A stretch of 64,000 nucleotides of DNA, from assembly GCF_030408595.1 (NCBI RefSeq), contig NZ_CP047080.1, positions 2,891,001 to 2,955,000 on the forward strand, read 5' to 3'. Made by a program: the position numbers and the translations under genes. The notes under the pieces are model-generated. The model did not search any database, was not told where the DNA came from, and worked only from the letters and a program-made list of their open reading frames with translations. Shown here piece after piece: positions 1 through 64,000 of the stretch (position 1 is its first letter; each line of letters opens with the position of its first letter). The stretch is from Corynebacterium canis. GTDB lineage: Bacteria; Actinomycetota; Actinomycetes; Mycobacteriales; Mycobacteriaceae.

Positions 1-1454
1 TCGATATACGGATTGGGGCCCGAATAGTTGATCGAAGGCGGCAGGACGCCGCGATTCAGGGATTGCACCACCTTGATCAGGCCCGCAGCACCGGCGGCGG
101 ATTCCGTATGCCCGAAATTGGTCTTGGCGCTGCCCAGCAGCAGCGGCTCGGTGGCGGGGCGGCCGCGGCCCAATACCTGGCCGAGCGCCGAAGCCTCGAT
201 CGGGTCGCCGAGAATGGTGCCGGTGCCGTGCGCCTCCACATAATCCACCGTATGCGGATCGATGCCCGCATCCCGGTAGGCGCGCTCGAGGACCGCGATC
301 TGCGCCTCGGGGTTCGGGGCCGTCAAACCATTGGAGCGACCGTCGGAATTCACGGCGGTGCCCTTGATCACGGCGTAGATGGTGTCGCCGGCGGCCAGCG
401 CGTCGTCGACACGCTTCAGTACCACGAGCCCGGCGCCGTCGGAACGGACAAAGCCGTCAGCGTCGTCGGAAAACGCGTGAATCCTGCCGGTGGGGCTGAG
501 CACGCCCAGCTCCCCAAAACCGGTGGTGGCAAAGGGGCTCGCCAAAATGTTCACGCCACCGGCGAGCGCAATATCTGCGTCCCCCGCCCGCAGGGCACGC
601 ACCGCATGATGCACGCTCACCAGGGACGAAGAACACGCCGTATCAATGCTTACGGAAGGCCCACGGAAATCAAAGGCGTACGAAACCCGGTTCGGGATAA
701 TCGAACTCGCCGTACCCGTCAATGCGTACGGGTGCGCCTCGGCGGGATCGGAGGCGATCATCAACCCGTAATCGTTGCTTGACGATCCGACATACACGCC
801 CACGTTTTCCCCGCGCAGCGAATTCGCCGGGATATGCGCCTGCTCGAGGGCCTCCCACGCCAATTCGAGGATAACCCGCTGCTGCGGGTCCATATTCGCA
901 GCCTCCAGCGGGGACAAGCCGAAAAACTCGGCGTCAAAGCTAGCGATGTCCTCTAAATAGCCGCCGGTGGTGGGGACGGCCGCCATCTTGGCCACCATAA
1001 TGTCATCGGCGGCGTACTCGGACCAGCGGCCCTCCGGGGGCTCGGACATGGCGTCGCGGCCGGTAACAAGGAGCTCCCAGAACTCCTCAATATTCAGCGC
1101 TTTTGGATAGCGCGCCGCCATGCCGACGATGGCGATATCGTGGGTGCCGGGCGAATCCGAAACCACCGTAAATTGCGGGCTCTCCGACCTCTTCGGTTGC
1201 CGCGACGGGCCTTCGATCAGCCGCAAACTCAGCGCGGCGATCGAGGGGAACTCGTAGGCGATGGTGGCGTCTAATTGGACGTCTAGGAGGTTTTCCAACT
1301 CCCCTGAAAGGATGACAACGTCGCGTGAAGACAACCCAAATGTTTCCATTGGTTTGTCGTCCGAGATCTCCCCTTCGGGTAAGCCTGTAGCGGTAGCCAC
1401 CCATGCCCGCAGCCAAGCTTTGAGCTCTGCCACGGTCATTTGACGTCGATCCAT
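1..1454 (-). CDS. pks13: Polyketide synthase Pks13, N-terminal part (ACP and ketosynthase), cut by window edge
   Basis: Condensing enzyme that joins two fatty acyl chains into the mycolic acid precursor, acting with FadD32 and the acyl-CoA carboxylase. The reading frame was translated by hand from ATG 1454 (minus strand), with AAAGG 7 bases upstream, and stays open to the window edge, giving about 484 residues. Residues 1-80 form an acyl carrier domain with the attachment motif GLSSRD (Ser43). From about residue 95 a ketosynthase follows, with DTACSSS (Cys274), EAHGTGT and KTNFGHTESAAG supplying the Cys-His-His set. An N-terminal ACP before KS is the Pks13 signature. The gene lies downstream of fadD32 but is separated by a terminator and 275 bp. 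The acyltransferase, second ACP and thioesterase must lie beyond base 1. Confidence 0.95.
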   Translation of the reverse strand, partial: MDRRQMTVAELKAWLRAWVATATGLPEGEISDDKPMETFGLSSRDVVILSGELENLLDVQLDATIAYEFPSIAALSLRLIEGPSRQPKRSESPQFTVVSDSPGTHDIAIVGMAARYPKALNIEEFWELLVTGRDAMSEPPEGRWSEYAADDIMVAKMAAVPTTGGYLEDIASFDAEFFGLSPLEAANMDPQQRVILELAWEALEQAHIPANSLRGENVGVYVGSSSNDYGLMIASDPAEAHPYALTGTASSIIPNRVSYAFDFRGPSVSIDTACSSSLVSVHHAVRALRAGDADIALAGGVNILASPFATTGFGELGVLSPTGRIHAFSDDADGFVRSDGAGLVVLKRVDDALAAGDTIYAVIKGTAVNSDGRSNGLTAPNPEAQIAVLERAYRDAGIDPHTVDYVEAHGTGTILGDPIEASALGQVLGRGRPATEPLLLGSAKTNFGHTESAAGAAGLIKVVQSLNRGVLPPSINYSGPNPYI

Positions 1455-1675
1455 CACAACACCTTTACAGTTCTATGAGTAAGTTCTAACCCCTCAAGGC
1501 TACCCGCCGTGCACAGCAAGAATCTCTTAACCCAGGCATGTTGAAACCCTAAGTCGAATCATCGCAGTTCAACGGGCCTCGTAAATTCTCAGGGTAACAG
1601 ACTCATCGTTTCCCCACGGTATTCTGTTACAAAGCCGATACAGCACTCAGAAAACCTAGCGCGGCACCCGCACCC

Positions 1676-1718
1676 AAAAAGCAACGCCCGGAAAGGGGTC
1701 TCCCAGGCGTTGCTTTTC
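1676..1718 (-). terminator. Intrinsic terminator of fadD32
   Basis: A perfect 12-bp inverted repeat (1677-1688 with 1706-1717) with a 17-base loop is followed, in minus-strand reading, by a T run at 1680-1676. It lies just after the fadD32 stop and before pks13. Confidence 0.85.
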
Positions 1719-1729
1719 TAGTCAGGCCT

Positions 1730-3580
1730 TTAGCCCTCGGCCAGGTATGCGTTCTTGCACACGCGGCGGGCAATCTTGCCGGAGGAGCTGCGCGGGATTT
1801 CGCCCAGGCCCACGATGCGGATCTCGTGGGGAACCACGCCGTGGTTCTTGGTCACAGCGGCGCGGATCGCCTCGATGGCGGCGGCGTCACCGGATTCGTC
1901 CTTGGTGCGCTCACGCTCCGCGAAGATAACCAGCTTCTCCACATCGTCGCCCTCGATGGCGAAGGCCGCGATGGCTGCGGGCTCGACATGGTCGGTCGCA
2001 TGATCAACGGTGTATTCGATGTCCTGGGGGTAGTGGTTACGGCCGGCAACCACGATCAGGTCCTTCAGGCGGCCGGTGATATACACCTCATTATCGATGA
2101 TGGCGCCGAGGTCACCGGTGGCCATCCAGCGGTTATCGTCCGGGAAGCCCGCGGCGCGGGAGTTTTCATGCAGCCGGGCGATCAGCGTGTTGTGGAAGGT
2201 CGCGGCGGTTTCCTCCGGACGATCCAGGTAGCCGAGCGCCATGTTCTGGCCATGCGCCCAGAATTCGCCGATCTGGCCGTCCGCCAATTCCGTGCGGGTT
2301 TCCGGATCCACAACCACCAGCGCCTGCGGCTGCACCACGGAACCGTTGGACATCAACGGCACGGCATTGTCCTGGTTTTCTTCCACGACCTCGACCACAC
2401 CCTCGCTGAGCTTTTCGCGGTCGGCGTAAATGATCAGCGGACGCTTGTCGGTCTGCGGGGTGCTCACCAGCAGGGACGCCTCGGCCAGGCCGTAGGACGG
2501 GCGGATCATGCCACGCTCCAGGCCATAGCGGGAGAACGCGTCAAAGAATTGGTTCACGGCCTTCGCGGTCACCGGCTCGGAGCCGACGATCAAGCCATCG
2601 AGGGCGCTTAGGTCCAGCTCCTCGCCCTCGGCGGGCTGGCCGTAGCGAACACCAAGCTCCAGCGCGAAGTTCGGCACCACGGTGTACACATTGACATCGT
2701 TGTCGCGCTTGTTCAGCTGCTTGGTCCAGCGGGACGGCTGCTGGATAAAGTCGCGCGGCGTCATAAACTCCATTTCCAGGCCCAGGATGGTCACAAACGC
2801 GGCCAGGATAATGCCCATATCGTGGTGCAGCGGCAGCCAGGTGACCAGGCGCAGCGGCGTTTGCAGGCGGGCCGCGGTGAAGATCTGCAGCACATTGGTC
2901 ATTACCGAACGGTGCGTGAGCACCACGCCGGCCGGGACGCGAGTGGAACCGGAGGTGTATTGCAGGAAGGCGACCATGTCCAGCGGAGCCTGCGTGGATT
3001 GCGCCAGCATCGCCTGCACCTCGGGCAGGGTCAGCGGGTTCACCCAGCTTTCGGCCAGGGAGTCCGGCAGCGAGTCCACCGAAATGATGCGCGGACGTTC
3101 CGCCGCGGGCACCTCTGCAAAGTGGGCACGCACGGAAGCTGCGGCCGGGGTGTGGGTAAGCACGATCTTCGGCTTGCAATCCCCAAGCACGGCCTGCAGG
3201 TGGTCGGCATGGCCCGGCTCGTTCGGATCGTACAGCGGCACGGGCACCATGCCCGCATACATGGCGCCGATAAAGCCGAACAAATATTCGGGGCTATTGC
3301 CGGCGAGCACGGCGACGCGGTCGCCGATGGTGCCCACCTGCTGCAGGCGGGCCGCCACGGCCTTAATGCGGGTATTGATCTGCGCTCGGGTGTAATCAAC
3401 CGCCACGCCATCGCGATCAGAAGAGAAGTCCCAGAATCGCATGCAATGCCGATCTCCACCCCCCTGCATCGCCTCTGCTTGGTACAGGGTTTCGCATAGC
3501 CCAGCGAGGTTCATCTGCGGCGGCAGGGTGATTTGGCCCTGTTCGTCAAAAAACTGACCAATTACGGCATGAAGATCCAT
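1730..3580 (-). CDS. fadD32: Long-chain fatty-acyl-AMP ligase FadD32
   Basis: Activates the meromycolate-type fatty acid as an acyl adenylate and loads it on the N-terminal ACP of Pks13. The 616-residue protein has the adenylate-forming P-loop YTSGSTRVPAG near residue 208, a GRLKDLIVVAGRNHYPQD block near 520 and a C-terminal SSSGKIARR lysine motif. Length and neighbours fit the FAAL FadD32 rather than an acyl-CoA ligase. Start ATG 3580 has GAGGAG 6 bases upstream. It is followed by a strong terminator before pks13 and preceded, 74 bp away, by the cutinase-like gene. Confidence 0.95.
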   Translation of the reverse strand: MDLHAVIGQFFDEQGQITLPPQMNLAGLCETLYQAEAMQGGGDRHCMRFWDFSSDRDGVAVDYTRAQINTRIKAVAARLQQVGTIGDRVAVLAGNSPEYLFGFIGAMYAGMVPVPLYDPNEPGHADHLQAVLGDCKPKIVLTHTPAAASVRAHFAEVPAAERPRIISVDSLPDSLAESWVNPLTLPEVQAMLAQSTQAPLDMVAFLQYTSGSTRVPAGVVLTHRSVMTNVLQIFTAARLQTPLRLVTWLPLHHDMGIILAAFVTILGLEMEFMTPRDFIQQPSRWTKQLNKRDNDVNVYTVVPNFALELGVRYGQPAEGEELDLSALDGLIVGSEPVTAKAVNQFFDAFSRYGLERGMIRPSYGLAEASLLVSTPQTDKRPLIIYADREKLSEGVVEVVEENQDNAVPLMSNGSVVQPQALVVVDPETRTELADGQIGEFWAHGQNMALGYLDRPEETAATFHNTLIARLHENSRAAGFPDDNRWMATGDLGAIIDNEVYITGRLKDLIVVAGRNHYPQDIEYTVDHATDHVEPAAIAAFAIEGDDVEKLVIFAERERTKDESGDAAAIEAIRAAVTKNHGVVPHEIRIVGLGEIPRSSSGKIARRVCKNAYLAEG

Positions 3581-3654
3581 GGTACTCCTCTAGTGGTTGC
3601 AAGATACTTAGTGAAGTCTAATGCTTTCCCTAGTGAACATACAAGGGATTCGAC

Positions 3655-4560
3655 TTATTTGTTGATTAAATCTGTTGCCCAGTCCACCAACCACGTAGAT
3701 GTCGTTGTTCCGGGGATCACATTCGGATTTGTGGCGTATTGTGCGTGAATACCATTCGCCGCAATGAGCGCCTCCGCACGTTCCAACGCATTCAACACAT
3801 TGAGCGGGGCATCACAAATGTGATCATCGGGCGCGCATATTTCCACGGTTCGGTCATTGAGGGTACCGAAGCCGCCGGGGCGTGTACCCCGCATTGTCGC
3901 CTCCGGAACTATCGGCTGAATAAGCGCATTCACAGGGCGCAATGCAACTTCCGCGCCGACGCCGGACACGGGGTTGCCCACGTGCTGCCCGTATTGCGCT
4001 TCTCGACGCCCATCCGCCACCAGCGCCACGCCACGAATACGCTCCGCGGGCACAATGTCCGCACTACCGGTTCCGATCACAGAAGCGATATCGCCCAAGA
4101 ACACCGCGCCCTGCGAGAATCCCACCAAGATGAAATCCGTAAGCGGGCATTCCCCATGCGTAGCGCGCATTTCCTCTTCCGCCTTGGCGCTGCCCTCATT
4201 ACGAGATTGGTCGTAGCTGACCTCGTGCATCGCGTGGATATTGCGGAATTGCGCGGTGTATGGAACCGTCCACACCTTCACGTCATCCGGGGAGAAGCGC
4301 TCCTGGAGGGGTTGCGTGAGCGTCAGCATAAAGGAGGTCGGATTGGCCGCCGGATGCACCGGGTCATCGGTGGCGCTGGATTCCCACGTGCCGGGGGCTG
4401 CGATCACCTCGACGTCCGGGCACCACTCCGGCTGCGTTGCCGTCGGCGGTTCAGGGGTTGGGGGCTCAGGCTGCGGCGGCTGAACCAACCAACGGACCAC
4501 GCCCAATGTGATCAGCACGAGCACAATGAGCGCAACCAGAATTGTTAGGACCTTCTTCAT
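3655..4560 (-). CDS. Cutinase-family envelope lipase (Culp6/Rv3802c-like)
   Basis: Probable phospholipase/thioesterase of the mycolate locus, equivalent in position to Rv3802c. An N-terminal membrane anchor (about residues 5-26) is followed by a proline-rich linker and a serine-hydrolase domain with the nucleophile elbow GFSQG, a late Asp-rich loop with two Cys (EICAPDDHICD) and a likely catalytic His in ANGIHAQ. Paired cysteines fit cutinase disulfides. ATG 4560 is preferred; an in-frame TTG at 4572 would overlap the upstream lipoprotein gene by 7 bp. It sits at the end of the cop1-lipoprotein-lipase run. Substrate is inferred from family and locus only. Confidence 0.85.
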   Translation of the reverse strand: MKKVLTILVALIVLVLITLGVVRWLVQPPQPEPPTPEPPTATQPEWCPDVEVIAAPGTWESSATDDPVHPAANPTSFMLTLTQPLQERFSPDDVKVWTVPYTAQFRNIHAMHEVSYDQSRNEGSAKAEEEMRATHGECPLTDFILVGFSQGAVFLGDIASVIGTGSADIVPAERIRGVALVADGRREAQYGQHVGNPVSGVGAEVALRPVNALIQPIVPEATMRGTRPGGFGTLNDRTVEICAPDDHICDAPLNVLNALERAEALIAANGIHAQYATNPNVIPGTTTSTWLVDWATDLINK

Positions 4561-4565
4561 AGGAT

Positions 4566-5042
4566 CTAGCAATACGCATTTTTCGCGGCCGCCGCAATTG
4601 CGTCCGCCAACGCCTCGGGCGATTCGCTGCTGCGCCCTTGCTCAATCAGCTGACCCGCTACAGCATCCACCGTAAAGCTCTTCTGGCCAAGTTCATTGGC
4701 CCGGCACACCTCGGTAGCGGCCGCGATCAATTGGTCCTCGATGCCTTCTACCTTGACTTTCTTATCCTCCAATTCCTGGAGGAAGTCCTCATCTTGGGGT
4801 GTGCGCTCGGGCGTGATCTCGGGCAGCGAAGAGATCTCTTGGGCGGCCCGATCCTTGGCGGTCGGCTCGCTGGATTCGGTGCCGGAAGACTCCGAACTAG
4901 TGCTTGATGCACCCGAACTCGCGGTCGTCGCACGGCTCAGCGAGGTCGCCGAAGTGGACTCGGTGTCTTCGGAGGTGGCGCCGCCACAAGCCACCAGGGT
5001 GCAGGCGGCTGCGACGATGGCGAACGCGTATCGGATGGTCAC
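4566..5042 (-). CDS. Secreted lipoprotein with DUF732-like domain
   Basis: A 158-residue lipoprotein: signal peptide with lipobox LVAC (lipidated Cys about residue 19), then a Ser/Thr-rich low-complexity linker (about 22-65), then an acidic helical domain ending in Cys. The domain pattern (DFL..L near the start, VC in the middle, AYC at the end) resembles DUF732, a small secreted actinobacterial domain of unknown function. The start codon overlaps the stop of the mycolyltransferase gene upstream by 4 bp, so the two are translationally coupled. A role in mycolate transport or transfer is only suggested by context. Confidence 0.8.
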
Positions 5043-6961
5043 TTCTTCTCCTCAATGATGCGCCCGTTTACCTGCTGGATCACGCCGTGCTGGAAGGTCA
5101 CGGATTCTCCACCGGCAGGGATCTTCTCTTGGTCCGAGACTGGGAAGCCGTATTCGCCTTGCTCATACTGCTTCTTGCCCCAAGCGTCGTAGATGTCACC
5201 GTACAGGATGTAGTGCGCACCCGTACCGGCGCTCCAATACATGTTGCCGTGCTCGAACTTCTGGAACGCGCCACCGTCGATGGGAAGTTCATTGGACTGC
5301 GGCGCACCCAAGCGGGAGTTTACGGTATCAATTTCGCCATACTTTTGCGCGATAATACCTTGCACGGTAAATGCGTGATTGTCTTTAGTACGGATCACAT
5401 ACCCGCCCTGGAATTGCTGAACAACATTTTCGCCGACCTCTTTCGGGCCGGAGGTGGGGTACTTCAATACGCCCTGCTCATGCTTGAGGCGTCCCCAAGC
5501 TTCCTTCATGTCATTCGGTACGGCGTGCGCATTGGTTTCCGGGGTCCAATAAATCGACCCATGTTCAAATTGCACGTAACGTCCCACACCGTCCGAGGTG
5601 GCCTGCTCGCCGCTGGTGGGGAAACCCAACCACGATTCGGTGCCGCCAAGCTCGGAATAGTGCGCGCCGATGCGTCCGATAAGCACGTGCGCCCCGGTGT
5701 TCGGCGACCAATACGCGCGGCCGTTGCGGTAGTCTTGCGCCTTGCCGCCCGGGACGTCGTATTCGTTAGTCACGCAGGAGCCGTACGCGCCGTCCTTGGT
5801 CAGCTCGCCGATAGCGCCGCCGGTGGTGCATTCCGCGCCGCGGTCCTGGTCCTCCAATTGCAAGCTGTCCGCGATGTGCGGCCAGGCCTGCGTCATTTCG
5901 AACTGCCAATACGGCCAGTTATGGATCCCGGAGGGTCGGAACATCGCCGTCACCGGCACATTGGCCTTTTTCGCGCGATCCACAAACGTCTGCGTGGTCA
6001 TGCGGGACACCACCTCAAGCCCCATGCCGGAGGCCTCCGCGGGCGCCTGCGCCACGGAGCCAGGTTGACCGTAATCGTCGCGGCCCGACCCGGCAGACAC
6101 ATACACCGTCTTGCCCTTGAGCGCCTCCACGCCAAGCTTGGGGTCATTGTCAATCCACCGCTGGGAACCGTACGGGCCCCACATGTTTTCCGCGTTATAG
6201 CCGCCACCATCGCTCATCGCGGCGCCAATCATCGCAGGCATGCCGGAAGACGTGGTGTCCAGGTAGCCCGAGAAGGAGCCCACAAAGTTGAACATATCCG
6301 GGCGGTGCTGCGCCAGATTCATTGCGGCGGTGCCGCCCATGGAAATGCCCAGGATGGCGCGCTGCCCATTGGAGCGGTAACCATTCTTAAGCACGGCGGG
6401 CAATTCCTCAGTAAGGAAGGTTTCCCACTTATAATGCTTGCCCTTGTCAGGTTTATCCCAGTCTGTGTAGAAGGAGGACTCACCTCCCACTGGGAGAATT
6501 ACGTTGACGTTCTTATCAGCAAATTGTTGCTCAATGTTGGTGTAAAGCGTCCAGCCGCTTTCCTCCTCGATGGCGCGCAGGCCGTCGAGCGCCCACACCT
6601 CGGGGAACTTCGCGTCCTTCTTGGAGTGCCAATCGCGGGCCAGCAGGATCTGCACCTGGATGGGCTTTTCCGGCATGGCTGCGGACTTAATAAATACCGC
6701 GATGCGGCGATCCGTAAGCCATTCCACGCGGTCTACGTCCACGCCTTCCGGCAACCCTGCGATATCGGGGTGATCAGTGCGGATGGGCGTCCGCTGCGGA
6801 GCCTCGCCCCCTTCCAGGTATCCCGTAATGCCGTTGGAACCTGCGCTCGGGCTGGGCGCGGTAGATTGCGCCACCGCAACCGGCATCGGGACGAGCAGGG
6901 TCAGGGGAACCAGTACGGCCGCGATGCGGAGGGCGCGGCGTGGCAGAGAGATGGAGCGCAT
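5039..6961 (-). CDS. cop1: Corynomycolyltransferase with C-terminal LGFP repeats (Cop1/CmytA-like)
   Basis: Secreted esterase that transfers corynomycolate from trehalose monomycolate to arabinogalactan or to another trehalose monomycolate. Of 640 residues, 1-31 are a signal peptide ending AVA-Q. The antigen-85/esterase-D fold follows, with nucleophile GISMGG and a late His in SGIHNWPYW. The C-terminal half carries about four LGFP-type repeats (for example [35 protein letters not shown]), thought to tether the protein to the wall. This fusion is the Cop1/PS1 architecture. It is the first gene of a run with the lipoprotein and cutinase-like genes; cmytB upstream has its own terminator. Confidence 0.92.
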
Positions 6962-7100
6962 GAATTTGTGTCCTCAACGAATAAAAAGATTGCACACGAT
7001 GCGCTTAAGTTTAAGTACAACTTGAAGGTTGTGGTAGTTGTGACACACGGTAATTTTTTAAATTCTTGTGACTCGGGTGTTCTGAGGGCTCCCTGAACGT

Positions 7101-7128
7101 GAAAAAACCGCACCCGAAGGTGCGGTTA
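7101..7128 (-). terminator. Intrinsic terminator of the second mycolyltransferase gene
   Basis: A 9-bp GC-rich perfect stem (7106-7114 with 7119-7127) with a UUCG-type tetraloop is followed in minus reading by six T at 7107-7102. It separates cmytB from cop1. Confidence 0.9.
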
Positions 7129-7142
7129 TATTCATGCTCGGC

Positions 7143-8165
7143 TTAGCGAGCGTTCATCACATCCAAGACGCGGTCACGGGTGCGCCACAACTCATCGGTC
7201 CACAACCTCCAGTTGTGAATACCAACGGCCGGGTAGTTGGTCGCCGGATTCAGGCCCTTGGAACGAGCCTCCCGCTCCCACTCCTGGGTGGTGCTACGAG
7301 CCAGCCACTCCAAGCCGGAACCCATGAAACGCTGATCCAACGGCAAGCCGTGATCCTCCGGAGCCCACGCGCCGGTAGCGGCGGAAATGTAAACGTCCGA
7401 ACCCTTCAGGCCCTCCATGTTGTGGAAGGGGTCATTCTCAAAGCGACGCGGGTTAGTGATACTGCCGTACATCGCGTTCAGGTTGAAGCCGCCGGTCTCC
7501 AGCAGGGCAAGACGCAGCAGGGTCTGCATGCCCGGAGCGGTGGTGTGCAGGTAGCCGGAGTAGGACAAAGCCTGGCGGAACTGATTCGGGTGCCGGGCCG
7601 CAAGGTTCAGGGCGGCGGTACCACCCATGGACAGGCCGGCGATGGAGTTATTGGTCGGGGACACGCCGAAGTGCTGCTGCAGGTAGCCCGGCAGCTCGGA
7701 GGTCAGGAAGGTCTCCCACTTGTAGGTGACCGGCTCGGCGGAAAACGCTGCGGAGTTCTCCCAGTCAGAGTAGAAGGAACCCGCGCCACCAACCGGCATC
7801 ACGAGGGTCAGATTGGAATCCACGTACGCAGCCTGAGCGTTCGAGTACACGGTCCAACCCGTGAAGTTATCGTCGGCACGCATACCGTCGAGGAGATAGA
7901 AACCTGCGTTACCGCCAGCGCGAGCGGGCTGCACCAAAACAGGCACGTTACGGCCCATTGCTTGAGACCAGACGTCACAACGCTGCACCCAGTGCTGCGC
8001 CGCGTCCCAGTCACAAGTTCCGGTGGCATCAGGGCGAAGCGTGTCGCGCGCATCAGCCTGTGCGACACCACTGCCTGCAACGGCAAGCCCTGCTGCTGCA
8101 GCCACAGCCATAGCGACTACTGTCGCGCTACGGCCGACTGCGCGAAGTCGGTTCATGATGGTCAT
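7143..8165 (-). CDS. cmytB: Corynomycolyltransferase (CmytB/Cmt2-like, antigen 85 family)
   Basis: Secreted mycolyltransferase without LGFP repeats, acting in trehalose dimycolate formation and cell-wall mycoloylation. The start is taken at ATG 8165 because GAGGAGAA lies 4 bases upstream; an ATG at 8213 would add 16 residues before the signal peptide and has no such site. The 340-residue product has a signal peptide ending near AQA-D, the nucleophile elbow GLSMGG, and a late His in VGIHNWRLW. The downstream terminator makes it a separate unit from cop1. In other corynebacteria aftB lies between this gene and ubiA; here only 80-130 bp do. Confidence 0.92.
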   Translation of the reverse strand: MTIMNRLRAVGRSATVVAMAVAAAAGLAVAGSGVAQADARDTLRPDATGTCDWDAAQHWVQRCDVWSQAMGRNVPVLVQPARAGGNAGFYLLDGMRADDNFTGWTVYSNAQAAYVDSNLTLVMPVGGAGSFYSDWENSAAFSAEPVTYKWETFLTSELPGYLQQHFGVSPTNNSIAGLSMGGTAALNLAARHPNQFRQALSYSGYLHTTAPGMQTLLRLALLETGGFNLNAMYGSITNPRRFENDPFHNMEGLKGSDVYISAATGAWAPEDHGLPLDQRFMGSGLEWLARSTTQEWEREARSKGLNPATNYPAVGIHNWRLWTDELWRTRDRVLDVMNAR

Positions 8166-8294
8166 GGTTCTCCTCGGTCGGGTTTTTCCCAGTACTCGAT
8201 TGCGCATTGACATTGGGACTATCGCCCCAGCTTTTCCAAAATGTTACATCCTTAATCCGCGCAAAGCTAGATGCAAGATTTTCTGCGGGGTGTT

Positions 8295-9242
8295 TTAAGC
8301 CGGATTTACGTACACAGCAAGCACGATGCAAACCACCCATAGCAGGGCTAATGCCTGCAAAGTGCGGTCTGAAAGAGCCAATTCATCAGGGGCACCCCCG
8401 TCACCCCGATCGATGTCCGCTGCATAGCGAAGAATTGCCACGGTAAAGGGCACCATGGACACCTGATACCAAACACCCCCGTGCATATCGAAGCCCCACA
8501 GCGCATAAGACATCACCACGGCCGTAGCCGACAGGGTCCACACAAAGCGTAGATAGGGAGCTGTGTAACCCTCAAGAGACTTACGGATCTTTGCGCCCGA
8601 ACGCTCAGCTAGCAGAATCTCTGCATAACGTTTTCCTGAGGCCATAAACAGGGAACCGAAAGCAGCCACCAAGAGGAACCATTGCGAAAGCATGATCCCC
8701 GCCGCAACGCCGCCTGCCATTGCGCGCAACATAAAACCGGAAGAGACCAATGCAATGTCAATTACCGGCTGATGTTTCCACCCAAAGCAATAGCCCAATT
8801 GGAGCGCAATATAAATGCCAACCACCACGCACAAATCCTTGCCGGAGGTAGCCAACCAGGAGGCGCCCAACGCCCCGCCGATCAACAACACCGCCATCAG
8901 ATACGCGAGCCAAATCGGCAATACACCTGCGGCGATGGGCCGGAATTGCTTCGTCGGATGCGCCCGATCGGCCTCCACGTCGCGCGCGTCATTGATCAGG
9001 TAGATCGACGACGCCGCCATACAAAAAACGGCGAACGCAATAGCGACGTCGATAAGCGTCGTGGGGTTCAGCAATGCGGAACTACCCGCCGCGGCCGGCG
9101 CAGCGAGCACCAAAACATTCTTCACCCACTGCTTTGGCCGCAGCGCTTTCACCATGCCATCCAAAAGGTTTTTCGGAGGCTTCTTATTCGTATGTGTGTC
9201 CAGTCCAGTGGTATGCGGTTCGGAGCCGATCGGCTGGTTCAT
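8295..9242 (-). CDS. ubiA: Decaprenyl-phosphate phosphoribosyltransferase (DPPR synthase)
   Basis: Membrane prenyltransferase that adds phosphoribose from PRPP to decaprenyl phosphate, the first committed step to the arabinose donor decaprenylphosphoryl-arabinose. The 315-residue protein has a hydrophilic start, then about nine membrane segments and the UbiA motif NDARDVEADRAHPTK near residue 80, with a second Asp-rich loop later (GFDMHGG to DIDRGDGG). The start codon abuts the stop of the PAP2 phosphatase gene, which would remove the 5-phosphate made here. Homologue of Rv3806c. Confidence 0.93.
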   Translation of the reverse strand: MNQPIGSEPHTTGLDTHTNKKPPKNLLDGMVKALRPKQWVKNVLVLAAPAAAGSSALLNPTTLIDVAIAFAVFCMAASSIYLINDARDVEADRAHPTKQFRPIAAGVLPIWLAYLMAVLLIGGALGASWLATSGKDLCVVVGIYIALQLGYCFGWKHQPVIDIALVSSGFMLRAMAGGVAAGIMLSQWFLLVAAFGSLFMASGKRYAEILLAERSGAKIRKSLEGYTAPYLRFVWTLSATAVVMSYALWGFDMHGGVWYQVSMVPFTVAILRYAADIDRGDGGAPDELALSDRTLQALALLWVVCIVLAVYVNPA

Positions 9243-9746
9243 TTACTTCTGCCTTTCCTGCACCAGTTTCGCGGTGAGTGCACCCAAGAGCGCGCCCACG
9301 GCAACATCCGTGGGGTAATGCACACCCAAAATCATCCGCGAAAGCATCATCAGCGGCACGCCAAGCAACGGGGTGCGGCGGCCTGCCAGCGTACTTAAGC
9401 TCACCAGCGCCGCCGTCGTCGACGTTGCATGCGAGCTCGGGAAACTGAGCTTACTGGGGGTGGAAACGCCGATGGTAATCCGCTCGTCATCGGGCCGCGG
9501 CCGCCGCACCACGCGTTTCAGCACCACACTCGCCGCGTGACTCACAAACGCGGCCACCGCCAGGCGCAACCACGCACCACGACGCCGCTTATCGACGACC
9601 GCGCCAACCAGGCCCAAGGCCAGCCAACCCGCCGCGTGCTCACCAAAAAAACTCATGCCGCGAGCGATCGGCAGCGACGCCTTCGGCGCTATTCGTTGCA
9701 GGTAAACAAGAACCTCAGCCTCGTGGAACGGGTCGCCCTTGGTCAC
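9243..9746 (-). CDS. PAP2-family phosphatase, probable decaprenylphosphoryl-5-phosphoribose phosphatase
   Basis: Likely dephosphorylates the UbiA product to decaprenylphosphoryl-ribose (the Rv3807c position). The three PAP2 motifs are visible: KRVVRRPRP, SFPSSHAT and HYPTDVAVG, in a protein of about 167 residues with several membrane helices. GTG 9746 is chosen because it forms a GTGA overlap with the glfT2 stop; an in-frame TTG at 9764 would add six residues. It lies between glfT2 and ubiA in a tightly packed operon. The exact substrate is inferred from context. Confidence 0.88.
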   Translation of the reverse strand: MTKGDPFHEAEVLVYLQRIAPKASLPIARGMSFFGEHAAGWLALGLVGAVVDKRRRGAWLRLAVAAFVSHAASVVLKRVVRRPRPDDERITIGVSTPSKLSFPSSHATSTTAALVSLSTLAGRRTPLLGVPLMMLSRMILGVHYPTDVAVGALLGALTAKLVQERQK

Positions 9747-11686
9747 TGAAATACCTTCCCCCAAGCCTCGCGGCTGGTCAGTTCGCTGTGCGCCGCGCGA
9801 TACCGCTCACGCATCTCGCCGAAACGTTGCTTAACTTCCTTTTGCAGCGCGCGGGATTCCTGCAACAAGGCCTTCGCCTGCGCCCGATCGCGTTGGCGAT
9901 AGACCACGCCGCGGCCGTCTGCGGTGGTGACCGTCGCGCCGTCGACACGCGAAAGGCTGAACCAGCGCGCCTCGATGGGGGCGAGGTTCGCCTGCGGGGC
10001 CTCATGGTGCGCCTTATTCTCCTTGCTCAAGGTGTGCTTGAGGCCCTTGAGCAGCCAAAATGCCTTCTTTACCGGACCGAGGCGCCCGCCCACATCCTTG
10101 GTGGGCACGCCCGGAATGCCGGTAGGCTTCGGCAGCTCGGCGGCCGTGGGCAAAATCACAGCGTCGGGGTATTCCTTGCGGATCGCGGCGATGCGCGGCA
10201 GGGAGCTTTCCAAAATACCGAACAAACGCTCGGGGCCGGCGAGGAAATCGCGCATCGCCTCGTTTTGGATCACCACGGTAGAGTACTCCAGGCACATCAG
10301 GTGCTTGATCGTGGCCTTCAACATGGAACGGATAATGCCGTCCACCGGGCCATCGTGGTACATCGCCGCCACGATCAGGCGATTGCGCAGGTGGAAATAC
10401 GCCTGCCAGTCGATGGCATCATCCTTATCGGACCACGCCATATGCCAAATGGCCACCCCCGGCCACGTCGCCGTGGGATAACCCGCCTGCGCCGCACGCA
10501 GACCGTACTCCGCATCGTCCCACTTAATAAATAGCGGCAGCGGCTGGCCGATCTCCTCGGCCACAAGGCGCGGGATCAGGCACATCCACCAGCCGTTATA
10601 ATCCACGTCGATCCGGCGGTGGAGGTCGCGGGAGTTCTTATCCTTCGGCTTATCGTCCTTATTGCCCTGGTAGCTCAGCGGCATCTTGGCAAAATCATGG
10701 TCATAATGCACGTGCGGGGCGTGCGTCCACATAAATATGGAGCGATCGATCACCTCGCCCATGGAATGCAGGTGGCTGCGTTCCTGCAGATTCAGCATCT
10801 GCCCGCCGACCAGCATCGGGGTCTTGGCAAAGCGCGCCACCTGGAGGGCGCGAAGAACCGCGTCCGGCTCGATGGCAATATCATCGTCCATATAAAGAAT
10901 GTATGGGGACTTTTTCGCACCGGCCGGGCCATCGCCCAACGCCTCCCACATGATGCGGGAATAACCACCGGAGCCGCCGAGATTGCCCTGGCGGAACTCA
11001 AACAAACGCCCTTGAAAATGCTTCGCTGCCGCCGCATAGCCCGGCTCATCCTGCGGGTGCTTCGTGCCCTGATCAGGCATAATCACCGCATCGATCACGG
11101 CATCCACCTCGGGGTCGATCGCCAGCGCCTCCAATGCGGCCACCGCATCCGCAGGGCGGTTAAACGTGGGCACCCCCACGGTGACACGCGGCTCGAACGG
11201 GCCCACCTGCTTCCCGTTCGGCAAGGTCTGCGGCTGCGCCGCTACCGGGGAATACCAGCCCGCCTTTGTAATGGTGGTATCCGTCTCTGCGGTGATATCG
11301 AACCAGTACCAGCCGCCATCTTCAAAGGGTGCTAGGGAAAGCTCAAACTCGATGACATCATCCTCGACGAGCCCGCCGACCACGCCGATACGGGCGCCGT
11401 CGATCTTCGAGCGGTACACATCCACCCGCGCCGCCCCCTCAACCTCGACGCGCAGCACCACGGACTCTAATTGCGACCAGCGGCGCCAATAGCTCGCGGG
11501 GAAAGCATTAAAGTAGGTCTGAAAACTCACCTCGCAACCACTGGGAATGGTCACGCTCGTGCGGTCGGTCCAGCTAGCCCGCGCATCATTGCGATCCGCC
11601 TCAAGCAGGTACAACGTGCGCACATCGTGTGGCTCACCACGCTTCGGCAATAACACACGCTGCAGCTGTTCGATCGCCTTGCTCAT
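9743..11686 (-). CDS. glfT2: Galactofuranosyltransferase GlfT2
   Basis: Bifunctional polymerase that extends the galactan chain with alternating beta-1,5 and beta-1,6 galactofuranose from UDP-Galf at the cytoplasmic face. At 647 residues it has the GlfT2 layout: an N-terminal beta-sandwich, a GT-A domain with the metal-binding MDDDIAIEPDA motif near residue 257, the catalytic-base region FIKWDDAEYG and the HMAW motif, then a helical C-terminus. Start ATG 11686 has AAAGG upstream. First gene of the glfT2-PAP2-ubiA operon; its donor is made by Glf, encoded 2 kb away. Confidence 0.95.
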   Translation of the reverse strand: MSKAIEQLQRVLLPKRGEPHDVRTLYLLEADRNDARASWTDRTSVTIPSGCEVSFQTYFNAFPASYWRRWSQLESVVLRVEVEGAARVDVYRSKIDGARIGVVGGLVEDDVIEFELSLAPFEDGGWYWFDITAETDTTITKAGWYSPVAAQPQTLPNGKQVGPFEPRVTVGVPTFNRPADAVAALEALAIDPEVDAVIDAVIMPDQGTKHPQDEPGYAAAAKHFQGRLFEFRQGNLGGSGGYSRIMWEALGDGPAGAKKSPYILYMDDDIAIEPDAVLRALQVARFAKTPMLVGGQMLNLQERSHLHSMGEVIDRSIFMWTHAPHVHYDHDFAKMPLSYQGNKDDKPKDKNSRDLHRRIDVDYNGWWMCLIPRLVAEEIGQPLPLFIKWDDAEYGLRAAQAGYPTATWPGVAIWHMAWSDKDDAIDWQAYFHLRNRLIVAAMYHDGPVDGIIRSMLKATIKHLMCLEYSTVVIQNEAMRDFLAGPERLFGILESSLPRIAAIRKEYPDAVILPTAAELPKPTGIPGVPTKDVGGRLGPVKKAFWLLKGLKHTLSKENKAHHEAPQANLAPIEARWFSLSRVDGATVTTADGRGVVYRQRDRAQAKALLQESRALQKEVKQRFGEMRERYRAAHSELTSREAWGKVFQ

Positions 11687-11915
11687 ATTGTTCTAGCCTT
11701 TCTGTTGGGTCACCCATTCAGAGTAGTCTTCCACAAGCTATATGGTGCTTAAGCCACCCAGGTTGGTGGGGTGGGTCGGCGGTAAGGATCCAGCACCGCG
11801 CACACTCAGCCTGACTGTAACATAAGCACAGGTCACCGCACCGTTACACGTTCCGCAACCCATAGGCGGGAGCGACCAAATCCTTTCCTTTATATTGGGG
11901 CTAGAAAACGTGTCC

Positions 11916-13319
11916 TCAGGAGGCAGAGAAGTACAAAGTGCCGGGGGTCGTTTCACCGAGGAGCTCATCGATGGTGACAAAGCGATAGCCAAGCTTGCTC
12001 AACTCCCCGATCACGCAAGGCACCGCGTCAACGGTGGTCTTATGGACGTCGTGCATCAAAATAATGGAGCCGGGTTTGGCGCTAACGACGGCACGATTGC
12101 ACACGATCGTGGAATCAAGATCCGCCCAATCCTTCGTATCAATGTTCCACAGGATCGAGGCCATACCGGTGCTGCGGATCTCCCGAATGGCCGTCGGGTT
12201 GAGGGCACCATAAGGCGGGCGCATCAGGTGCGGATCAACCCCGGTGGCTTCCCGGATCACGGCATTAGTGTCTGCCAATTGCTTATGAATAGCCTCCGGA
12301 GTTTGCGTTGTCAGATCCGGATGATTCCACGTGTGATTACCAATTTGATGTCCGGCCTTAACTATGCGTTTTGTTAAGGCCTTATTGTTGTGCACCTGCT
12401 CGCCCACAACAAAAAACGTTGCTTTTACATCGTGCGTGCCAAGTATTCCGAGGAGTTTCCTCGTGTAATCTCCCGGGCCATCGTCGAAAGTGATTGCGAT
12501 GCATCGCTCCCCCGCACAACTCCGCGAAACGGCGGGTTCAGTGGGCGCGGCCTTTATGGTCTGCTGGAAACCAAAAAGCTCGCGCGAAACTTCTTCCTTG
12601 ACAAGATCGCGCAGCTCATCCACTTCAATGCGAATATCCAAATCGCCGTAAGAACTCGGCAATACCGCACCCTTATGTAGCGGAAAGAACAAAGCCCCGT
12701 GATCGACCATAAAATACTCGAATTGTTCTTGGTCCAGAAAATCCGCTACATTACCCGGTTGCTTCTCCTGCTTATCAAGAATTTTTCGGGCCTCGGCGCG
12801 GGACAGCTCGACTACTTCGGCGACGCCGAGGTCGGGGTCGTCGAAAAGCTCGCGGAGCTTCAGGGCGTGCCCAGTACGCTTGTCAAAGGTCCAGAAAAAG
12901 CTGGATGCGGTGGATTCCGCGCCCAGCGAATCATGGCTTACATTGACCGCAATGGAAAGGTAGTGCTCGGTGTTTGTGGTGATCTGATAGCCCGCGGTAA
13001 ACGACGGCACCTCGTCCGCAGCGGAGCCTTCCTCCACCAACGCGTGAAAAGATTCATATTCCGAATCGATCGCATGAGCGACGGTTTCATCTATCGTCGA
13101 ATTACCGCTAATCGGGTATTCAATCGCAACCTTCTCCTTTTTGGTCTCGCGGGTATCAATTTTGGAAGAAATGCCTTCGTAGCGGCTATCCACAAACTTG
13201 TAATTGTCAGCAGAGTTTGCGCCGCCAGAACGCGAAGAAATATATGTTGCCACCCCGATAACGGCGATAACCAACAACAGCACAACGCTCGCAATAGTAG
13301 TAATCTGACGTTTGCTCAC
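11916..13319 (-). CDS. Membrane-anchored polysaccharide deacetylase (NodB domain) with DUF3298-like domain
   Basis: A 467-residue protein with one N-terminal membrane helix (about 5-27), an extracellular region (about 60-250) resembling DUF3298/RsiV-type domains, and a C-terminal NodB deacetylase domain (about 270-455). The NodB metal and catalytic residues are present: TFDDGPG, HTWNHPD, RPPYG and a late LMHDVH. It probably removes acetyl groups from an envelope polymer such as peptidoglycan; the substrate cannot be read from the sequence. It lies between glfT2 and glf, on the same strand but with over 200 bp on either side. Confidence 0.88.
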   Translation of the reverse strand: MSKRQITTIASVVLLLVIAVIGVATYISSRSGGANSADNYKFVDSRYEGISSKIDTRETKKEKVAIEYPISGNSTIDETVAHAIDSEYESFHALVEEGSAADEVPSFTAGYQITTNTEHYLSIAVNVSHDSLGAESTASSFFWTFDKRTGHALKLRELFDDPDLGVAEVVELSRAEARKILDKQEKQPGNVADFLDQEQFEYFMVDHGALFFPLHKGAVLPSSYGDLDIRIEVDELRDLVKEEVSRELFGFQQTIKAAPTEPAVSRSCAGERCIAITFDDGPGDYTRKLLGILGTHDVKATFFVVGEQVHNNKALTKRIVKAGHQIGNHTWNHPDLTTQTPEAIHKQLADTNAVIREATGVDPHLMRPPYGALNPTAIREIRSTGMASILWNIDTKDWADLDSTIVCNRAVVSAKPGSIILMHDVHKTTVDAVPCVIGELSKLGYRFVTIDELLGETTPGTLYFSAS

Positions 13320-13393
13320 AATTTGGTTTCACATTCTGACAGTTATGTTTATGCATAGTTTAAACCGCAAACCACCACCCCGCTCTACAGCCG

Positions 13394-13416
13394 AAAAACC
13401 CCTAACAACTGGGGGT
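13394..13416 (-). terminator. Second hairpin with T run, downstream of glf
   Basis: A 5-bp GC stem (13398-13402 with 13412-13416) with a 9-base loop, followed in minus reading by TTTTTC. Short but well placed as a backup terminator. Confidence 0.5.
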
Positions 13417-13462
13417 AACCGCGACGCAAAACAGGGTTAGAAGGCCCGCACCTAGGCCGGAC

Positions 13463-13490
13463 AAAAGCCCCCAGAGATCACCCTGGAGGC
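13463..13490 (-). terminator. Probable terminator of glf
   Basis: An 8-bp stem (13467-13474 with 13483-13490, one G-T pair) with an 8-base loop, followed in minus reading by TTTT at 13466-13463. It is about 195 bp after the glf stop. Confidence 0.65.
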
Positions 13491-13684
13491 TGCGTCCCAG
13501 AAAGCCGCTTTCACCTAAGTACAGCATTTTATCAACAAGGCTGTTTAAGTGCTGCATTTCACAATTATGCGGCGCGTGTAGCGAATTTATACCGGCTAAA
13601 CTGCCCGAACTTTACGCGATTGGGATCAAACTAATTTGCGGAAACGCCCACGATTGCATGGCGCTGTTTCGTGCCCAGCTGTAG

Positions 13685-14899
<1,215 letters not shown>

Positions 14900-15006
14900 C
14901 TAAGACACGCCGCAAATATCACTTTAATAACACTCGCCACACTGGTAGCATGTGCCCCTAGAGTTTATCATTGTAACATTGTCTCAGTCTCAGGGAGTGT
15001 CCTCAC

Positions 15007-16740
15007 ATGCCACAGCGCCGCCGCTTACATGCGGGCTCTCAGCGTCCGGTCCTCGCCGCCGTGCTTGCGATTACCCTGATCGCATCCGCAGCATTGGGCA
15101 TCGGAGGCATCCAAAAGACCCAGAACGCGGGTCTTGACCCAATCGCCGCCTCCCTAACTACCACCAGCTTCGACGGTGGCGAAAACGTGGTTGTTGAGGA
15201 TTCCGCCATCACCGCGCAGGGCGAAGAACCCGGCCCGCGCAATGTAAAGGAATTCTCCCGCGATGAACCTTTCTCACTGTTCGCCCTGTCCTGGCAAGGG
15301 CAGCGCGACCTCGCCGCGTTCTTCCGCGCCCAGCGCGAGGACGGCTCTTGGGGCCCGTGGTACGACGCCGACCCCCTCAACGAAGAGGTAACCGACCGCA
15401 CCGGCACCGAACCTATTTTCCTGGAGCCCACCCACAAGGTGCAGGTCGCCGTACACGGTGTGCAGGACGCCGCCGGCATTGACGCAGTGTTTATCGACGG
15501 CCGCGCCGAGCAAGGTGGCATCGCCCTCGCCGCCGACACCGACGGCATGCCCAATGTGGTTTCCCGCGCCGGCTGGCGGGCCGACGAATCCATTCGTTGC
15601 GGTTCGCCGACCTACGATGATGAAACCAATGCCATCACCATCCACCACACCGCTGGTTCGAACAACTATACGCAGGCCGAGGCGGCCGGTATCGTGCGCG
15701 GCATCTACCAGTACCACGCCCAGCAATTGGGCTGGTGCGATATCGGATACCACTCTCTGGTGGACAAGTACGGCACCATTTACGAGGGCCGCTCGGGCGG
15801 CTTAACCAAGCCGGTCCAGGGCGCCCACGCGGGCGGCTTCAACGAGAACACTTGGGCGATCTCCATGCTCGGCAATTACGAGGAAGTGGAACCCACAGAC
15901 ACCATGCTGAAGGCAGTCGGCGAGCTTGCGGGTTGGCGCGCCAAGGTTGGCGATTTCGACCCCACCGGCCATGACGTGCACTATTCCGAGGGCACCAGCT
16001 TTTCCAAATATGCCTACGGGCAGGAGGTGAGGCTGCCGAGTATCTTCGCCCACCGCGACGTCGGCACCACGGCGTGCCCCGGCAAGTACGCCTACGCGAA
16101 GATGGATTCGATCCGCGCCACGGCTAAGCGGAAGTACGATTCCATCCGCAGCGGAGCGACCCCAACCACCACTGCGCAGGCGACGACCACGAACGCTGCG
16201 GCACCTGCGGCCGAACAGGCTTCCACCGCCCCGCTGGCCAATGCTACGATCGGCACGCTCCTTGCCGCGGGCATCGGCATGCTTTCCTCGGAGGGCCGCC
16301 TTCCGGAAACCACGACCAAGGTTGGCAACGTCGATGTCATCGAGGGTCTGCAGCTCAAGGACATTCCCGCCGTGGTAAATGCGGTGATTTCGGACGAAAA
16401 GTTCACGGAGGTGTTGCGCAAGGTTACGGATGCCGTGGGCCCGATCCTCGGCCAGCCGCGCGGCGGTGTGCACACGGCGACCCCGGTCGGCGAGCGTAAT
16501 TCCGCGGTGGAGTACGTCCCCTTCGATAACGGCATGATCGTCTCCTCCCCGGAGGCCGGCACTCACGCCCTATGGGGAAAGATTGGCGACGCCTGGGCAG
16601 CACAAGGTTTCGATTCCGGCCCGCTGGGATTGCCGCTCACCGAGGAGTACCTCGCCGGTGACCTAATCCGTGCGGATTTCCAGGGCGGCTACATCACCTT
16701 TAACCCTGCGGACGGCCACGTGGAGATCCATACCTTCTAG
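15007..16740 (+). CDS. Secreted N-acetylmuramoyl-L-alanine amidase (PGRP type) with C-terminal LGFP region
   Basis: Peptidoglycan amidase of the Amidase_2/PGRP family, positional equivalent of Rv3811. The 577-residue protein has an N-terminal signal or anchor (about 15-37), a catalytic domain from about residue 185 with zinc ligands in TIHHTAGSNNY and HRDVGTTACPGK, an Ala/Thr-rich linker (about 380-405), and at least one LGFP-type repeat near the C-terminus (GLPLTEEY). ATG 15007 has AGGGAG about 10 bases upstream. Its stop codon shares CTAG with the stop of the convergent HNH gene (16737-16740). Confidence 0.9.
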   Translation: MPQRRRLHAGSQRPVLAAVLAITLIASAALGIGGIQKTQNAGLDPIAASLTTTSFDGGENVVVEDSAITAQGEEPGPRNVKEFSRDEPFSLFALSWQGQRDLAAFFRAQREDGSWGPWYDADPLNEEVTDRTGTEPIFLEPTHKVQVAVHGVQDAAGIDAVFIDGRAEQGGIALAADTDGMPNVVSRAGWRADESIRCGSPTYDDETNAITIHHTAGSNNYTQAEAAGIVRGIYQYHAQQLGWCDIGYHSLVDKYGTIYEGRSGGLTKPVQGAHAGGFNENTWAISMLGNYEEVEPTDTMLKAVGELAGWRAKVGDFDPTGHDVHYSEGTSFSKYAYGQEVRLPSIFAHRDVGTTACPGKYAYAKMDSIRATAKRKYDSIRSGATPTTTAQATTTNAAAPAAEQASTAPLANATIGTLLAAGIGMLSSEGRLPETTTKVGNVDVIEGLQLKDIPAVVNAVISDEKFTEVLRKVTDAVGPILGQPRGGVHTATPVGERNSAVEYVPFDNGMIVSSPEAGTHALWGKIGDAWAAQGFDSGPLGLPLTEEYLAGDLIRADFQGGYITFNPADGHVEIHTF

Positions 16741-17158
16741 CATTCTTCGGGGGGAACGTCGTTATCGCCAAGCGGGGGGATATCGTCGTAGTCTCGGAGT
16801 TGCCGCTTCCGCATGGTCATTTGCACGAGGTGGCGATTGCGCTGCTTGGCGCGGTACTTGGCCAGCGTGGTACCCCACCGACCAAAACCGTTGCGGCTCG
16901 GCGGGCTATCGTAGTAGGCCTCGTCCCGGGTGGGATGGTCGTGGCGGCCGGTAATCCCGCTTTCCAGACCTTTGACCTGCCCCGCAAGCGGACCGTTCGG
17001 CACGGTGGTTACTTCCAGGTTGTCTAGTTTCCAGGTCACCACACCAAACACATCGCTGCGCGCCATCACGTTTCTGTCGGTTTTAAAGTTGTGGTGTCGC
17101 CGACACAGACATTGCAGGTTCGGCAGGGTGGTCAATCCGCCCATCTCCCAATTAATAA
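16737..17158 (-). pseudogene. C-terminal fragment of the HNH/DUF222 gene cut by the IS element
   Basis: This is the 3' end of the HNH endonuclease gene whose 5' part lies at 19207-20197. It continues in frame from the left copy of the 246-bp repeat: it carries the last part of the HNH domain (CLCRRHHNFKTDR), then the native C-terminus with RNGFGRWGTTLAKYRAKQR, which the truncated upstream copy has lost. An ATG at 17144 could restart translation but no ribosome site was seen. Joining 20197-19207 to 17158-16737 restores one open frame of about 470 codons. Confidence 0.88.
16913..17158. repeat. Left copy of 246-bp direct repeat flanking the IS element (target duplication)
   Basis: Compared by eye with 18961-19206: identical in sequence and length, and ending exactly at the element's left end. 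It is internal HNH gene sequence, so it is a target-site duplication rather than part of the element. Confidence 0.93.
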
Positions 17159-18960
17159 CCTGACTTCCACAACTGTTTTGCGGATTTTTGGGTGGAATGT
17201 TTCTGACCTTGGGGTTTGTTGTTTTGGAAGTGCGTTTTGGGGGACTAGGTGCCTGGTTGGTGATAGCGTCATTGGGTGGCTTACATTAAGTATTCGCGGA
17301 CTACCTCTGGTGGGGTGAGTGTTCAAGTTGTGCGCAAAGTCCGTGGCCGCACCGTTGTGTTGTCCCATGTGGGTACTGCTCATGATGATCTGACTTTGCA
17401 TGCGTTAATTGACAAGGCAGAGGAATTTATGGGTTTAGACGCACAGATGAGTCTGGATATCGGCATTGATGTGCCAGTTCGTGCGCGTCCATCGATGGTG
17501 GATATCTCTAACTACCTGGAATCGGCCTCGGACAAGCAACTCGAGCTGTTAGTTGAACGCGGTGCTGATTCGACGGTTCTCCGCGATCCGCCCCGCGCTC
17601 AACGCGCGCCTGTGGCTGAGTCTAATTTTCCGGCCTCGCCACGGGTGATTTCATCTCCGGCCAGGTTGATCTGGGATGTGCTAGCCATGGTTTACCAACA
17701 GCTTGGCTTTGCCTCGTTACATGATGAAGCGTTTATGTCCACGGTGATAGCACGTGTGGTTAAACCCACCTCGAAGGCTCAGGTGCCTGAGGTTTTAGCG
17801 AGTATGGGCAGATGTGCGCCGCATGAAAACACCATCTACAACGCACTCAAGCGATGCCACGAACGCGACTATAAAAAGATAATTTCGGCCAAATGTCACG
17901 AGTATGTGCGCACCAATCATCAGGTAACCATGGTGCTGTACGACGTGACTACTTTGTATTTTGAAACCTCAAAAGAAGACGAGCTGCGTAAGATCGGGAT
18001 GAGCAAAGAGCGTCGCGTTGATCCTCAAATCGTCGTGGGGTTGATTACTGATAATCTGGGATTTCCACTGCATGTGGACTTTTTTCATGGCAAGACTGCG
18101 GAAACCACCACGCTGATCCCGATGCTTGAGGCCTATCGCAATGCCCACGATTTGGAATCATTGACAGTAGTTGCTGATGCCGCGATGCTATCGGCAACTA
18201 ATCTTGATGAGCTTGATGCTGCAGGGATTAACTACATCGTGGCCGACCGGCTAAAAAAAGCCCCTCACGCGGTGACTATCTCCGATGATGACATGGCGGC
18301 GTGGTCGAAGAAAACGGACACATACGAAATTGTCGAAACCACCAAAACTATGGGCAAAGCAGGCAATGCGGTCACTCGCCGAGTGGTAGTAGGTTTTAGT
18401 CCAAAGCGCTACAAGTACGACACGTTCACGCTACAAAAACAAAAAGAAAAAGCTCAAGCAACCGTCGCAGGCAAGGCAGCTACTCGGTTGCCACGGTTTG
18501 TATCAAGGAACAAAGACACGCTGAGGATCAACGAGAGTGCGTTCGATAAGGCGCTCGCTCTTGCCGGATGGAAAGGCTACGTTACCAACCTGGATAAAGA
18601 CCAAGTCGCAGGTAGTGAGGTAATTAGTCTCTACCACGAGCTCCACCACATTGAAAACGCGTTCCGGATGGCGAAAACAGACTTGCAAGCCCGGCCAATT
18701 TTTCATCGCACTGAAGATGCCATCCAAGCGCATCTCACCATCGTGCTGGCTGCTTTAGCAATGTCAAAACACATTTACCTCACCTGCCAGATAACCACTC
18801 CGAAACTTGTCGCGACCCTCAGTCAGTACCGACACGCACTCGTCGAAACCGGCAAGCACCGATACGAAATCCCACCCCAGCTCACACCCGAAATCGAAGA
18901 AAAAATCAACCAGCTAAAAAACTTCAAACCGGGGGACTAGGGCAAATTGTGGAACTCAGG
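17159..18960 (+). mobile_element. IS1634-family insertion sequence (about 1.8 kb)
   Basis: The element lies between the two 246-bp copies. Its ends form a terminal inverted repeat: CCTGACTTCCACAA at 17159 against CCTGAGTTCCACAA read inward from 18960, 13 of 14 identical. It carries one transposase gene reading rightwards. IS1634-family members (IS1634 of Mycoplasma, IS1549 of Mycobacterium smegmatis) are known for unusually long, variable target duplications of up to several hundred bp, which this insertion matches. Its base composition is visibly more AT-rich than its flanks. Confidence 0.93.
17276..18940 (+). CDS. IS1634-family DDE transposase
   Basis: A 554-residue, apparently intact transposase of the IS4-superfamily IS1634 type. 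Candidate catalytic residues are D223 (VLYDVTTLYFE), D301 (VVADAAML) and E460 (HIENAFRMAKTDLQARP, the Y/I-x-R...E-type block typical of this group), with HRTEDAIQAHL following. It starts with GTG 17276, translated as MAYIKYSRTTSGG. The gene nearly fills the element and ends 20 bp before its right end. With no frameshift or stop and a perfect duplication, it may still be active. Confidence 0.93.
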   Translation: MAYIKYSRTTSGGVSVQVVRKVRGRTVVLSHVGTAHDDLTLHALIDKAEEFMGLDAQMSLDIGIDVPVRARPSMVDISNYLESASDKQLELLVERGADSTVLRDPPRAQRAPVAESNFPASPRVISSPARLIWDVLAMVYQQLGFASLHDEAFMSTVIARVVKPTSKAQVPEVLASMGRCAPHENTIYNALKRCHERDYKKIISAKCHEYVRTNHQVTMVLYDVTTLYFETSKEDELRKIGMSKERRVDPQIVVGLITDNLGFPLHVDFFHGKTAETTTLIPMLEAYRNAHDLESLTVVADAAMLSATNLDELDAAGINYIVADRLKKAPHAVTISDDDMAAWSKKTDTYEIVETTKTMGKAGNAVTRRVVVGFSPKRYKYDTFTLQKQKEKAQATVAGKAATRLPRFVSRNKDTLRINESAFDKALALAGWKGYVTNLDKDQVAGSEVISLYHELHHIENAFRMAKTDLQARPIFHRTEDAIQAHLTIVLAALAMSKHIYLTCQITTPKLVATLSQYRHALVETGKHRYEIPPQLTPEIEEKINQLKNFKPGD

Positions 18961-20197
18961 AGTAGGCCTCGTCCCGGGTGGGATGGTCGTGGCGGCCGGT
19001 AATCCCGCTTTCCAGACCTTTGACCTGCCCCGCAAGCGGACCGTTCGGCACGGTGGTTACTTCCAGGTTGTCTAGTTTCCAGGTCACCACACCAAACACA
19101 TCGCTGCGCGCCATCACGTTTCTGTCGGTTTTAAAGTTGTGGTGTCGCCGACACAGACATTGCAGGTTCGGCAGGGTGGTCAATCCGCCCATCTCCCAAT
19201 TAATAATGTGGTCGGTATCGCAGAAGCGGGCCTCCACATTGCATCCGGGGAACCTGCAGGTTCCGTCCCGCAACATCACGAGCAGCATTTGGTCCAGCGT
19301 CGGATCATGCTCATCGAAGCATTCGGTGGCTACGGAGTCAATGCTGCGGTAGCGGAAGGAATTGGCCCGCATCAACTTTCGCCGCTGGTTGATGGTGAGC
19401 TGCCCGGTTCCATCCGCGTACACCAGCTCGACGTGATCCGCGGGCGTGAGCTCCCCGACCCCGAAGATCCGGACTTGCCGCGCCTTCTCCCGCGCCGAAA
19501 GCGTGCCACACAACCGATTCATTACCACCCGTTCTTGAGGGACCTTTTCAGATTTCGCGTCCGCCGCGATAGTCTGCCTAGCCTCATGAGCATCCTCGGT
19601 AGCCAAGGTCACCTGCAGCACACTCACCGAAGGGTCGCTGGTGTGCAACACTTCCACCCCATAGGGCGCCTCGGGCGAATCGAAGTCCACGCGCCCGCTA
19701 TTGGGGTCCTTGAAATCATCGTACAACCCGAGTCGCACCAGTTCATCGCGGATTTTATTGCCCAACCACCGCGCGGTAGGCAAGGCTTGATTCGGCACCG
19801 TGGGCGATAAACACTCCACTAGGAAGATATCCATCTGCTCCCAGATTTCGGCGCAATCTTCATCGTCCGGAATGGCAGCCAGGTGATTCGCGAGCGTCCG
19901 CAGCATCCGATAATCCAGCAGCCCCCATGTCAGCCCCAGTTCCTTTAATCTCGGTAGCCACGCGTGCAGCAGCCAGCAGCCGCACACAATATTAGTCATG
20001 CACGCTTCCGAATAGTGCGCCGATTGCAATGCCAGCTTCCGCACGAGCCGCCGTAAGTTTGTATCTTCCCAAATCACATCTTTGGTCACCGCCAAATACG
20101 CCGCCAAGAAATCCCTATTGTGCGCGATTTCCTGGCCACCCAGAGTGTTTCCGTCATTGTGTACCAAAAAGCCCACATCGGGCCTTGCGTCTGACAT
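18956..20197 (-). CDS. HNH endonuclease, DUF222 (13E12-type), truncated at the C-terminus by the IS element
   Basis: A protein of the actinobacterial DUF222-HNH family, whose biological role is not established. The DUF222 region fills about residues 10-300, then the HNH domain DGTCRFPGC...DTDHIINWEMGG...CLCRRHHNFK is complete, with its Cys pairs and the His/Asn/His residues. Because the 246-bp duplication restored this stretch, only the last 57 or so native residues are lost; the frame now ends at a stop just inside the IS. ATG 20197 with GGGAGGGG upstream is preferred over GTG 20230. The product (413 residues) could still fold as a nuclease. A full-length relative lies at 30067-31629. Confidence 0.85.
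   Translation of the reverse strand: MSDARPDVGFLVHNDGNTLGGQEIAHNRDFLAAYLAVTKDVIWEDTNLRRLVRKLALQSAHYSEACMTNIVCGCWLLHAWLPRLKELGLTWGLLDYRMLRTLANHLAAIPDDEDCAEIWEQMDIFLVECLSPTVPNQALPTARWLGNKIRDELVRLGLYDDFKDPNSGRVDFDSPEAPYGVEVLHTSDPSVSVLQVTLATEDAHEARQTIAADAKSEKVPQERVVMNRLCGTLSAREKARQVRIFGVGELTPADHVELVYADGTGQLTINQRRKLMRANSFRYRSIDSVATECFDEHDPTLDQMLLVMLRDGTCRFPGCNVEARFCDTDHIINWEMGGLTTLPNLQCLCRRHHNFKTDRNVMARSDVFGVVTWKLDNLEVTTVPNGPLAGQVKGLESGITGRHDHPTRDEAYS
18961..19206. repeat. Right copy of 246-bp direct repeat flanking the IS element
   Basis: Identical to 16913-17158. It begins at the base after the element's right end and supplies the HNH domain coding sequence of the truncated gene. Confidence 0.93.
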
Positions 20198-20548
20198 TGT
20201 TTCTCGCCCCTCCCGTGGTGAAAAGTCCACCCCCTACATTACCAGCCCGAGCAGCATACACCCAGCTCATAATACGTTTTGCCCGACTCAAAACGTTACC
20301 CCCGCGCGACGTCGTCACCTGCAATAACAACATGGGAATATGTGGCGCGCAACCTAACCGGGAACCGTCGCATAGCCCCCTCAGCGGCGCTCAGACCGCC
20401 CTCAGGAACCCCACAGCAGCACGTTCGCAGCCACTCCCATCAAATCACCTCAACAAGGCTGCAGAAGCGCAGAAGAGTTGCCACTGTGCAATGCGTCACA
20501 TTTACATATACACAACGCCGCCCCTATTCAGGGGCGCATGACTGCCGC
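20198..20548. other. Intergenic region between the HNH and Cof-phosphatase genes
   Basis: Both flanking genes are on the minus strand. The HNH ribosome site (GGGAGGGG) is at the left end. A 7-bp hairpin near the right end (listed separately) may end the serS-plsC-HAD transcript. No credible ORF was seen. Confidence 0.5.
20519..20536 (-). terminator. Possible terminator after the HAD phosphatase gene
   Basis: A 7-bp GC-rich perfect stem (20519-20525 with 20530-20536) and 4-base loop lie just after the HAD stop codon. There is no real T run, so this is a weak call. Confidence 0.35.
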
Positions 20549-21376
20549 CTAGAACCAGCGGCTCAGCACATCCGCAATGCCGCCGTCATTATTGGAACCG
20601 CACACCTCATCGGCAACGGCCTTTAACTTTGGGTGAGCATTCGCCATGGCGACGCCGTGCCCCGCCCATTGCAACATCTCTAGGTCATTGGGCATATCGC
20701 CAAAGCACAATACTTCCCGCGCGGAAACCCCGATGTAATTGGCCAATTCCCCGACGCCGGTGGCCTTATTAATGCCGGGTGCGGAAACCTCCAGCAGGCC
20801 CTCGTTCATGGAATAGGTGATATGGGCCATACTGGCCGGAACCAGGGGTTTGATCAGCGCATACAATTCGGGCGCGCTCAGGGAATCGTTTCGCAGCAGG
20901 AGTTTCACGGCCGGTTTGCTGATCACCTCGGCCTCATCGGCGTGGCCGTATTCGTCGGCGTCCCACACGTGGACATAGGAGGGGGCCACCACGAAGAGCT
21001 CTTCCTCCGGGGCAAAGGCGGATTCGCCGCAGCGTTCGACGGCGACGCCAACCTCGGTGACTAAGCGCGCGGCGTCGATAATCCGCCGCATGACGTCGGG
21101 GCGCAGGGCGTGCTGCTGGAGGATCTGGTCACGGGCGGAATCATAAATCACGGCGCCATTGGTGCACACGCACACCGGACGCACGGTGAGCTGATCAAGC
21201 ACCGGCCGCAGCCAGCGCGCGGGACGGCCCGTAGCAAGCGCCATCACGGTGCCCGCGCGGGTCATGCGAATAATGGCCTCCCGCACGGATTTGGGTATGC
21301 GCTCGGTGTCATCGATCAGCGTGCCATCAATATCGCTGGCCACCAGCAGCGGGGGCTCATTGGTTGAAATATTCAC
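20549..21376 (-). CDS. Cof-type HAD-superfamily phosphatase
   Basis: A 275-residue hydrolase of HAD class IIB. Motif I is VASDIDGTLIDD near residue 15, motif II the ALATGR segment near 53, Lys at SKPAVKLLLRN, and motif IV CFGDMPNDLEML near 227. Family members dephosphorylate small phosphometabolites such as sugar phosphates or cofactors; the substrate cannot be told. Its ATG overlaps the plsC stop by 4 bp, making it the last gene of serS-plsC-HAD, the same neighbours as the Rv3813c region. Confidence 0.9.
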   Translation of the reverse strand: MNISTNEPPLLVASDIDGTLIDDTERIPKSVREAIIRMTRAGTVMALATGRPARWLRPVLDQLTVRPVCVCTNGAVIYDSARDQILQQHALRPDVMRRIIDAARLVTEVGVAVERCGESAFAPEEELFVVAPSYVHVWDADEYGHADEAEVISKPAVKLLLRNDSLSAPELYALIKPLVPASMAHITYSMNEGLLEVSAPGINKATGVGELANYIGVSAREVLCFGDMPNDLEMLQWAGHGVAMANAHPKLKAVADEVCGSNNDGGIADVLSRWF

Positions 21377-21936
21377 GCGTTTTCCTTCGACGACAATTCA
21401 GCGAGCATAGCGGCGATAGTACTGCGCAGCCCCTCGGTGCCACACTCCGGGTCAAGCGGCTCCCCCACATGAATGCGCACCACGCCGCAGCGCTGCCGCC
21501 TGGAGCCCTTGGTCCAGATACGGTGCGAACCCCAGATCGCCACGGGGATCAGTGGCACCCCCGCCTCCGCCGCGATGCGCACGGCGCCGGACTTAAAGTT
21601 CAGCAGCTGGCAATCCGAAGAAATGGTCCCCTCCGGGAACACGCCGATCAGGTGCCCCGCCTGCGCCTCCGATACCGCCCGCAGGTAGGCGGGGTGCCCG
21701 GCGGAGCGGTCCACGGGGATGTAATGCAACCAGCGCAAAACCTGCGCTAGCACAGGGATGCGAAACAGCTCTTCCTTTGCTAGAAACCGGACGCCCCGAG
21801 CTGGGACGAAAGCGAAGTCCAGATAACCCGAATGGTTCGCCGCCAACACTGCACCGCCGTAGGTTGGAATGTGTTCAGCCCCCGTGACAGTGACGCGAAT
21901 GCCACGGAGCCGAGCGAGAATTAGCCAAGGATGCAC
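21373..21936 (-). CDS. 1-acyl-sn-glycerol-3-phosphate acyltransferase (PlsC family)
   Basis: Acyltransferase of the PlsC family, likely acylating lysophosphatidate or a related lysolipid at the membrane. In 187 residues it has the catalytic NHSGYLDF (NHx4D) motif near residue 34 and the FPEGTIS substrate motif near 100. The start is GTG 21936; an ATG 4 bases upstream is out of frame. It lies 9 bp after serS and overlaps the next gene by 4 bp. Confidence 0.9.
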   Translation of the reverse strand: MHPWLILARLRGIRVTVTGAEHIPTYGGAVLAANHSGYLDFAFVPARGVRFLAKEELFRIPVLAQVLRWLHYIPVDRSAGHPAYLRAVSEAQAGHLIGVFPEGTISSDCQLLNFKSGAVRIAAEAGVPLIPVAIWGSHRIWTKGSRRQRCGVVRIHVGEPLDPECGTEGLRSTIAAMLAELSSKENA

Positions 21937-21945
21937 GCATTTACG

Positions 21946-23205
21946 TTACTTCACGGGCTCCAAAACCTCGCGCCCGAGGAACGGTTGCAGCGCCTTGGGC
22001 ACCAGCACGGAACCATCGGCCTGCTGATTGTTTTCCAGGATGGCGACCAACCAGCGCGTGGTGGCCAGCGTGCCGTTAAGGGTGGCACAGGTTTGCGTGC
22101 GGCCAGCGTCGTCGCGATACCGTACTTGAAGACGCCGCGCCTGGAACGTGGTGCAATTCGAAGTAGACGTTAGCTCGCGGTAGGTTCCCTGGGTGGGCAC
22201 CCAAGCCTCAGTGTCGAACTTACGTGCAGCGGACGCGCCGAGGTCGCCGCCCGCGACGTCGATAATCCGGTAGGGAACCTCCACAGCGGCGAGCATATCG
22301 CGCTCCATATTGAGCAGGCGCTGATGCTCCGCCGCGGCCTCCTCGGGCTTGCACCACGTAAACATTTCCACCTTGTCAAACTGGTGCACACGCAAAATGC
22401 CGCGGGTGTCCTTGCCGTGGGAGCCGGCCTCGCGGCGGAAACAGGAGGACCAACCGGCGTAGCGCTTCGGCCCCGCGGAAAGGTCAATGATCTCGCCCTG
22501 GTGGTAGCCCGCGAGCGCCACCTCGGAGGTGCCCACCAGGTATAGGTCATCCTGTGGGAGGTAATAGATCTCGTCCGAGTGCGCGCCGAGGAAGCCCGTG
22601 CCGGACATCACCTCGGGGCGGACCAGCACCGGCGGCACCATCAACTGGAACCCATTGGCCACAGCCTTTTGCGCGGCTAGGTTCAGCATGGCCAGCTGCA
22701 GCAACGCCCCGTAGCCGGTTAGGAAGTAGAAGCGCGCGCCGCTGACCTTAGCGCCGCGTTCCATATCTATAAGGCCCAGGCTTTCGCCGAGCGCTAGGTG
22801 GTCTTTGGGCTCGAAATCAAAGCTCCGGGGTTCGCCTACGTGTTCGAGCACTACAAAGTCGTCTTCGCCGCCGGCGGGGGCGCCTTCCACCACATTGCTC
22901 AGCAGCATCTGCAGGCGGTCAACCTCTTCCGCGGCGGCCTTTTGCGCAGCCTCCGCCTCCTTGACCTTGGCCTTCAGCTCGTTCGACCCGGCGAGCAGGG
23001 CGGGGCGTTCCTCCGGCGACGCTTGACCGATCTTTTTGCCAAATGCCTTCTGTTCCGCCCGCAGGGAATCCGCCGCCGCGATCGCCTCGCGGCGTCGCTC
23101 ATCGGCTGCGATGAGTTGATCTACTAAGGCGGGGTCTTCGCCTCGGGTGACCTGCGAGGCGCGAACGGTTTCTGGGTGGTCACGAAGGAATTTGAGATCA
23201 ATCAC
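21946..23205 (-). CDS. serS: Seryl-tRNA synthetase
   Basis: Charges tRNA-Ser with serine. The 419-residue class II synthetase begins with the coiled-coil tRNA-binding arm (about residues 30-105), then the catalytic core with motif 2 ([17 protein letters not shown]) and motif 3 ([20 protein letters not shown]). GTG is the start codon. Synteny with Rv3834c and the Rv3835/Rv3836 genes next door supports the call. Confidence 0.97.
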
Positions 23206-23377
23206 ACTCTAACCCTACCAAGCCATGTGATTTCACTTGGAAATTACCAATACCAGTGGCCCGTAATAAGGTTATAGCCCGCGCATGAAACCCTCAGCGC
23301 ATCGGCTATCCCCCTTCTCTGTGGGGAATGTACCACAATGGCGCACCTGGTTATCACCACACGGGTAATCTGGTTGT

Positions 23378-24154
23378 ATGGCCGAAAATCTGGTGGCGAG
23401 GCAATTAACTGACGGTTCGAAACCCAAGCATGCGCAATTGCGCGAAATCCTTGAAGAGATTTGCGCAACCCAGCTTTCCCCCGGGGACATGCTCCCCGGG
23501 GAACGCGTGTTAGAGGAAACCTACGGCGTCAGCCGTATAACGGTGCGCCGGGCGATCGGGGACCTGGTCGCGGCGGGGACGTTGAAACGCGCCCGCGGCA
23601 AGGGCACGTTTGTGGCCCCGAGCCCGCTGGTTTCGCGCCTGAACCTGGCCTCGTTTTCTTCGGAGATGTCGGCCCAGCACCTGAAGGCTTCCAGCAAGAT
23701 TCTGCTTGCCGCCCGCGGGCACGCGCCGAAGGATGTGCAGAGCTTCTTCGATTCGGATGCCGCGCACACGCATCTGCGTCGCCTGCGCCTCGGCGATGAC
23801 CGCCCGTACGCCATTGACGATGGCTGGTATAACAGCACGTTCGCCCCCGGTCTGCTGGAAAATGACGTTTATAATTCCGTGTACGCGATCCTGGATAACG
23901 AGTACGGCATGCCCGTCACCGACGCCGAGCAAACCGCCACCGCCATCAATGCCGACGAGGAGACGGGGAAGCTTCTCGACGTCGAGCCGGGGACAGCGTT
24001 GTTGCGCATCGTGCGGCAGTCCTTTTCCGGCACCAAGCCGATCGAATGGTGCACTTCCTTGTACCGGACTGATAGGTACGCCCTGAAAACTCATGTATCG
24101 CGCACAAGGGATTCAGGCCATCCGGCTACCGACTCAGCTATTAGTGGTGCATGA
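23378..24154 (+). CDS. GntR-family transcriptional regulator (HutC/UTRA type)
   Basis: A 258-residue DNA-binding regulator. Residues 15-80 form the winged helix with LPGERVLEETYGVSRITVRRA and the wing RARGKGTFVA. The rest is a UTRA effector domain ending in EWCTSLYRTDRYALKTHVSR. Family members respond to small metabolites, often sugars or amino-acid derivatives; the ligand is unknown. It is divergent from serS across about 170 bp and 9 bp upstream of the septum-formation gene, which it may regulate. Confidence 0.9.
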   Translation: MAENLVARQLTDGSKPKHAQLREILEEICATQLSPGDMLPGERVLEETYGVSRITVRRAIGDLVAAGTLKRARGKGTFVAPSPLVSRLNLASFSSEMSAQHLKASSKILLAARGHAPKDVQSFFDSDAAHTHLRRLRLGDDRPYAIDDGWYNSTFAPGLLENDVYNSVYAILDNEYGMPVTDAEQTATAINADEETGKLLDVEPGTALLRIVRQSFSGTKPIEWCTSLYRTDRYALKTHVSRTRDSGHPATDSAISGA

Positions 24155-24163
24155 TGGAACACG

Positions 24164-25129
24164 ATGAATACCATACGTACTGCAACGACCGTGCGCTTAA
24201 CGCTGGCAGCCGCTGTTGTGGCGGTTGCCGGGTTCGCCATTACGCGATTTGCCACGCCCACGAACGAGCCTCAGTTTGAGACCCCCGATGGGGTGGCCCC
24301 GTTTACCACGGCTGATGTGGGCGCGTGCCTTACCTGGGAGATTCAAAACGGCGCCCTGAAAAACTTTGAGCAGACGGACTGCGCGCAGAAGCACCGGTTT
24401 GAGGTTTCCTACCGGGAGAATCTGGCCACCTATCCGTCGAGCGAGTTCGGTCCGAACGCGCCGTTGCCGGACGTGACCCGGCAGGCCCAGCTGCGCGAGG
24501 AGTTGTGCCGCCAGCCCACCGTCGATTATTTGCAGGGCAAGTATGACCCGAACGGTAGGTATTCCATCGCCCCGATCCTGCCGCCCCCGGACGCGTGGAA
24601 GAATGGGGACCGCACCATGCTGTGTGGTTTGCAGGTCACCGACGATAATGGCAATTTGCAGCTCACCACCGGCCGCGCCACCGAGCAGGACCAGGCCCGC
24701 ATTGCGCAGACCGGGGAGTGCGTGCGTGTCGACGCCGCGCAGGCCACCCACGTCGTCGCCTGCGACCAGCCGCACACCTACGAAGTGACCGGTGTGGTGG
24801 ACCTTGCGGTGCATTTCCCCGACCATGCCCCGAGTATCGAGGAGCAGGATGCGTTCCTGAAAGACCATTGCACGCAGGTGAGCTTGGACTATATCGGCGG
24901 CGATGATGCCTTGTATAACTCCACCTTGCAGAGTTTCTGGACCACCATCCCGGTAAATTCCTGGGCCGGCGGCACGCATACCGTGAATTGTTCCTTGATT
25001 AAGGCCAACCCCGAGGGCGGTTTCGCCACGCTGAAGGGCAGCGCCAAGGGAGAGTTTTTGATTAACGACGCCCCGCCCCCGCCGCAGCCGACCCGCAACC
25101 CGCTCCGTAGCGAACGCCCCCAGCAATGA
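24164..25129 (+). CDS. Membrane-anchored protein with septum-formation domain (Rv3835-like)
   Basis: A 321-residue protein with one N-terminal membrane helix (about 10-28) and an extracellular region containing two similar halves, each with a conserved Cys-rich pattern (GACLTWE...DCAQKHRFEV and GECVRVD...ACDQPHTYEV). This is the 'septum formation' domain, common in actinobacteria and of unknown biochemistry. A proline-rich tail follows. The stop overlaps the next ATG by 4 bp, so it is coupled to the metallopeptidase gene, as in Rv3835-Rv3836. Confidence 0.82.
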   Translation: MNTIRTATTVRLTLAAAVVAVAGFAITRFATPTNEPQFETPDGVAPFTTADVGACLTWEIQNGALKNFEQTDCAQKHRFEVSYRENLATYPSSEFGPNAPLPDVTRQAQLREELCRQPTVDYLQGKYDPNGRYSIAPILPPPDAWKNGDRTMLCGLQVTDDNGNLQLTTGRATEQDQARIAQTGECVRVDAAQATHVVACDQPHTYEVTGVVDLAVHFPDHAPSIEEQDAFLKDHCTQVSLDYIGGDDALYNSTLQSFWTTIPVNSWAGGTHTVNCSLIKANPEGGFATLKGSAKGEFLINDAPPPPQPTRNPLRSERPQQ

Positions 25130-25473
25130 TCCAGGTCAGTGACGAACGCTTCGAAGAACTCGTGGATTTGGGCCTCGATCAAATCCCCGAGAAGTTCGTG
25201 CGCCACATGAATAATACGGTGATCCTGATCGGGACCTATCACCCCGAATCGCCCTATATCCTGGGTTTTTACGAGGGTGTGGCGTTGCCGGAGCGGACGT
25301 TTAGCAATTCCGGCCACCTTCCGGACGCCATCACGATATATAAAAACGCCCTCGAGGACATGTGCAGCACCGAGGAGGAGCTTATCGAGCAGGTCAAGAT
25401 CACCGTCATCCACGAGGTGGGCCACCACTTCGGCCTGGATGACGATGACCTTCACGCCCTGGGCTGGGGCTAA
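25126..25473 (+). CDS. Zincin-like metallopeptidase (Rv3836-like)
   Basis: A small (115-residue) putative metallopeptidase of the minimal zincin type. The zinc motif HEVGHHFGLDD (HExxHxxGxxD) is near the C-terminus (about residues 97-107), after an EEELIEQVKITVI helix. ATG 25126 lies inside an ATGA overlap with the gene upstream. The reading frame meets the convergent phosphatase gene with a 4-bp overlap. The substrate is unknown. Confidence 0.87.
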   Translation: MIQVSDERFEELVDLGLDQIPEKFVRHMNNTVILIGTYHPESPYILGFYEGVALPERTFSNSGHLPDAITIYKNALEDMCSTEEELIEQVKITVIHEVGHHFGLDDDDLHALGWG

Positions 25474-26075
25474 CCCCAGCTGACCACGCCCCATTCGCCA
25501 AAGGGGCGCCCCGAGGGATCAAGGATCACGGTGCGCCCATTGGCCAGGTAGGTGTCAAAGGCGTAGTCCGCGGTGACACCGCTGGCCCAGCGCGCCACGG
25601 TACGGATGGCAGCACCGTGGCTGACCAGCACGTTTACGCCATCGCGGGAGGCCAGTTCCTCCAGCACGGGGCGGGAACGCTGCAGGACCTCCAGGTAGTT
25701 TTCCCCGCCGGGCAGCCGCGAGGCGGGGTCGCCCTCCAACCAGCCGCGGAAGGCCCGGGTGTAGGTGGCGGCGGTTTCAGGGTCGCCAAGACCATCGAGT
25801 TGGCCCGCGAAGATTTCGTGCACCCCCAGCTGGATATCCACCGGGATGTTTTTGCCGGTGGTTTCCGCATAGGCGGAGGAGAGCAGCAGGGCGGTTTGCT
25901 GGGCCCGCAGGGCGATCGAACAGTTGATGGAATTGAGGTCGTATTCGGCGAGTTCCGCACCGAGATTGGTTGCCTGCGTCCGCCCCACCTCGGTGAGTTC
26001 TGCGCCGGGCGGGCGGGTGTCTATGATCTTTGCCGCATTCGAATGCGTTTGACCGTGACGTACCAAAATCAGCAT
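25470..26075 (-). CDS. Histidine phosphatase (phosphoglycerate mutase family)
   Basis: A 201-residue member of the histidine phosphatase superfamily, with catalytic LVRHGQTHSN at the N-terminus and a second His in LVSHGAAIR. It may be a phosphatase rather than a glycolytic mutase; the sequence does not settle this. ATG 26075 is chosen because the RHG motif must be at the N-terminus; longer in-frame forms run into pheA. Its start overlaps the pheA stop by 7 bp, so the two are coupled, as in Rv3838c-Rv3837c. Confidence 0.9.
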   Translation of the reverse strand: MLILVRHGQTHSNAAKIIDTRPPGAELTEVGRTQATNLGAELAEYDLNSINCSIALRAQQTALLLSSAYAETTGKNIPVDIQLGVHEIFAGQLDGLGDPETAATYTRAFRGWLEGDPASRLPGGENYLEVLQRSRPVLEELASRDGVNVLVSHGAAIRTVARWASGVTADYAFDTYLANGRTVILDPSGRPFGEWGVVSWG

Positions 26076-26980
26076 GAATGGTGACCTTTCCGTGCCGCAT
26101 CGACCCAGGCAGCAGCTTCCGCCAAGCGATGTGTGTCCGTATGTGAAACTACCTCTAATGTAGGCCAAGATCCCAGGTATGACAGCTGCTCGCAATGGAG
26201 GTACAGGGCCCGCAACGCCTCGGCCACGGGATCATCATCGATGTGGCCGATCAGGTCCACGTGGAAGCGGTAGGTTCCCAAACCTGTTCGAGTGGGCCGG
26301 GACTCAATGCGGGTCATATCCAACCCGCGCAAAGCGAACTCCGTAAGCGCCGCCACCAAGGAACCGGGACGGTTCGGCAGGGTGAACACTACGGCCGTGC
26401 GATCGGAACCCGTGCGGGGGGTTGGCCTGCCGGGCCTACCTACCAGCACGAACCGGGTGCGAGCGCCCGATACATCCGCGACCCCATCGGCGAGGGTGTG
26501 CAGGCCGAAGAGCTCGGCGGCGCGGCGGGGGGCTGCCGCGGCGTCGATACGCCCCTCGGCAACGGCTTGGGCGGCGGCGGCATTGGAGGATGCGGCGATG
26601 AATTCGACGTCGGGTAGGTGCTCGGCAACCCAGCCGCGGACCTGCTGGCGCGCCACGGGATGCGTGGAAAACGTGCGCACCTCCTGCGTGCCGGGGCGCA
26701 CCATAATGGAAAACGCCACCTCAATATCGGTTTCGCGGTAGATCTGCACGCCGTCCTCGGCCAGGGAGTCGAAGGTCAACGTCACCGCGCCATCGACAGA
26801 GTTTTCTATTGCCACGCAGGCGTAGTCCGCGTCCCCCGCGCGCACCGCGTCCAACGCTTCCGCGGAGCTATTCACCGGCAGCGGTGTCACCTCGTCGGGG
26901 AAGCAACCCGAGTCCGCGAAACGCCACAGCGCTTCTTCAGTGAATGTTCCGGCGGGTCCAAGATATGCGACGGTGGTCAT
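26069..26980 (-). CDS. pheA: Prephenate dehydratase
   Basis: Converts prephenate to phenylpyruvate in phenylalanine synthesis. The 303-residue protein has the dehydratase domain from AYLGPAGTFTEEAL (residue 5 on), IENSVDGAV, and the TRFVLVG motif near 180, then a regulatory ACT domain (about 200-275) with RPGSLVAAL and ESRP, which binds phenylalanine for feedback control. ATG 26980 is chosen from the conserved N-terminus; upstream in-frame codons have no family match. Confidence 0.95.
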   Translation of the reverse strand: MTTVAYLGPAGTFTEEALWRFADSGCFPDEVTPLPVNSSAEALDAVRAGDADYACVAIENSVDGAVTLTFDSLAEDGVQIYRETDIEVAFSIMVRPGTQEVRTFSTHPVARQQVRGWVAEHLPDVEFIAASSNAAAAQAVAEGRIDAAAAPRRAAELFGLHTLADGVADVSGARTRFVLVGRPGRPTPRTGSDRTAVVFTLPNRPGSLVAALTEFALRGLDMTRIESRPTRTGLGTYRFHVDLIGHIDDDPVAEALRALYLHCEQLSYLGSWPTLEVVSHTDTHRLAEAAAWVDAARKGHHSC

Positions 26981-27027
26981 GGGAATCACTTTATCGCTCG
27001 AAAGCATATGCAGGAATCCGGATAGTA

Positions 27028-28248
27028 GTGTGTAGTTCCGTGCCCCACGATGCCCCGCTCGATTTGCCGCTGTCTGACTTGGTCGCCGCATTGCGCGCCG
27101 GCGAGGTGCAACCAACGGAACTTATCGAGGATATCGATTCCCGCCTCCGCCCCACCAACCCGTGCTTTGCCACCCTGGACCTGGATTACGCCTTCGACGC
27201 GGCCCGCGCCCTGCAGGCCACAAAACCCTCCCGCGACCAGCACCTTTTCGGGTTGCCCATGCCGATCAAAGACCTTTCCCCCGTGGCGGACCTGCCGTGC
27301 TCCTATGGTTCCATCAAGCGCCGCGAGGTGCCGGAGGCCACGGACCCGTATGTCAGCGCGCTGATCCAGCGCGGGGTTATTGTTACGGGCAAATCGCAAA
27401 CCTCGGAAATGGGAATGACCGCGTATACGGAACCGATCGGCTTTCCGGCCGTGGATAATCCCACACAACCCGGGCACACGCCCGGCGGTTCCTCGGGCGG
27501 GGCGGCCGCCGCGGTGGCCGCGGGGTTCGTTCCGGTGGCGCACGCATCCGATGGCGGCGGCTCCATCCGCATCCCCGCGGCCGCCACCAACCTGGTTGGG
27601 TTTAAGCCCCCGCATAGCAGCGAGGGCGGGAAGCTCACCGTGCAGGGGTTTATCACCCGCACGGTCGCGGACGCCGCCTTTGTGCACCAGCTCACGCCCG
27701 CCCCCCAACGCCTTCGAATAGGCATTCTGACGCAGCCGCTGCACGGCGACGGGCAAGTAGCCAAGGCCTGGGCCCAGGCGGCGCAGGCGGCGGCGGACAC
27801 GCTGGCCGCCAACGGGCACGAGATTATCGCCGTGGCGCCCTACGGCCCGGAACCCTTTACGGCTTTCCAGCAGGTGATTTGCCTGCTTGCGCGCCGTATC
27901 CCGGGGCCGGCGTCGCCGATTATTGCGTGGATGCGCAGGCGGGACGTCGATAAGCGGGAGGCATTGCGGCGATTCCACCAGGTGCCGCTTATCGCGCGAC
28001 GCTGGGGTATAGACGCCCTGCTCACGCCCACGCTGGCCTTCGACCCTCCGGTGATCGGCACGTTTTCGCGGCAGCCACCGGCGGAGGACTTCGCGGCGCA
28101 AACGCGTTGGACCCCGTGGGCGTCGCTGTTCAATATGACGGGTGGCGCGGCGATTTCCGTGCCCTATGCCGGCCGCAGCGTGCACCTCGGCGCGCTTACC
28201 GCTTCCCCCGCCGCCCTGCTTGCCGCCGCGAGGGAGCTGCACCCATGA
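27028..28248 (+). CDS. Amidase (amidase signature family)
   Basis: Hydrolase with the amidase-signature fold. The Lys of the Ser-cisSer-Lys triad is in MPIKDLSP, and the Gly/Ser stretch GGSSGGAAAAVAAG with SDGGGSIRIPA holds both serines. At about 406 residues it is shorter than the usual 450-500. The closest annotated function is an amidase of unknown substrate; it lacks gatB/gatC neighbours, so a GatA role is unlikely. The start is uncertain between GTG 27028 (AGGA about 11 bases upstream) and GTG 27040. Its stop overlaps the next ATG by 4 bp. Confidence 0.87.
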   Translation: MCSSVPHDAPLDLPLSDLVAALRAGEVQPTELIEDIDSRLRPTNPCFATLDLDYAFDAARALQATKPSRDQHLFGLPMPIKDLSPVADLPCSYGSIKRREVPEATDPYVSALIQRGVIVTGKSQTSEMGMTAYTEPIGFPAVDNPTQPGHTPGGSSGGAAAAVAAGFVPVAHASDGGGSIRIPAAATNLVGFKPPHSSEGGKLTVQGFITRTVADAAFVHQLTPAPQRLRIGILTQPLHGDGQVAKAWAQAAQAAADTLAANGHEIIAVAPYGPEPFTAFQQVICLLARRIPGPASPIIAWMRRRDVDKREALRRFHQVPLIARRWGIDALLTPTLAFDPPVIGTFSRQPPAEDFAAQTRWTPWASLFNMTGGAAISVPYAGRSVHLGALTASPAALLAAARELHP

Positions 28249-28919
28249 AAAAAGAACTCGGCGTTGTACTGCTGATTACGTTTGGCATGCAGGGTTTCCG
28301 CTCCCTACTGCGGCTTATCGACGCCCTGCTCCAACCCGCCCCGCTCAACGAACAGTCCGTGCAGCTCCACCCCGCACAAACCACCACCTGGTTGGATCCC
28401 TTGCTGCAACTCAGTTCGGCGGCAATCCTGATCGGTTGGGGGCTGCTGGTATTGCTGCTGCTGGATAAGGACGGCATCCGGCTGCCGAAATTGCGCAAAC
28501 TCGATGTTCCGCAGGGCGCGCTATTGGCGGCGGTGATCGGGCTGCCGGGGCTGGTGTTCTACCTCACGGCGCTGCACTTCGGGTTGACCAAAGAGGTGGT
28601 GCCGAATTCCAATTGGTTAAGCATCGTGTGGAGCTTTGCCAATGCGTTTGCGGAGGAGACCGTGGTGGTGTTTTGGCTGCTTACGCGGCTGAAACAATTG
28701 GGTTGCCGGGCGTGGGTGGGCGTCGCGGCGTCGGCAAGCTTGCGGGGCAGCTACCACTTGTATCAGGGGGTGAGCGCGGGCGTGGGCAATATCGTCATGG
28801 GCGTGGTATTCGCGTGGGTGTATCAACGCACCGGGCGGGTGTGGCCACTTGTGATCGGGCATTTCCTTATCGATCTGGTAGCGTTCCTCGGCTACCCCCT
28901 GTTGACTGCACTAAGGTAA
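28245..28919 (+). CDS. CPBP-family intramembrane protein with altered active-site motif
   Basis: A 224-residue protein with about seven membrane helices and the C-terminal ABI/CPBP domain. The first motif reads EETVVVFW: both Glu are kept but the usual Arg of EExxxR is Val. The later His positions are present (SYHLYQG and VIGHFLID). Family members are CAAX-type proteases or bacteriocin self-immunity proteins; loss of the Arg makes protease activity uncertain. It is coupled to the amidase by an ATGA overlap and lies 5 bp before the LCP gene. Confidence 0.8.
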   Translation: MKKELGVVLLITFGMQGFRSLLRLIDALLQPAPLNEQSVQLHPAQTTTWLDPLLQLSSAAILIGWGLLVLLLLDKDGIRLPKLRKLDVPQGALLAAVIGLPGLVFYLTALHFGLTKEVVPNSNWLSIVWSFANAFAEETVVVFWLLTRLKQLGCRAWVGVAASASLRGSYHLYQGVSAGVGNIVMGVVFAWVYQRTGRVWPLVIGHFLIDLVAFLGYPLLTALR

Positions 28920-28924
28920 TCCAC

Positions 28925-30064
28925 ATGGATGACATCGCCCGCGACAGCTCCGGCCGCCCCATCGTGGACAGGTTCGGTCGGCCTGTTCGACGCCCCAATG
29001 CCGCACAGCCCCAACGGCCCGCGGCGCGTCATTCGGCTGGACAACAACCACTGCAACAACATCGGCTCCCGCAGCATCGCGTGCCGCAACGCCCCGGCAA
29101 TATCGGCCAGGTGCCGGTGCCGCAACCCCCTCGCCCCCAGCCTCCTCGCCCCGCGCCGCGGCCCAAAAAACCGCGCAAACCTGGGAGCATCAAACGCGTG
29201 ATTGGGCTCACGTTGCTGAGCGTGGTGACGCTGCTGGTGGTCGGCGTGCTGTGGGTGGACGCCTCCCTGCAGCGCGTGCCCGCGACGCCGGACGTGCAGA
29301 TAGCCAATACCAGCGGCACGAACTGGCTGCTCGTGGGCTCCGACTCCCGGCAGGGTATGGACGAAGCGGAGGTGCAGCGCCTAGCCACCGGCGGCGATAT
29401 CGGCGCTGGGCGTACTGACACGATCATGCTGCTGCATATCCCGCTGACCGGAGATCCCACCTTATTGTCTATCCCGCGCGACTCGTATGTGGAGATCCCC
29501 GGGTATGGCTTCGATAAGATCAACGCCGCGTTTTCCATCGGTGGGCCTAAGCTGCTGACCGAGACCGTGGAGCAGGCCACCGGGCTGCGGATCAATCATT
29601 ATGCGGAGATCGGTTTCGGCGGGTTCGCCGGCATCGTGGACGCGGTGGGCGGCATTGAAATCTGCGTTGAGGAGCCCATCGACGACCCATTGGCCGGCAT
29701 TAACCTGCAGCCCGGGTGCCAGGTGATGGACGGGCCGACCGCCCTTGGTTTCGTGCGCACCCGCGCCACTGCCCAGGGTGACTTGGACCGCGTGGCGCGG
29801 CAACGGATGTTCTTTAGCGCTTTAGTCGCGGAGGCGACGAAGTTCAAGCCGCTGAGCACGATCCCCCTGGTTACCCAGGTGGCCAAGGCCTTTACGGTTG
29901 GCGAGGGCGACCACGCATGGCATCTGGCCTGGTTGGCCTTTCGGATACGCGGCAATATGGTCACGGAAACGGTGCCCATCGGCGGCTTCGCTGATTACGA
30001 CGTAGGCAATGTAGTCCTGTGGGACGAAATCGCAGCGGAGGAGCTTTTCAGCAAGCTGCGTTAG
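28925..30064 (+). CDS. LytR-CpsA-Psr (LCP) family cell-wall glycopolymer ligase
   Basis: LCP enzymes attach arabinogalactan to peptidoglycan in this group. The 379-residue protein has a basic, proline-rich cytosolic start (1-80), one membrane helix (about 87-109) and an extracellular LCP domain. The conserved polar residues are in VGSDSRQG, RTDTIMLLHI, SIPRDSYVEIPG, and the Arg-rich VRTRATAQGDLDRVARQR motif. The gene order after pheA matches Rv3840. It may act on the galactan made by the glf/glfT2 module in this window, but which LCP paralogue is the main ligase cannot be told. Confidence 0.92.
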   Translation: MDDIARDSSGRPIVDRFGRPVRRPNAAQPQRPAARHSAGQQPLQQHRLPQHRVPQRPGNIGQVPVPQPPRPQPPRPAPRPKKPRKPGSIKRVIGLTLLSVVTLLVVGVLWVDASLQRVPATPDVQIANTSGTNWLLVGSDSRQGMDEAEVQRLATGGDIGAGRTDTIMLLHIPLTGDPTLLSIPRDSYVEIPGYGFDKINAAFSIGGPKLLTETVEQATGLRINHYAEIGFGGFAGIVDAVGGIEICVEEPIDDPLAGINLQPGCQVMDGPTALGFVRTRATAQGDLDRVARQRMFFSALVAEATKFKPLSTIPLVTQVAKAFTVGEGDHAWHLAWLAFRIRGNMVTETVPIGGFADYDVGNVVLWDEIAAEELFSKLR

Positions 30065-30066
30065 GC

Positions 30067-31629
30067 TTATCGACGCCGCGGCTGTGTTCGGCGGTGGTGT
30101 TTGGCTTGGCGCGCTCGTTTTTGTAGTTTCGCCAGTTGGCAGGGTGGTTTCGCCCACCGCGGTACAGGCGGCACATAGTCTGTGGGTGGTTCTTGGGGCC
30201 ATTGATCATCTGGTGGGGGTTCGGGGTGTGGCGCTTCGGGCAAAGGCGGCAGCTCGGTGGGAGTATTGGCAACCAGCCTGTGGCGGGCGAGGTAGCGGGC
30301 GCGTTGCCGGTTGCGGTAATTGATTAAGGTGGTGCCCCACCGGCCGAAATCCTCCCGGATCGGCGGCTGCTGGTAGTCCTCCTCGGTTTTCGTGGGCTGG
30401 CCATGGCGGGTGGTAATGCCTGCGGGGCAGCCCACCACATGGCCGGCAAGCACCCCCTGCGGAATCGTAGTAATCGTCGCACCGGTGGCAAACCGCCACG
30501 TGACATTACCGTAGGTATCGGTGGAAGCGGTGGCGTGCCGGTCGGTTTTGAAATTATGGTGATGCCGACACAAACACTGCAGATTCGACGCGGTGGTCCA
30601 CCCACCGACCTCATGGTTGATCACATGATCAATCTCACAAAAAGTCGCGTCCATGGTGCAGTCCGGGAACCGGCAGGTCCCATCCCGGCCCATGATCAAC
30701 AAGCGTTGCTCCTCGGTGGGATCATGCGCAGCCCGCAACACCTCCGCCACATCGCCAATATTGGTATAGGCAAGATCCCGGCCGCTAATGCGCCTGCGTT
30801 GCTCCCCGGTGAGTAACCCCACCCCATGCACCCGCTCCGGGACCACCTTCGTGGCCTCGGTAAGGGTACCAAGGCCAAACAGGTGGACAGTACACCCAGC
30901 ATCCCGCTGCTCCCCACTGCCGCAAATACGATTGGTAATGATCTCATCTTCCCGCAGGTTCAACTTTTTCGCCCCCGCGGCCAGGCGTTGTTTAATCTCA
31001 TGGGCTTCATCACTAGGTAGGGTCACATTGAGCACACTGACCCCAGCATGCGGGCTTTCCCACAATTCCACCCCACACATCGCCGTAATCCGGGCGGCCA
31101 TCGCCTCCTCGGTTAACTCCTCCTCCGGCGGGGTTTCCTCCACAATTCGTAACCGGATTAAGGTATCGCGCAGCACCTGCCGGATCCGCCGCGTACTCGG
31201 CAGCGGCTGATTCGCCCTGGTTGGGGTAAACAACCCCACCAACACGGTATCGATATCACGCCACACATAGCCCGGGGCATCCAAAGACACCGTCACCAGG
31301 GCAAACCAAATCGTCCGCAACCGCTCATAATTCAAATAATTATGCTCCAGCGCGTGCGCCTTCAACCCGGGAAGGCGCTCATGCAGCAGGAAACACCCAC
31401 CCACAATGTTATACATCCGCGCTTCAGAATACGTGCCACTGTGCACCGCGAATTCCTTCACCAACGCGCGGATATTCAACCGGTGCACATCCAACCCAAA
31501 GGTCGCCAACAACCAATTATGTAAAAACACCCGATTGGCCTCCAACTCGGCGGCACCAATGAAATTCTGCGGATCATCCACCACAAACCCCGCCACCGGA
31601 TCCACCGGATCCACCTGTTGCGTCGTCAT
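30067..31629 (-). CDS. HNH endonuclease, DUF222 (13E12-type), full length
   Basis: A 520-residue intact relative of the IS-split gene at 18956-20197. The DUF222 region covers about residues 30-330; the HNH domain near 345-390 reads DGTCRFPDC...EIDHVINHEVGG...CLCRHHHNFK with all Cys and His positions. It has a long, proline-rich C-terminus. These genes are widespread, multicopy and of unknown role in actinobacteria. It converges on the LCP gene with 2 bp between the stops. Confidence 0.88.
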   Translation of the reverse strand: MTTQQVDPVDPVAGFVVDDPQNFIGAAELEANRVFLHNWLLATFGLDVHRLNIRALVKEFAVHSGTYSEARMYNIVGGCFLLHERLPGLKAHALEHNYLNYERLRTIWFALVTVSLDAPGYVWRDIDTVLVGLFTPTRANQPLPSTRRIRQVLRDTLIRLRIVEETPPEEELTEEAMAARITAMCGVELWESPHAGVSVLNVTLPSDEAHEIKQRLAAGAKKLNLREDEIITNRICGSGEQRDAGCTVHLFGLGTLTEATKVVPERVHGVGLLTGEQRRRISGRDLAYTNIGDVAEVLRAAHDPTEEQRLLIMGRDGTCRFPDCTMDATFCEIDHVINHEVGGWTTASNLQCLCRHHHNFKTDRHATASTDTYGNVTWRFATGATITTIPQGVLAGHVVGCPAGITTRHGQPTKTEEDYQQPPIREDFGRWGTTLINYRNRQRARYLARHRLVANTPTELPPLPEAPHPEPPPDDQWPQEPPTDYVPPVPRWAKPPCQLAKLQKRARQAKHHRRTQPRRR

Positions 31630-32187
31630 TGCCCCGTGTCACCTCCCGAAACCCTTCCCGAACATGTACTGTATAGCCCTCATTCTACCCATCGAGCACA
31701 CCCGCTACCAGCACCGCAACCACGCACAACACCTTGGACACAACCGGAAAACCACCCCCACCACACCCCTTTTGACCAGGTAAAACAACACCCGAACCCG
31801 TGGTGGGCAACACAACACTTGCCCACACCACGGCCATGGTGTAGCACACCCACCACACCCACAAGCACCCGCCACACGCCCCCAGGCTCACGAACAGCAC
31901 ACTAGGCACCAAAAACCATCAAACAACACGCTGAAGCCCGCAGAAGAAAACACTATGAGCTTGCCCACAAACCGGAATACACAGGCAGGGGTGAATGAAA
32001 CCACCCCCACCAGCGCAAAAGCCAGTACATTTTCCAGCCCAACTCTACTACTACAACAGCTGCGGCCCATAAAGACTTTGCTTATCCAATTACCCGCCAC
32101 CGCCGCCCCGTCCCCAGCACCGACATGACGCGAACCCCCTTATCCTCCCCGTGGCAGTTGTGCTACCCCGGTGGTATTGATGATGGC
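31630..32187. other. Intergenic region, strongly C/A-biased on the plus strand
   Basis: Between divergent genes (HNH minus, hydrolase plus). A stretch at about 31690-31960 has runs of ACC, CAC and AAC with few G on the plus strand. It includes a hairpin, CCGTGGTGGGCAA at 31798-31810 against TTGCCCACACCACGG at 31819-31833 (the right arm has two extra bases). No credible gene is seen; ORFs reading through it have a skewed composition. Confidence 0.5.
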
Positions 32188-33141
32188 ATGACAATTGCCA
32201 AAAAGGCCCTGCACATTGCTCTCATTTTGCTGGTCGCGCTCGCCCTCGTGGCGGCCGTGCTGGTTGGTATCCGCACCTGGAACAAGTTCTCGTGGGAGGA
32301 CACCGACCTACCGCAGGAACCACCGGCCGTGGCGGGGGTTTCCATCAAGGAGTTTTCTCAGGGCTACGCCCGCGGCTACCACTTGCAGCCAAAGAACCAG
32401 ACTCGCGACGGCAGCATAGTGCTTTTTGGCGGGCCAGAGGGCAGCGTAGCCCCAGCCATGGCTTCCGCCCTGGCCAAGGAGGGCTTTGAGGTGTTTGCCC
32501 TGCACTACTTTGGGCAGCCGGACCAGCACGAATTCCTGGAAAACGTCCCGTTGGAGCTGTTCGAGGACATCGCGGACGAGCTTTCACAGCCCATTACCGT
32601 GATGGGGATTTCCACTGGGGCGGAACTGGCGCTGCTCATGTCCACGTATTTTTCGGAGGTGGATAACGCCGTGGCCATTAACCCCTCGGCGCATCATTGG
32701 CAGGGCATCGGCACCACCTTCCCGGGGGCGCCCAGTTTTACGCTGAACGGCCGGGAATTGCCCTACCTGAAAATGGATGAGGGTTCCCAAACCCTGAATC
32801 TGGTGTTGGCGCGTCCGGTGACGTATCGCGACGCCTACGCTTCCGCCTTGGAGCGCGCCCCCGAGGGTTCGCGGGAGGAGGCGCGCATTAAGGTGGAAAA
32901 CTCCCAGGCGCGCCTGTTTATCGCGGCGGGCGGACAGGATAAGTTTTGGGATTCCGAATCCGCGGCAAAGGAAATTGAACGCTTCGCGGGGGATCGCGCG
33001 GAAGTGCACCTCTATCCGGATGCGGGAAATGTGCTTACTCCCTCGGCCACATTCCAGGGTTTAAACCTCGGCGGCTCCGAGGAAGCCAACCGTGAGATGA
33101 GCAACGATGTCATGGAGAAACTGCTGGAGTGGCTGCCCTAG
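32188..33141 (+). CDS. Membrane-anchored alpha/beta hydrolase (acyl-CoA thioesterase/BAAT C-terminal type), copy 1
   Basis: A 317-residue protein with an N-terminal membrane helix (about 8-30) and an alpha/beta-hydrolase domain. The nucleophile elbow is MGISTGAEL and the acid is in GGQDKFW. The family's catalytic His position reads DAGNVLTP here, Asn instead of His (codon AAT), whereas copy 2 just downstream has DAGHAPG. This copy may therefore be inactive or have another role. ATG 32188 is chosen to begin just before the helix; the frame also allows 32125. The two copies are similar along their whole length and are separated by 51 bp. Confidence 0.8.
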   Translation: MTIAKKALHIALILLVALALVAAVLVGIRTWNKFSWEDTDLPQEPPAVAGVSIKEFSQGYARGYHLQPKNQTRDGSIVLFGGPEGSVAPAMASALAKEGFEVFALHYFGQPDQHEFLENVPLELFEDIADELSQPITVMGISTGAELALLMSTYFSEVDNAVAINPSAHHWQGIGTTFPGAPSFTLNGRELPYLKMDEGSQTLNLVLARPVTYRDAYASALERAPEGSREEARIKVENSQARLFIAAGGQDKFWDSESAAKEIERFAGDRAEVHLYPDAGNVLTPSATFQGLNLGGSEEANREMSNDVMEKLLEWLP

Positions 33142-33192
33142 GCCGCGCGAAAAATCATTGAACGCCACTTGTTTGCGTGATAAAATTTCGCT

Positions 33193-34167
33193 ATGAAAGC
33201 CATTCGTATTCTTCTACGAATCCTGTTAGCGTTTATCATACTTTTGGCGCTGCTGGCGGCGTTAATATTTGGAATTCGGGCATGGAATCAATCCGGAATG
33301 GAGGATATGTCCCTCGCGGTTCGTCCGCCGGACGTTGAGGGCGTAACCATTACCGATTTCTCCGATGGATACGCCAAGGGCTTTCACCTAATGCCCAAGG
33401 AACGCAAGCACCCCGGCACCGTGGTGATATTCGGCGGCTCTGAGGGCAGCGCTAATCCTTACGATGCCGCGGAGATCGCCAAGACCGGCCGCGAGGTGTA
33501 CGCGCTGTATTTCTTTGGGCAGGAGGGGCAGCGCGAGAACTTGGTGCGGGTACCGCTCGAGCTTTTCGACGACGTGCTCCCCCACCTTTCCAAGCCCATC
33601 AGCGTTATTGGGGGTTCCAAAGGCGCGGAGCTTGCGCTTATGCTGTCCACGTATTACCCCGAAATCGAATACGTGGCCGCCATCGCGCCGACGGAGCACC
33701 ACTGGCAGGGCTTGGGTGGCGATTATTCCAAATCGTCGCCATCGTTTACGTGGAAGGGCGAGGACCTCCCCTACCTGGATTTCCGGAAGACCGAAGGCCC
33801 AATCCTCATGAACCAAATGTTCCGAATGCTCTTGGCGCTGCCGGTGACCTTCCGGGATACCTACGATTCCGTGCTTGCACGGTCTTCCGCCGAGGAGTTG
33901 GAGCGGGCCCGCATCAAGTTTGAAAATACGGAAACGAAGTATTTCCTTGTCGCCGGCGAGCAGGACAAAATGTGGAATGCTGCCGAGGCATCGCGCAAGA
34001 TCAAACAGCGCATTGGGGATCGGGCGGAAACGCACATCTATCCCGATGCCGGCCACGCCCCCGGGGCACCGGAAACGGTGGGGACGCTGCGGCTTGGTGG
34101 CACCGAGGAGGCTAATAAGGCCATGGACGAGGATTACATGAAGAAACTCGATGCCTGGTTGCCGTGA
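33193..34167 (+). CDS. Membrane-anchored alpha/beta hydrolase (acyl-CoA thioesterase/BAAT C-terminal type), copy 2
   Basis: A 324-residue tandem paralogue of the gene upstream, with an N-terminal membrane helix (about 6-28), nucleophile elbow GGSKGAEL, acid GEQDKMW and His in DAGHAPG, so a complete triad. Nearest named family is the BAAT/acyl-CoA thioester hydrolase C-terminal domain, which covers thioesterases and acyltransferases; the extracytoplasmic or cytoplasmic side and substrate are unknown. It converges with the DUF5926 gene with no gap (34167/34168). Confidence 0.82.
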   Translation: MKAIRILLRILLAFIILLALLAALIFGIRAWNQSGMEDMSLAVRPPDVEGVTITDFSDGYAKGFHLMPKERKHPGTVVIFGGSEGSANPYDAAEIAKTGREVYALYFFGQEGQRENLVRVPLELFDDVLPHLSKPISVIGGSKGAELALMLSTYYPEIEYVAAIAPTEHHWQGLGGDYSKSSPSFTWKGEDLPYLDFRKTEGPILMNQMFRMLLALPVTFRDTYDSVLARSSAEELERARIKFENTETKYFLVAGEQDKMWNAAEASRKIKQRIGDRAETHIYPDAGHAPGAPETVGTLRLGGTEEANKAMDEDYMKKLDAWLP

Positions 34168-35070
34168 TTAGCGGATGGTCACCTGACGGGACTTGATGTT
34201 CTCCAATTGCCTGCGCTCCGCGGGGGTGAGCTGCTCGTCGTTGCCCAGCTGCTCGTTGATATACCCATTGAGCGTCTGCATGGCAGGGATGAATTCCTGG
34301 TGTGGCACCGTCGGATCCAGGTCGAACACAGGGACGATTAGCCCGTGGGTGCGGAATACCCCTGCGAACTTAGTTTCTTCACCCAAGTGCAGGTTCCCAG
34401 CCGCACCGACGCGCGCGAGGGCACGCAGCAATGGTTCCTCATCGTCGGTACGCACCCAACGGATATGGGCCTTTTCACCGGCGTCGATCCACCAGGCGCT
34501 GCCGGCATCATCGTTGGGGATGGGGAAGGACGGCATCACCGAGTTGTTCGCGGTGCGCAAGGATTGCGCCATTTCGGGGGTGAGCTCGGTGTCTTCCGGA
34601 AGCCACCAGAAGAAGTCCTGGTATTCGGTGATCTCCAGGGTGACGTCGCCTAGCAGGGAGGCGATCTCCGGCTGGTTGCCATCGGCAACGGCAGAATCCA
34701 AGGTACTGCCCGGGGCGGCGTTTAGCGCCCAGTTCAACACATAGGCGAGATCACGCGCTGGATTATTGGAATGGTTGCGCACCTGCAGGGCCACAAAGCG
34801 CTGACCCCCGAGCTCTGCCTCGCGGACGAGGGCGGCCACGGCACCCGGCAGCACCGTTACGATATTGATTTCGATGCCGTTGATGGTGGCGGTGGCTACC
34901 GCCGAGGGGACGAACTCCTGCAGGGCCACCAGCTGCGCCTCGGCGGGCAGCGACTTATATGGGCGGGGGTCGCTGGCCAAGGCGGCACGTTCGGCGGCGC
35001 GCGCGGCGAGTTTCGCCTGGCGGCGGCTCATACCTTCGGGCAGTTGTTCGTTCTTCTTCTTTTTAGCCAT
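34168..35070 (-). CDS. DUF5926 family protein
   Basis: A 300-residue soluble protein with a Lys-rich start (MAKKKKNEQ) and an Ala/Arg-rich segment (RRQAKLAARAAERAA), then a region beginning YKSLPAEAQLVALQEFVPSA, typical of the actinobacterial DUF5926 family. Its function is unknown. No catalytic motif, signal peptide or membrane helix was seen. Confidence 0.75.
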   Translation of the reverse strand: MAKKKKNEQLPEGMSRRQAKLAARAAERAALASDPRPYKSLPAEAQLVALQEFVPSAVATATINGIEINIVTVLPGAVAALVREAELGGQRFVALQVRNHSNNPARDLAYVLNWALNAAPGSTLDSAVADGNQPEIASLLGDVTLEITEYQDFFWWLPEDTELTPEMAQSLRTANNSVMPSFPIPNDDAGSAWWIDAGEKAHIRWVRTDDEEPLLRALARVGAAGNLHLGEETKFAGVFRTHGLIVPVFDLDPTVPHQEFIPAMQTLNGYINEQLGNDEQLTPAERRQLENIKSRQVTIR

Positions 35071-35090
35071 GCCCTCGAAGATACCGCACG

Positions 35091-36860
35091 CTAGTTTTCG
35101 TCCCAGCTATGGATGTGCCGCAATAGCATCCTGTTCTTGCGTTGGCTCCGCCCCAGGCTGTGGCTCAATTTCACCAACACTTCAATGGCGGAGGTAATGT
35201 GCGGCCCCTTGTTCAGCATCACGCATTCGGCGCGCAGCGCGAACCCGGCATCGGTGATTTCAGCCCGCGAGGGCAACCCGGACTTGGCCATGTTTTCCAG
35301 CACTTGGGTCGCCAACACCACGGGAACGTGGGCGGCCTCGGCCATCGCCATGATCTGGCCGGGCACCTCGGCCATGCGCTCAAACCCGAGCTCCACCGCG
35401 AGGTCGCCGCGGGCGATCATAATGCCCAGCAGCGGGTGGCGCATGCCCTCCAGCAGGATCGCCGGCAGGTGGCGGTGCGCGGGTATCGTCTCAATCTTTA
35501 AGATCAAGCCGAGATCGGCGGGGATACGTTCGAGCACATAGGCGACGTCTTCTGGGGTGCGGATAAAGCTCACCGCAACGATATCGGCGTGTTCCGCGAC
35601 AAAGCGCAGGTGCTCCTCGTCTTCCGCGGTGAGGCTGGGCAATGGCAGGCGGGTATCCGGCAGATTTATGCCCTTAAAGGCCGCGAGGTTTGCGGTGCCG
35701 CGGACGATCTCCAGCGTCCGCGTTTCGCCGTCGGATTCGCACACTACGGCGAACAGGGCGCCATCATCAAACACGACCCGTTCGCCGACATGCAGGGCCC
35801 GCACCGCCTCCGGAAGCGTGCACCCAATCACCGGCGTTTCCCCTGGTACGGGCACGCAATCCTCCTGGGAGGTGGTCAGAATCAGGCGATCGCCGGGGGC
35901 GAGCCGCAGGCGCTGCAATGTCGGCGGGATACCGCTCAAAATCGCGGCGGAACCATTGCAACTCACCAAGGTGCCATCGGCGATCCAGGCGTTGCGTTGG
36001 CTTTGGGCAAGCACCCCACCTTCGCAGGAAACCACCGTGAATGTGCGTTCTAATCCGCGATTGTCGGTGAGGGTCAGCACGTCGCCGGTGGCGCGGGCGG
36101 CGAGCCACGCGGCGTCGATACGCGCGGCAAGTGCGGGCCTACCGGGGACCTCCGGGGCGGGGGCATCATCGGCGGAAAGCCACAGGTGAGCGGGGTGAAT
36201 GACCTGCCCGGCTGGGTCGCGAAGCACGCGGGCACGCCCCACACGCGGGCCGGGCGCAATGCCGGCGGTGCGGATCTTCGGCCCGGCCAGGTCCATGCTG
36301 ATCCGGATATCCGGGTTCACCGCGCGCACATTTTCGATCATCGCGCGCCACACCTCGGGGTCGCCGTGGGCGCAATTGATGCGGGCGAGGTCCATGCCGG
36401 CCTCCGCGAATCCGCGCACCAAGTCGCGGTCGTAGGCGGCCTCGGTAGGCAGGGTCACCATAATGCGGGAACGGGCGTTCTCATCGCCGGCGCCAAACAA
36501 CGCTAGGGTGTGGTCTTCGAGGATCTCATCGGCATCCGCGAACGCCTCGGCGAGCTCCTGCTTGGTGTAAATGATCGCGTCCCCATACAACGCCCCGAGT
36601 ACGTTGCGCGCGGCCTTCAGGCGGGCCTTTACGGCGGGTTCTGCCGTGGACAGGCGGGTGGCACCGAGCGCCGATAACCCCGCCTGCAGCCGCCGCTGAT
36701 CGCGGGAACGTAAGTGCGCATAGTGCACTAGGTTGTGGGCGCCCGCGAAGTGGGTGGGCGCCACCGCGTTGATCTGCCGGGAATATCGGGCGGATTCGGT
36801 ATCAAGCTCGGCAAGCAACCTATCAACATCCGCGATGAGCGTCGGCAGATCTGGCGCCAC
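35091..36860 (-). CDS. pyk2: Pyruvate kinase-like protein (Pyk2 type)
   Basis: Pyruvate kinase homologue paired with ldh, as in the C. glutamicum ldhA-pyk2 operon. The 589-residue protein has an extra helical N-terminus (about 1-125), then the barrel: LARINCAHG, MDLAGPKIRT, SFIRTPEDV, LILKIETIPAHR, IMIARGDLAVELG and LATQVLENMAKSGLPSRAE. The Arg, Lys and Glu residues for substrate and metal are kept. The usual C-terminal allosteric domain is missing. It starts 9 bp after ldh, so phosphoenolpyruvate-to-pyruvate-to-lactate steps are co-transcribed. Confidence 0.88.
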   Translation of the reverse strand: MAPDLPTLIADVDRLLAELDTESARYSRQINAVAPTHFAGAHNLVHYAHLRSRDQRRLQAGLSALGATRLSTAEPAVKARLKAARNVLGALYGDAIIYTKQELAEAFADADEILEDHTLALFGAGDENARSRIMVTLPTEAAYDRDLVRGFAEAGMDLARINCAHGDPEVWRAMIENVRAVNPDIRISMDLAGPKIRTAGIAPGPRVGRARVLRDPAGQVIHPAHLWLSADDAPAPEVPGRPALAARIDAAWLAARATGDVLTLTDNRGLERTFTVVSCEGGVLAQSQRNAWIADGTLVSCNGSAAILSGIPPTLQRLRLAPGDRLILTTSQEDCVPVPGETPVIGCTLPEAVRALHVGERVVFDDGALFAVVCESDGETRTLEIVRGTANLAAFKGINLPDTRLPLPSLTAEDEEHLRFVAEHADIVAVSFIRTPEDVAYVLERIPADLGLILKIETIPAHRHLPAILLEGMRHPLLGIMIARGDLAVELGFERMAEVPGQIMAMAEAAHVPVVLATQVLENMAKSGLPSRAEITDAGFALRAECVMLNKGPHITSAIEVLVKLSHSLGRSQRKNRMLLRHIHSWDEN

Positions 36861-36869
36861 AAAGGCCTC

Positions 36870-37823
36870 CTATTCGGCGGGGAAGAACTTCTCCTGAATG
36901 GCGCGCAATGTGGCTACGGAGTGCTTGAAGCGTTCCATCTCGTGCTCGGTCAGCTCTAGCTCTACCGCCCGGCGCACGCCCTTACGGTGAATAATAGCCG
37001 GGGTTCCGATGTAGATGTTTTCCTCGCCGTATTCGCCGCGCAGCAGGCAGCAAACGGGCAGCGCAACATCCTGGTTTTGCAGGATCGCGCGGGTGATGCG
37101 GGCCAACCCCATGCCGATGCCGTAGGAGGTGGAGCCTTTGGCGTCGATAATGGTGTACGCGGCGTCACGCGTCTCTTCGAACACCTTCTCAAGCCGGGAT
37201 TCAAGGCCGGGGTCCTTTTCCAGCTGCTTGCGCATGGACACACCGGCGATGGTTGCGGAAGACAGCACCGGCAGCTCCGTGTCGCCGTGCTCGCCGATGA
37301 TGTACGCGTGCACCGAGGTCGGCGCAACCTCGTACATCTCGCCGAGCATGTAGCGGAAGCGCGCGGAGTCCAGCACCGTGCCGGAGCCCAGCACGCGGTG
37401 CGCGGGCAGCCCGGAGTACTTCCACACGGCGTAGCTGAGGATATCCACCGGGTTGGACGCCACCAGGAAGATACCGTCGAAGCCATTGGCCATCACGGAA
37501 TCCACGATGGACTTCATGATCTTCATATTCTTGTCCACCAATTGCAGGCGGGTTTCGCCGGGCTTTTGCGCGGCACCGGCGCAGATGACCACCATGGCGG
37601 CGTCCGCGCAATCCTCGTAGCTGCCCTTGGTCACCTTGGTGCGGGAGCTGGCCCACACCACGCCATGGTTGAGGTCCATGACGTTGCCTTCGAGTTTCTT
37701 TTCATCGATGTCGATGATCGCGAGGTGATCGCATGTTCCTTGGTTGACCAGCGCATATGCGTAGGCGACGCCCACGTCCCCCGCACCAATGAGTACAACC
37801 TTATTACCGACGCTGACTTTCAT
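36870..37823 (-). CDS. ldh: L-lactate dehydrogenase
   Basis: NAD-dependent reduction of pyruvate to lactate. The 317-residue protein has the Rossmann motif [13 protein letters not shown], the Arg-containing [18 protein letters not shown] loop, the Asn-Pro site VASNPVDIL, and the catalytic His in [12 protein letters not shown], which marks LDH rather than malate dehydrogenase (with Gln at the loop, QKPGETR). First gene of the ldh-pyk2 operon; the promoter lies in the divergent gap before 37939. Confidence 0.95.
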
Positions 37824-37938
37824 GTCCGCCTTCTTTCAGCCGATGTACTGTTTTCCCCAAGACTATGCCCGAATATTTCCGGTTACAAGGTTTCCACCGT
37901 TAAATGTGCCCGATTTCTCAAGCGATACAATTTTCTAT

Positions 37939-38529
37939 ATGCCCGCTGCCCGCCGCACCCTCGCTACCTGCATCGGCGGCTTAGCCTGCGCCAGCCTGGC
38001 GTGTGCATTAAGCCCCCTCGACCATTTGCTTTTCGACGCCGCGACCCACCACCGAACAGGCACCCAAACCGTACGCTGGGTCACCGAACTCGGTCGAATG
38101 CCTGTACTAGCGTCGTGCGGGTTAATCCTGGCGGCGCTGCTGAGCTACCGTGCACGCAATATCCAAGCGATATGTCTGATCGGAATCGCCGCGATATGCA
38201 CGCCCGCCATTTCCCATACGATCAAAAACCTGGTGCAGCGCCCGCGGCCCCCCTTTGAATTCGCAGTCCCACCATACGAACCCACCTGGAGCTTCCCCAG
38301 CTCCCATAGCGCCAACGCGGTGGTGATCGCCGGTGCACTCGCGATCTTGGTGGGACGCCGATGGGCGCATTGGGTGGCGTTCGTGTTTGCGCTGATGATC
38401 GGGGCGTCGAGAATCTACCTTGGGCACCACTGGGCCAGCGACGTCTTTGCCGGCTGGGCGCTGGGGCTGGCGCTGCTCGTGGCGCTTAGAAGCTTCCCGA
38501 ACCTCCGCCGCCGGAAAAGCCCGAGCTAA
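37939..38529 (+). CDS. PAP2-family membrane phosphatase
   Basis: A 196-residue membrane protein with five or six helices and the three PAP2 motifs: KNLVQRPRPP, SFPSSHSAN and SRIYLGHHWASDV. It probably dephosphorylates a lipid phosphate such as an undecaprenyl or phosphatidylglycerol phosphate; it is distinct from the arabinogalactan PAP2 at 9243. ATG 37939 is chosen from the hydrophobic N-terminus. Its 3' end overlaps the convergent DUF5129 gene by 44 bp. Confidence 0.88.
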   Translation: MPAARRTLATCIGGLACASLACALSPLDHLLFDAATHHRTGTQTVRWVTELGRMPVLASCGLILAALLSYRARNIQAICLIGIAAICTPAISHTIKNLVQRPRPPFEFAVPPYEPTWSFPSSHSANAVVIAGALAILVGRRWAHWVAFVFALMIGASRIYLGHHWASDVFAGWALGLALLVALRSFPNLRRRKSPS

Positions 38530-39895
38530 ACGAGGTATTGGCGGAATACGAGGAACTACTCGACGCCCGTTGCGCGGCAGCCGCCGAAACCGCCGAATTG
38601 TATTGCGTATACACCACCGCAAACGGGATATACGAGCCATAGCCGGTGCCGATGCGATAGTCCGGCTCATACAGCTTCGGCGCATGGTAGGTGGTCTTCA
38701 CCTTGCGTAGCTCTTGTTCGCGCACCAGCTCTAGGGCGAGGCCGTAATCGTGGATAATGCCCACGTATTGGTCCATAAAATCCGGGGCGGCGGTGTTGTC
38801 CTTCAGGGCGGTAATCCGCTCCTCCACCTCGTGCAACCGGTTGCGCACGTGCATGGAGTGGACCTTCGCCTGGGCGCGGACAATATCGTCGTAGAGGCGC
38901 ACCAATTCGCGGCGGCGGCGCTGCTCGTCCCCGTGCTCCATGTCCCACAGGGAATCGATGTTCTTTTCGGCTTGCCGCAGGTGCTCCACCGTGGTGCGGG
39001 CCTCCGCGTAACTGGCGGCATTACGGTAGGTGGGCACGGTGAATTGGTCCACCGTTTCATGCAACTTCACAAACCGGTCGCGCACCTCCTGCCACTGCTC
39101 GCGCAGCTCATCATTAGCCAGGTCGGAGGTGAGGCTATTGGCGCGGATATCAATCTGATCCAATCGGTGAGCGATCTCGCCGTAGTGCTGCAATACGAAC
39201 TTCTGATCATCAACCGCCTGCTGCGTGCGCCGCTGGCGGGTGCGTTTCACGCTGCGCATCGTTGCCGCCCCGGCGGCCACGGTTCCAATACCCACGAAAC
39301 CAAGGAAACCGTAGAGCAACCACTTGCCATTTTCGGCGTCTTTTTCATCCTGGACCTGATCCGCGGCGATCGCATCGGCATCCGCCGCGTAGCGCGCGCC
39401 TTCCAGCAGGCCGACGGTAATATTGCCCTTCTTGAGCGCGGGCCGCATCGCTTCCAAGGTTCGGTCCAGGTGGCGGCCCTCAAACAACCTGAATTGCGTA
39501 CACAAATCGTCGCCGCAATAGGCACCGTTTTGGCGCGGTTCTGCCCCATACGCGATGATCAACGCACCGGGTGACCAGGCATCATTATTATCGGCGATAA
39601 GCTCGGGTTTGCTGGCGCGGATTTCCCGCTCCACCGTATCGTTGAGGTTCTCGTCGTTGGTTCGAAACACCACATAGGTCACGGTTTGCACCGATTCCGG
39701 CAACCCAAGCTTTTCGGTTTCCGTGGCCAGCAGCGCCTCGTCTTGGTCCGTCAGCATGTCCTGCGGATCCAGCACGGACACTGCCGCCTTGGTGGCCACG
39801 GTTGCCTGCGCGATTGGGAGCAGCAGGGCGGTTGGCACGCACAGCATCAGGGCGGTTCCTAGCGCTGCGATGATTCGAAAAACCTTGGCATCCAT
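38486..39895 (-). CDS. TPM/DUF5129-type membrane protein
   Basis: A 469-residue protein: signal or anchor helix (about 5-30), extracellular domain (about 35-170) of TPM type, a second membrane helix (about 190-210) with the marker KWLLYGFLGFVGIG, then a long cytosolic coiled-coil region and a Ser/Gly-rich end (SSGFSGGGGSGSF). This matches the DUF5129 family seen in corynebacteria; its role is unknown. ATG 39895 starts just before the signal segment; a further in-frame start at 39925 is less likely. Confidence 0.78.
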   Translation of the reverse strand: MDAKVFRIIAALGTALMLCVPTALLLPIAQATVATKAAVSVLDPQDMLTDQDEALLATETEKLGLPESVQTVTYVVFRTNDENLNDTVEREIRASKPELIADNNDAWSPGALIIAYGAEPRQNGAYCGDDLCTQFRLFEGRHLDRTLEAMRPALKKGNITVGLLEGARYAADADAIAADQVQDEKDAENGKWLLYGFLGFVGIGTVAAGAATMRSVKRTRQRRTQQAVDDQKFVLQHYGEIAHRLDQIDIRANSLTSDLANDELREQWQEVRDRFVKLHETVDQFTVPTYRNAASYAEARTTVEHLRQAEKNIDSLWDMEHGDEQRRRRELVRLYDDIVRAQAKVHSMHVRNRLHEVEERITALKDNTAAPDFMDQYVGIIHDYGLALELVREQELRKVKTTYHAPKLYEPDYRIGTGYGSYIPFAVVYTQYNSAVSAAAAQRASSSSSYSANTSFSSGFSGGGGSGSF

Positions 39896-39961
39896 GGCCC
39901 CAGCGTAGCGAAAATCACCTGCCAAAACCGGCTATCCCCAAGAAACGTAGAATCTGTTCCT

Positions 39962-41359
39962 GTGGCATACCAAGCAATTCTCTTTGACCTTGATGGCACC
40001 CTGATCGACCATTACCAGGCGACCAGCGACGCCGTTGCGCACTGGTCCATTCTCGCCGGGGCGGAACCGGACGTCGAGCGGTGGTTTGAATTGGAAAACC
40101 GCTGGTTCACTGCCTATGAGCAGGGGGAGCTTTCCATCCAGGAACAGCGCCGCGTGCGGGTGCGGGAGTACCTGCAGCAACCCCGCGTTTCGGATGAAAC
40201 CGCCGATTCCATGTTCCAGGAATTCATCAGCGTGTATTTCGACCACATTCAACCCTATGCGGACGCGCTTTCGGCCCTCGAGCAAGCTCTGGTTACCGGC
40301 GCAAAGGTGGGAATTCTCACAAATGGCACAAAGGAGATCCAGCAGCAGAAATTGCAACGCGCCGGCTTGAACCTGCCCGGCGTGGAGCTTTTGGCCAGCA
40401 GTGACCTGGGGTTTTCCAAGCCGGATCCGCGTTGCTATCAGGCGGCGTTGGAGCGGCTGGGGGTGGAGGCTTCCGGCACGATCATGGTTGGCGATAATTA
40501 CGCCAATGATGTGCAGGGGGCTGTGGCCTGTGGCCTTACCGCCCGCCATTTGGATCGGCGTCGCGGCCAAACGCTGGACCATTACCCGCCGCGCGCCCCC
40601 GAGCTCGTGGTGTGCGATATGGATGGCACGCTATTGGATCCGCGGGGCAAGATTCCGGCGGACTTCATCAGCGTTGTAGAACGCATGAACGAACTTGATG
40701 TGACCTTTGTGCCCGCCAGCGGCCGCCAGCACCATACGCTTTCCCTGATGTTTCCCTATGCGGATACGTTGATCGCGGAGAACGGCAATGTGCTCGTGCA
40801 TAACGGCGAGGTGATTCATTCCACAACATTGGACCCTGCCTTTGTGCGCATGATTATCGACGCCGCGCGCGCCAACCCCGAGCGCGCCGGCTTAGTGTTG
40901 TGCACCCCCGGCACCGCCTATATTGAGGACGGCTCACCAGAATTTTTAGCCGAGGTGGAAAAATATTATGCGTCACGCACCCTGGTGGGCAGTTTCGACG
41001 ATATCGATGCGCCCTGCGTGAAAATCGCCCTCTTTGCCTTCGACGGTTCGGAGTCCTACCCGCTGCCGGACTTGGGCCCGGATCACGTGGGCACCATTTC
41101 CAGCGAGCACTGGATCGACATTATGGACGCCCGCGTAAATAAGGGTTCTGCGCTGGAGAAATTGCAGGAAGTGATGGGCGTTTCCAAGGATCGCACGGCC
41201 GCTTTTGGTGACTGTTTGAATGACCTCGAGATGATCTGGGAGGCCGAGCTTTCCTTCGCCATGGACAATGCGCACCCGGTATTGGCTTCGGCGGCGAAGT
41301 GGCGCGCCCCATCAAATGCGAAGCACGGCGTGATCACGGCATTACGCGGCCTGCTCTAG
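39962..41359 (+). CDS. Fusion of two HAD-superfamily phosphatase domains
   Basis: A 465-residue protein with two complete HAD units. Residues 1-215 are a class I HAD (YjjG-like): FDLDGTLIDH, ILTNGTKE, FSKPDPRCYQ and MVGDNYANDV. Residues 218-465 are a Cof/class IIB HAD: VCDMDGTLLDP, PASGRQHHT, Lys in KGSALEKL, and AFGDCLNDLEM. All four motifs appear in both halves, so both could be active. The start is GTG 39962. The frame is continuous through the join (about 40600-40615). Substrates are unknown; nucleotide and sugar phosphates are typical for the two classes. Confidence 0.88.
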   Translation: MAYQAILFDLDGTLIDHYQATSDAVAHWSILAGAEPDVERWFELENRWFTAYEQGELSIQEQRRVRVREYLQQPRVSDETADSMFQEFISVYFDHIQPYADALSALEQALVTGAKVGILTNGTKEIQQQKLQRAGLNLPGVELLASSDLGFSKPDPRCYQAALERLGVEASGTIMVGDNYANDVQGAVACGLTARHLDRRRGQTLDHYPPRAPELVVCDMDGTLLDPRGKIPADFISVVERMNELDVTFVPASGRQHHTLSLMFPYADTLIAENGNVLVHNGEVIHSTTLDPAFVRMIIDAARANPERAGLVLCTPGTAYIEDGSPEFLAEVEKYYASRTLVGSFDDIDAPCVKIALFAFDGSESYPLPDLGPDHVGTISSEHWIDIMDARVNKGSALEKLQEVMGVSKDRTAAFGDCLNDLEMIWEAELSFAMDNAHPVLASAAKWRAPSNAKHGVITALRGLL

Positions 41360-41416
41360 ACAAGCCACGGAAATAGGGTAGTTTGATTGGTGGTCAACAA
41401 CTTTCAGGAGATACGA

Positions 41417-41950
41417 ATGAAACTTGGAATCATTATCGGCAGCGTCCGCGAAGGGCGCCTCGGCGAAAGCATCGGCACCTGGGTGGCGGAACACGCCGCA
41501 AAGAACACGGAGGCGGAGTTCGATGTCATTGATATCCGCAGCCTCCACCTGCCGCCGATGGAAGCCGCCGTGCCCCCGCTGATGAGCGAAAAGCGCTACG
41601 CAGATCCCCAGGTGGCCGCGTTCAGCTCGACCATTGATTCCTGCGATGGCTTTATCTTTGTCACCCCGGAGTACAACGGTTCCATCCCCGGCACCTTCAA
41701 AAACGCCATCGACCACCTCGCCCCCGAGTGGCAGGGCAAGCCGGTGGCCTATGTGGGCTACGCGTTCACCGGCGGCCAGGGCGCCATCAAGCATTGGGAG
41801 ACCGTCATGTCCACGCTCAAGGCCCGCAATGTGTCCAAGCATGTGGAAATCAATATCGGCGAAGCCGTAGTGGACAACGTGTTCAAGCCTTCCGCCGCCA
41901 ATGACGCCGACCTTGAGGCGCTTATCGACGCCCTCGTGGCCGCCGCCTAA
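41417..41950 (+). CDS. NADPH-dependent FMN reductase (flavodoxin fold)
   Basis: A 177-residue flavin reductase of the NADPH-dependent FMN reductase/ArsH-like group. The phosphate-binding loop IIIGSVREGRLGES is at the N-terminus and the flavin motif TPEYNGSIPGTFKNAIDHL is near residue 80. ATG 41417 with AGGAG 7 bases upstream is preferred over GTG 41387. It supplies reduced flavin or acts as a quinone/azo reductase; it neighbours msrA and sodA. Confidence 0.88.
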   Translation: MKLGIIIGSVREGRLGESIGTWVAEHAAKNTEAEFDVIDIRSLHLPPMEAAVPPLMSEKRYADPQVAAFSSTIDSCDGFIFVTPEYNGSIPGTFKNAIDHLAPEWQGKPVAYVGYAFTGGQGAIKHWETVMSTLKARNVSKHVEINIGEAVVDNVFKPSAANDADLEALIDALVAAA

Positions 41951-41964
41951 CACGCATCCTCAAG

Positions 41965-42615
41965 CTACCCACAGGCGACGCCCGTCGAATGGTGCGGGCA
42001 ATAGCCTGTGGGATTTTTATGCAGATATTGCTGGTGGTAATCCTCGGCCCGATAATATTCCCCGGCCAAAGGTTTTACCTCGGTGGTGATCGGCCCGAAC
42101 CCATGGGCCGCTAACCGCGGCGCGTAATCGTCGAGGCGGCGCTGGATCAGCGCGGCGTCGATAAGCGCATCGGGGGCGAGGGTATAAAACGCGGACCGGT
42201 ATTGCGTGCCCACGTCGTTTCCCTGGCGGTAACCCTGCGTAGGATCGTGGGCCTCAAGCGCCACGGTGACAATCTCGTCGAGGGTGATGCGGTGCGGGTC
42301 ATACACCACCTCAACCACCTCCGCATGCCCAGTGCGCCCCGTGCAAACCTCCCGGTAGGTGGGGTTTTTCGTGTAGCCGCCGGCGTAGCCCACGGAGGTG
42401 GATTCCACGCCTTCCAATTGCCAAAACAGCTTTTCCGCGCCCCAGAAACAGCCGATGCCAATGAGCACGCTGCGTTGGTCGGCGCGCCACGGGCCAGTGA
42501 TCGGGGTGCCCAATACGGCGTGCGGTTGCGGATCGTTCAGCACGGGCGCGTCCCCGCCGCGCAACGCCTCCTGCTCCGAAACGAGCCGCGCTGGTTTTTG
42601 AAATAGCCATCCCAT
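41965..42615 (-). CDS. msrA: Peptide methionine sulfoxide reductase MsrA
   Basis: Repairs methionine-S-sulfoxide in proteins. The 216-residue protein has the catalytic GCFWGAE, YAGGYTKNPTYREVCTGRTGHAE and HDPTQGYRQGNDVGTQYRS blocks, and a C-terminal Cys pair region (GYCPHHSTGVACG) suited to thiol regeneration. It is divergent from sodA, a shared oxidative-stress arrangement. Confidence 0.96.
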   Translation of the reverse strand: MGWLFQKPARLVSEQEALRGGDAPVLNDPQPHAVLGTPITGPWRADQRSVLIGIGCFWGAEKLFWQLEGVESTSVGYAGGYTKNPTYREVCTGRTGHAEVVEVVYDPHRITLDEIVTVALEAHDPTQGYRQGNDVGTQYRSAFYTLAPDALIDAALIQRRLDDYAPRLAAHGFGPITTEVKPLAGEYYRAEDYHQQYLHKNPTGYCPHHSTGVACG

Positions 42616-42710
42616 ATCTGTGCCCTTTCTGTATAACCGTCACTGGTGGTAACGCCGCCGGCTCGGCGAATATTTCTATCACTCGTGATGCGCAATGCAA
42701 CCCTGTCACC

Positions 42711-42738
42711 TTGCGCTAGATCACATTTCCTTTATCAT
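42711..42738 (+). promoter_or_regulatory. Candidate sodA promoter
   Basis: TTGCGC at 42711-42716 and TATCAT at 42733-42738 with 16-bp spacing, in the divergent msrA-sodA gap. No mapping data. Confidence 0.45.
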
Positions 42739-42767
42739 GGGTGCAACCAGACTTAGAAAGGACCCAC

Positions 42768-43370
42768 ATGGCCGCGTATGAACTCCCCGCGCTCGATTAT
42801 GCGTACGATGCGCTCGAACCCCACATCTCCGGCGAAATCATGGAGCTGCACCACACCAAGCACCACCAGAATTACGTCAATGGTGCAAACGCAGCATTAG
42901 AAAAGCTGGAGGATGCCCGCAAGAACGGCTACATCGGCGTGGCCGTGACCGCGCTTTCCAAGGACCTCGCCTTTAACCTCGGTGGTCACACCAACCACTC
43001 GCTGTTCTGGAAGAACCTCTCCACGAACGGTGGCGGCGAGCCCACCGGTGAGCTGGCGGAAGCCATCAACCGCGATTTCGGTTCCTTCGAGGCCTTCCAG
43101 GCGCACTTTAACGCTGCGGCTCTGGGCCTGCAGGGCTCCGGCTGGGCGGTGCTTGGCTACGATAAGATCGGTGACCGCCTGGTTATCGAGCAAATGACCG
43201 ATCAGCAGGGCAACCTGTCCATCGGCCTTGTCCCGTTGTTGCTGCTGGATATGTGGGAGCACGCCTTCTACCTCCAGTACAAGAACGTCAAGGCTGACTA
43301 TGTGAATGCCGTTTGGAACGTATTCAACTGGGATGAGGTTGCCGCACGCTACGCAGCTGCTGCGAAGTAA
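42768..43370 (+). CDS. sodA: Superoxide dismutase (Mn/Fe type)
   Basis: Removes superoxide. The 200-residue protein carries the Fe/Mn-SOD metal ligands: His in [10 protein letters not shown], His in [10 protein letters not shown], and Asp/His in [14 protein letters not shown]. The GGG-rich GSGWAVL region is typical of the Mn form, but metal choice cannot be fixed from sequence. ATG 42768 has AAAGGA 6 bases upstream. A strong terminator follows. Confidence 0.96.
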
Positions 43371-43383
43371 CCAATTATGTTTG

Positions 43384-43413
43384 ACGCGGGTTGCGCTGCA
43401 ACCCGCGTTTTTC
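43384..43413 (+). terminator. Intrinsic terminator of sodA
   Basis: A perfect 11-bp stem (43384-43394 with 43398-43408), 3-base loop, and TTTTT following. Confidence 0.95.
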
Positions 43414-43432
43414 TCGTTATATGTGACCGAAC

Positions 43433-44605
43433 ATGAGTGAACTTGGCCGCGGCCAACGCCGCTATACCCGCGCAGTCTTTGCTATGGTGGCTGCCGGCCT
43501 GGCCTCGTTTAACACCCTGTACGCCACCCAGGCCCTATTGCCCGTGCTCACGCGGGACCTTGGGATCCCGCCGACGCGGGCGGCGCTCACCGTGTCCGCC
43601 ACCACCGGGGCCATGGCGGTATGTATCGTGCCGGCCTCGATACTTTCGGAACGTTTCGGGCGGGGGCGCGTGCTGGGAATCTCCGTGCTGTGTGCCATCA
43701 CGCTGGGCCTGGTCTTGCCGTGGTGTCCCAGCATCGAGCTTTTGATCCTCGGCCGGGCGCTCCAAGGGGTGGTGCTGGCGGGCGTACCCGCCGTGGCGAT
43801 GGCGTGGCTGAGCGAGGAGATCCGCGGCAAGGACCTCACGCACGCGATGGGCCTCTATGTGGCGGGCACATCGGTGGGCGGATTGCTGGGAAGGTTGATC
43901 CCCTCCACCGTGGTGGAGGTGGCTTCTTGGCAATGGGCCCTGCAGGCGAATGCGCTGGTGGCGGCCCTATTCGCGGGGATCTTCCTGTGGCTGCTACCGC
44001 CGCAGCAACGGTTCCGGCCGAAGCAATTGCGGTTTCGCTCGGAGCTGCAGGCCATGATTGGGCATTGGCGCAACCCACGGCTGGCCGCCCTGTTTTTCAC
44101 CGGTTTCCTCAATATGGGAACCTTTGTATCCCTGTACAACTACCTGGGTTACCGGATGGTGGACCGCTTCGGGCTGAGCGAATCGCTCACCGGGGCGCTG
44201 TTTTTGCTGTACCTTTCGGGGACGTGGAGCTCGGCGCAGGCCGGACCGCTGGTGTCCAAGTTCGGCACTGGGCGGACGTTATTGGGCCTGGTTGGCGTCG
44301 GGATCGTGGGGCTGGCGTGCACCACGGGCGGGTTGTGGCTGACGGTTCCCGGGTTATTGCTCTATACGGCGGCGTTCTTTGCCTTACATTCCACGGCCTC
44401 GGGGGCGATCGGCCGGATTGCGCAATCGCACCGAGCGGAAGCCTCGAGTATGTATTTATGCTGTTATTACTGCGGTTCCGCCGCCGTGGGGTGGGCTTGT
44501 GGAATCGTGTTTTCCCACGCGGGTTGGGCAAGCTTGATCGGTGTCTTGCTGTTTCTGATGGCTTTGTTTGGGGCAACCGCTATCTACTTCATCCGTGCAA
44601 ACTGA
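43433..44605 (+). CDS. MFS transporter
   Basis: A 390-residue membrane transporter of the major facilitator superfamily with about 12 hydrophobic segments. The loop 2-3 motif is SERFGRGRVLG, and a second matching element appears in the second half (VSKFGTGRTLLG). It begins MSELGRGQRRYTR. The group resembles efflux-type carriers; the substrate is unknown. It starts 20 bp after the sodA terminator. Confidence 0.9.
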   Translation: MSELGRGQRRYTRAVFAMVAAGLASFNTLYATQALLPVLTRDLGIPPTRAALTVSATTGAMAVCIVPASILSERFGRGRVLGISVLCAITLGLVLPWCPSIELLILGRALQGVVLAGVPAVAMAWLSEEIRGKDLTHAMGLYVAGTSVGGLLGRLIPSTVVEVASWQWALQANALVAALFAGIFLWLLPPQQRFRPKQLRFRSELQAMIGHWRNPRLAALFFTGFLNMGTFVSLYNYLGYRMVDRFGLSESLTGALFLLYLSGTWSSAQAGPLVSKFGTGRTLLGLVGVGIVGLACTTGGLWLTVPGLLLYTAAFFALHSTASGAIGRIAQSHRAEASSMYLCCYYCGSAAVGWACGIVFSHAGWASLIGVLLFLMALFGATAIYFIRAN

Positions 44606-44861
44606 CGCGGCTGGCGCGGGACCCAAAGGCCCGGTTTTGCGGGGTGGGATCAAAATTACTACTATCACTCCGATAGGAATACGCAATATTGCAGCAAAGA
44701 ATGGCACTAGTCAACAAAATCTGGCCGCCCGGCCGATGTGTGACACGTGACCTAAATACACTTTGCTAATTGTGGACTGAAAACTCACCCTAATTCATTA
44801 GTGCACAACCTAAATGTGGGGTTGGGGGCTGTCGCGGGAAACAATGACCCTCAGAAAGACA

Positions 44862-46307
44862 TCACCGGACGTCCGCAATTGGGGCGCCCGGGGCGCCCTT
44901 ACTCAACCAATCCCGTACCGCCGCAGTTGCCGCGCAATCGTCGCGATTATAACGAAGCAATTGTTCCCGCATTACAAAATCGTTTTCATTGATTGCTTGG
45001 CGGTATGCCTCCACACTCGCCTCCCCATCTAAATCGCCTTCCCAATGGAAACCGGCAACCGGCGCAACCACTTTCAAACCCAGTCCTTCGGGCCCCAATA
45101 ATTGTGCCCTTACCAGCTGAAAAACATCGATCCAATTGGGCGACGCAATAAAGGCGTTCACTTCCTCTAAGGTGGGCACCCCAGCAACCCCGGCAAACCT
45201 GCGGGCCGAACTGCGCAACCAGTGGTTTTCCCCGTGGTTGGAATAACAAAACGCGGCAAAGGACTGCCCCGCAGCCGCCGCCTCTTTCCGGCGTTGCTGC
45301 AACCACGACCAAAATTGCGCAAAGTTGCGCGCCTCCTCCATACCACCGAGCTTTCCCCAGGTAACAAAGGGAATATAGGTCTGGCCATCGAACACGCCCC
45401 AGAGATACGCGCCGATATCCAGATACGCTTCGAGGTCGATATCAATCTCTACATCGAAGCGTGGGGCGGTGACGCGGTCGTGGCGTCGTAACGCGGGAAT
45501 GCCATCGCGCCACGCCTGGGCGAGCACGGACGCTTGGGCGAGGTGGGCGTCGATAAGCTGCTGCACGGTGGTGATGCCGCGGTCGGCGTACTTGGCGCCG
45601 GTATCGCCGCTAAACAACAGGCTAATATCATCGCGAGCGGCGAGCTGCTCGTGGCAATCAAACCAATACCTGCAGCTCCGGCACTCTTTTACGCGGCGCG
45701 GGACGGACGGCTCCGGCACCTCCAACGCCAACGACAGGCCCGCCTGCAACGGCTCGGTGCGCATAATAAACGTCAACGTCGGGTCCTGCCCGATCGCGCC
45801 GCCCTTGCCGCTGGCCAGGCCCAACTCCCGCAACGCGCGATCCGCCAATGCCAGGCGAAAGGAATCCGCGGCGTGGTTGCGCAACTTCCAGCCCTCGATG
45901 TGCGGCGTTCCCAGGCCGAGGCGACGCGTGGGGATCACCTCCTGTTTCAGCATCGGCGCAGGTCGAGCCACGCGGTGGCTACTGACCACCACGGGCAGGT
46001 AGCCGTTTGGGGTACGAATCAGCGCGTCGATATGCACGCGCACGCCCGCAACCACGAATTCCGCATCGGTGATAACGTTGGCACCAGCGTCGAGGGCTGC
46101 GCGTGTTTCCCGCTCCCCGCTCACACTGATACGCATAAAATCCCCAGGTAGCGGCGCTGTAGGCAACAACGACAACGCTTCTCGACGCCCCTGCAACGCC
46201 CGCGCCGCGCGCTGCCGCGAGACCTCCGTGGGCGGAACATTGGGAAACCGCCGACGCTGAACACTCCTATAACGGCAGCCCAAAAGATACGTCATATCCT
46301 TTTCCAC
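44862..46307 (-). CDS. TM0106-type RecB-family nuclease
   Basis: A 481-residue protein of the TM0106 family. The N-terminal half has a RecB-like nuclease core (DAEFVVAGVRVHIDALI, with PVVVSSHR) and a Cys cluster CRSCRYWFDCHE, likely for a metal or Fe-S centre. The C-terminal half is an RNase H-like exonuclease domain (EIDIDLEAYLD, FCYSNHGENHW, LLRYNRDDCAAT). Family members are poorly characterised DNA/RNA nucleases. The start is GTG 46307 or ATG 46295. Confidence 0.85.
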   Translation of the reverse strand: MEKDMTYLLGCRYRSVQRRRFPNVPPTEVSRQRAARALQGRREALSLLPTAPLPGDFMRISVSGERETRAALDAGANVITDAEFVVAGVRVHIDALIRTPNGYLPVVVSSHRVARPAPMLKQEVIPTRRLGLGTPHIEGWKLRNHAADSFRLALADRALRELGLASGKGGAIGQDPTLTFIMRTEPLQAGLSLALEVPEPSVPRRVKECRSCRYWFDCHEQLAARDDISLLFSGDTGAKYADRGITTVQQLIDAHLAQASVLAQAWRDGIPALRRHDRVTAPRFDVEIDIDLEAYLDIGAYLWGVFDGQTYIPFVTWGKLGGMEEARNFAQFWSWLQQRRKEAAAAGQSFAAFCYSNHGENHWLRSSARRFAGVAGVPTLEEVNAFIASPNWIDVFQLVRAQLLGPEGLGLKVVAPVAGFHWEGDLDGEASVEAYRQAINENDFVMREQLLRYNRDDCAATAAVRDWLSKGAPGAPIADVR

Positions 46308-46372
46308 AATGCCTACCAGCCTAGACAGGTAGGGTTAGAACCGACGAAACCACCTCAACGTTTGGGAGAACC

Positions 46373-47008
46373 ATGGGAATCTTCGAGGCTATTCGCAAAA
46401 GCCGGGCTCGCACCAAAGCCGAAATCAAAGCTGCGAAAGTAAAAGCAAAAGAAGAAGTGCGCCAAACAGCCAAACTGGAAGCGCGGCGCTCAAAACTGCT
46501 GGCAGCGCAGGAAAAAGCACTGCTGCGGGCGGAACGGCGCGGGCTGAAAGCGAAGCGCAAGCACGAACAAGCCATGGCGAAAACCACGCTGGCGCAGATG
46601 CGGGCCGGACGCTTTAATAAAGCTACGCTTCTGCGTTATAGCGCGGCCACCCGAGTACTGGTTCCGGTGCTTATTCCGCTGGCATATCGCGCAATCACTT
46701 TTGGTAGGGAACAGCTACTTTCAATGAAAGCACAGCGCCTCGGTGTAACTGCACACGAATTAGCCCAGTATTCGGGGCACGGCGCGCCGCTGAAAGCTCG
46801 AATTGCGGGCATCCGAAAGTCTCTGGAGAACTCGAAGCTGCCCGCTGGGTTTGTGCGCGATGTCAATGAACGCCTCGAGCAATTAGATAGCGCGGTGGAT
46901 AATTCTGAATACATGACTGCGGAGCAACGGCGGCGGGTTCATCGAAGCACTTCAAAAGACCTCGATTTGCTTCTTCAGGAAGTTCAGCAAAAAATCGAAT
47001 CGGCCTAA
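46373..47008 (+). CDS. DUF6474-type protein
   Basis: A 211-residue protein with a very basic, Ala/Lys/Arg-rich coiled-coil start (1-85) and a hydrophobic segment at about 97-107 (VLVPVLIPLAYRA), then a mixed helical C-terminus. It matches the corynebacterial DUF6474 type; function is unknown. It reads toward lsr2, 123 bp upstream of it. Confidence 0.72.
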   Translation: MGIFEAIRKSRARTKAEIKAAKVKAKEEVRQTAKLEARRSKLLAAQEKALLRAERRGLKAKRKHEQAMAKTTLAQMRAGRFNKATLLRYSAATRVLVPVLIPLAYRAITFGREQLLSMKAQRLGVTAHELAQYSGHGAPLKARIAGIRKSLENSKLPAGFVRDVNERLEQLDSAVDNSEYMTAEQRRRVHRSTSKDLDLLLQEVQQKIESA

Positions 47009-47044
47009 TCTTAGGCCAAAATCCCCAAATTGTTTCTCGGCATA

Positions 47045-47050
47045 TATACT
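47045..47050 (+). promoter_or_regulatory. Candidate -10 element of lsr2
   Basis: TATACT in an AT-rich stretch about 80 bp before the lsr2 ATG. No clear -35 was found. Confidence 0.35.
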
Positions 47051-47131
47051 AAACAGAAGAACACGCACATTGCGCGCCTCTTCCATATAAACACCCGCCT
47101 ACTTGGCCCAAGAAGCAAGGATTTTTGAGTT

Positions 47132-47485
47132 ATGGCACGCCGAGAAATTACTCAGTACTTCGATGATCTGAACAACACGCCGTTGACCCCCGATAAGCTC
47201 CATGTAATTCGCTTCTCTGTGGACGGCATTGACTATGTGATGGATCTATCTGCAGAAAACGCCGATATGTTCCGCGAAGCCCTGAAGCCGTACATCGCAG
47301 CCGCCCGCAGGGACGCTGCCGCCCGCGGCCGTCGTCGCGCCGCCGTGCCCACGAGCATGAACGCCTCCCGCGCCCGCACCCGCGCCATCCGCGAATGGGC
47401 GCACGACAACGGCTACACCATCGCTGAGCGCGGCAAGATCCCCGCCACCATCATCGAGGCATACGACAACGCCCACTCGAACTGA
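47132..47485 (+). CDS. lsr2: Lsr2-family nucleoid-associated protein (CgpS type)
   Basis: A 117-residue DNA-bridging protein that silences AT-rich and foreign DNA. The N-terminal dimerisation domain (1-60) has FSVDGIDYVMDLS; a basic linker follows (ARGRRRAAVP); the DNA-binding C-terminus reads TRAIREWAHDNGYTIAERGKIPATIIEAY. The AT-hook-like RGR is RGK here. ATG 47132 begins MARREITQYFDDL. A strong bidirectional terminator follows. Confidence 0.95.
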   Translation: MARREITQYFDDLNNTPLTPDKLHVIRFSVDGIDYVMDLSAENADMFREALKPYIAAARRDAAARGRRRAAVPTSMNASRARTRAIREWAHDNGYTIAERGKIPATIIEAYDNAHSN

Positions 47486-47491
47486 GTGCGC

Positions 47492-47523
47492 AAAAAAGGG
47501 CCGGATCGCTCCGGCCCTTTTTT
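47492..47523. terminator. Bidirectional terminator between lsr2 and yidC
   Basis: A perfect 14-bp stem (47492-47505 with 47510-47523) with a 4-base loop and A/T runs on both sides, serving both convergent genes. Confidence 0.95.
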
Positions 47524-47525
47524 GA

Positions 47526-48914
47526 TTATGCGCCCTCCGTAGTTGCTCGGCGCGGGGGATCATCGCGCAACGCGTGCTTGCCGCGCGGCGGGATCTGGGG
47601 GCGCGGCGGGGCGGCGGGAGGGGCTGGCGGATCTGGCGGGACGGGAGGTGCTGGCGGAGACGAAACTGTTTGCTGTTCGAATTGCTCCGTTGGGGCGTCT
47701 GCAAGGTCTGGGGTATCTGGCTCAGGTTCGGGCGCCTGTGGGGCCGCTGGGGACGGCTCCGGCTGCGCTGGAGCATCACCATCCTTTTTGGCTTGCTCTT
47801 CGGCGAGTTTTTGGGCCTTGAGCTGTTCGCGGCGTTCCCGCTTTGCGGCATTGCGCTGCTGGCGCACCAAACGCTTTTGCTCACGATCCGCGTTGAGTTG
47901 CGCGCGTTTTTCCTTTTTGGCGGTGCGGGCGGCGGCGCGATGTTCCTGGAACTTATGGGGTTGCAGCAACATCATTAGGCGATGTTTCCGGATGCTCCAC
48001 TTAAACAATTTCCGCTGGGATTCTTTTTCCACACGGCGCTCGAACGCCTCATCCTGGAAGGATTCGAATTCCTGCGTAAGGGGATACCTCTTGTCAATGA
48101 GGAAATTCAACACCACGATTTGACCGAGGGTCCACAGGTTGTTAGCCACCCAGTAAACCACGATTGCGGAGGGCACCGGCGAATACATCGCCGCGCTGAT
48201 CAGCATCAATGGAATGATCAGCACCATGCCGATAATGATGTGATTCATCCGCACCGCCACCCGGTTTTCATGGTCCAGCGTCAGGTAGGAGCGGCTGATG
48301 GAGTAGGACATATTGCCGATGGTGAAAAACGAGGCCACAACCACCAACGGCAGGACGAACCAAAACACCTCGTCCCTATTGGTGCCCAAATCTTGGAATT
48401 GCTCCGCGCTCATGGATACGTACGCCGGCACCGGGATGTTCCAAATGCGCGTTTGCAGGAAGGAGCGAACCTCCTCGCTGCTAAGGAAACCGATCGGGTG
48501 AATCAGCGAGGCGTCGATGCCCTCGACGGGCCGCGCCATATGGATCAACAGGTTATAGAGACCGATAAACACGGGAAGCTGGATCAACGCCGGAAAACAA
48601 CCCGCCTTGGGGCTAAAGTTATGCTCCTTGTAGATTTCATTCATCGCTGCGCGTTGCTCTTTATCGGCATCCGCATCGGTTCGGTCCGCGAACTCCGCCT
48701 GGACCGCCTTCAGCCGGGGGCGCATGTTCACCATCATGCGCGTCGCCTGGAATTGCTTCCACGCCAACGGCAGGATAATCGAACGTACGGTCACAATCAG
48801 GCCAAACAAAGAAATAAGCCAGGCTAGCTGATCGTCCACACCGAAAACATTATGGAGCATCAGGTGCCACAGCTTCATCACGCCGGACACAGGGTAGATG
48901 AATACTTCCATCAT
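47526..48914 (-). CDS. yidC: YidC/Oxa1-family membrane protein insertase, paralogue with long C-terminus
   Basis: Inserts membrane proteins. About 462 residues: an N-terminal YidC core (about 1-290) with five helices and the conserved segment SPKAGCFPALIQLPVFIGLYNLL, then a long charged, Lys/Arg/Gln-rich region with many Ala and a Pro-rich tail. Because such a gene is normally found near rpmH/rnpA, this copy may be a second paralogue. ATG 48914 is chosen; ATG 48926, immediately after GGAAAGG, has no spacing. The tail may bind ribosomes or nucleic acid. Confidence 0.85.
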   Translation of the reverse strand: MMEVFIYPVSGVMKLWHLMLHNVFGVDDQLAWLISLFGLIVTVRSIILPLAWKQFQATRMMVNMRPRLKAVQAEFADRTDADADKEQRAAMNEIYKEHNFSPKAGCFPALIQLPVFIGLYNLLIHMARPVEGIDASLIHPIGFLSSEEVRSFLQTRIWNIPVPAYVSMSAEQFQDLGTNRDEVFWFVLPLVVVASFFTIGNMSYSISRSYLTLDHENRVAVRMNHIIIGMVLIIPLMLISAAMYSPVPSAIVVYWVANNLWTLGQIVVLNFLIDKRYPLTQEFESFQDEAFERRVEKESQRKLFKWSIRKHRLMMLLQPHKFQEHRAAARTAKKEKRAQLNADREQKRLVRQQRNAAKRERREQLKAQKLAEEQAKKDGDAPAQPEPSPAAPQAPEPEPDTPDLADAPTEQFEQQTVSSPPAPPVPPDPPAPPAAPPRPQIPPRGKHALRDDPPRRATTEGA

Positions 48915-48982
48915 CGTCAGGTGCATCCTTTCCGGTTAATTCCTCCGATTGATGGTAGCGCGCAGTGATAAACTCTGTCGCC

Positions 48983-49771
48983 ATGAGTCATGCTGCAGCG
49001 CCACGACGCCTCAGCCTCACACAAGTGTTGGGAGAGCTGTTTATTACCGTGGGCGTCCTCTTTTTCCTCTTCGCCTTTTATGAGTCGTATTGGACAAATT
49101 TAGAAGCAAGCAGGGAGCAATCTAAGGTCTCGGACAAGCTTGACCAGCAGTGGCAGCATGTGAACCCACGGCAAAAACTCACCCCCGAATTAGGCGAGGC
49201 CTTCGCTCGAATGTATATTCCAGCGTTCGGCTCTGATTTCCATTTCGCCATCGTCGAAGGAACCACCGACGCGGACCTGCTCGCGGGCCCCGGCCGCTAT
49301 ACCGAAAGCCAGCTTCCGGGGGATCCGGGCAATTTCGCCGTGGCCGGCCATCGCGTGGGCAAAGGCGCACCGTTTAATGATCTTGGCAATTTAAAGGTGT
49401 GCGACGCCGTCGTCGTAGAGACCAGCAACCGGTGGGACGTCTACCGCATTTTGCCTATCGACGCCCAGGGGGAACAGCGCCGCGCGGAGGCCCTGCAATG
49501 CCTCACTCCCGAGCAGGCAGAACGCCTAGCCACCGGGGATTATGCCGGGGTGAACGGGCGGGCCATTACGGTCCCCGGCGATATTGCCAGCATCAACCCC
49601 ATCCCCGGCCTAGATGTGGCGGAAGCCACCCCGGAGATGGAAGCCCTCATGACCATGACCACCTGCCACCCGCAGTTTTCCAATGCGGAGCGCATGATCG
49701 TGCACGCCATGCTCGTGCGCTCCGAACCAAAGCAACCCGGGGTTCGCCCCGCCGAACTCGAGGAGAAATAA
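48983..49771 (+). CDS. Class E sortase
   Basis: Anchors surface proteins to peptidoglycan. The 262-residue protein has an N-terminal membrane helix (about 15-38), then a sortase domain. His123 is in VAGHRVG and Cys228 in TMTTCHPQFSNAERMIV, with Arg in the last block completing the catalytic set. ATG 48983 gives MSHAAAPRRLSL; the frame also allows 48965. This is the housekeeping class of actinobacteria. A 50-residue membrane protein follows 7 bp later. Confidence 0.9.
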   Translation: MSHAAAPRRLSLTQVLGELFITVGVLFFLFAFYESYWTNLEASREQSKVSDKLDQQWQHVNPRQKLTPELGEAFARMYIPAFGSDFHFAIVEGTTDADLLAGPGRYTESQLPGDPGNFAVAGHRVGKGAPFNDLGNLKVCDAVVVETSNRWDVYRILPIDAQGEQRRAEALQCLTPEQAERLATGDYAGVNGRAITVPGDIASINPIPGLDVAEATPEMEALMTMTTCHPQFSNAERMIVHAMLVRSEPKQPGVRPAELEEK

Positions 49772-49778
49772 CACACCC

Positions 49779-49931
49779 ATGTACGGACTCATCTGGCGTG
49801 CCATCCCCGGCCCCTGGCCGATAAAACTCTTGGTATCCATCGCCCTGCTCGTGGGAACATTCTTCCTACTGATGGAAGTTGTGTTCCCCTACGTCAGCGC
49901 ACACATGCCATACAACGACGTCATGGTATAA
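49779..49931 (+). CDS. 50-residue conserved membrane protein next to the sortase gene
   Basis: A short protein beginning MYGLIWRAIPGPWPIKLL, with one helix (about 17-38) and the end PYNDVMV. It resembles small membrane proteins annotated in mycobacteria near pabA/trpG and sortase genes (MYxWIWRxLPGP). It starts 7 bp after the sortase stop and is probably co-transcribed with it. Function is unknown; a helper of the sortase is only an idea. Confidence 0.78.
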   Translation: MYGLIWRAIPGPWPIKLLVSIALLVGTFFLLMEVVFPYVSAHMPYNDVMV

Positions 49932-49933
49932 CG

Positions 49934-50479
49934 CTACAAACCAAGCCGGGCAATCACCTCCTTGGCCACCAATTCCACCTTGATCGACTGCGCCTGGTTG
50001 GAAAACACCACCACCGCAACACTGCCCTTCTGCACCGCGTAAATAGAACGCCCCTCCGAGCCCAATCGGCCCCCCGACCAGCCTTCCGGCTCCTCGGCGG
50101 GCTCGGTCTCATTGATGGGGGCGGCCCAATTCACCACGTCCACGGCCTGCTGCTCGTCGGGCATGTGCCGCACGATCACCTGCAATTGCGGTTCCTCCTG
50201 ATAGGACCAGAACACGCATGCGGGAGTATCAAAACGCTCGTCGATCCCTTGCGTGGTTACTTTTTGCCCGTTCGTATCCGCTACCCAGTTCGTGTCCAGA
50301 TAGGGGCACGGTGTGGTTGCGTCGCGCGGTACCTCTGCCGCGGCGTCGATAGGCAATCCCTGGTCGGGGACAACGGCGGGGGCCTCAGGGGTAGGCGTGG
50401 TTGTTTGTTGCTCGCCGAGTTGGGGGGTCGAGCAGGCGGCGAGGAGGGCACAACTAAGTACCAAAACTGTACGGCGCAT
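49934..50479 (-). CDS. DUF2020 lipoprotein
   Basis: A 181-residue lipoprotein with lipobox LLAAC (Cys16), a Thr/Pro-rich linker, then the DUF2020 domain (PCPYLDTNWVADTNGQ..., two Cys, EGWSGGRLGSEGRSIYAVQKG). Its role is unknown; a DUF2020 structure from C. diphtheriae exists. TAGACT at 50492-50487 lies 7 bases before the ATG, which fits a leaderless transcript. It is divergent from the histidine kinase gene with only 25 bp between the start codons. Confidence 0.88.
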   Translation of the reverse strand: MRRTVLVLSCALLAACSTPQLGEQQTTTPTPEAPAVVPDQGLPIDAAAEVPRDATTPCPYLDTNWVADTNGQKVTTQGIDERFDTPACVFWSYQEEPQLQVIVRHMPDEQQAVDVVNWAAPINETEPAEEPEGWSGGRLGSEGRSIYAVQKGSVAVVVFSNQAQSIKVELVAKEVIARLGL

Positions 50480-50486
50480 GCACTCC

Positions 50487-50496
50487 AGTCTAGGGT
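50487..50496. promoter_or_regulatory. Overlapping candidate -10 elements of DUF2020 and histidine kinase genes
   Basis: TAGACT (minus, 50492-50487) and TAGGGT (plus, 50491-50496) overlap by two bases. They lie 7 and 8 bases before their ATGs, so both transcripts may be leaderless. Confidence 0.4.
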
Positions 50497-50504
50497 TGCT
50501 GTGT

Positions 50505-51737
50505 ATGAACAGTGAACCGGCCGCCCTGCAGAATCATGGGTTGCGCAAAGGCGTGCATTTCCTCACCGCGTTTCTGCTGGTTGTGATCGTATTGGCGTCA
50601 GTACGTCTGCCGTCCTTGGAACTGCTGGCCATGATCGGACTGGCAAGCGGATTCGGCGCCGTATACTACGCGGGAAACCGGCATTTGCGGGACCCCCTGG
50701 CGCTGCAATTATGGTTGCTGGCACTGACGTGCATATGGATCATCATGGTGCCGATCCAAACCAGCGCCGTGTATTTGGTCTTTGCGCTGTATTTCCTCTA
50801 CCTGCAGGTTTTAACTGATTTCCGCGGTTTGATCGCGGTGATCGGTGCCACGGTGGTTTCGGTGCTGAGCCAGTACCCGCACATGACCATCGGCAGCGTG
50901 CTAGGCCCCTGCGTGGCGGCATTGGTTTCGGTGGGCATCAACTACGCGTTCCAGGCGCTGTGGACGGTTTCGCAAGACCGCCAAAAGCTTATCGAGGAGC
51001 TGCTGCAAACCCGCTCCCAACTGGCGGAAACGGAACGCGCGGCGGGGATTGCGGCGGAGCGCCAACGCATTGCCCACGAAATCCACGACACCTTGGCCCA
51101 GGGTTTGTCCAGCATTCAGATGCTGCTCCACGTCGCAGAGCGTGAGCTTGAGGCGGTGCCTGACGACGTCGCTGAACCCGCCGTCCGCCGCATCCGCCAG
51201 GCCCGCACCACCGCCGCCGATAATCTCAGTGAAGCCCGCGCCATGATCGCGGCACTGCAACCGCCAGCGCTTTCGAAAACCTCATTGGAGGGCGCCCTGC
51301 ATCGCGTGGCCCAAGGGGTGGTGGGCACGGAGGTGAGCGTGGTGGTGGAAGGCCAAGAACGTCAATTGCCCATGCGGACCGAAGCCTCCCTGTTGCGCAT
51401 CGCCCAAGGTGCGGTGGGAAACGTGGCCAAGCATGCGCAGGCGGAACGTTGCCGCATTACCTTGACCTATGGGGAAGAAGAGGTGCGGTTGGATATTGTG
51501 GACAATGGAGTCGGCTTCGACCCGGAATCGATCGGTGCGCGGCCCGCCGGACTCGGCCATATCGGGTTGGACGCAATGCGCCAACGCGCGGTGGAGCAGG
51601 GCGGCACCTTAAACGTGGAATCCGAACCTGGTGGCGGTACCGCGGTCTCTGTGGCACTCCCCGTCACCGGGGAACTAGAATCAAAATCTGAACCTACCGA
51701 TAAGGGAGCCCACGATGATCCGAGTTCTCCTAGCTGA
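50505..51737 (+). CDS. Sensor histidine kinase (ChrS-like)
   Basis: A 410-residue sensor kinase: five or six membrane helices (about 10-160), then a DHp domain of HisKA_3 type (RQRIAHEIHDTLAQGLSS, phospho-acceptor His194), and a HATPase region (DNGVGFD, GLGHIGLDAMRQR). It is paired with the NarL-type regulator downstream, overlapping its start by 23 bp. The architecture and partner resemble the haem-responsive ChrSA systems of corynebacteria; the ligand is not certain. Confidence 0.88.
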   Translation: MNSEPAALQNHGLRKGVHFLTAFLLVVIVLASVRLPSLELLAMIGLASGFGAVYYAGNRHLRDPLALQLWLLALTCIWIIMVPIQTSAVYLVFALYFLYLQVLTDFRGLIAVIGATVVSVLSQYPHMTIGSVLGPCVAALVSVGINYAFQALWTVSQDRQKLIEELLQTRSQLAETERAAGIAAERQRIAHEIHDTLAQGLSSIQMLLHVAERELEAVPDDVAEPAVRRIRQARTTAADNLSEARAMIAALQPPALSKTSLEGALHRVAQGVVGTEVSVVVEGQERQLPMRTEASLLRIAQGAVGNVAKHAQAERCRITLTYGEEEVRLDIVDNGVGFDPESIGARPAGLGHIGLDAMRQRAVEQGGTLNVESEPGGGTAVSVALPVTGELESKSEPTDKGAHDDPSSPS

Positions 51738-52353
51738 CGATCATGAAATCGTCCGCCTAGGTCTACGCGCCGTTCTAGAATCCGCCAAAGACATCGAAGT
51801 GGTAGGTGAAGTTGCCACGGCGGAGGCCGCGATTGAAGCTGCGCAGCGCGGTGGGATCGACGTTATCCTGATGGACCTGCGCTTCGGTGCCGGCGCGGAA
51901 GGCACCCTGGTTTCTACCGGCGCGGACGCCACCGCGGCGATCAAACGCTCCATGGACAACCCGCCGAACGTGCTGGTGGTGACCAATTACGATACCGACG
52001 CGGATATCTTGGGTGCCATCGAGGCGGGGGCGGTGGGCTACCTGCTCAAGGACGCGCCACCGGCGGAATTATTGGCCGCGGTACGTTCCGCGGCCGAAGG
52101 CGACTCCACACTTTCGCCCGTGGTTGCGAATAGGTTGATGACTCGTGTGCGCACCCCCCGCACATCCCTCACCCCGCGCGAACTCGAGGTACTCAAGCTC
52201 GTGGCCAGCGGCTCCTCCAACCGGGACATTGGCAAAGTGCTGTTCCTCTCGGAGGCGACGGTGAAATCGCACTTAGTACATATCTACGACAAGCTGGGCG
52301 TCCGCTCCCGCACCTCTGCAGTTGCCGCGGCCCGCGAGCAAGGCGTGCTGTAG
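51715..52353 (+). CDS. NarL-family response regulator (ChrA-like)
   Basis: A 212-residue regulator with receiver domain (ADDHEIVRLG, phosphoacceptor Asp54 in ILMDLRFG, VTNYDTD, LLKDAP) and a LuxR-type HTH (LTPRELEVLKLVASGSSNRDI, SEATVKSHLVHIYDKL). From memory of family members it resembles ChrA of C. diphtheriae. The haem exporter genes hrtBA, often next to chrSA, are not adjacent here. Confidence 0.9.
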   Translation: MIRVLLADDHEIVRLGLRAVLESAKDIEVVGEVATAEAAIEAAQRGGIDVILMDLRFGAGAEGTLVSTGADATAAIKRSMDNPPNVLVVTNYDTDADILGAIEAGAVGYLLKDAPPAELLAAVRSAAEGDSTLSPVVANRLMTRVRTPRTSLTPRELEVLKLVASGSSNRDIGKVLFLSEATVKSHLVHIYDKLGVRSRTSAVAAAREQGVL

Positions 52354-52703
52354 TGGGGTGGTGACGCGCAACTTTGGCCTGCGCCGATGGGTTGTGCGCC
52401 TAGGTTGCTGGTGGGTTGTGCGCAATCAGATTCGTCGCCCATGCCGCGATTAGGTTGTGCGCGCCTGGCTGATTGGTTGTGTGCAACCGCCGACCTGGGG
52501 CTGGTCTTTCTATTCTTCATTCGGGGGTCCAACGAAGAAATCCCGGACGAATCTGGCCGAAAAACGCTGCAGCTCGTCTTTCCATTCTTCGTTGACCACC
52601 CTAATGAAGAAATTCCGGACGATCGCAGGTCAACGGCTGCACACAACCTATCCGGTTGCGGGTCGCCCACCCCGAAGATCTACATCAAATCGACCAGCAG
52701 GCT
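52354..52703. repeat. Intergenic region with short direct repeats and two palindromic units
   Basis: GGTTGTGCGC occurs at 52390, 52414 and 52453, with a one-base variant (GGTTGTGTGC) at 52475 and an inverted copy of that variant at 52639-52648. Two related 47-bp units lie at 52504-52550 and 52576-52622. Each contains an imperfect inverted repeat (ATTCTTC ... GAAGAAAT) and ends CCGGACGA. No gene is evident. Confidence 0.75.
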
Positions 52704-53324
52704 TCAGATCGAATAATCCGCCGGCGGCGCGGACAGCAATTGGCGTGCGAGATCGCGGGCGGTTTCCAGCGGGGTGATATTGCGGCTGAGCCGCGCGCCC
52801 GCCAACCCGCCGTCGAGGAATACCAGCAGCTGGTTCGCCTGCGTGGTCCCCGGGTAGCCATTCTTTTCGGTGAGTAGGTCCGTCATGGTTTTATGGCACC
52901 ACGAGCGGTGCTCTTGCACCGCCGCCACAATCCCATGCTCGCTTTCAGTTTCGGGCCGCGGGTATTCGTTCGCGGCGTTTTGGAAATGGGACCCTCGGTA
53001 ATCCTTTAGGGGTTCTTCTTCGATGCATTGATCGAAAAACGCCAGGATTTTATCCTCCGGGTTATCCATATTTGCGGTGCGGGCGCGCCAATCGGCCCGC
53101 CATTGCTCGTCTAGGGCGTGCAGGTAGGCGATCACCAGGGCGTCCTTCGAACCAAACAATGAGTAGAGGCTCGCTTTGGCTACATCGGCCTCGCGCAGAA
53201 TGCGGTCGATGCCGATCACACGGATGCCCTCCGTGGTAAACAGGCTGGTAGCGCTAGCCAGCAGCCGTTCCCGAGGGACCGGGCGGTTCCGTCGGCTACT
53301 CTTCTTCGGGGCGATCGGTCCCAC
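52704..53324 (-). CDS. TetR-family transcriptional regulator
   Basis: A 206-residue regulator. The N-terminal HTH spans about residues 20-65 (RERLLASATSLFTTEGIRVIG, EADVAKASLYSLFGSK). The ligand-binding half has no diagnostic motif. GTG 53324 is chosen: AGGAAGGG is just upstream, and earlier in-frame starts run into low-complexity sequence. Family regulators usually control neighbouring or efflux genes; the target is unknown. Confidence 0.85.
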   Translation of the reverse strand: MGPIAPKKSSRRNRPVPRERLLASATSLFTTEGIRVIGIDRILREADVAKASLYSLFGSKDALVIAYLHALDEQWRADWRARTANMDNPEDKILAFFDQCIEEEPLKDYRGSHFQNAANEYPRPETESEHGIVAAVQEHRSWCHKTMTDLLTEKNGYPGTTQANQLLVFLDGGLAGARLSRNITPLETARDLARQLLSAPPADYSI

Positions 53325-53490
53325 TTCCCTTCCTGAATGATCAAGCGGTATCAGAACACCCAGATTACCCCAGAAACAGACAATTCTGTTCATATTGACC
53401 GACCGCCCCCGTTTTGTTGCACACGAACCCGCCGATGACCGAGGACACGCCACCCAGTTTCCCCCAAAAGGGTGAGAGTGCCCTGTCCCA

Positions 53491-53534
53491 AACAACAACC
53501 CCACAACCCTGGTCAGGTTGTGGGGCGTTGTTGT
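53491..53534 (-). terminator. Large hairpin downstream of the GlsB-like gene
   Basis: A long stem (about 53491-53508 with 53516-53533) with one small mismatch, just after the stop of the membrane protein gene. The T run is weak. Confidence 0.6.
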
Positions 53535-53543
53535 AGACACCGT

Positions 53544-53804
53544 CTACTTGCGTACCAGCTGTACGACTGTCAATAGAATGACGGCGCCCAAGAGGCAGGT
53601 GAGGAAGCTGAATACCAAACCGGCACCTGCAACATCCACGCCGAGCAGGCCCAAGAGCCAGCCGCCGATGATGCCGCCAACTACACCAACCAAGATGTTC
53701 AATCCAATGCCCTGCTGGGCATCAGTACCTTTGATCTTAGATGCAATCCAGCCGGCCAAACCGCCGATAATGATCCAACCTAAGAACCCTAATCCCAGAT
53801 TCAT
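53544..53804 (-). CDS. GlsB/YeaQ/YmgE-type small membrane protein (transglycosylase-associated)
   Basis: An 86-residue protein with three membrane helices and glycine-rich segments (GWIIIGGLAGWIASKIKGTDAQ, VGGIIGGWLLGLLG). Members are stress-induced; their function is not known. ATG 53804 is chosen because GAAGGGAG lies 9 bases upstream; ATG 53813 directly abuts that site. Confidence 0.87.
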   Translation of the reverse strand: MNLGLGFLGWIIIGGLAGWIASKIKGTDAQQGIGLNILVGVVGGIIGGWLLGLLGVDVAGAGLVFSFLTCLLGAVILLTVVQLVRK

Positions 53805-53851
53805 GGAAGCCATCTCCCTTCGTTGTCGTGTATAAGCTCAAGGGTAAAGCT

Positions 53852-53910
53852 GAAAAACACCTAAATCGACCTTCCATTACAAAGTGCAATAGGAACGTGA
53901 TCTAGGTGTT
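53852..53910 (-). terminator. Terminator after the universal stress protein gene
   Basis: AACACCTAAATC at 53856-53867 pairs with GATCTAGGTGTT at 53899-53910 (11 of 12), with a long loop, and T residues follow in minus reading. Confidence 0.55.
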
Positions 53911-53944
53911 ATCCGAAATATACATTGGTAGCAATCAAGCTACG

Positions 53945-54835
53945 TTACTTGCTCTCGGGACGCACCACCATCATCGGACATGGCGTGGACTGCAACAACG
54001 CCCTCGACGTAGAGCCGAGCAGCATGCCCTTGAATCCACCACGGCCGTGGGACCCAACAACCAGCAATTGCGCACCCAGCGCCGCATCCGTCAAGGCACG
54101 AACGGGACGGTCGCGGGTAACAATCTTGGTTACCTTTACGTCCGGATACTTCTCCGAGAACCCTGCCAACCGGTGGCCCAGCAACATGTGCTGTTCCTGT
54201 TCCACGACTTCCCACTGTTGTTGCGCAGCGGTAAGCCCAGCCAATGATGCCTGGATCTGCATATCCATCCACGTGTGCACGGCGATCAGCTCGCAATCGC
54301 GGGCGTCCGCCTCCGCAAACGCGTATTCGATGGCCTTTTGGCTAATGCCGGAGCCATCTACGCCAACCACCACGGGGCCGTACTTGTAGGCCTCGTCGAG
54401 GTCTTCGCGCACAACCACAACGGGGCACAGCGCATGGCTGACCACCGCCGCGGAAACGCTTCCCATCACCATCCCGGAAAGGCCACCAAGGCCGCGGGAT
54501 CCCATGACAATCATGGTGACGTCCTTGGACATGTCCAGCAACATATCGATCGGGCTCCCCTCGGCAAGGGTATGACAAATCTCAATGTCCGGAGCTACCT
54601 TTTGCGCCTCTGCGCGGGCGGTTTCGATCTTCTCCATCGTTTCCGCTTGGAGATCATCGAACAATTCCTGGGGCGGAACCATCCCCTCTGCGTAGAGGAA
54701 TTGCGGCATGGTGTAGCTAGCGGCGAGCCGGAGCGGAATACCCCGCTTCAACGCGGTGTTTGCGGCCCAGCGAACGGCGGCTAGGGAAGCAAGTGACCCG
54801 TCTACGGCAGCTACAACAGTATTATCCTTGCTCAT
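53945..54835 (-). CDS. Universal stress protein, two UspA domains in tandem
   Basis: A 296-residue protein with two UspA domains (about 5-150 and 155-296). Each ends in the ATP-binding pattern: GSRGLGGLSGMVMGSVS and GSHGRGGFKGMLLGSTS. It likely binds ATP and modulates stress or dormancy responses. ATG 54835 has AGAAAGG upstream. Confidence 0.93.
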   Translation of the reverse strand: MSKDNTVVAAVDGSLASLAAVRWAANTALKRGIPLRLAASYTMPQFLYAEGMVPPQELFDDLQAETMEKIETARAEAQKVAPDIEICHTLAEGSPIDMLLDMSKDVTMIVMGSRGLGGLSGMVMGSVSAAVVSHALCPVVVVREDLDEAYKYGPVVVGVDGSGISQKAIEYAFAEADARDCELIAVHTWMDMQIQASLAGLTAAQQQWEVVEQEQHMLLGHRLAGFSEKYPDVKVTKIVTRDRPVRALTDAALGAQLLVVGSHGRGGFKGMLLGSTSRALLQSTPCPMMVVRPESK

Positions 54836-54879
54836 AATGCACCTTTCTCTCTGATAACCCCCAGCCTACACCGCACTGG

Positions 54880-55803
54880 TTAGAACCAGTTGCCTAATTC
54901 CTGAATAGATGCTTCACGAATTTCGGGGTCATACGCATAAGTCACCGTAATAATTTCATCGATGCTGTGCGCCGACGCCCACCGCTGCATCCGAAGTGTC
55001 ACATCGGGCCCCGTCCCCGCAAAGGTCACCTGCAAGGATTCCCCAATCTGTGCCTTGACCAAAGGATGCATTTCAATCGCCCGCGGCGGCGATAAAAGTC
55101 CGCGTTTCCCCGTCACGGCGCTTTCAAACATTTGCAGCAATGTGGTCATCTGGAATTCGGCCTCGTCGCGGGAATCGCACACCATCACATTCGCGCTGGC
55201 CAACACATAGGGTTGCGTGCATTGCTGCGAGGGCATGAAGCCCGCGTGGTACGCCGCGATCGCGGCGTCGAGACTCCGCGGCGCGTAGTGGCTGGTAAAC
55301 GCAAAGGGCAACCCTAATTGTCCCGCCAACGTCGCAGCCTGCACCCCCGCACCCATAATGCACAGCGGCACCTGGCAAAACATGCCCGCGGTGCTGGCCA
55401 AATGCTGGTGCAATTGCCGGACATCGGCCATCACGCTGGTGTTGCGCCCCAGCTGGCGCATGGTTTCGGCATCCACCCCGGCCCCGCCGCTCAACGCCGC
55501 CTCGATGCGCTTCGGGTGCAGCGTGGCCAGGGTGCCTAGGTCCTCCGCAAGCCGCAGCGGGCGGTGCAACGGCACCATCGTCCCCCCAGACCCCACCCGG
55601 ATGGTGCTGGTCACGCTGGCGATATGCCCCATCAGGATGGTGGTCGCGCCGCACGCCAACCCGGGCGTGTTGTGGTGTTCCCCGATCCAGTAGCGCTGAT
55701 AGCCCGCCTCTTCCGCCACTTGTGCGGCGCGTATGGTTGCCGCGATGGCCGCGCTCGGGGTCGTCGATACGGGGACGAGGTCAAGGACTGACAGCGCGAC
55801 CAT
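54880..55803 (-). CDS. LLM-class flavin-dependent oxidoreductase (luciferase-like)
   Basis: A 307-residue monooxygenase-like protein of the bacterial luciferase superfamily. The N-terminal RYWIGEHHNTPG and IRVGSGGTMVPLHRPL blocks are typical. The substrate is unknown. Its ATG shares one base with the stop (TAATG) of the 48-residue gene upstream, so both are co-translated. Confidence 0.88.
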   Translation of the reverse strand: MVALSVLDLVPVSTTPSAAIAATIRAAQVAEEAGYQRYWIGEHHNTPGLACGATTILMGHIASVTSTIRVGSGGTMVPLHRPLRLAEDLGTLATLHPKRIEAALSGGAGVDAETMRQLGRNTSVMADVRQLHQHLASTAGMFCQVPLCIMGAGVQAATLAGQLGLPFAFTSHYAPRSLDAAIAAYHAGFMPSQQCTQPYVLASANVMVCDSRDEAEFQMTTLLQMFESAVTGKRGLLSPPRAIEMHPLVKAQIGESLQVTFAGTGPDVTLRMQRWASAHSIDEIITVTYAYDPEIREASIQELGNWF

Positions 55804-55949
55804 TATGCCGGGATTTCTACGATGTGTGCAGCCTCGGCGGTATCTGGGGAAAATGCCGCATATAGTGCGAAAAGCAGGTCGGCGGACAGCTTCCCAATAC
55901 CATTGTTGAAGAATTCAAACACTGGAGCTAGGAGTGCGTTCATATCCAT
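55803..55949 (-). CDS. 48-residue small protein upstream of the LLM oxidoreductase
   Basis: A short protein beginning MDMNALLAPVFEFF, then NGIGKLSADLLFALYAAF and the end EAAHIVEIPA. One amphipathic or membrane helix is likely. No ribosome site precedes the ATG; TAATCT lies 7 bases upstream, which fits a leaderless start. It is coupled to the oxidoreductase gene (TAATG). I do not recognise the family. It could be a small membrane peptide like those often found in corynebacteria, but no porin match was seen. Confidence 0.6.
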   Translation of the reverse strand: MDMNALLAPVFEFFNNGIGKLSADLLFALYAAFSPDTAEAAHIVEIPA

Positions 55950-56904
55950 GGTCGAAAGATTAGTACGGCGGCGGCAAGCACCGCTACCCGTTCGGGACGG
56001 CCTGAACCCATCGCGCGCGCAATTGCCGCGGGACGCGCAACCCATGCTCGCCGGGGATTTCCTGCTCCATTTGATTCTCACCCAAACGCATAAAAGCCCG
56101 GACGACGATGCCGCGGCGGTGGCGGCGCGCTTTCACCGCAACGAAGTGCTGGACCCCAAGGGACGCCCGTATGCGGCGGAGGACGTGCTCACCCCGGGTG
56201 CGGATATTTGGTTTTACCGCACGCCCGGCCCGGAACGCGAAGTGCCCTACGATATCCCCATTTTGTTCGAAGACGCCAACCTGCTCGTCGCCGATAAGCC
56301 GCCGTTTATGGCCACCATGCCGCGCGGCCGCCACATCACGGAGACGGCTACGGTGCGCCTGCGCCGCGCCACCGGGAATCAGGATTTATCGCCCGCGCAT
56401 CGGCTCGATCGCCTGACCTCCGGGGTGTTGGTGTTTACGCAGCGTCCGGAGGTGCGTGGCGCGTATCAGGAGTTGTTTGCCCGGCGTCAGGCGCACAAGG
56501 TGTATGAGGCAATCGCCGCGTATTCCCCCGCGATTACGCCCGGCACGCTGTGGGAAAACCGCATTGAAAAGACCCGCAGCGAGCTCCAGGCAGTGCTTAT
56601 CGACGGCCCCGCCAACGCTCGCACACGTGTGCTTAACGTGGAGCGGCTTCCGGACGGCAGGTACGCGCGCTATACCCTCGCCCCGGAAACCGGGCGCACG
56701 CACCAATTGCGCCTGCATATGTGCCAGGCCGGGGTGCCCATTTTGGGCGATCCGCTGTATCCGACCCCGGCGCACCCGGAGGTGGAAGACTTTGCGCAGC
56801 CGATGCGGCTTTTGGCACGTCGGCTTTCCTTTATCGACCCTTTTACCGGCGCCGAACGGAGCTTTGAATCGGGCCGGGAGCACACCCCCATGACCTGCGA
56901 ATAA
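55948..56904 (+). CDS. RluA-family pseudouridine synthase
   Basis: A 318-residue RNA pseudouridine synthase. It begins MVERLVRRRQAPLPVRDGLNPSR, a start typical of actinobacterial members. The catalytic Asp is in AHRLDRLTSGVLVF, and ETGRTHQLRLH and DPLYP follow. ATG 55948 is the plus-strand half of CCATGG, overlapping the divergent start codon at 55949 by two bases. AGGAG lies 13 bases upstream, so initiation may be unusual. The rRNA or tRNA target is unknown. Confidence 0.9.
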   Translation: MVERLVRRRQAPLPVRDGLNPSRAQLPRDAQPMLAGDFLLHLILTQTHKSPDDDAAAVAARFHRNEVLDPKGRPYAAEDVLTPGADIWFYRTPGPEREVPYDIPILFEDANLLVADKPPFMATMPRGRHITETATVRLRRATGNQDLSPAHRLDRLTSGVLVFTQRPEVRGAYQELFARRQAHKVYEAIAAYSPAITPGTLWENRIEKTRSELQAVLIDGPANARTRVLNVERLPDGRYARYTLAPETGRTHQLRLHMCQAGVPILGDPLYPTPAHPEVEDFAQPMRLLARRLSFIDPFTGAERSFESGREHTPMTCE

Positions 56905-57001
56905 GGGTTTTTTCAGGGCAATCCCTGATGCCCCGAGTGCGGCGGCTGAGGCACGATACAGGTGAAGTGAAATATCCGCCGAGGGTACTAAGGGAAGCAT
57001 C

Positions 57002-58000
57002 ATGAATGAGACAATGCGTGCGATGTGGAGCACCCGCCCGTATCGCCTGCCTTCCAGCCAGGGCAGCTCCGCCCCGTGGGCCGGGGTGTGTGAAGGGATC
57101 GGCATCAGATATCAGATCGATCCTCTGATTGTTCGTATCCTTTTTGTGTGCTCCGCATTCTTTGGGTTCGGGCTGCTGGCCTACCTGCTGTGTTGGCTCG
57201 TTATGCCCCGCTATTCGGTGCCACTGTCGCCGGTGGAGGCGATTTTCTCCAAGGCGCAGGATCCGCGCTACGCCAAGGACCGGGAGACCGGTTGGATCCT
57301 GATCGTGGTGCTGGCCGTGCTGGGGTTGCTGGTGGGGAGCATGACCCACACGGTGGTGCTCACACTGTTGATCGGATTATTGCTGTGGTGGATGCTCCAT
57401 TCGAAAGAACCAATGCCTCCGCAGGTCACGCTGGATTCGGCGGTGCCGGTGCCGGGCTTTGTGGATACCCTCGGCGAACCCGAGGTGTTTGGCCGCACCC
57501 AACCCCCCGCTTGGGACCCCTTGGGCACCGCCCCCTTTGCGTGGGATTTGCCGGAACCGCCGCCCGCCCCGACGGCGCAAAAGCCAAAGCGGCACCGGGT
57601 GTGGCCGTGGTTGGTTATCGCAGGTGTGATCATGACCCCGATCCTGGTGCTTTCCGCGATTGATAACTTCGTAGGCACCCAATTCCAGGACGGCATGGGC
57701 CAGCAACATTACACGGTTTCCAACCCGGAAAGCCTGCTAGATAGCTACAACATGGAGGTGGGGGAGCTGCACCTTGACCTCAACGAGCTAGCAACCTTAC
57801 CTGAGGATAGGACCGTAACCGCCTCAATGACTACTGGCGAAATACTCATCGATTTGCCAGACAATGTGCCGGTGGCTCTCACCTGCTCCACAAACTTTGG
57901 TGAGGCGAATTGCGGAGATGAAGTGCGCAATAAAGACGCTCAGGGCGGCACCCTATTTCTTAACGTGCATAACGATGTGGGCAGCATCAAGGTACAGTAG
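57002..58000 (+). CDS. PspC-domain membrane protein
   Basis: A 332-residue protein with the PspC domain at about 18-80 (GVCEGIGIRYQIDPLIVRILFV and YLLCWLVMP), two further helices (about 99-131), a Pro-rich linker, another helix near residue 203, and an extracytoplasmic C-terminal part resembling LiaF-type domains. PspC proteins take part in envelope-stress sensing. ATG 57002 has AAGGGA 6 bases upstream. It precedes the ABC transporter genes by 131 bp. Confidence 0.86.
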   Translation: MNETMRAMWSTRPYRLPSSQGSSAPWAGVCEGIGIRYQIDPLIVRILFVCSAFFGFGLLAYLLCWLVMPRYSVPLSPVEAIFSKAQDPRYAKDRETGWILIVVLAVLGLLVGSMTHTVVLTLLIGLLLWWMLHSKEPMPPQVTLDSAVPVPGFVDTLGEPEVFGRTQPPAWDPLGTAPFAWDLPEPPPAPTAQKPKRHRVWPWLVIAGVIMTPILVLSAIDNFVGTQFQDGMGQQHYTVSNPESLLDSYNMEVGELHLDLNELATLPEDRTVTASMTTGEILIDLPDNVPVALTCSTNFGEANCGDEVRNKDAQGGTLFLNVHNDVGSIKVQ

Positions 58001-58131
58001 CCACAGCGCGGCGCATACGGCACCAGATCGGAAAGACACGTGTAGCGTATGTGCCAGCCTTATGCTTGCTGAACGCCAGCATGGAAGAAGCGAGGTGAGA
58101 ACCCTCGTCGCACACAGGAAAGGACTTTGCT

Positions 58132-58866
58132 ATGCAGCCTAATATTGCTGCACACGCGGTGAACCTAGTTAAGCGCTACGGTCACGGCGAAACCGCCGTC
58201 GTAGCTCTAGACCATGTAAATATTGAGTTCGCTAGCGGCAAATTTACAGCAATTATGGGCCCGTCAGGTTCCGGTAAATCCACGCTGATGCACTGCATGG
58301 CTGGTCTCGATGTGGTGACCGAAGGCTCCACATTTATCGGCGAAACGGACCTTTCCCGGTTACGTGACAAAGATCTCACCTCACTGCGCCGGGACCGGCT
58401 CGGTTTCGTGTTCCAGTCCTTTAACCTGGTGCCCACGCTGACGGCGAAGGAGAATATCACCTTGCCGTCCGATGTCGCTGGGCGCAAGATTGACGCCGAA
58501 TGGTTCCAGGAGGTCACCTCGCGCCTCGGCCTTTCCCATCGCCTCGAGCACCGCCCCAGCGAACTTTCGGGCGGGCAGCAGCAGCGTGTGGCCGTGGCCC
58601 GCGCGCTGGTGTCCCGCCCCGAAATCATTTTCGGCGATGAGCCTACCGGTAACCTCGATTCGAACGCATCTGCGGAAGTTCTGGATATCCTGCGGACCTC
58701 CGTGGACGATCTCGGGCAAACGGTGGTGATTGTTACCCACGATCCAAAGGCGGCATCCTACGCTGACCGCGTTGTGTTCCTTGCCGACGGCCGCTTGGTA
58801 GAGGAACTCAACAACCCAACTACAGAGGGCATCCTTGGCATTATGGCCCGGATTGAGGATCTGTAA
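58132..58866 (+). CDS. ABC transporter ATP-binding protein (MacB/LolD type)
   Basis: A 244-residue ATPase: Walker [12 protein letters not shown]-loop [16 protein letters not shown], signature [15 protein letters not shown], Walker [13 protein letters not shown], and H-loop VTHDPKAA. This is the subfamily that pairs with FtsX/MacB permeases for lipids, peptides or antibiotics. AGGAAAGG lies upstream of ATG 58132. The permease gene begins directly after its stop. Confidence 0.95.
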
Positions 58867-61395
58867 ATGGCTACAATGCGGACAATATCTTTACGCACGA
58901 TCGCTGCGCATAAGATCCGATTAGCGTTGACCGTGCTGTCGGTGGTGCTGGGCACGGCCTTTATCGCCGGCTCCAGCATGTTTACCGCCAGCTTGTCTAA
59001 TAGCTTTAACTCCATCGTTTCCACCGCCTTCGATGACGTTGACATCGTAGTGGCCGGCGGGGAGAAAACCCCCGATGGCGTATCGCTCCAGGTGGTGGAG
59101 GAGTTGCGCCAACGCGCCGATATTAAGTCTGTGGATATCGGTGTGACCGGTTCGCAGATCGTGCTCGGCGGCAGCGACGGCCGCGCGATCCAAACCGGCG
59201 GTGCTCCCTCGCAGGCGCTGCCAAGCTTCGAGGGTTCGACCAGCGCCAGCGGCGGCGACCTTATCGAGGGCAAGATGCCCACCGAGACCGGCACTGTCGC
59301 CGTCAACGAATCCGCCGCCGAACGCGGCAATATTAAGGTCGGCGATAAGGTCACTGTGATCACGCCGAAGGAGCGCAAGGATTACCAAGTGGTTGGCCTA
59401 GTCAGCACCGTCAATGACACCGGCGGCTGGGTCGGGGTGGTCTTCCCCGAACCGGATTACCTCGACCAATTCAGCAATGGCTCCACGGTATCCCAAGTGA
59501 TCATTCGCCTAGATGATCGGAGCAAGGCGGATTCGCTGCGCGAAAGCCTGGCCAAACAATACCCCGACCTAAAGGTGGACACCGGTGCGAAGCTGGTGGA
59601 AGAGGTCGGCTCGGTGATCAAGTCCGCCCTGTCCTTTGTGAACTACTTCCTGTGGGCCTTCGCGGGCATCGCGCTCCTCGTCGGCACCTTTATCATCTCG
59701 AACACATTTTCAATGATCGTGGCGCAGCGAAACCGGGAATTCGCCCTGCTGCGCAGCATCGGCATTTCGCAGCAGCAGATCACCCGTTCGGTGATCTTCG
59801 AGGCGATCATGGTGGGCATTATCGGCTCCGTCCTCGGTATCTTCGGCGGCATGGGGCTGGTGCAGGCGGTGACCGCGGTGCTGGAAGCGCGCGGCGTCGG
59901 CCTCCCCACTTCCGGGTTCAGCCTCGATATGCAATCTATTGTGATTCCGCTGCTCGTAGGTATTTTCATTACGGTGATCAGCGCGTGGGCTCCGGCGCGG
60001 CGAGCGGGTTCGATCCGTCCGGTGCAGGCGATGCGCAACCAGGAACCGCCCTCCTTATTGATACGGACCATTTTCGGCGGGTCGCTGCTGGCCATCGGCT
60101 GCGGCGTGGTGCTGCTGGGCGCGCTCAACGAAAAGCTCGGCTCAACAGGTGTTCGAGCAACCGTGGTGGGCTTGGGCGCACTGGCCATTGTGCTGGGCAC
60201 GTGGCTCGCGGGGCCCGCATTGTCCATCCCCGTGGTGAGCACCCTTGGTCGCATCGTCGGGGCACCGTTCCGCGCCATTGGACGCATTGCCGCAACGAAC
60301 TCGCATCGCAATCCCCGACGGACGTCGGCAACCGCCTTTGCGCTGACGCTCGGCTTAGCGATGGTCAGTTCGATCAGCATGCTCGGCGCCACCATGCGGG
60401 AAAACCTCTCGGACATGATTGATACCACCGTCAAGGCCGATTACGTGCTTACTGGGCCGACGAACATGGACATCAGCATTCCGCGCGAAGACATCGAGGA
60501 AGTGAAACAGATTGACGGGGTGCGCGCAGCTACCACGATGTACGAAGCGCCGCTCACGATTAACGACGTCCCTATTGGCGCCGGTTTCAGCGCAGCTAAC
60601 GGCCGCTCTCGGCTACCGGTGGCGGAAGGCAATCTCAACGAGGCCATCAAGCTCAACTTCAAGGAAGGCAAATCCGGGCAGGTCGGTTTGAGCGAATCCG
60701 TGGCCACCATGCTCAACGTCAAGGTGGGTGACAAGCTGCGCATCGGCGACAAGGAATTCCCGTTGGATGGGATTTATGAATCTAATGTTGCGGTTGGTAT
60801 GGCGTATATCGACCTGGAGATCGCCAAACAATTTGCGCATGAAAATGAAATCCAGCCGAAGAAGCTCTTTGTGCTTACAGATGAAAACGTAAACCAGCAA
60901 ACCTTGCGCGGAAAGATCGAAGACGCCGTGGCGAAATCCCTCGTGGTCACGGTGCGCAACAAGGAGGAGTTCGCCGGCGAAAACGCGGCGGGCATTAACC
61001 AGATGCTGGGTATCCTGTACGGCCTATTGGGGCTGGCGGTGGTGATCGCCGTTTTGGGTATTGTGAATACCCTTGCATTGAGCGTGATCGAACGCCGCCA
61101 AGAGATCGGCATGTTGCGCGCGGTCGGTGTGCAGCGGCGGCAGATCCGCCACATGATCTACATCGAATCGGCCGTTATCGCCGTATTCGGTGCGTTGACG
61201 GGCGCGGCAATTGGGCTGGGCCTTGGCTGGGGCTTTGTCAAGGTGCTTGCCGGCGATGGCCTAGAAACAATAATTGTGCCGTGGGGGCAGATCGCCATTA
61301 TCCTCGCCAGCTCCGCCATTATCGGCGTGCTTGCCGCGGTATGGCCTGCGGGACGCGCGGCGCGGACGCAGCCATTGGAGGCGATCACAGATTAA
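58867..61395 (+). CDS. ABC transporter permease with two FtsX domains
   Basis: An 842-residue permease: an N-terminal helix (about 14-38), a large extracellular domain (about 40-245), three helices forming the first FtsX domain (about 255-385, with FALLRSIGISQQQI), a helix pair, a second extracellular domain (about 510-705) and the second FtsX domain (RRQEIGMLRAVGVQRRQIRHM). It works with the ATPase upstream, which ends one base before. It likely exports a lipid, peptide or antibiotic, or signals conformational change. The substrate is unknown. Confidence 0.92.
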   Translation: MATMRTISLRTIAAHKIRLALTVLSVVLGTAFIAGSSMFTASLSNSFNSIVSTAFDDVDIVVAGGEKTPDGVSLQVVEELRQRADIKSVDIGVTGSQIVLGGSDGRAIQTGGAPSQALPSFEGSTSASGGDLIEGKMPTETGTVAVNESAAERGNIKVGDKVTVITPKERKDYQVVGLVSTVNDTGGWVGVVFPEPDYLDQFSNGSTVSQVIIRLDDRSKADSLRESLAKQYPDLKVDTGAKLVEEVGSVIKSALSFVNYFLWAFAGIALLVGTFIISNTFSMIVAQRNREFALLRSIGISQQQITRSVIFEAIMVGIIGSVLGIFGGMGLVQAVTAVLEARGVGLPTSGFSLDMQSIVIPLLVGIFITVISAWAPARRAGSIRPVQAMRNQEPPSLLIRTIFGGSLLAIGCGVVLLGALNEKLGSTGVRATVVGLGALAIVLGTWLAGPALSIPVVSTLGRIVGAPFRAIGRIAATNSHRNPRRTSATAFALTLGLAMVSSISMLGATMRENLSDMIDTTVKADYVLTGPTNMDISIPREDIEEVKQIDGVRAATTMYEAPLTINDVPIGAGFSAANGRSRLPVAEGNLNEAIKLNFKEGKSGQVGLSESVATMLNVKVGDKLRIGDKEFPLDGIYESNVAVGMAYIDLEIAKQFAHENEIQPKKLFVLTDENVNQQTLRGKIEDAVAKSLVVTVRNKEEFAGENAAGINQMLGILYGLLGLAVVIAVLGIVNTLALSVIERRQEIGMLRAVGVQRRQIRHMIYIESAVIAVFGALTGAAIGLGLGWGFVKVLAGDGLETIIVPWGQIAIILASSAIIGVLAAVWPAGRAARTQPLEAITD

Positions 61396-61405
61396 CGTTG
61401 GGGTT

Positions 61406-61999
61406 ATGAACCTCAACGAGTGCATAGCCGCCGATTCCAAGATTGGGGTCGGCGGCCCCACTATTTTTGGGTGGAGAGCCATCCAACTCCTGAGCGACAA
61501 CCCCGACCTCCAACCGGGCGAACTCACGCCCGCCGAACAAATCTCCTGGAAAAACATACGTAAACACGCCGCGCATTTAGCCCGCGGCATTCCCCTCGAT
61601 GAAGCGGAAGATGTGCACGCTTCCCTAGACCCCGGTTTTGATGCCCTCAATAGGGCCCGGGATGTGCTTCTAAGCGCCCCGTATGACGCAATTGAACTGG
61701 CCGAACAGGCGTTGCATTGTGCGACGCAGGATCCCGTGGGGGTGCGGCTGGCGGCGCACCAGATGATCGCCGCCGGATATATGAATACGGGGAATTTAGA
61801 GGCCGCGCACGATCATCTCATGCTGGCTTTGGAGGACGCCGAACTTCCTATCCTGCTTGGGCAGCTCTATGCATTGCTTACACAGGTGGCGCTGATGCGT
61901 TACGATTCCGACGCGTTTGTGTTCCGCCATTCCGGCTTGGAGGCCCTAGCGCCCTATCCGGAGGCGCCCGCTCGGAAGTATCTGGAAAGCCTTGGTTAG
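61406..61999 (+). CDS. Unrecognised 197-residue protein, possibly TPR-like
   Basis: Begins MNLNECIAADSKIGVGG 10 bp after the permease stop. The C-terminal half is helical with pairs resembling TPR repeats (AAHQMIAAGYMNTGNLEAAHDHLMLAL). There is no signal peptide or membrane helix. I do not recognise the family. It lies between the ABC transporter and the rRNA operon. Confidence 0.65.
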   Translation: MNLNECIAADSKIGVGGPTIFGWRAIQLLSDNPDLQPGELTPAEQISWKNIRKHAAHLARGIPLDEAEDVHASLDPGFDALNRARDVLLSAPYDAIELAEQALHCATQDPVGVRLAAHQMIAAGYMNTGNLEAAHDHLMLALEDAELPILLGQLYALLTQVALMRYDSDAFVFRHSGLEALAPYPEAPARKYLESLG

Positions 62000-62015
62000 G
62001 TTTTGGGTATAGGCA

Positions 62016-62044
62016 AACGGCCCGGTTGGTGTGTCCGGGCCGTT
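62016..62044 (-). terminator. Terminator of the rRNA operon
   Basis: A perfect 10-bp GC-rich stem (62016-62025 with 62035-62044) with a 9-base loop, 16 bp beyond the 5S 3' end. Confidence 0.7.
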
Positions 62045-62059
62045 GGTGTTTGGTTTTGG

Positions 62060-62178
62060 GTGTCGGCGGTGTCCTACTCTCCCACACACTGCCGTGTGCA
62101 GTACCATTGGCGCTGGTGGGCTTAGCTTCCGGGTTCGGGATGGGTCCGGGCGTTTCCCCGCCGCTGTTGCCACCGACA
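62060..62178 (-). rRNA. rrf: 5S ribosomal RNA
   Basis: About 118 nt, minus strand. It starts TGTCGGTGGC, has the core CCCATCCCGAACCCGGAAGC and ends GGACACCGCCGACAC, where the two ends pair. The exact mature ends are estimated. Confidence 0.93.
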
Positions 62179-62244
62179 AGTTTTTTTGTTTGGTTTTTGG
62201 GGTGGTGTTGGTGGTGGATACTGTGTAGTGGACGCGTGGTGGTT

Positions 62245-64000
<1,756 letters not shown>

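Follow-up and report, generated by a model that had tools for sequence, protein, structure and literature searches.

Long, variable target duplications in an IS1634-family element of Corynebacterium canis and among its relatives

Introduction

Most insertion sequences duplicate only a few bp of their target. Direct repeats of 8–514 bp have been reported for IS1549 and IS1634 (PMC2266710), and the title of the 1999 IS1634 paper itself refers to long, variable-length direct repeats. A 2008 review states that a mechanistic model for such long repeats had not yet been proposed (PMC2266710). IS1634, from Mycoplasma mycoides subsp. mycoides SC, is described as 1872 bp long (PMC1798306), and one IS1549 insertion has been described with a repeat of 13 bp (PMC10066036). 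For members of the IS4 family, repeats of ~10 bp are reported (PMC2266710).

The window analyzed here is a 64,000-nucleotide stretch of the Corynebacterium canis genome. A first-pass annotation had placed in it a recently inserted IS1634-family element with an intact transposase, flanked by a 246-bp target duplication, and had named IS1549 and IS1634 as precedents, rightly so according to the published account (PMC2266710). Because those two elements are published with repeats of 8–514 bp, the window element adds a further case to a type that was already described. What is new here is the pattern across the family, beyond the two published long-repeat elements.

Results

The window element and its flanks

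Base-by-base comparison of 16913–17158 with 18961–19206 gave identity at 246 of 246 positions, with the match maximal, which bears out the earlier placement of the element between two identical copies. This is the sole repeat of at least 20 bp in 14000–22000. The element tips, CCTGACTTCCACAA and CCTGAGTTCCACAA, abut the repeats exactly. The terminal inverted repeat had been called near-perfect and is so at the tips (13 of 14 bases); it is short, because over 60 bases 29 match. The features are as follows.

17159–18960, plus strand: insertion sequence, IS1634 family, 1802 bp; five identical full-length copies in the genome, with abutting direct repeats
16913–17158, no strand: target duplication, left copy, 246 bp, identical to 18961–19206
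18961–19206, no strand: target duplication, right copy, 246 bp, identical to 16913–17158
17159–17172, plus strand: left terminal inverted repeat, CCTGACTTCCACAA, 13/14 match with the right end
18947–18960, minus strand: right terminal inverted repeat, reading CCTGAGTTCCACAA inward, 13/14 match with the left tip
17276–18940, plus strand: transposase, 554 aa, GTG start, uninterrupted ORF; proposed catalytic D223, D301 and E460, then K467; 341.1 bits to NF033559
16737–17144, minus strand: C-terminal fragment of the interrupted HNH-type gene, 135-aa ORF, of which residues 1–108 are 55% identical to six intact paralogues
18956–20230, minus strand: N-terminal fragment of this gene, whose 424-aa ORF stops just within the element (Pfam HNH, ORF list)
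17154–17158, minus strand: left-end target site of this copy, reading TTATT; T at +1 fits the T...A preference described below, +5 does not
18961–18965, plus strand: right-end target site of this copy, AGTAG, with no fit to T...A, a statistical motif from 78 elements

The ends of the element, CCTGACTT and CCTGAGTT, carry C at position 1, T (a Y) at 7 and T at 8. The IS1634 family is described by a size of 1500–2000 bp and the end consensus C-----YT (PMC2266710), and the 1802-bp element shows both. The proposed family assignment is confirmed by the transposase, which scores 341.1 bits against the NCBIfam model transpos_IS1634 (NF033559; curated cut-off 100, E = 1.2e-101), 55.8 bits against Pfam DDE_Tnp_1 and, below its cut-off of 115, 43.2 bits against transpos_IS4_1. 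D223, D301, E460 and K467 are invariant in alignment A2 and at least 97% conserved in a wider set, and E460 is almost invariant in alignment A1; from the IS4/DDE pattern, these residues would have the catalytic role. The motif reads Y453-(2)-L456-(3)-E460-(6)-K467, with L456 at the place of the R of YREK. A DDE core whose YREK mostly lacks the R is typical of the IS1634 family, in which the R is reported for only 5 of 32 members (PMC2266710). The strict IS4 definition, a full Y-(2)-R-(3)-E-(6)-K motif with ~10-bp repeats, does not describe the window element, given L456 and the long repeats. When alignment A1 was searched against the sequences of solved structures, the one match (E = 2.1) was not meaningful.

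The gene broken by the insertion is, by its sequence, HNH-like. Pfam HNH aligns with residues 335–370 of the N-terminal fragment at 20.1 bits, just below the cut-off of 21.4, and translation of the repeat places the second part of the HNH region in the 246-bp duplication. Six intact paralogues in the same genome share 41–42% identity with the N-terminal piece and 55% with the C-terminal piece, and in each the repeat-encoded segment occurs once, directly joined to the C-terminal part. Because the segment is single in all six, the 246-bp target was most likely single before the insertion. No uninterrupted orthologue of the locus was found in 31 genomes, the best listed match outside the C. canis genome showing 29% identity.

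Other copies and relatives

The genome holds five full-length copies of the element, 100% identical to each other, with perfect abutting direct repeats of 41, 246, 331, 471 and 698 bp. These identical copies, together with the identical repeats and the uninterrupted 554-aa ORF, support the earlier view of a recent insertion by an intact transposase. All five copies depart from the family norm of 5–6-bp AT-rich repeats and instead show the long, variable-length repeats of the IS1549/IS1634 type, at 41–698 bp.

We surveyed 205 transposase loci, loci shorter than 400 aa lying outside the counts; exclusion of 44 without clear ends gave 161 elements, and L228, with a 33-bp repeat, is left out of the 161 by a stricter end pattern. 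Long repeats (23–1267 bp) flank 87 of the 161, repeats of 4–6 bp flank 39, and 35 have none. The earlier annotation presented the window insertion as a corynebacterial example; it is a real one, yet that statement stopped short, since of 51 Corynebacterium elements whose two ends could be set, 44 carry long repeats (27–1267 bp), one carries 5 bp and six were scored without a repeat. Among 28 elements with <31% identity to the window transposase, 21 have 4–6 bp, one is long and six have none. Seventeen hand-listed near relatives comprise 13 with 5 bp, one with 276 bp and three with none. A phage collection gave three distant hits. In one composite, two identical copies enclose 2,004 bp of cargo and a perfect 513-bp repeat lies outside them, which suggests that the repeat accompanies transposition of whatever the ends enclose.

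The repeat outcome is clustered on the transposase tree. Over 75 representatives it required 7–9 changes, against shuffle means of 19–21, and 0 of 500 shuffles were as low, for long and short outcomes alike. Within the IS1634 family, long duplication is the prevailing outcome in one part, and near relatives leave 5 bp. FastTree placed the short-mode near relatives on one branch (support 0.92), with L181 (276 bp) within it; in the tree of 75 representatives most of them branch from an unresolved fork, with L184 placed elsewhere. As the branch is absent from the latter tree, we do not call these relatives a clade. At fourteen alignment positions the short-mode proteins differ from most of the long-mode ones; we name none of these positions as a switch because descent alone can explain the differences.

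Both outcomes are possible for identical elements. L060 and L061 have the same DNA in one genome and carry repeats of 44 and 5 bp, and L122 and L123, 99.8% identical, carry 5 and 94 bp. Other near-identical pairs differ in having a repeat at all (L087, 80 bp, and L088, none; L115, 244 bp, and L117, none; L134, 99 bp, and L169, none; L155, 5 bp, and L154, none).

Controls for chance and prior duplication

When the left flank of each of the 161 elements was compared with the right flank of every other, exact suffix–prefix overlaps of at least 12 bp occurred only between the two copies of L062, which lie on one shared plasmid stretch; the long repeats are therefore not due to chance. This cross-locus comparison was preferred to an outward-shifted control, in which 114 of 752 pairs scored for long repeats because sub-repeats of the true duplication were retained. 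Exact 5-mers at shifted positions (2 of 752) give a rough chance rate for 5-bp repeats. Could the element have entered a pre-existing tandem duplication, or could the repeats be an assembly artefact? We found no support for either, and 87 elements abut long repeats exactly, the segment is single in the six paralogues of the interrupted gene, and none of 15 rve-family transposase loci in the same genome has an abutting long repeat; the probability of this explanation is negligible. Repeats at two rve-family loci (L269 and L270) stem from two IS copies in tandem.

Two target sites and the proposed mechanism

Target sites were analyzed in 78 cases with exact long repeats. At the right-end site, T occurs at +1 in 38 (p = 1.03e-8) and A at +5 in 40 (3e-10); at the left-end site, T occurs at +1 in 42 (3e-11) and A at +5 in 38 (5e-9). 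The same 5-mer was present at both joints in 0 of 78. With a TCNGA-like matrix built from 18 short-mode duplications, sites of both kinds gave higher scores than random positions within the repeats (5e-11 and 6e-7). Each end thus has a T+1/A+5 preference resembling that of the 5-bp targets used by short-mode relatives, and two separate target sites with a common preference are supported by the statistics. Scores were similar for left and right sites (p = 0.34). A difference at +3 (p = 0.0145), in one of 12 columns, was lost after correction.

We consider it probable that the window holds an IS1634-family element of the IS1549 type that was active recently, that its transposase joins each end to the target in a separate, uncoupled step, and that repair copies the intervening DNA. 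The first end would be joined at a 5-bp-type site (T...A). The second would follow at a further site of this type on the opposite strand, in most cases at a distance of tens to hundreds of bp. The order of joins would leave the stretch between the sites as a single very long 5' stagger, and repair synthesis, probably by strand displacement from the free 3' ends of the target, would copy it on both sides to give a perfect long direct repeat. Both joins at one site would give an ordinary 5-bp repeat from the same element. That the joins occur in this order, that a strand is displaced and that both joins belong to a single transposition event are inferences. Against this model, the window's own sites fit the motif poorly, with only T+1 at the left-end site. 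Our confidence is slimmer, a little above even, in the wider proposal of a naturally uncoupled DDE transposase in which each end has its own 5-bp-type site, the joins fall up to >1 kb apart with all between them copied, and near relatives switched several times between the long and the coupled 5-bp mode.

Repeat lengths show no helical phasing at 10.5 bp (all p > 0.5), as uncoupled joins would lead one to expect, because the first nick would free the target to turn. Simultaneous rather than sequential capture of both ends, by a duplex target looped within a single complex, would also yield two separate sites at long, variable spacing. Such phasing is absent, however, and many repeats are only 23–100 bp, shorter than duplex DNA easily loops, so we regard simultaneous capture as very unlikely. 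No repeats of 7–22 bp were found in the survey, where ~7 were expected. This hinted at steric exclusion of such lengths, an idea weakened as a general rule by published repeats of 8 bp (PMC2266710) and, for IS1549, of 13 bp (PMC10066036).

Alternatively, the ends might attack separated strands or two sister arms at a replication fork, the spacing being set by fork geometry. Long, variable distances would then arise without duplex unwinding. This possibility, which we hold to be unlikely, should in our view produce duplications and deletions about equally, and orientation relative to replication is unbiased among 43 long-repeat elements of the genus, with 19 co-directional and 24 head-on (p = 0.54, assuming that contigs start near the origin).

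Elements without a repeat

The long-mode set comprises 116 elements, 85 long and 26 scored without a repeat. On inspection both copies of L062, L107 and L147 do carry one, and L054, L100, L101 and L150 have flanks of <300 bp. A 22-bp repeat at L057, lying 7 nt off the end and adjoining paralogous sequence, is doubtful, and this element was kept as repeat-less. The remainder is 17, or 13 clean cases once L111, L191 and L197, with doubtful ends, and L145, inside a tandem array, are set aside. These 13–17 insertions limit the uncoupled-join model, as do the published 8- and 13-bp cases. On this model the repeat-less insertions, those in the near-identical pairs above included, would have to represent deletions, repair failures or later recombination.

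The same numbers bear on a further possibility, that two close 5-bp insertions on sister chromosomes were followed by unequal recombination inside the element, leaving one copy flanked by the stretch between the sites. Such events predict precisely the two independent T...A sites observed. Deletions should, however, be as frequent as duplications, and the set shows 85 long against 26 scored without a repeat (13–17 well supported). Nearly every copy, including five of five here, would need a second insertion nearby (median distance 127 bp), and among the listed survey loci there is no stretch with two copies bearing 4–6-bp repeats. We judge double insertion to be quite improbable.

Discussion

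With the survey, what had been two curiosities become a large group that has a clear sequence signature. Because matched pairs with both outcomes exist alongside short-mode near relatives, the coupling of the two joins made by a DDE transposase becomes directly testable. Long repeats may also affect annotation: they could break short-read assemblies, may leave more of a gene intact next to the insertion, for which the HNH gene is an example, and may act as recombination sites.

IS1549 of Mycobacterium smegmatis, by its published description, resembles the window element in its family (IS1634, formerly the IS1549 family), its actinobacterial host and its long, variable repeats, and differs in being another element from another genus. 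IS1634 of M. mycoides subsp. mycoides SC, likewise compared by its description, shares the family and the long, variable repeats; it is a Mycoplasma element of 1872 rather than 1802 bp. The IS4 family (IS10 and IS50/Tn5 type) shares the DDE core, the E-(6)-K spacing and the Y at the motif position, whereas the window protein has L456 for the R of YREK and IS4 repeats are reported as ~10 bp. The short-mode IS1634 elements found in actinobacteria and in other phyla belong to the same family, the nearer ones having closely similar ends, and differ in their 4–6-bp repeats, presumably the product of coupled joins.

The element and the gene that it interrupts

The first-pass annotation described an IS1634-family element (17159-18960) with a presumably intact transposase, lying within a perfect 246-bp target duplication in an HNH gene. 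Base-by-base comparison bears this out: the stretches 16913-17158 and 18961-19206 are identical and adjoin the 1802-bp element exactly, and the transposase is a 554-aa open reading frame that scores 341.1 bits against an NCBIfam cut-off of 100. The tips of the element match at 13 of 14 bases and diverge beyond. The interrupted gene lies on the minus strand and is HNH-like, its Pfam HNH score being slightly below the curated cut-off; we take it to be of the DUF222/13E12 kind, and a Pfam search at E ≤ 0.001 gave no DUF222 match. The segment encoded by the repeat is single in six intact paralogues from the same genome, with the C-terminal part directly after it. Thus, the insertion itself is the most likely cause of the doubling of the 246-bp stretch.

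The genome assembly, a single contig of 3,045,310 bases, contains five full copies of the element, 100% identical to each other. All five have perfect abutting repeats, of 41, 246, 331, 471 and 698 bp.

Copies of the element on contig 1 of the window genome (G000), all in the same orientation
61125, IS copy
69691, IS copy
570130, IS copy
1717168, IS copy
2908159, IS copy

The chance of a common orientation is 1 in 16. Two of the copies are hosted by HNH-family genes (contig 1, 68029-71743; window, 16737-20230), a family with about 14 members (16 matching places) in this genome. As a control, 15 of this genome's 18 rve-family transposase places were examined, and no abutting long repeat was found at these 15. 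L269 and L270, two copies of an rve-family IS that follow each other in tandem at a distance of about 1.2 kb (contig 1, 2591983-2593444), have repeats of 282 and 85 bp nearby; these stem from the tandem copies and were rejected as target duplications. Two other control loci showed 10-bp, non-abutting matches.

Repeat lengths among relatives

For the genus, 242 genomes were searched with the transposase; 31 gave a match at E ≤ 1e-30, with no more than five matches scored in each, and 57 stretches, mainly the fuller matches, were fetched. For the class, 345 genomes were searched, of which 37 matched at E ≤ 1e-40, and 18 further genomes were reached through loci. From named genome contigs 80 of 560 confirmed loci were kept, and 14 of 105 plasmid records with a match were fetched. 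Loci were chosen by transposase similarity and completeness and, for plasmids, also by spread over phyla; the 18 further genomes and 40 additional stretches were picked after some repeats were known, for more multi-copy, short-mode (4-6 bp) and repeat-less elements. After removal of duplicates, 205 loci with a transposase of 400 aa or more remained; both ends were identified in 161 of them and not in 44.

Long repeats of 23-1267 bp (median 127) flank 87 of the 161 elements and 4-6-bp repeats flank 39; none was scored in 35, and repeats of 7-22 bp were absent among the 161. Mismatches are present in some of the older repeats (L129, L186 and L159 among them), as expected with age. The genus set (n = 51) has 44 long repeats, one of 5 bp and six elements scored without, two of which are the halves of a composite, L062.

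Composite unit
3632-8983 (reverse-strand coordinates of L062), Corynebacterium faecale plasmid NZ_CP047205.1, two identical IS1634-family copies around a 2,004-bp cargo

A perfect 513-bp direct repeat flanks the whole unit, which suggests that it transposed as a composite. By eye, the cargo frames resemble an SMR-type efflux protein pair and a TetR-type regulator.

Elements less than 31% identical to the window transposase (n = 28) comprise 21 with 4-6 bp (from Bacillota, Streptomyces, Dietzia, Pseudonocardia, a gammaproteobacterium and others), six with none and a single long case, Aliarcobacter L227 (680 bp, 1 mismatch); in the first locus set, Persicobacter L228 also had a repeat, of 33 bp. 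A hand-listed short-mode group (n = 17) has 13 repeats of 5 bp, one of 276 bp and three elements without. The remaining, nearer relatives have 85 long repeats, five of 5 bp and 26 scored without. On re-inspection of the 26, a repeat was present in four (L062 twice, L107 and L147) and doubtful in L057; four had less than 300 bp of flank, three had doubtful ends and one lay in a tandem array, which leaves 13 clean repeat-less cases, or 17 if the last four are counted. The 27- and 22-bp repeats of L147 and L057 stand 3 and 7 bases off the element end, and these bases, which match poorly or not at all, are either clustered mismatches at the joint or added bases. L145 (Phycicoccus sp. CSK15P-2) is within or next to an array of tandem repeats some 445 bp long, and its duplication is therefore unreadable.

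Target-site preference at each end

When the target is read inward from each joint of the 78 exact long repeats, position +1 is T at 38 right-end and 42 left-end sites, and position +5 is A at 40 and 38, respectively (base frequencies ~0.2 each; largest p of the four tests 1.03e-8, with insertions treated as independent and several being one element at different places). Short-mode duplications of near relatives (n = 18) have T first in 15 and A fifth in 13, TCAGA being commonest. T at +1 together with A at +5 marks a 5-bp target symmetrically. The same 5-mer stood at both joints of one insertion in 0 of 78 cases, which rules out long repeats as 5-bp insertions grown later at one site and argues that each end lies at its own 5-bp-type site. 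The sites of the window copy, AGTAG and TTATT, fit the motif poorly, so the two-site claim is a statistical one.

Both outcomes also occur among close relatives. Isolated 5-bp cases stand amid long-mode relatives (L061, L119, L122, L143 and L226), and two of them have a long-mode twin: L060 and L061 are identical in DNA with repeats of 44 and 5 bp, and L122 and L123 are 99.8% identical with repeats of 5 and 94 bp. Four near-identical pairs have a repeat-less member (L088, L117, L154 and L169). A tree was built from 75 representatives that stand for 116 elements; 10 others of the 126 repeat-bearing elements, at <23% identity, were excluded. On this tree the outcome needs 7-9 changes versus 19-21 when labels are shuffled, and none of 500 shuffles was as low. 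These counts are blind to gain versus loss, and long branches such as L227 are unsurely placed. The short-mode group of 17 forms a single branch in one tree and not in the other.

A model for long duplications

The simplest reading, which we consider fairly probable, is that the two strand transfers are sequential and uncoupled. One end would join the target at a 5-bp-type site and the other would be joined to the opposite strand at a second site of this type, placed so that the stretch between them becomes a long 5′ stagger that repair synthesis would copy. With the joins in reverse order, long 3′ overhangs would result and the outcome would be deletion or loss; this may explain the excess of duplications (85) over repeat-less cases (26). 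Two nearby insertions could also give a long repeat with the same joints by unequal recombination, but this requires that almost every copy had a second insertion close by and is quite improbable. For uncoupled strand transfer, the near-identical pairs with a repeat-less member are unexplained by the model alone and slightly lower our confidence in it. The hazard per bp of repeat length falls gently from 0.008 to 0.003, roughly as in a waiting-time or tethered-search process; log-likelihoods were -542.6 for a Weibull, -542.8 for a log-normal and, somewhat worse, -546.2 for an exponential fit. Neither helical phasing of repeat lengths nor orientation bias relative to replication was seen.

Relation to IS1549 and IS1634

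The likeness to IS1549 and IS1634 drawn in the first-pass annotation agrees with the literature: long variable repeats of 8-514 bp are published for both (PMC2266710), in a paper that gives 5-6 bp as the IS1634 family norm and offers no mechanistic model for the long ones. An IS1549 insertion with a 13-bp repeat is also described (PMC10066036). No later survey or model was found in the titles and abstract openings of the open-licence literature, outside which most subscription journals fall. Because the long repeats of IS1549 and IS1634 are already published, the window element is a further example and not a new type; apparently new relative to the open-licence literature are the genus-wide rule, repeats as long as 1267 bp, the signature of two sites, and the finding that identical elements give mixed outcomes.
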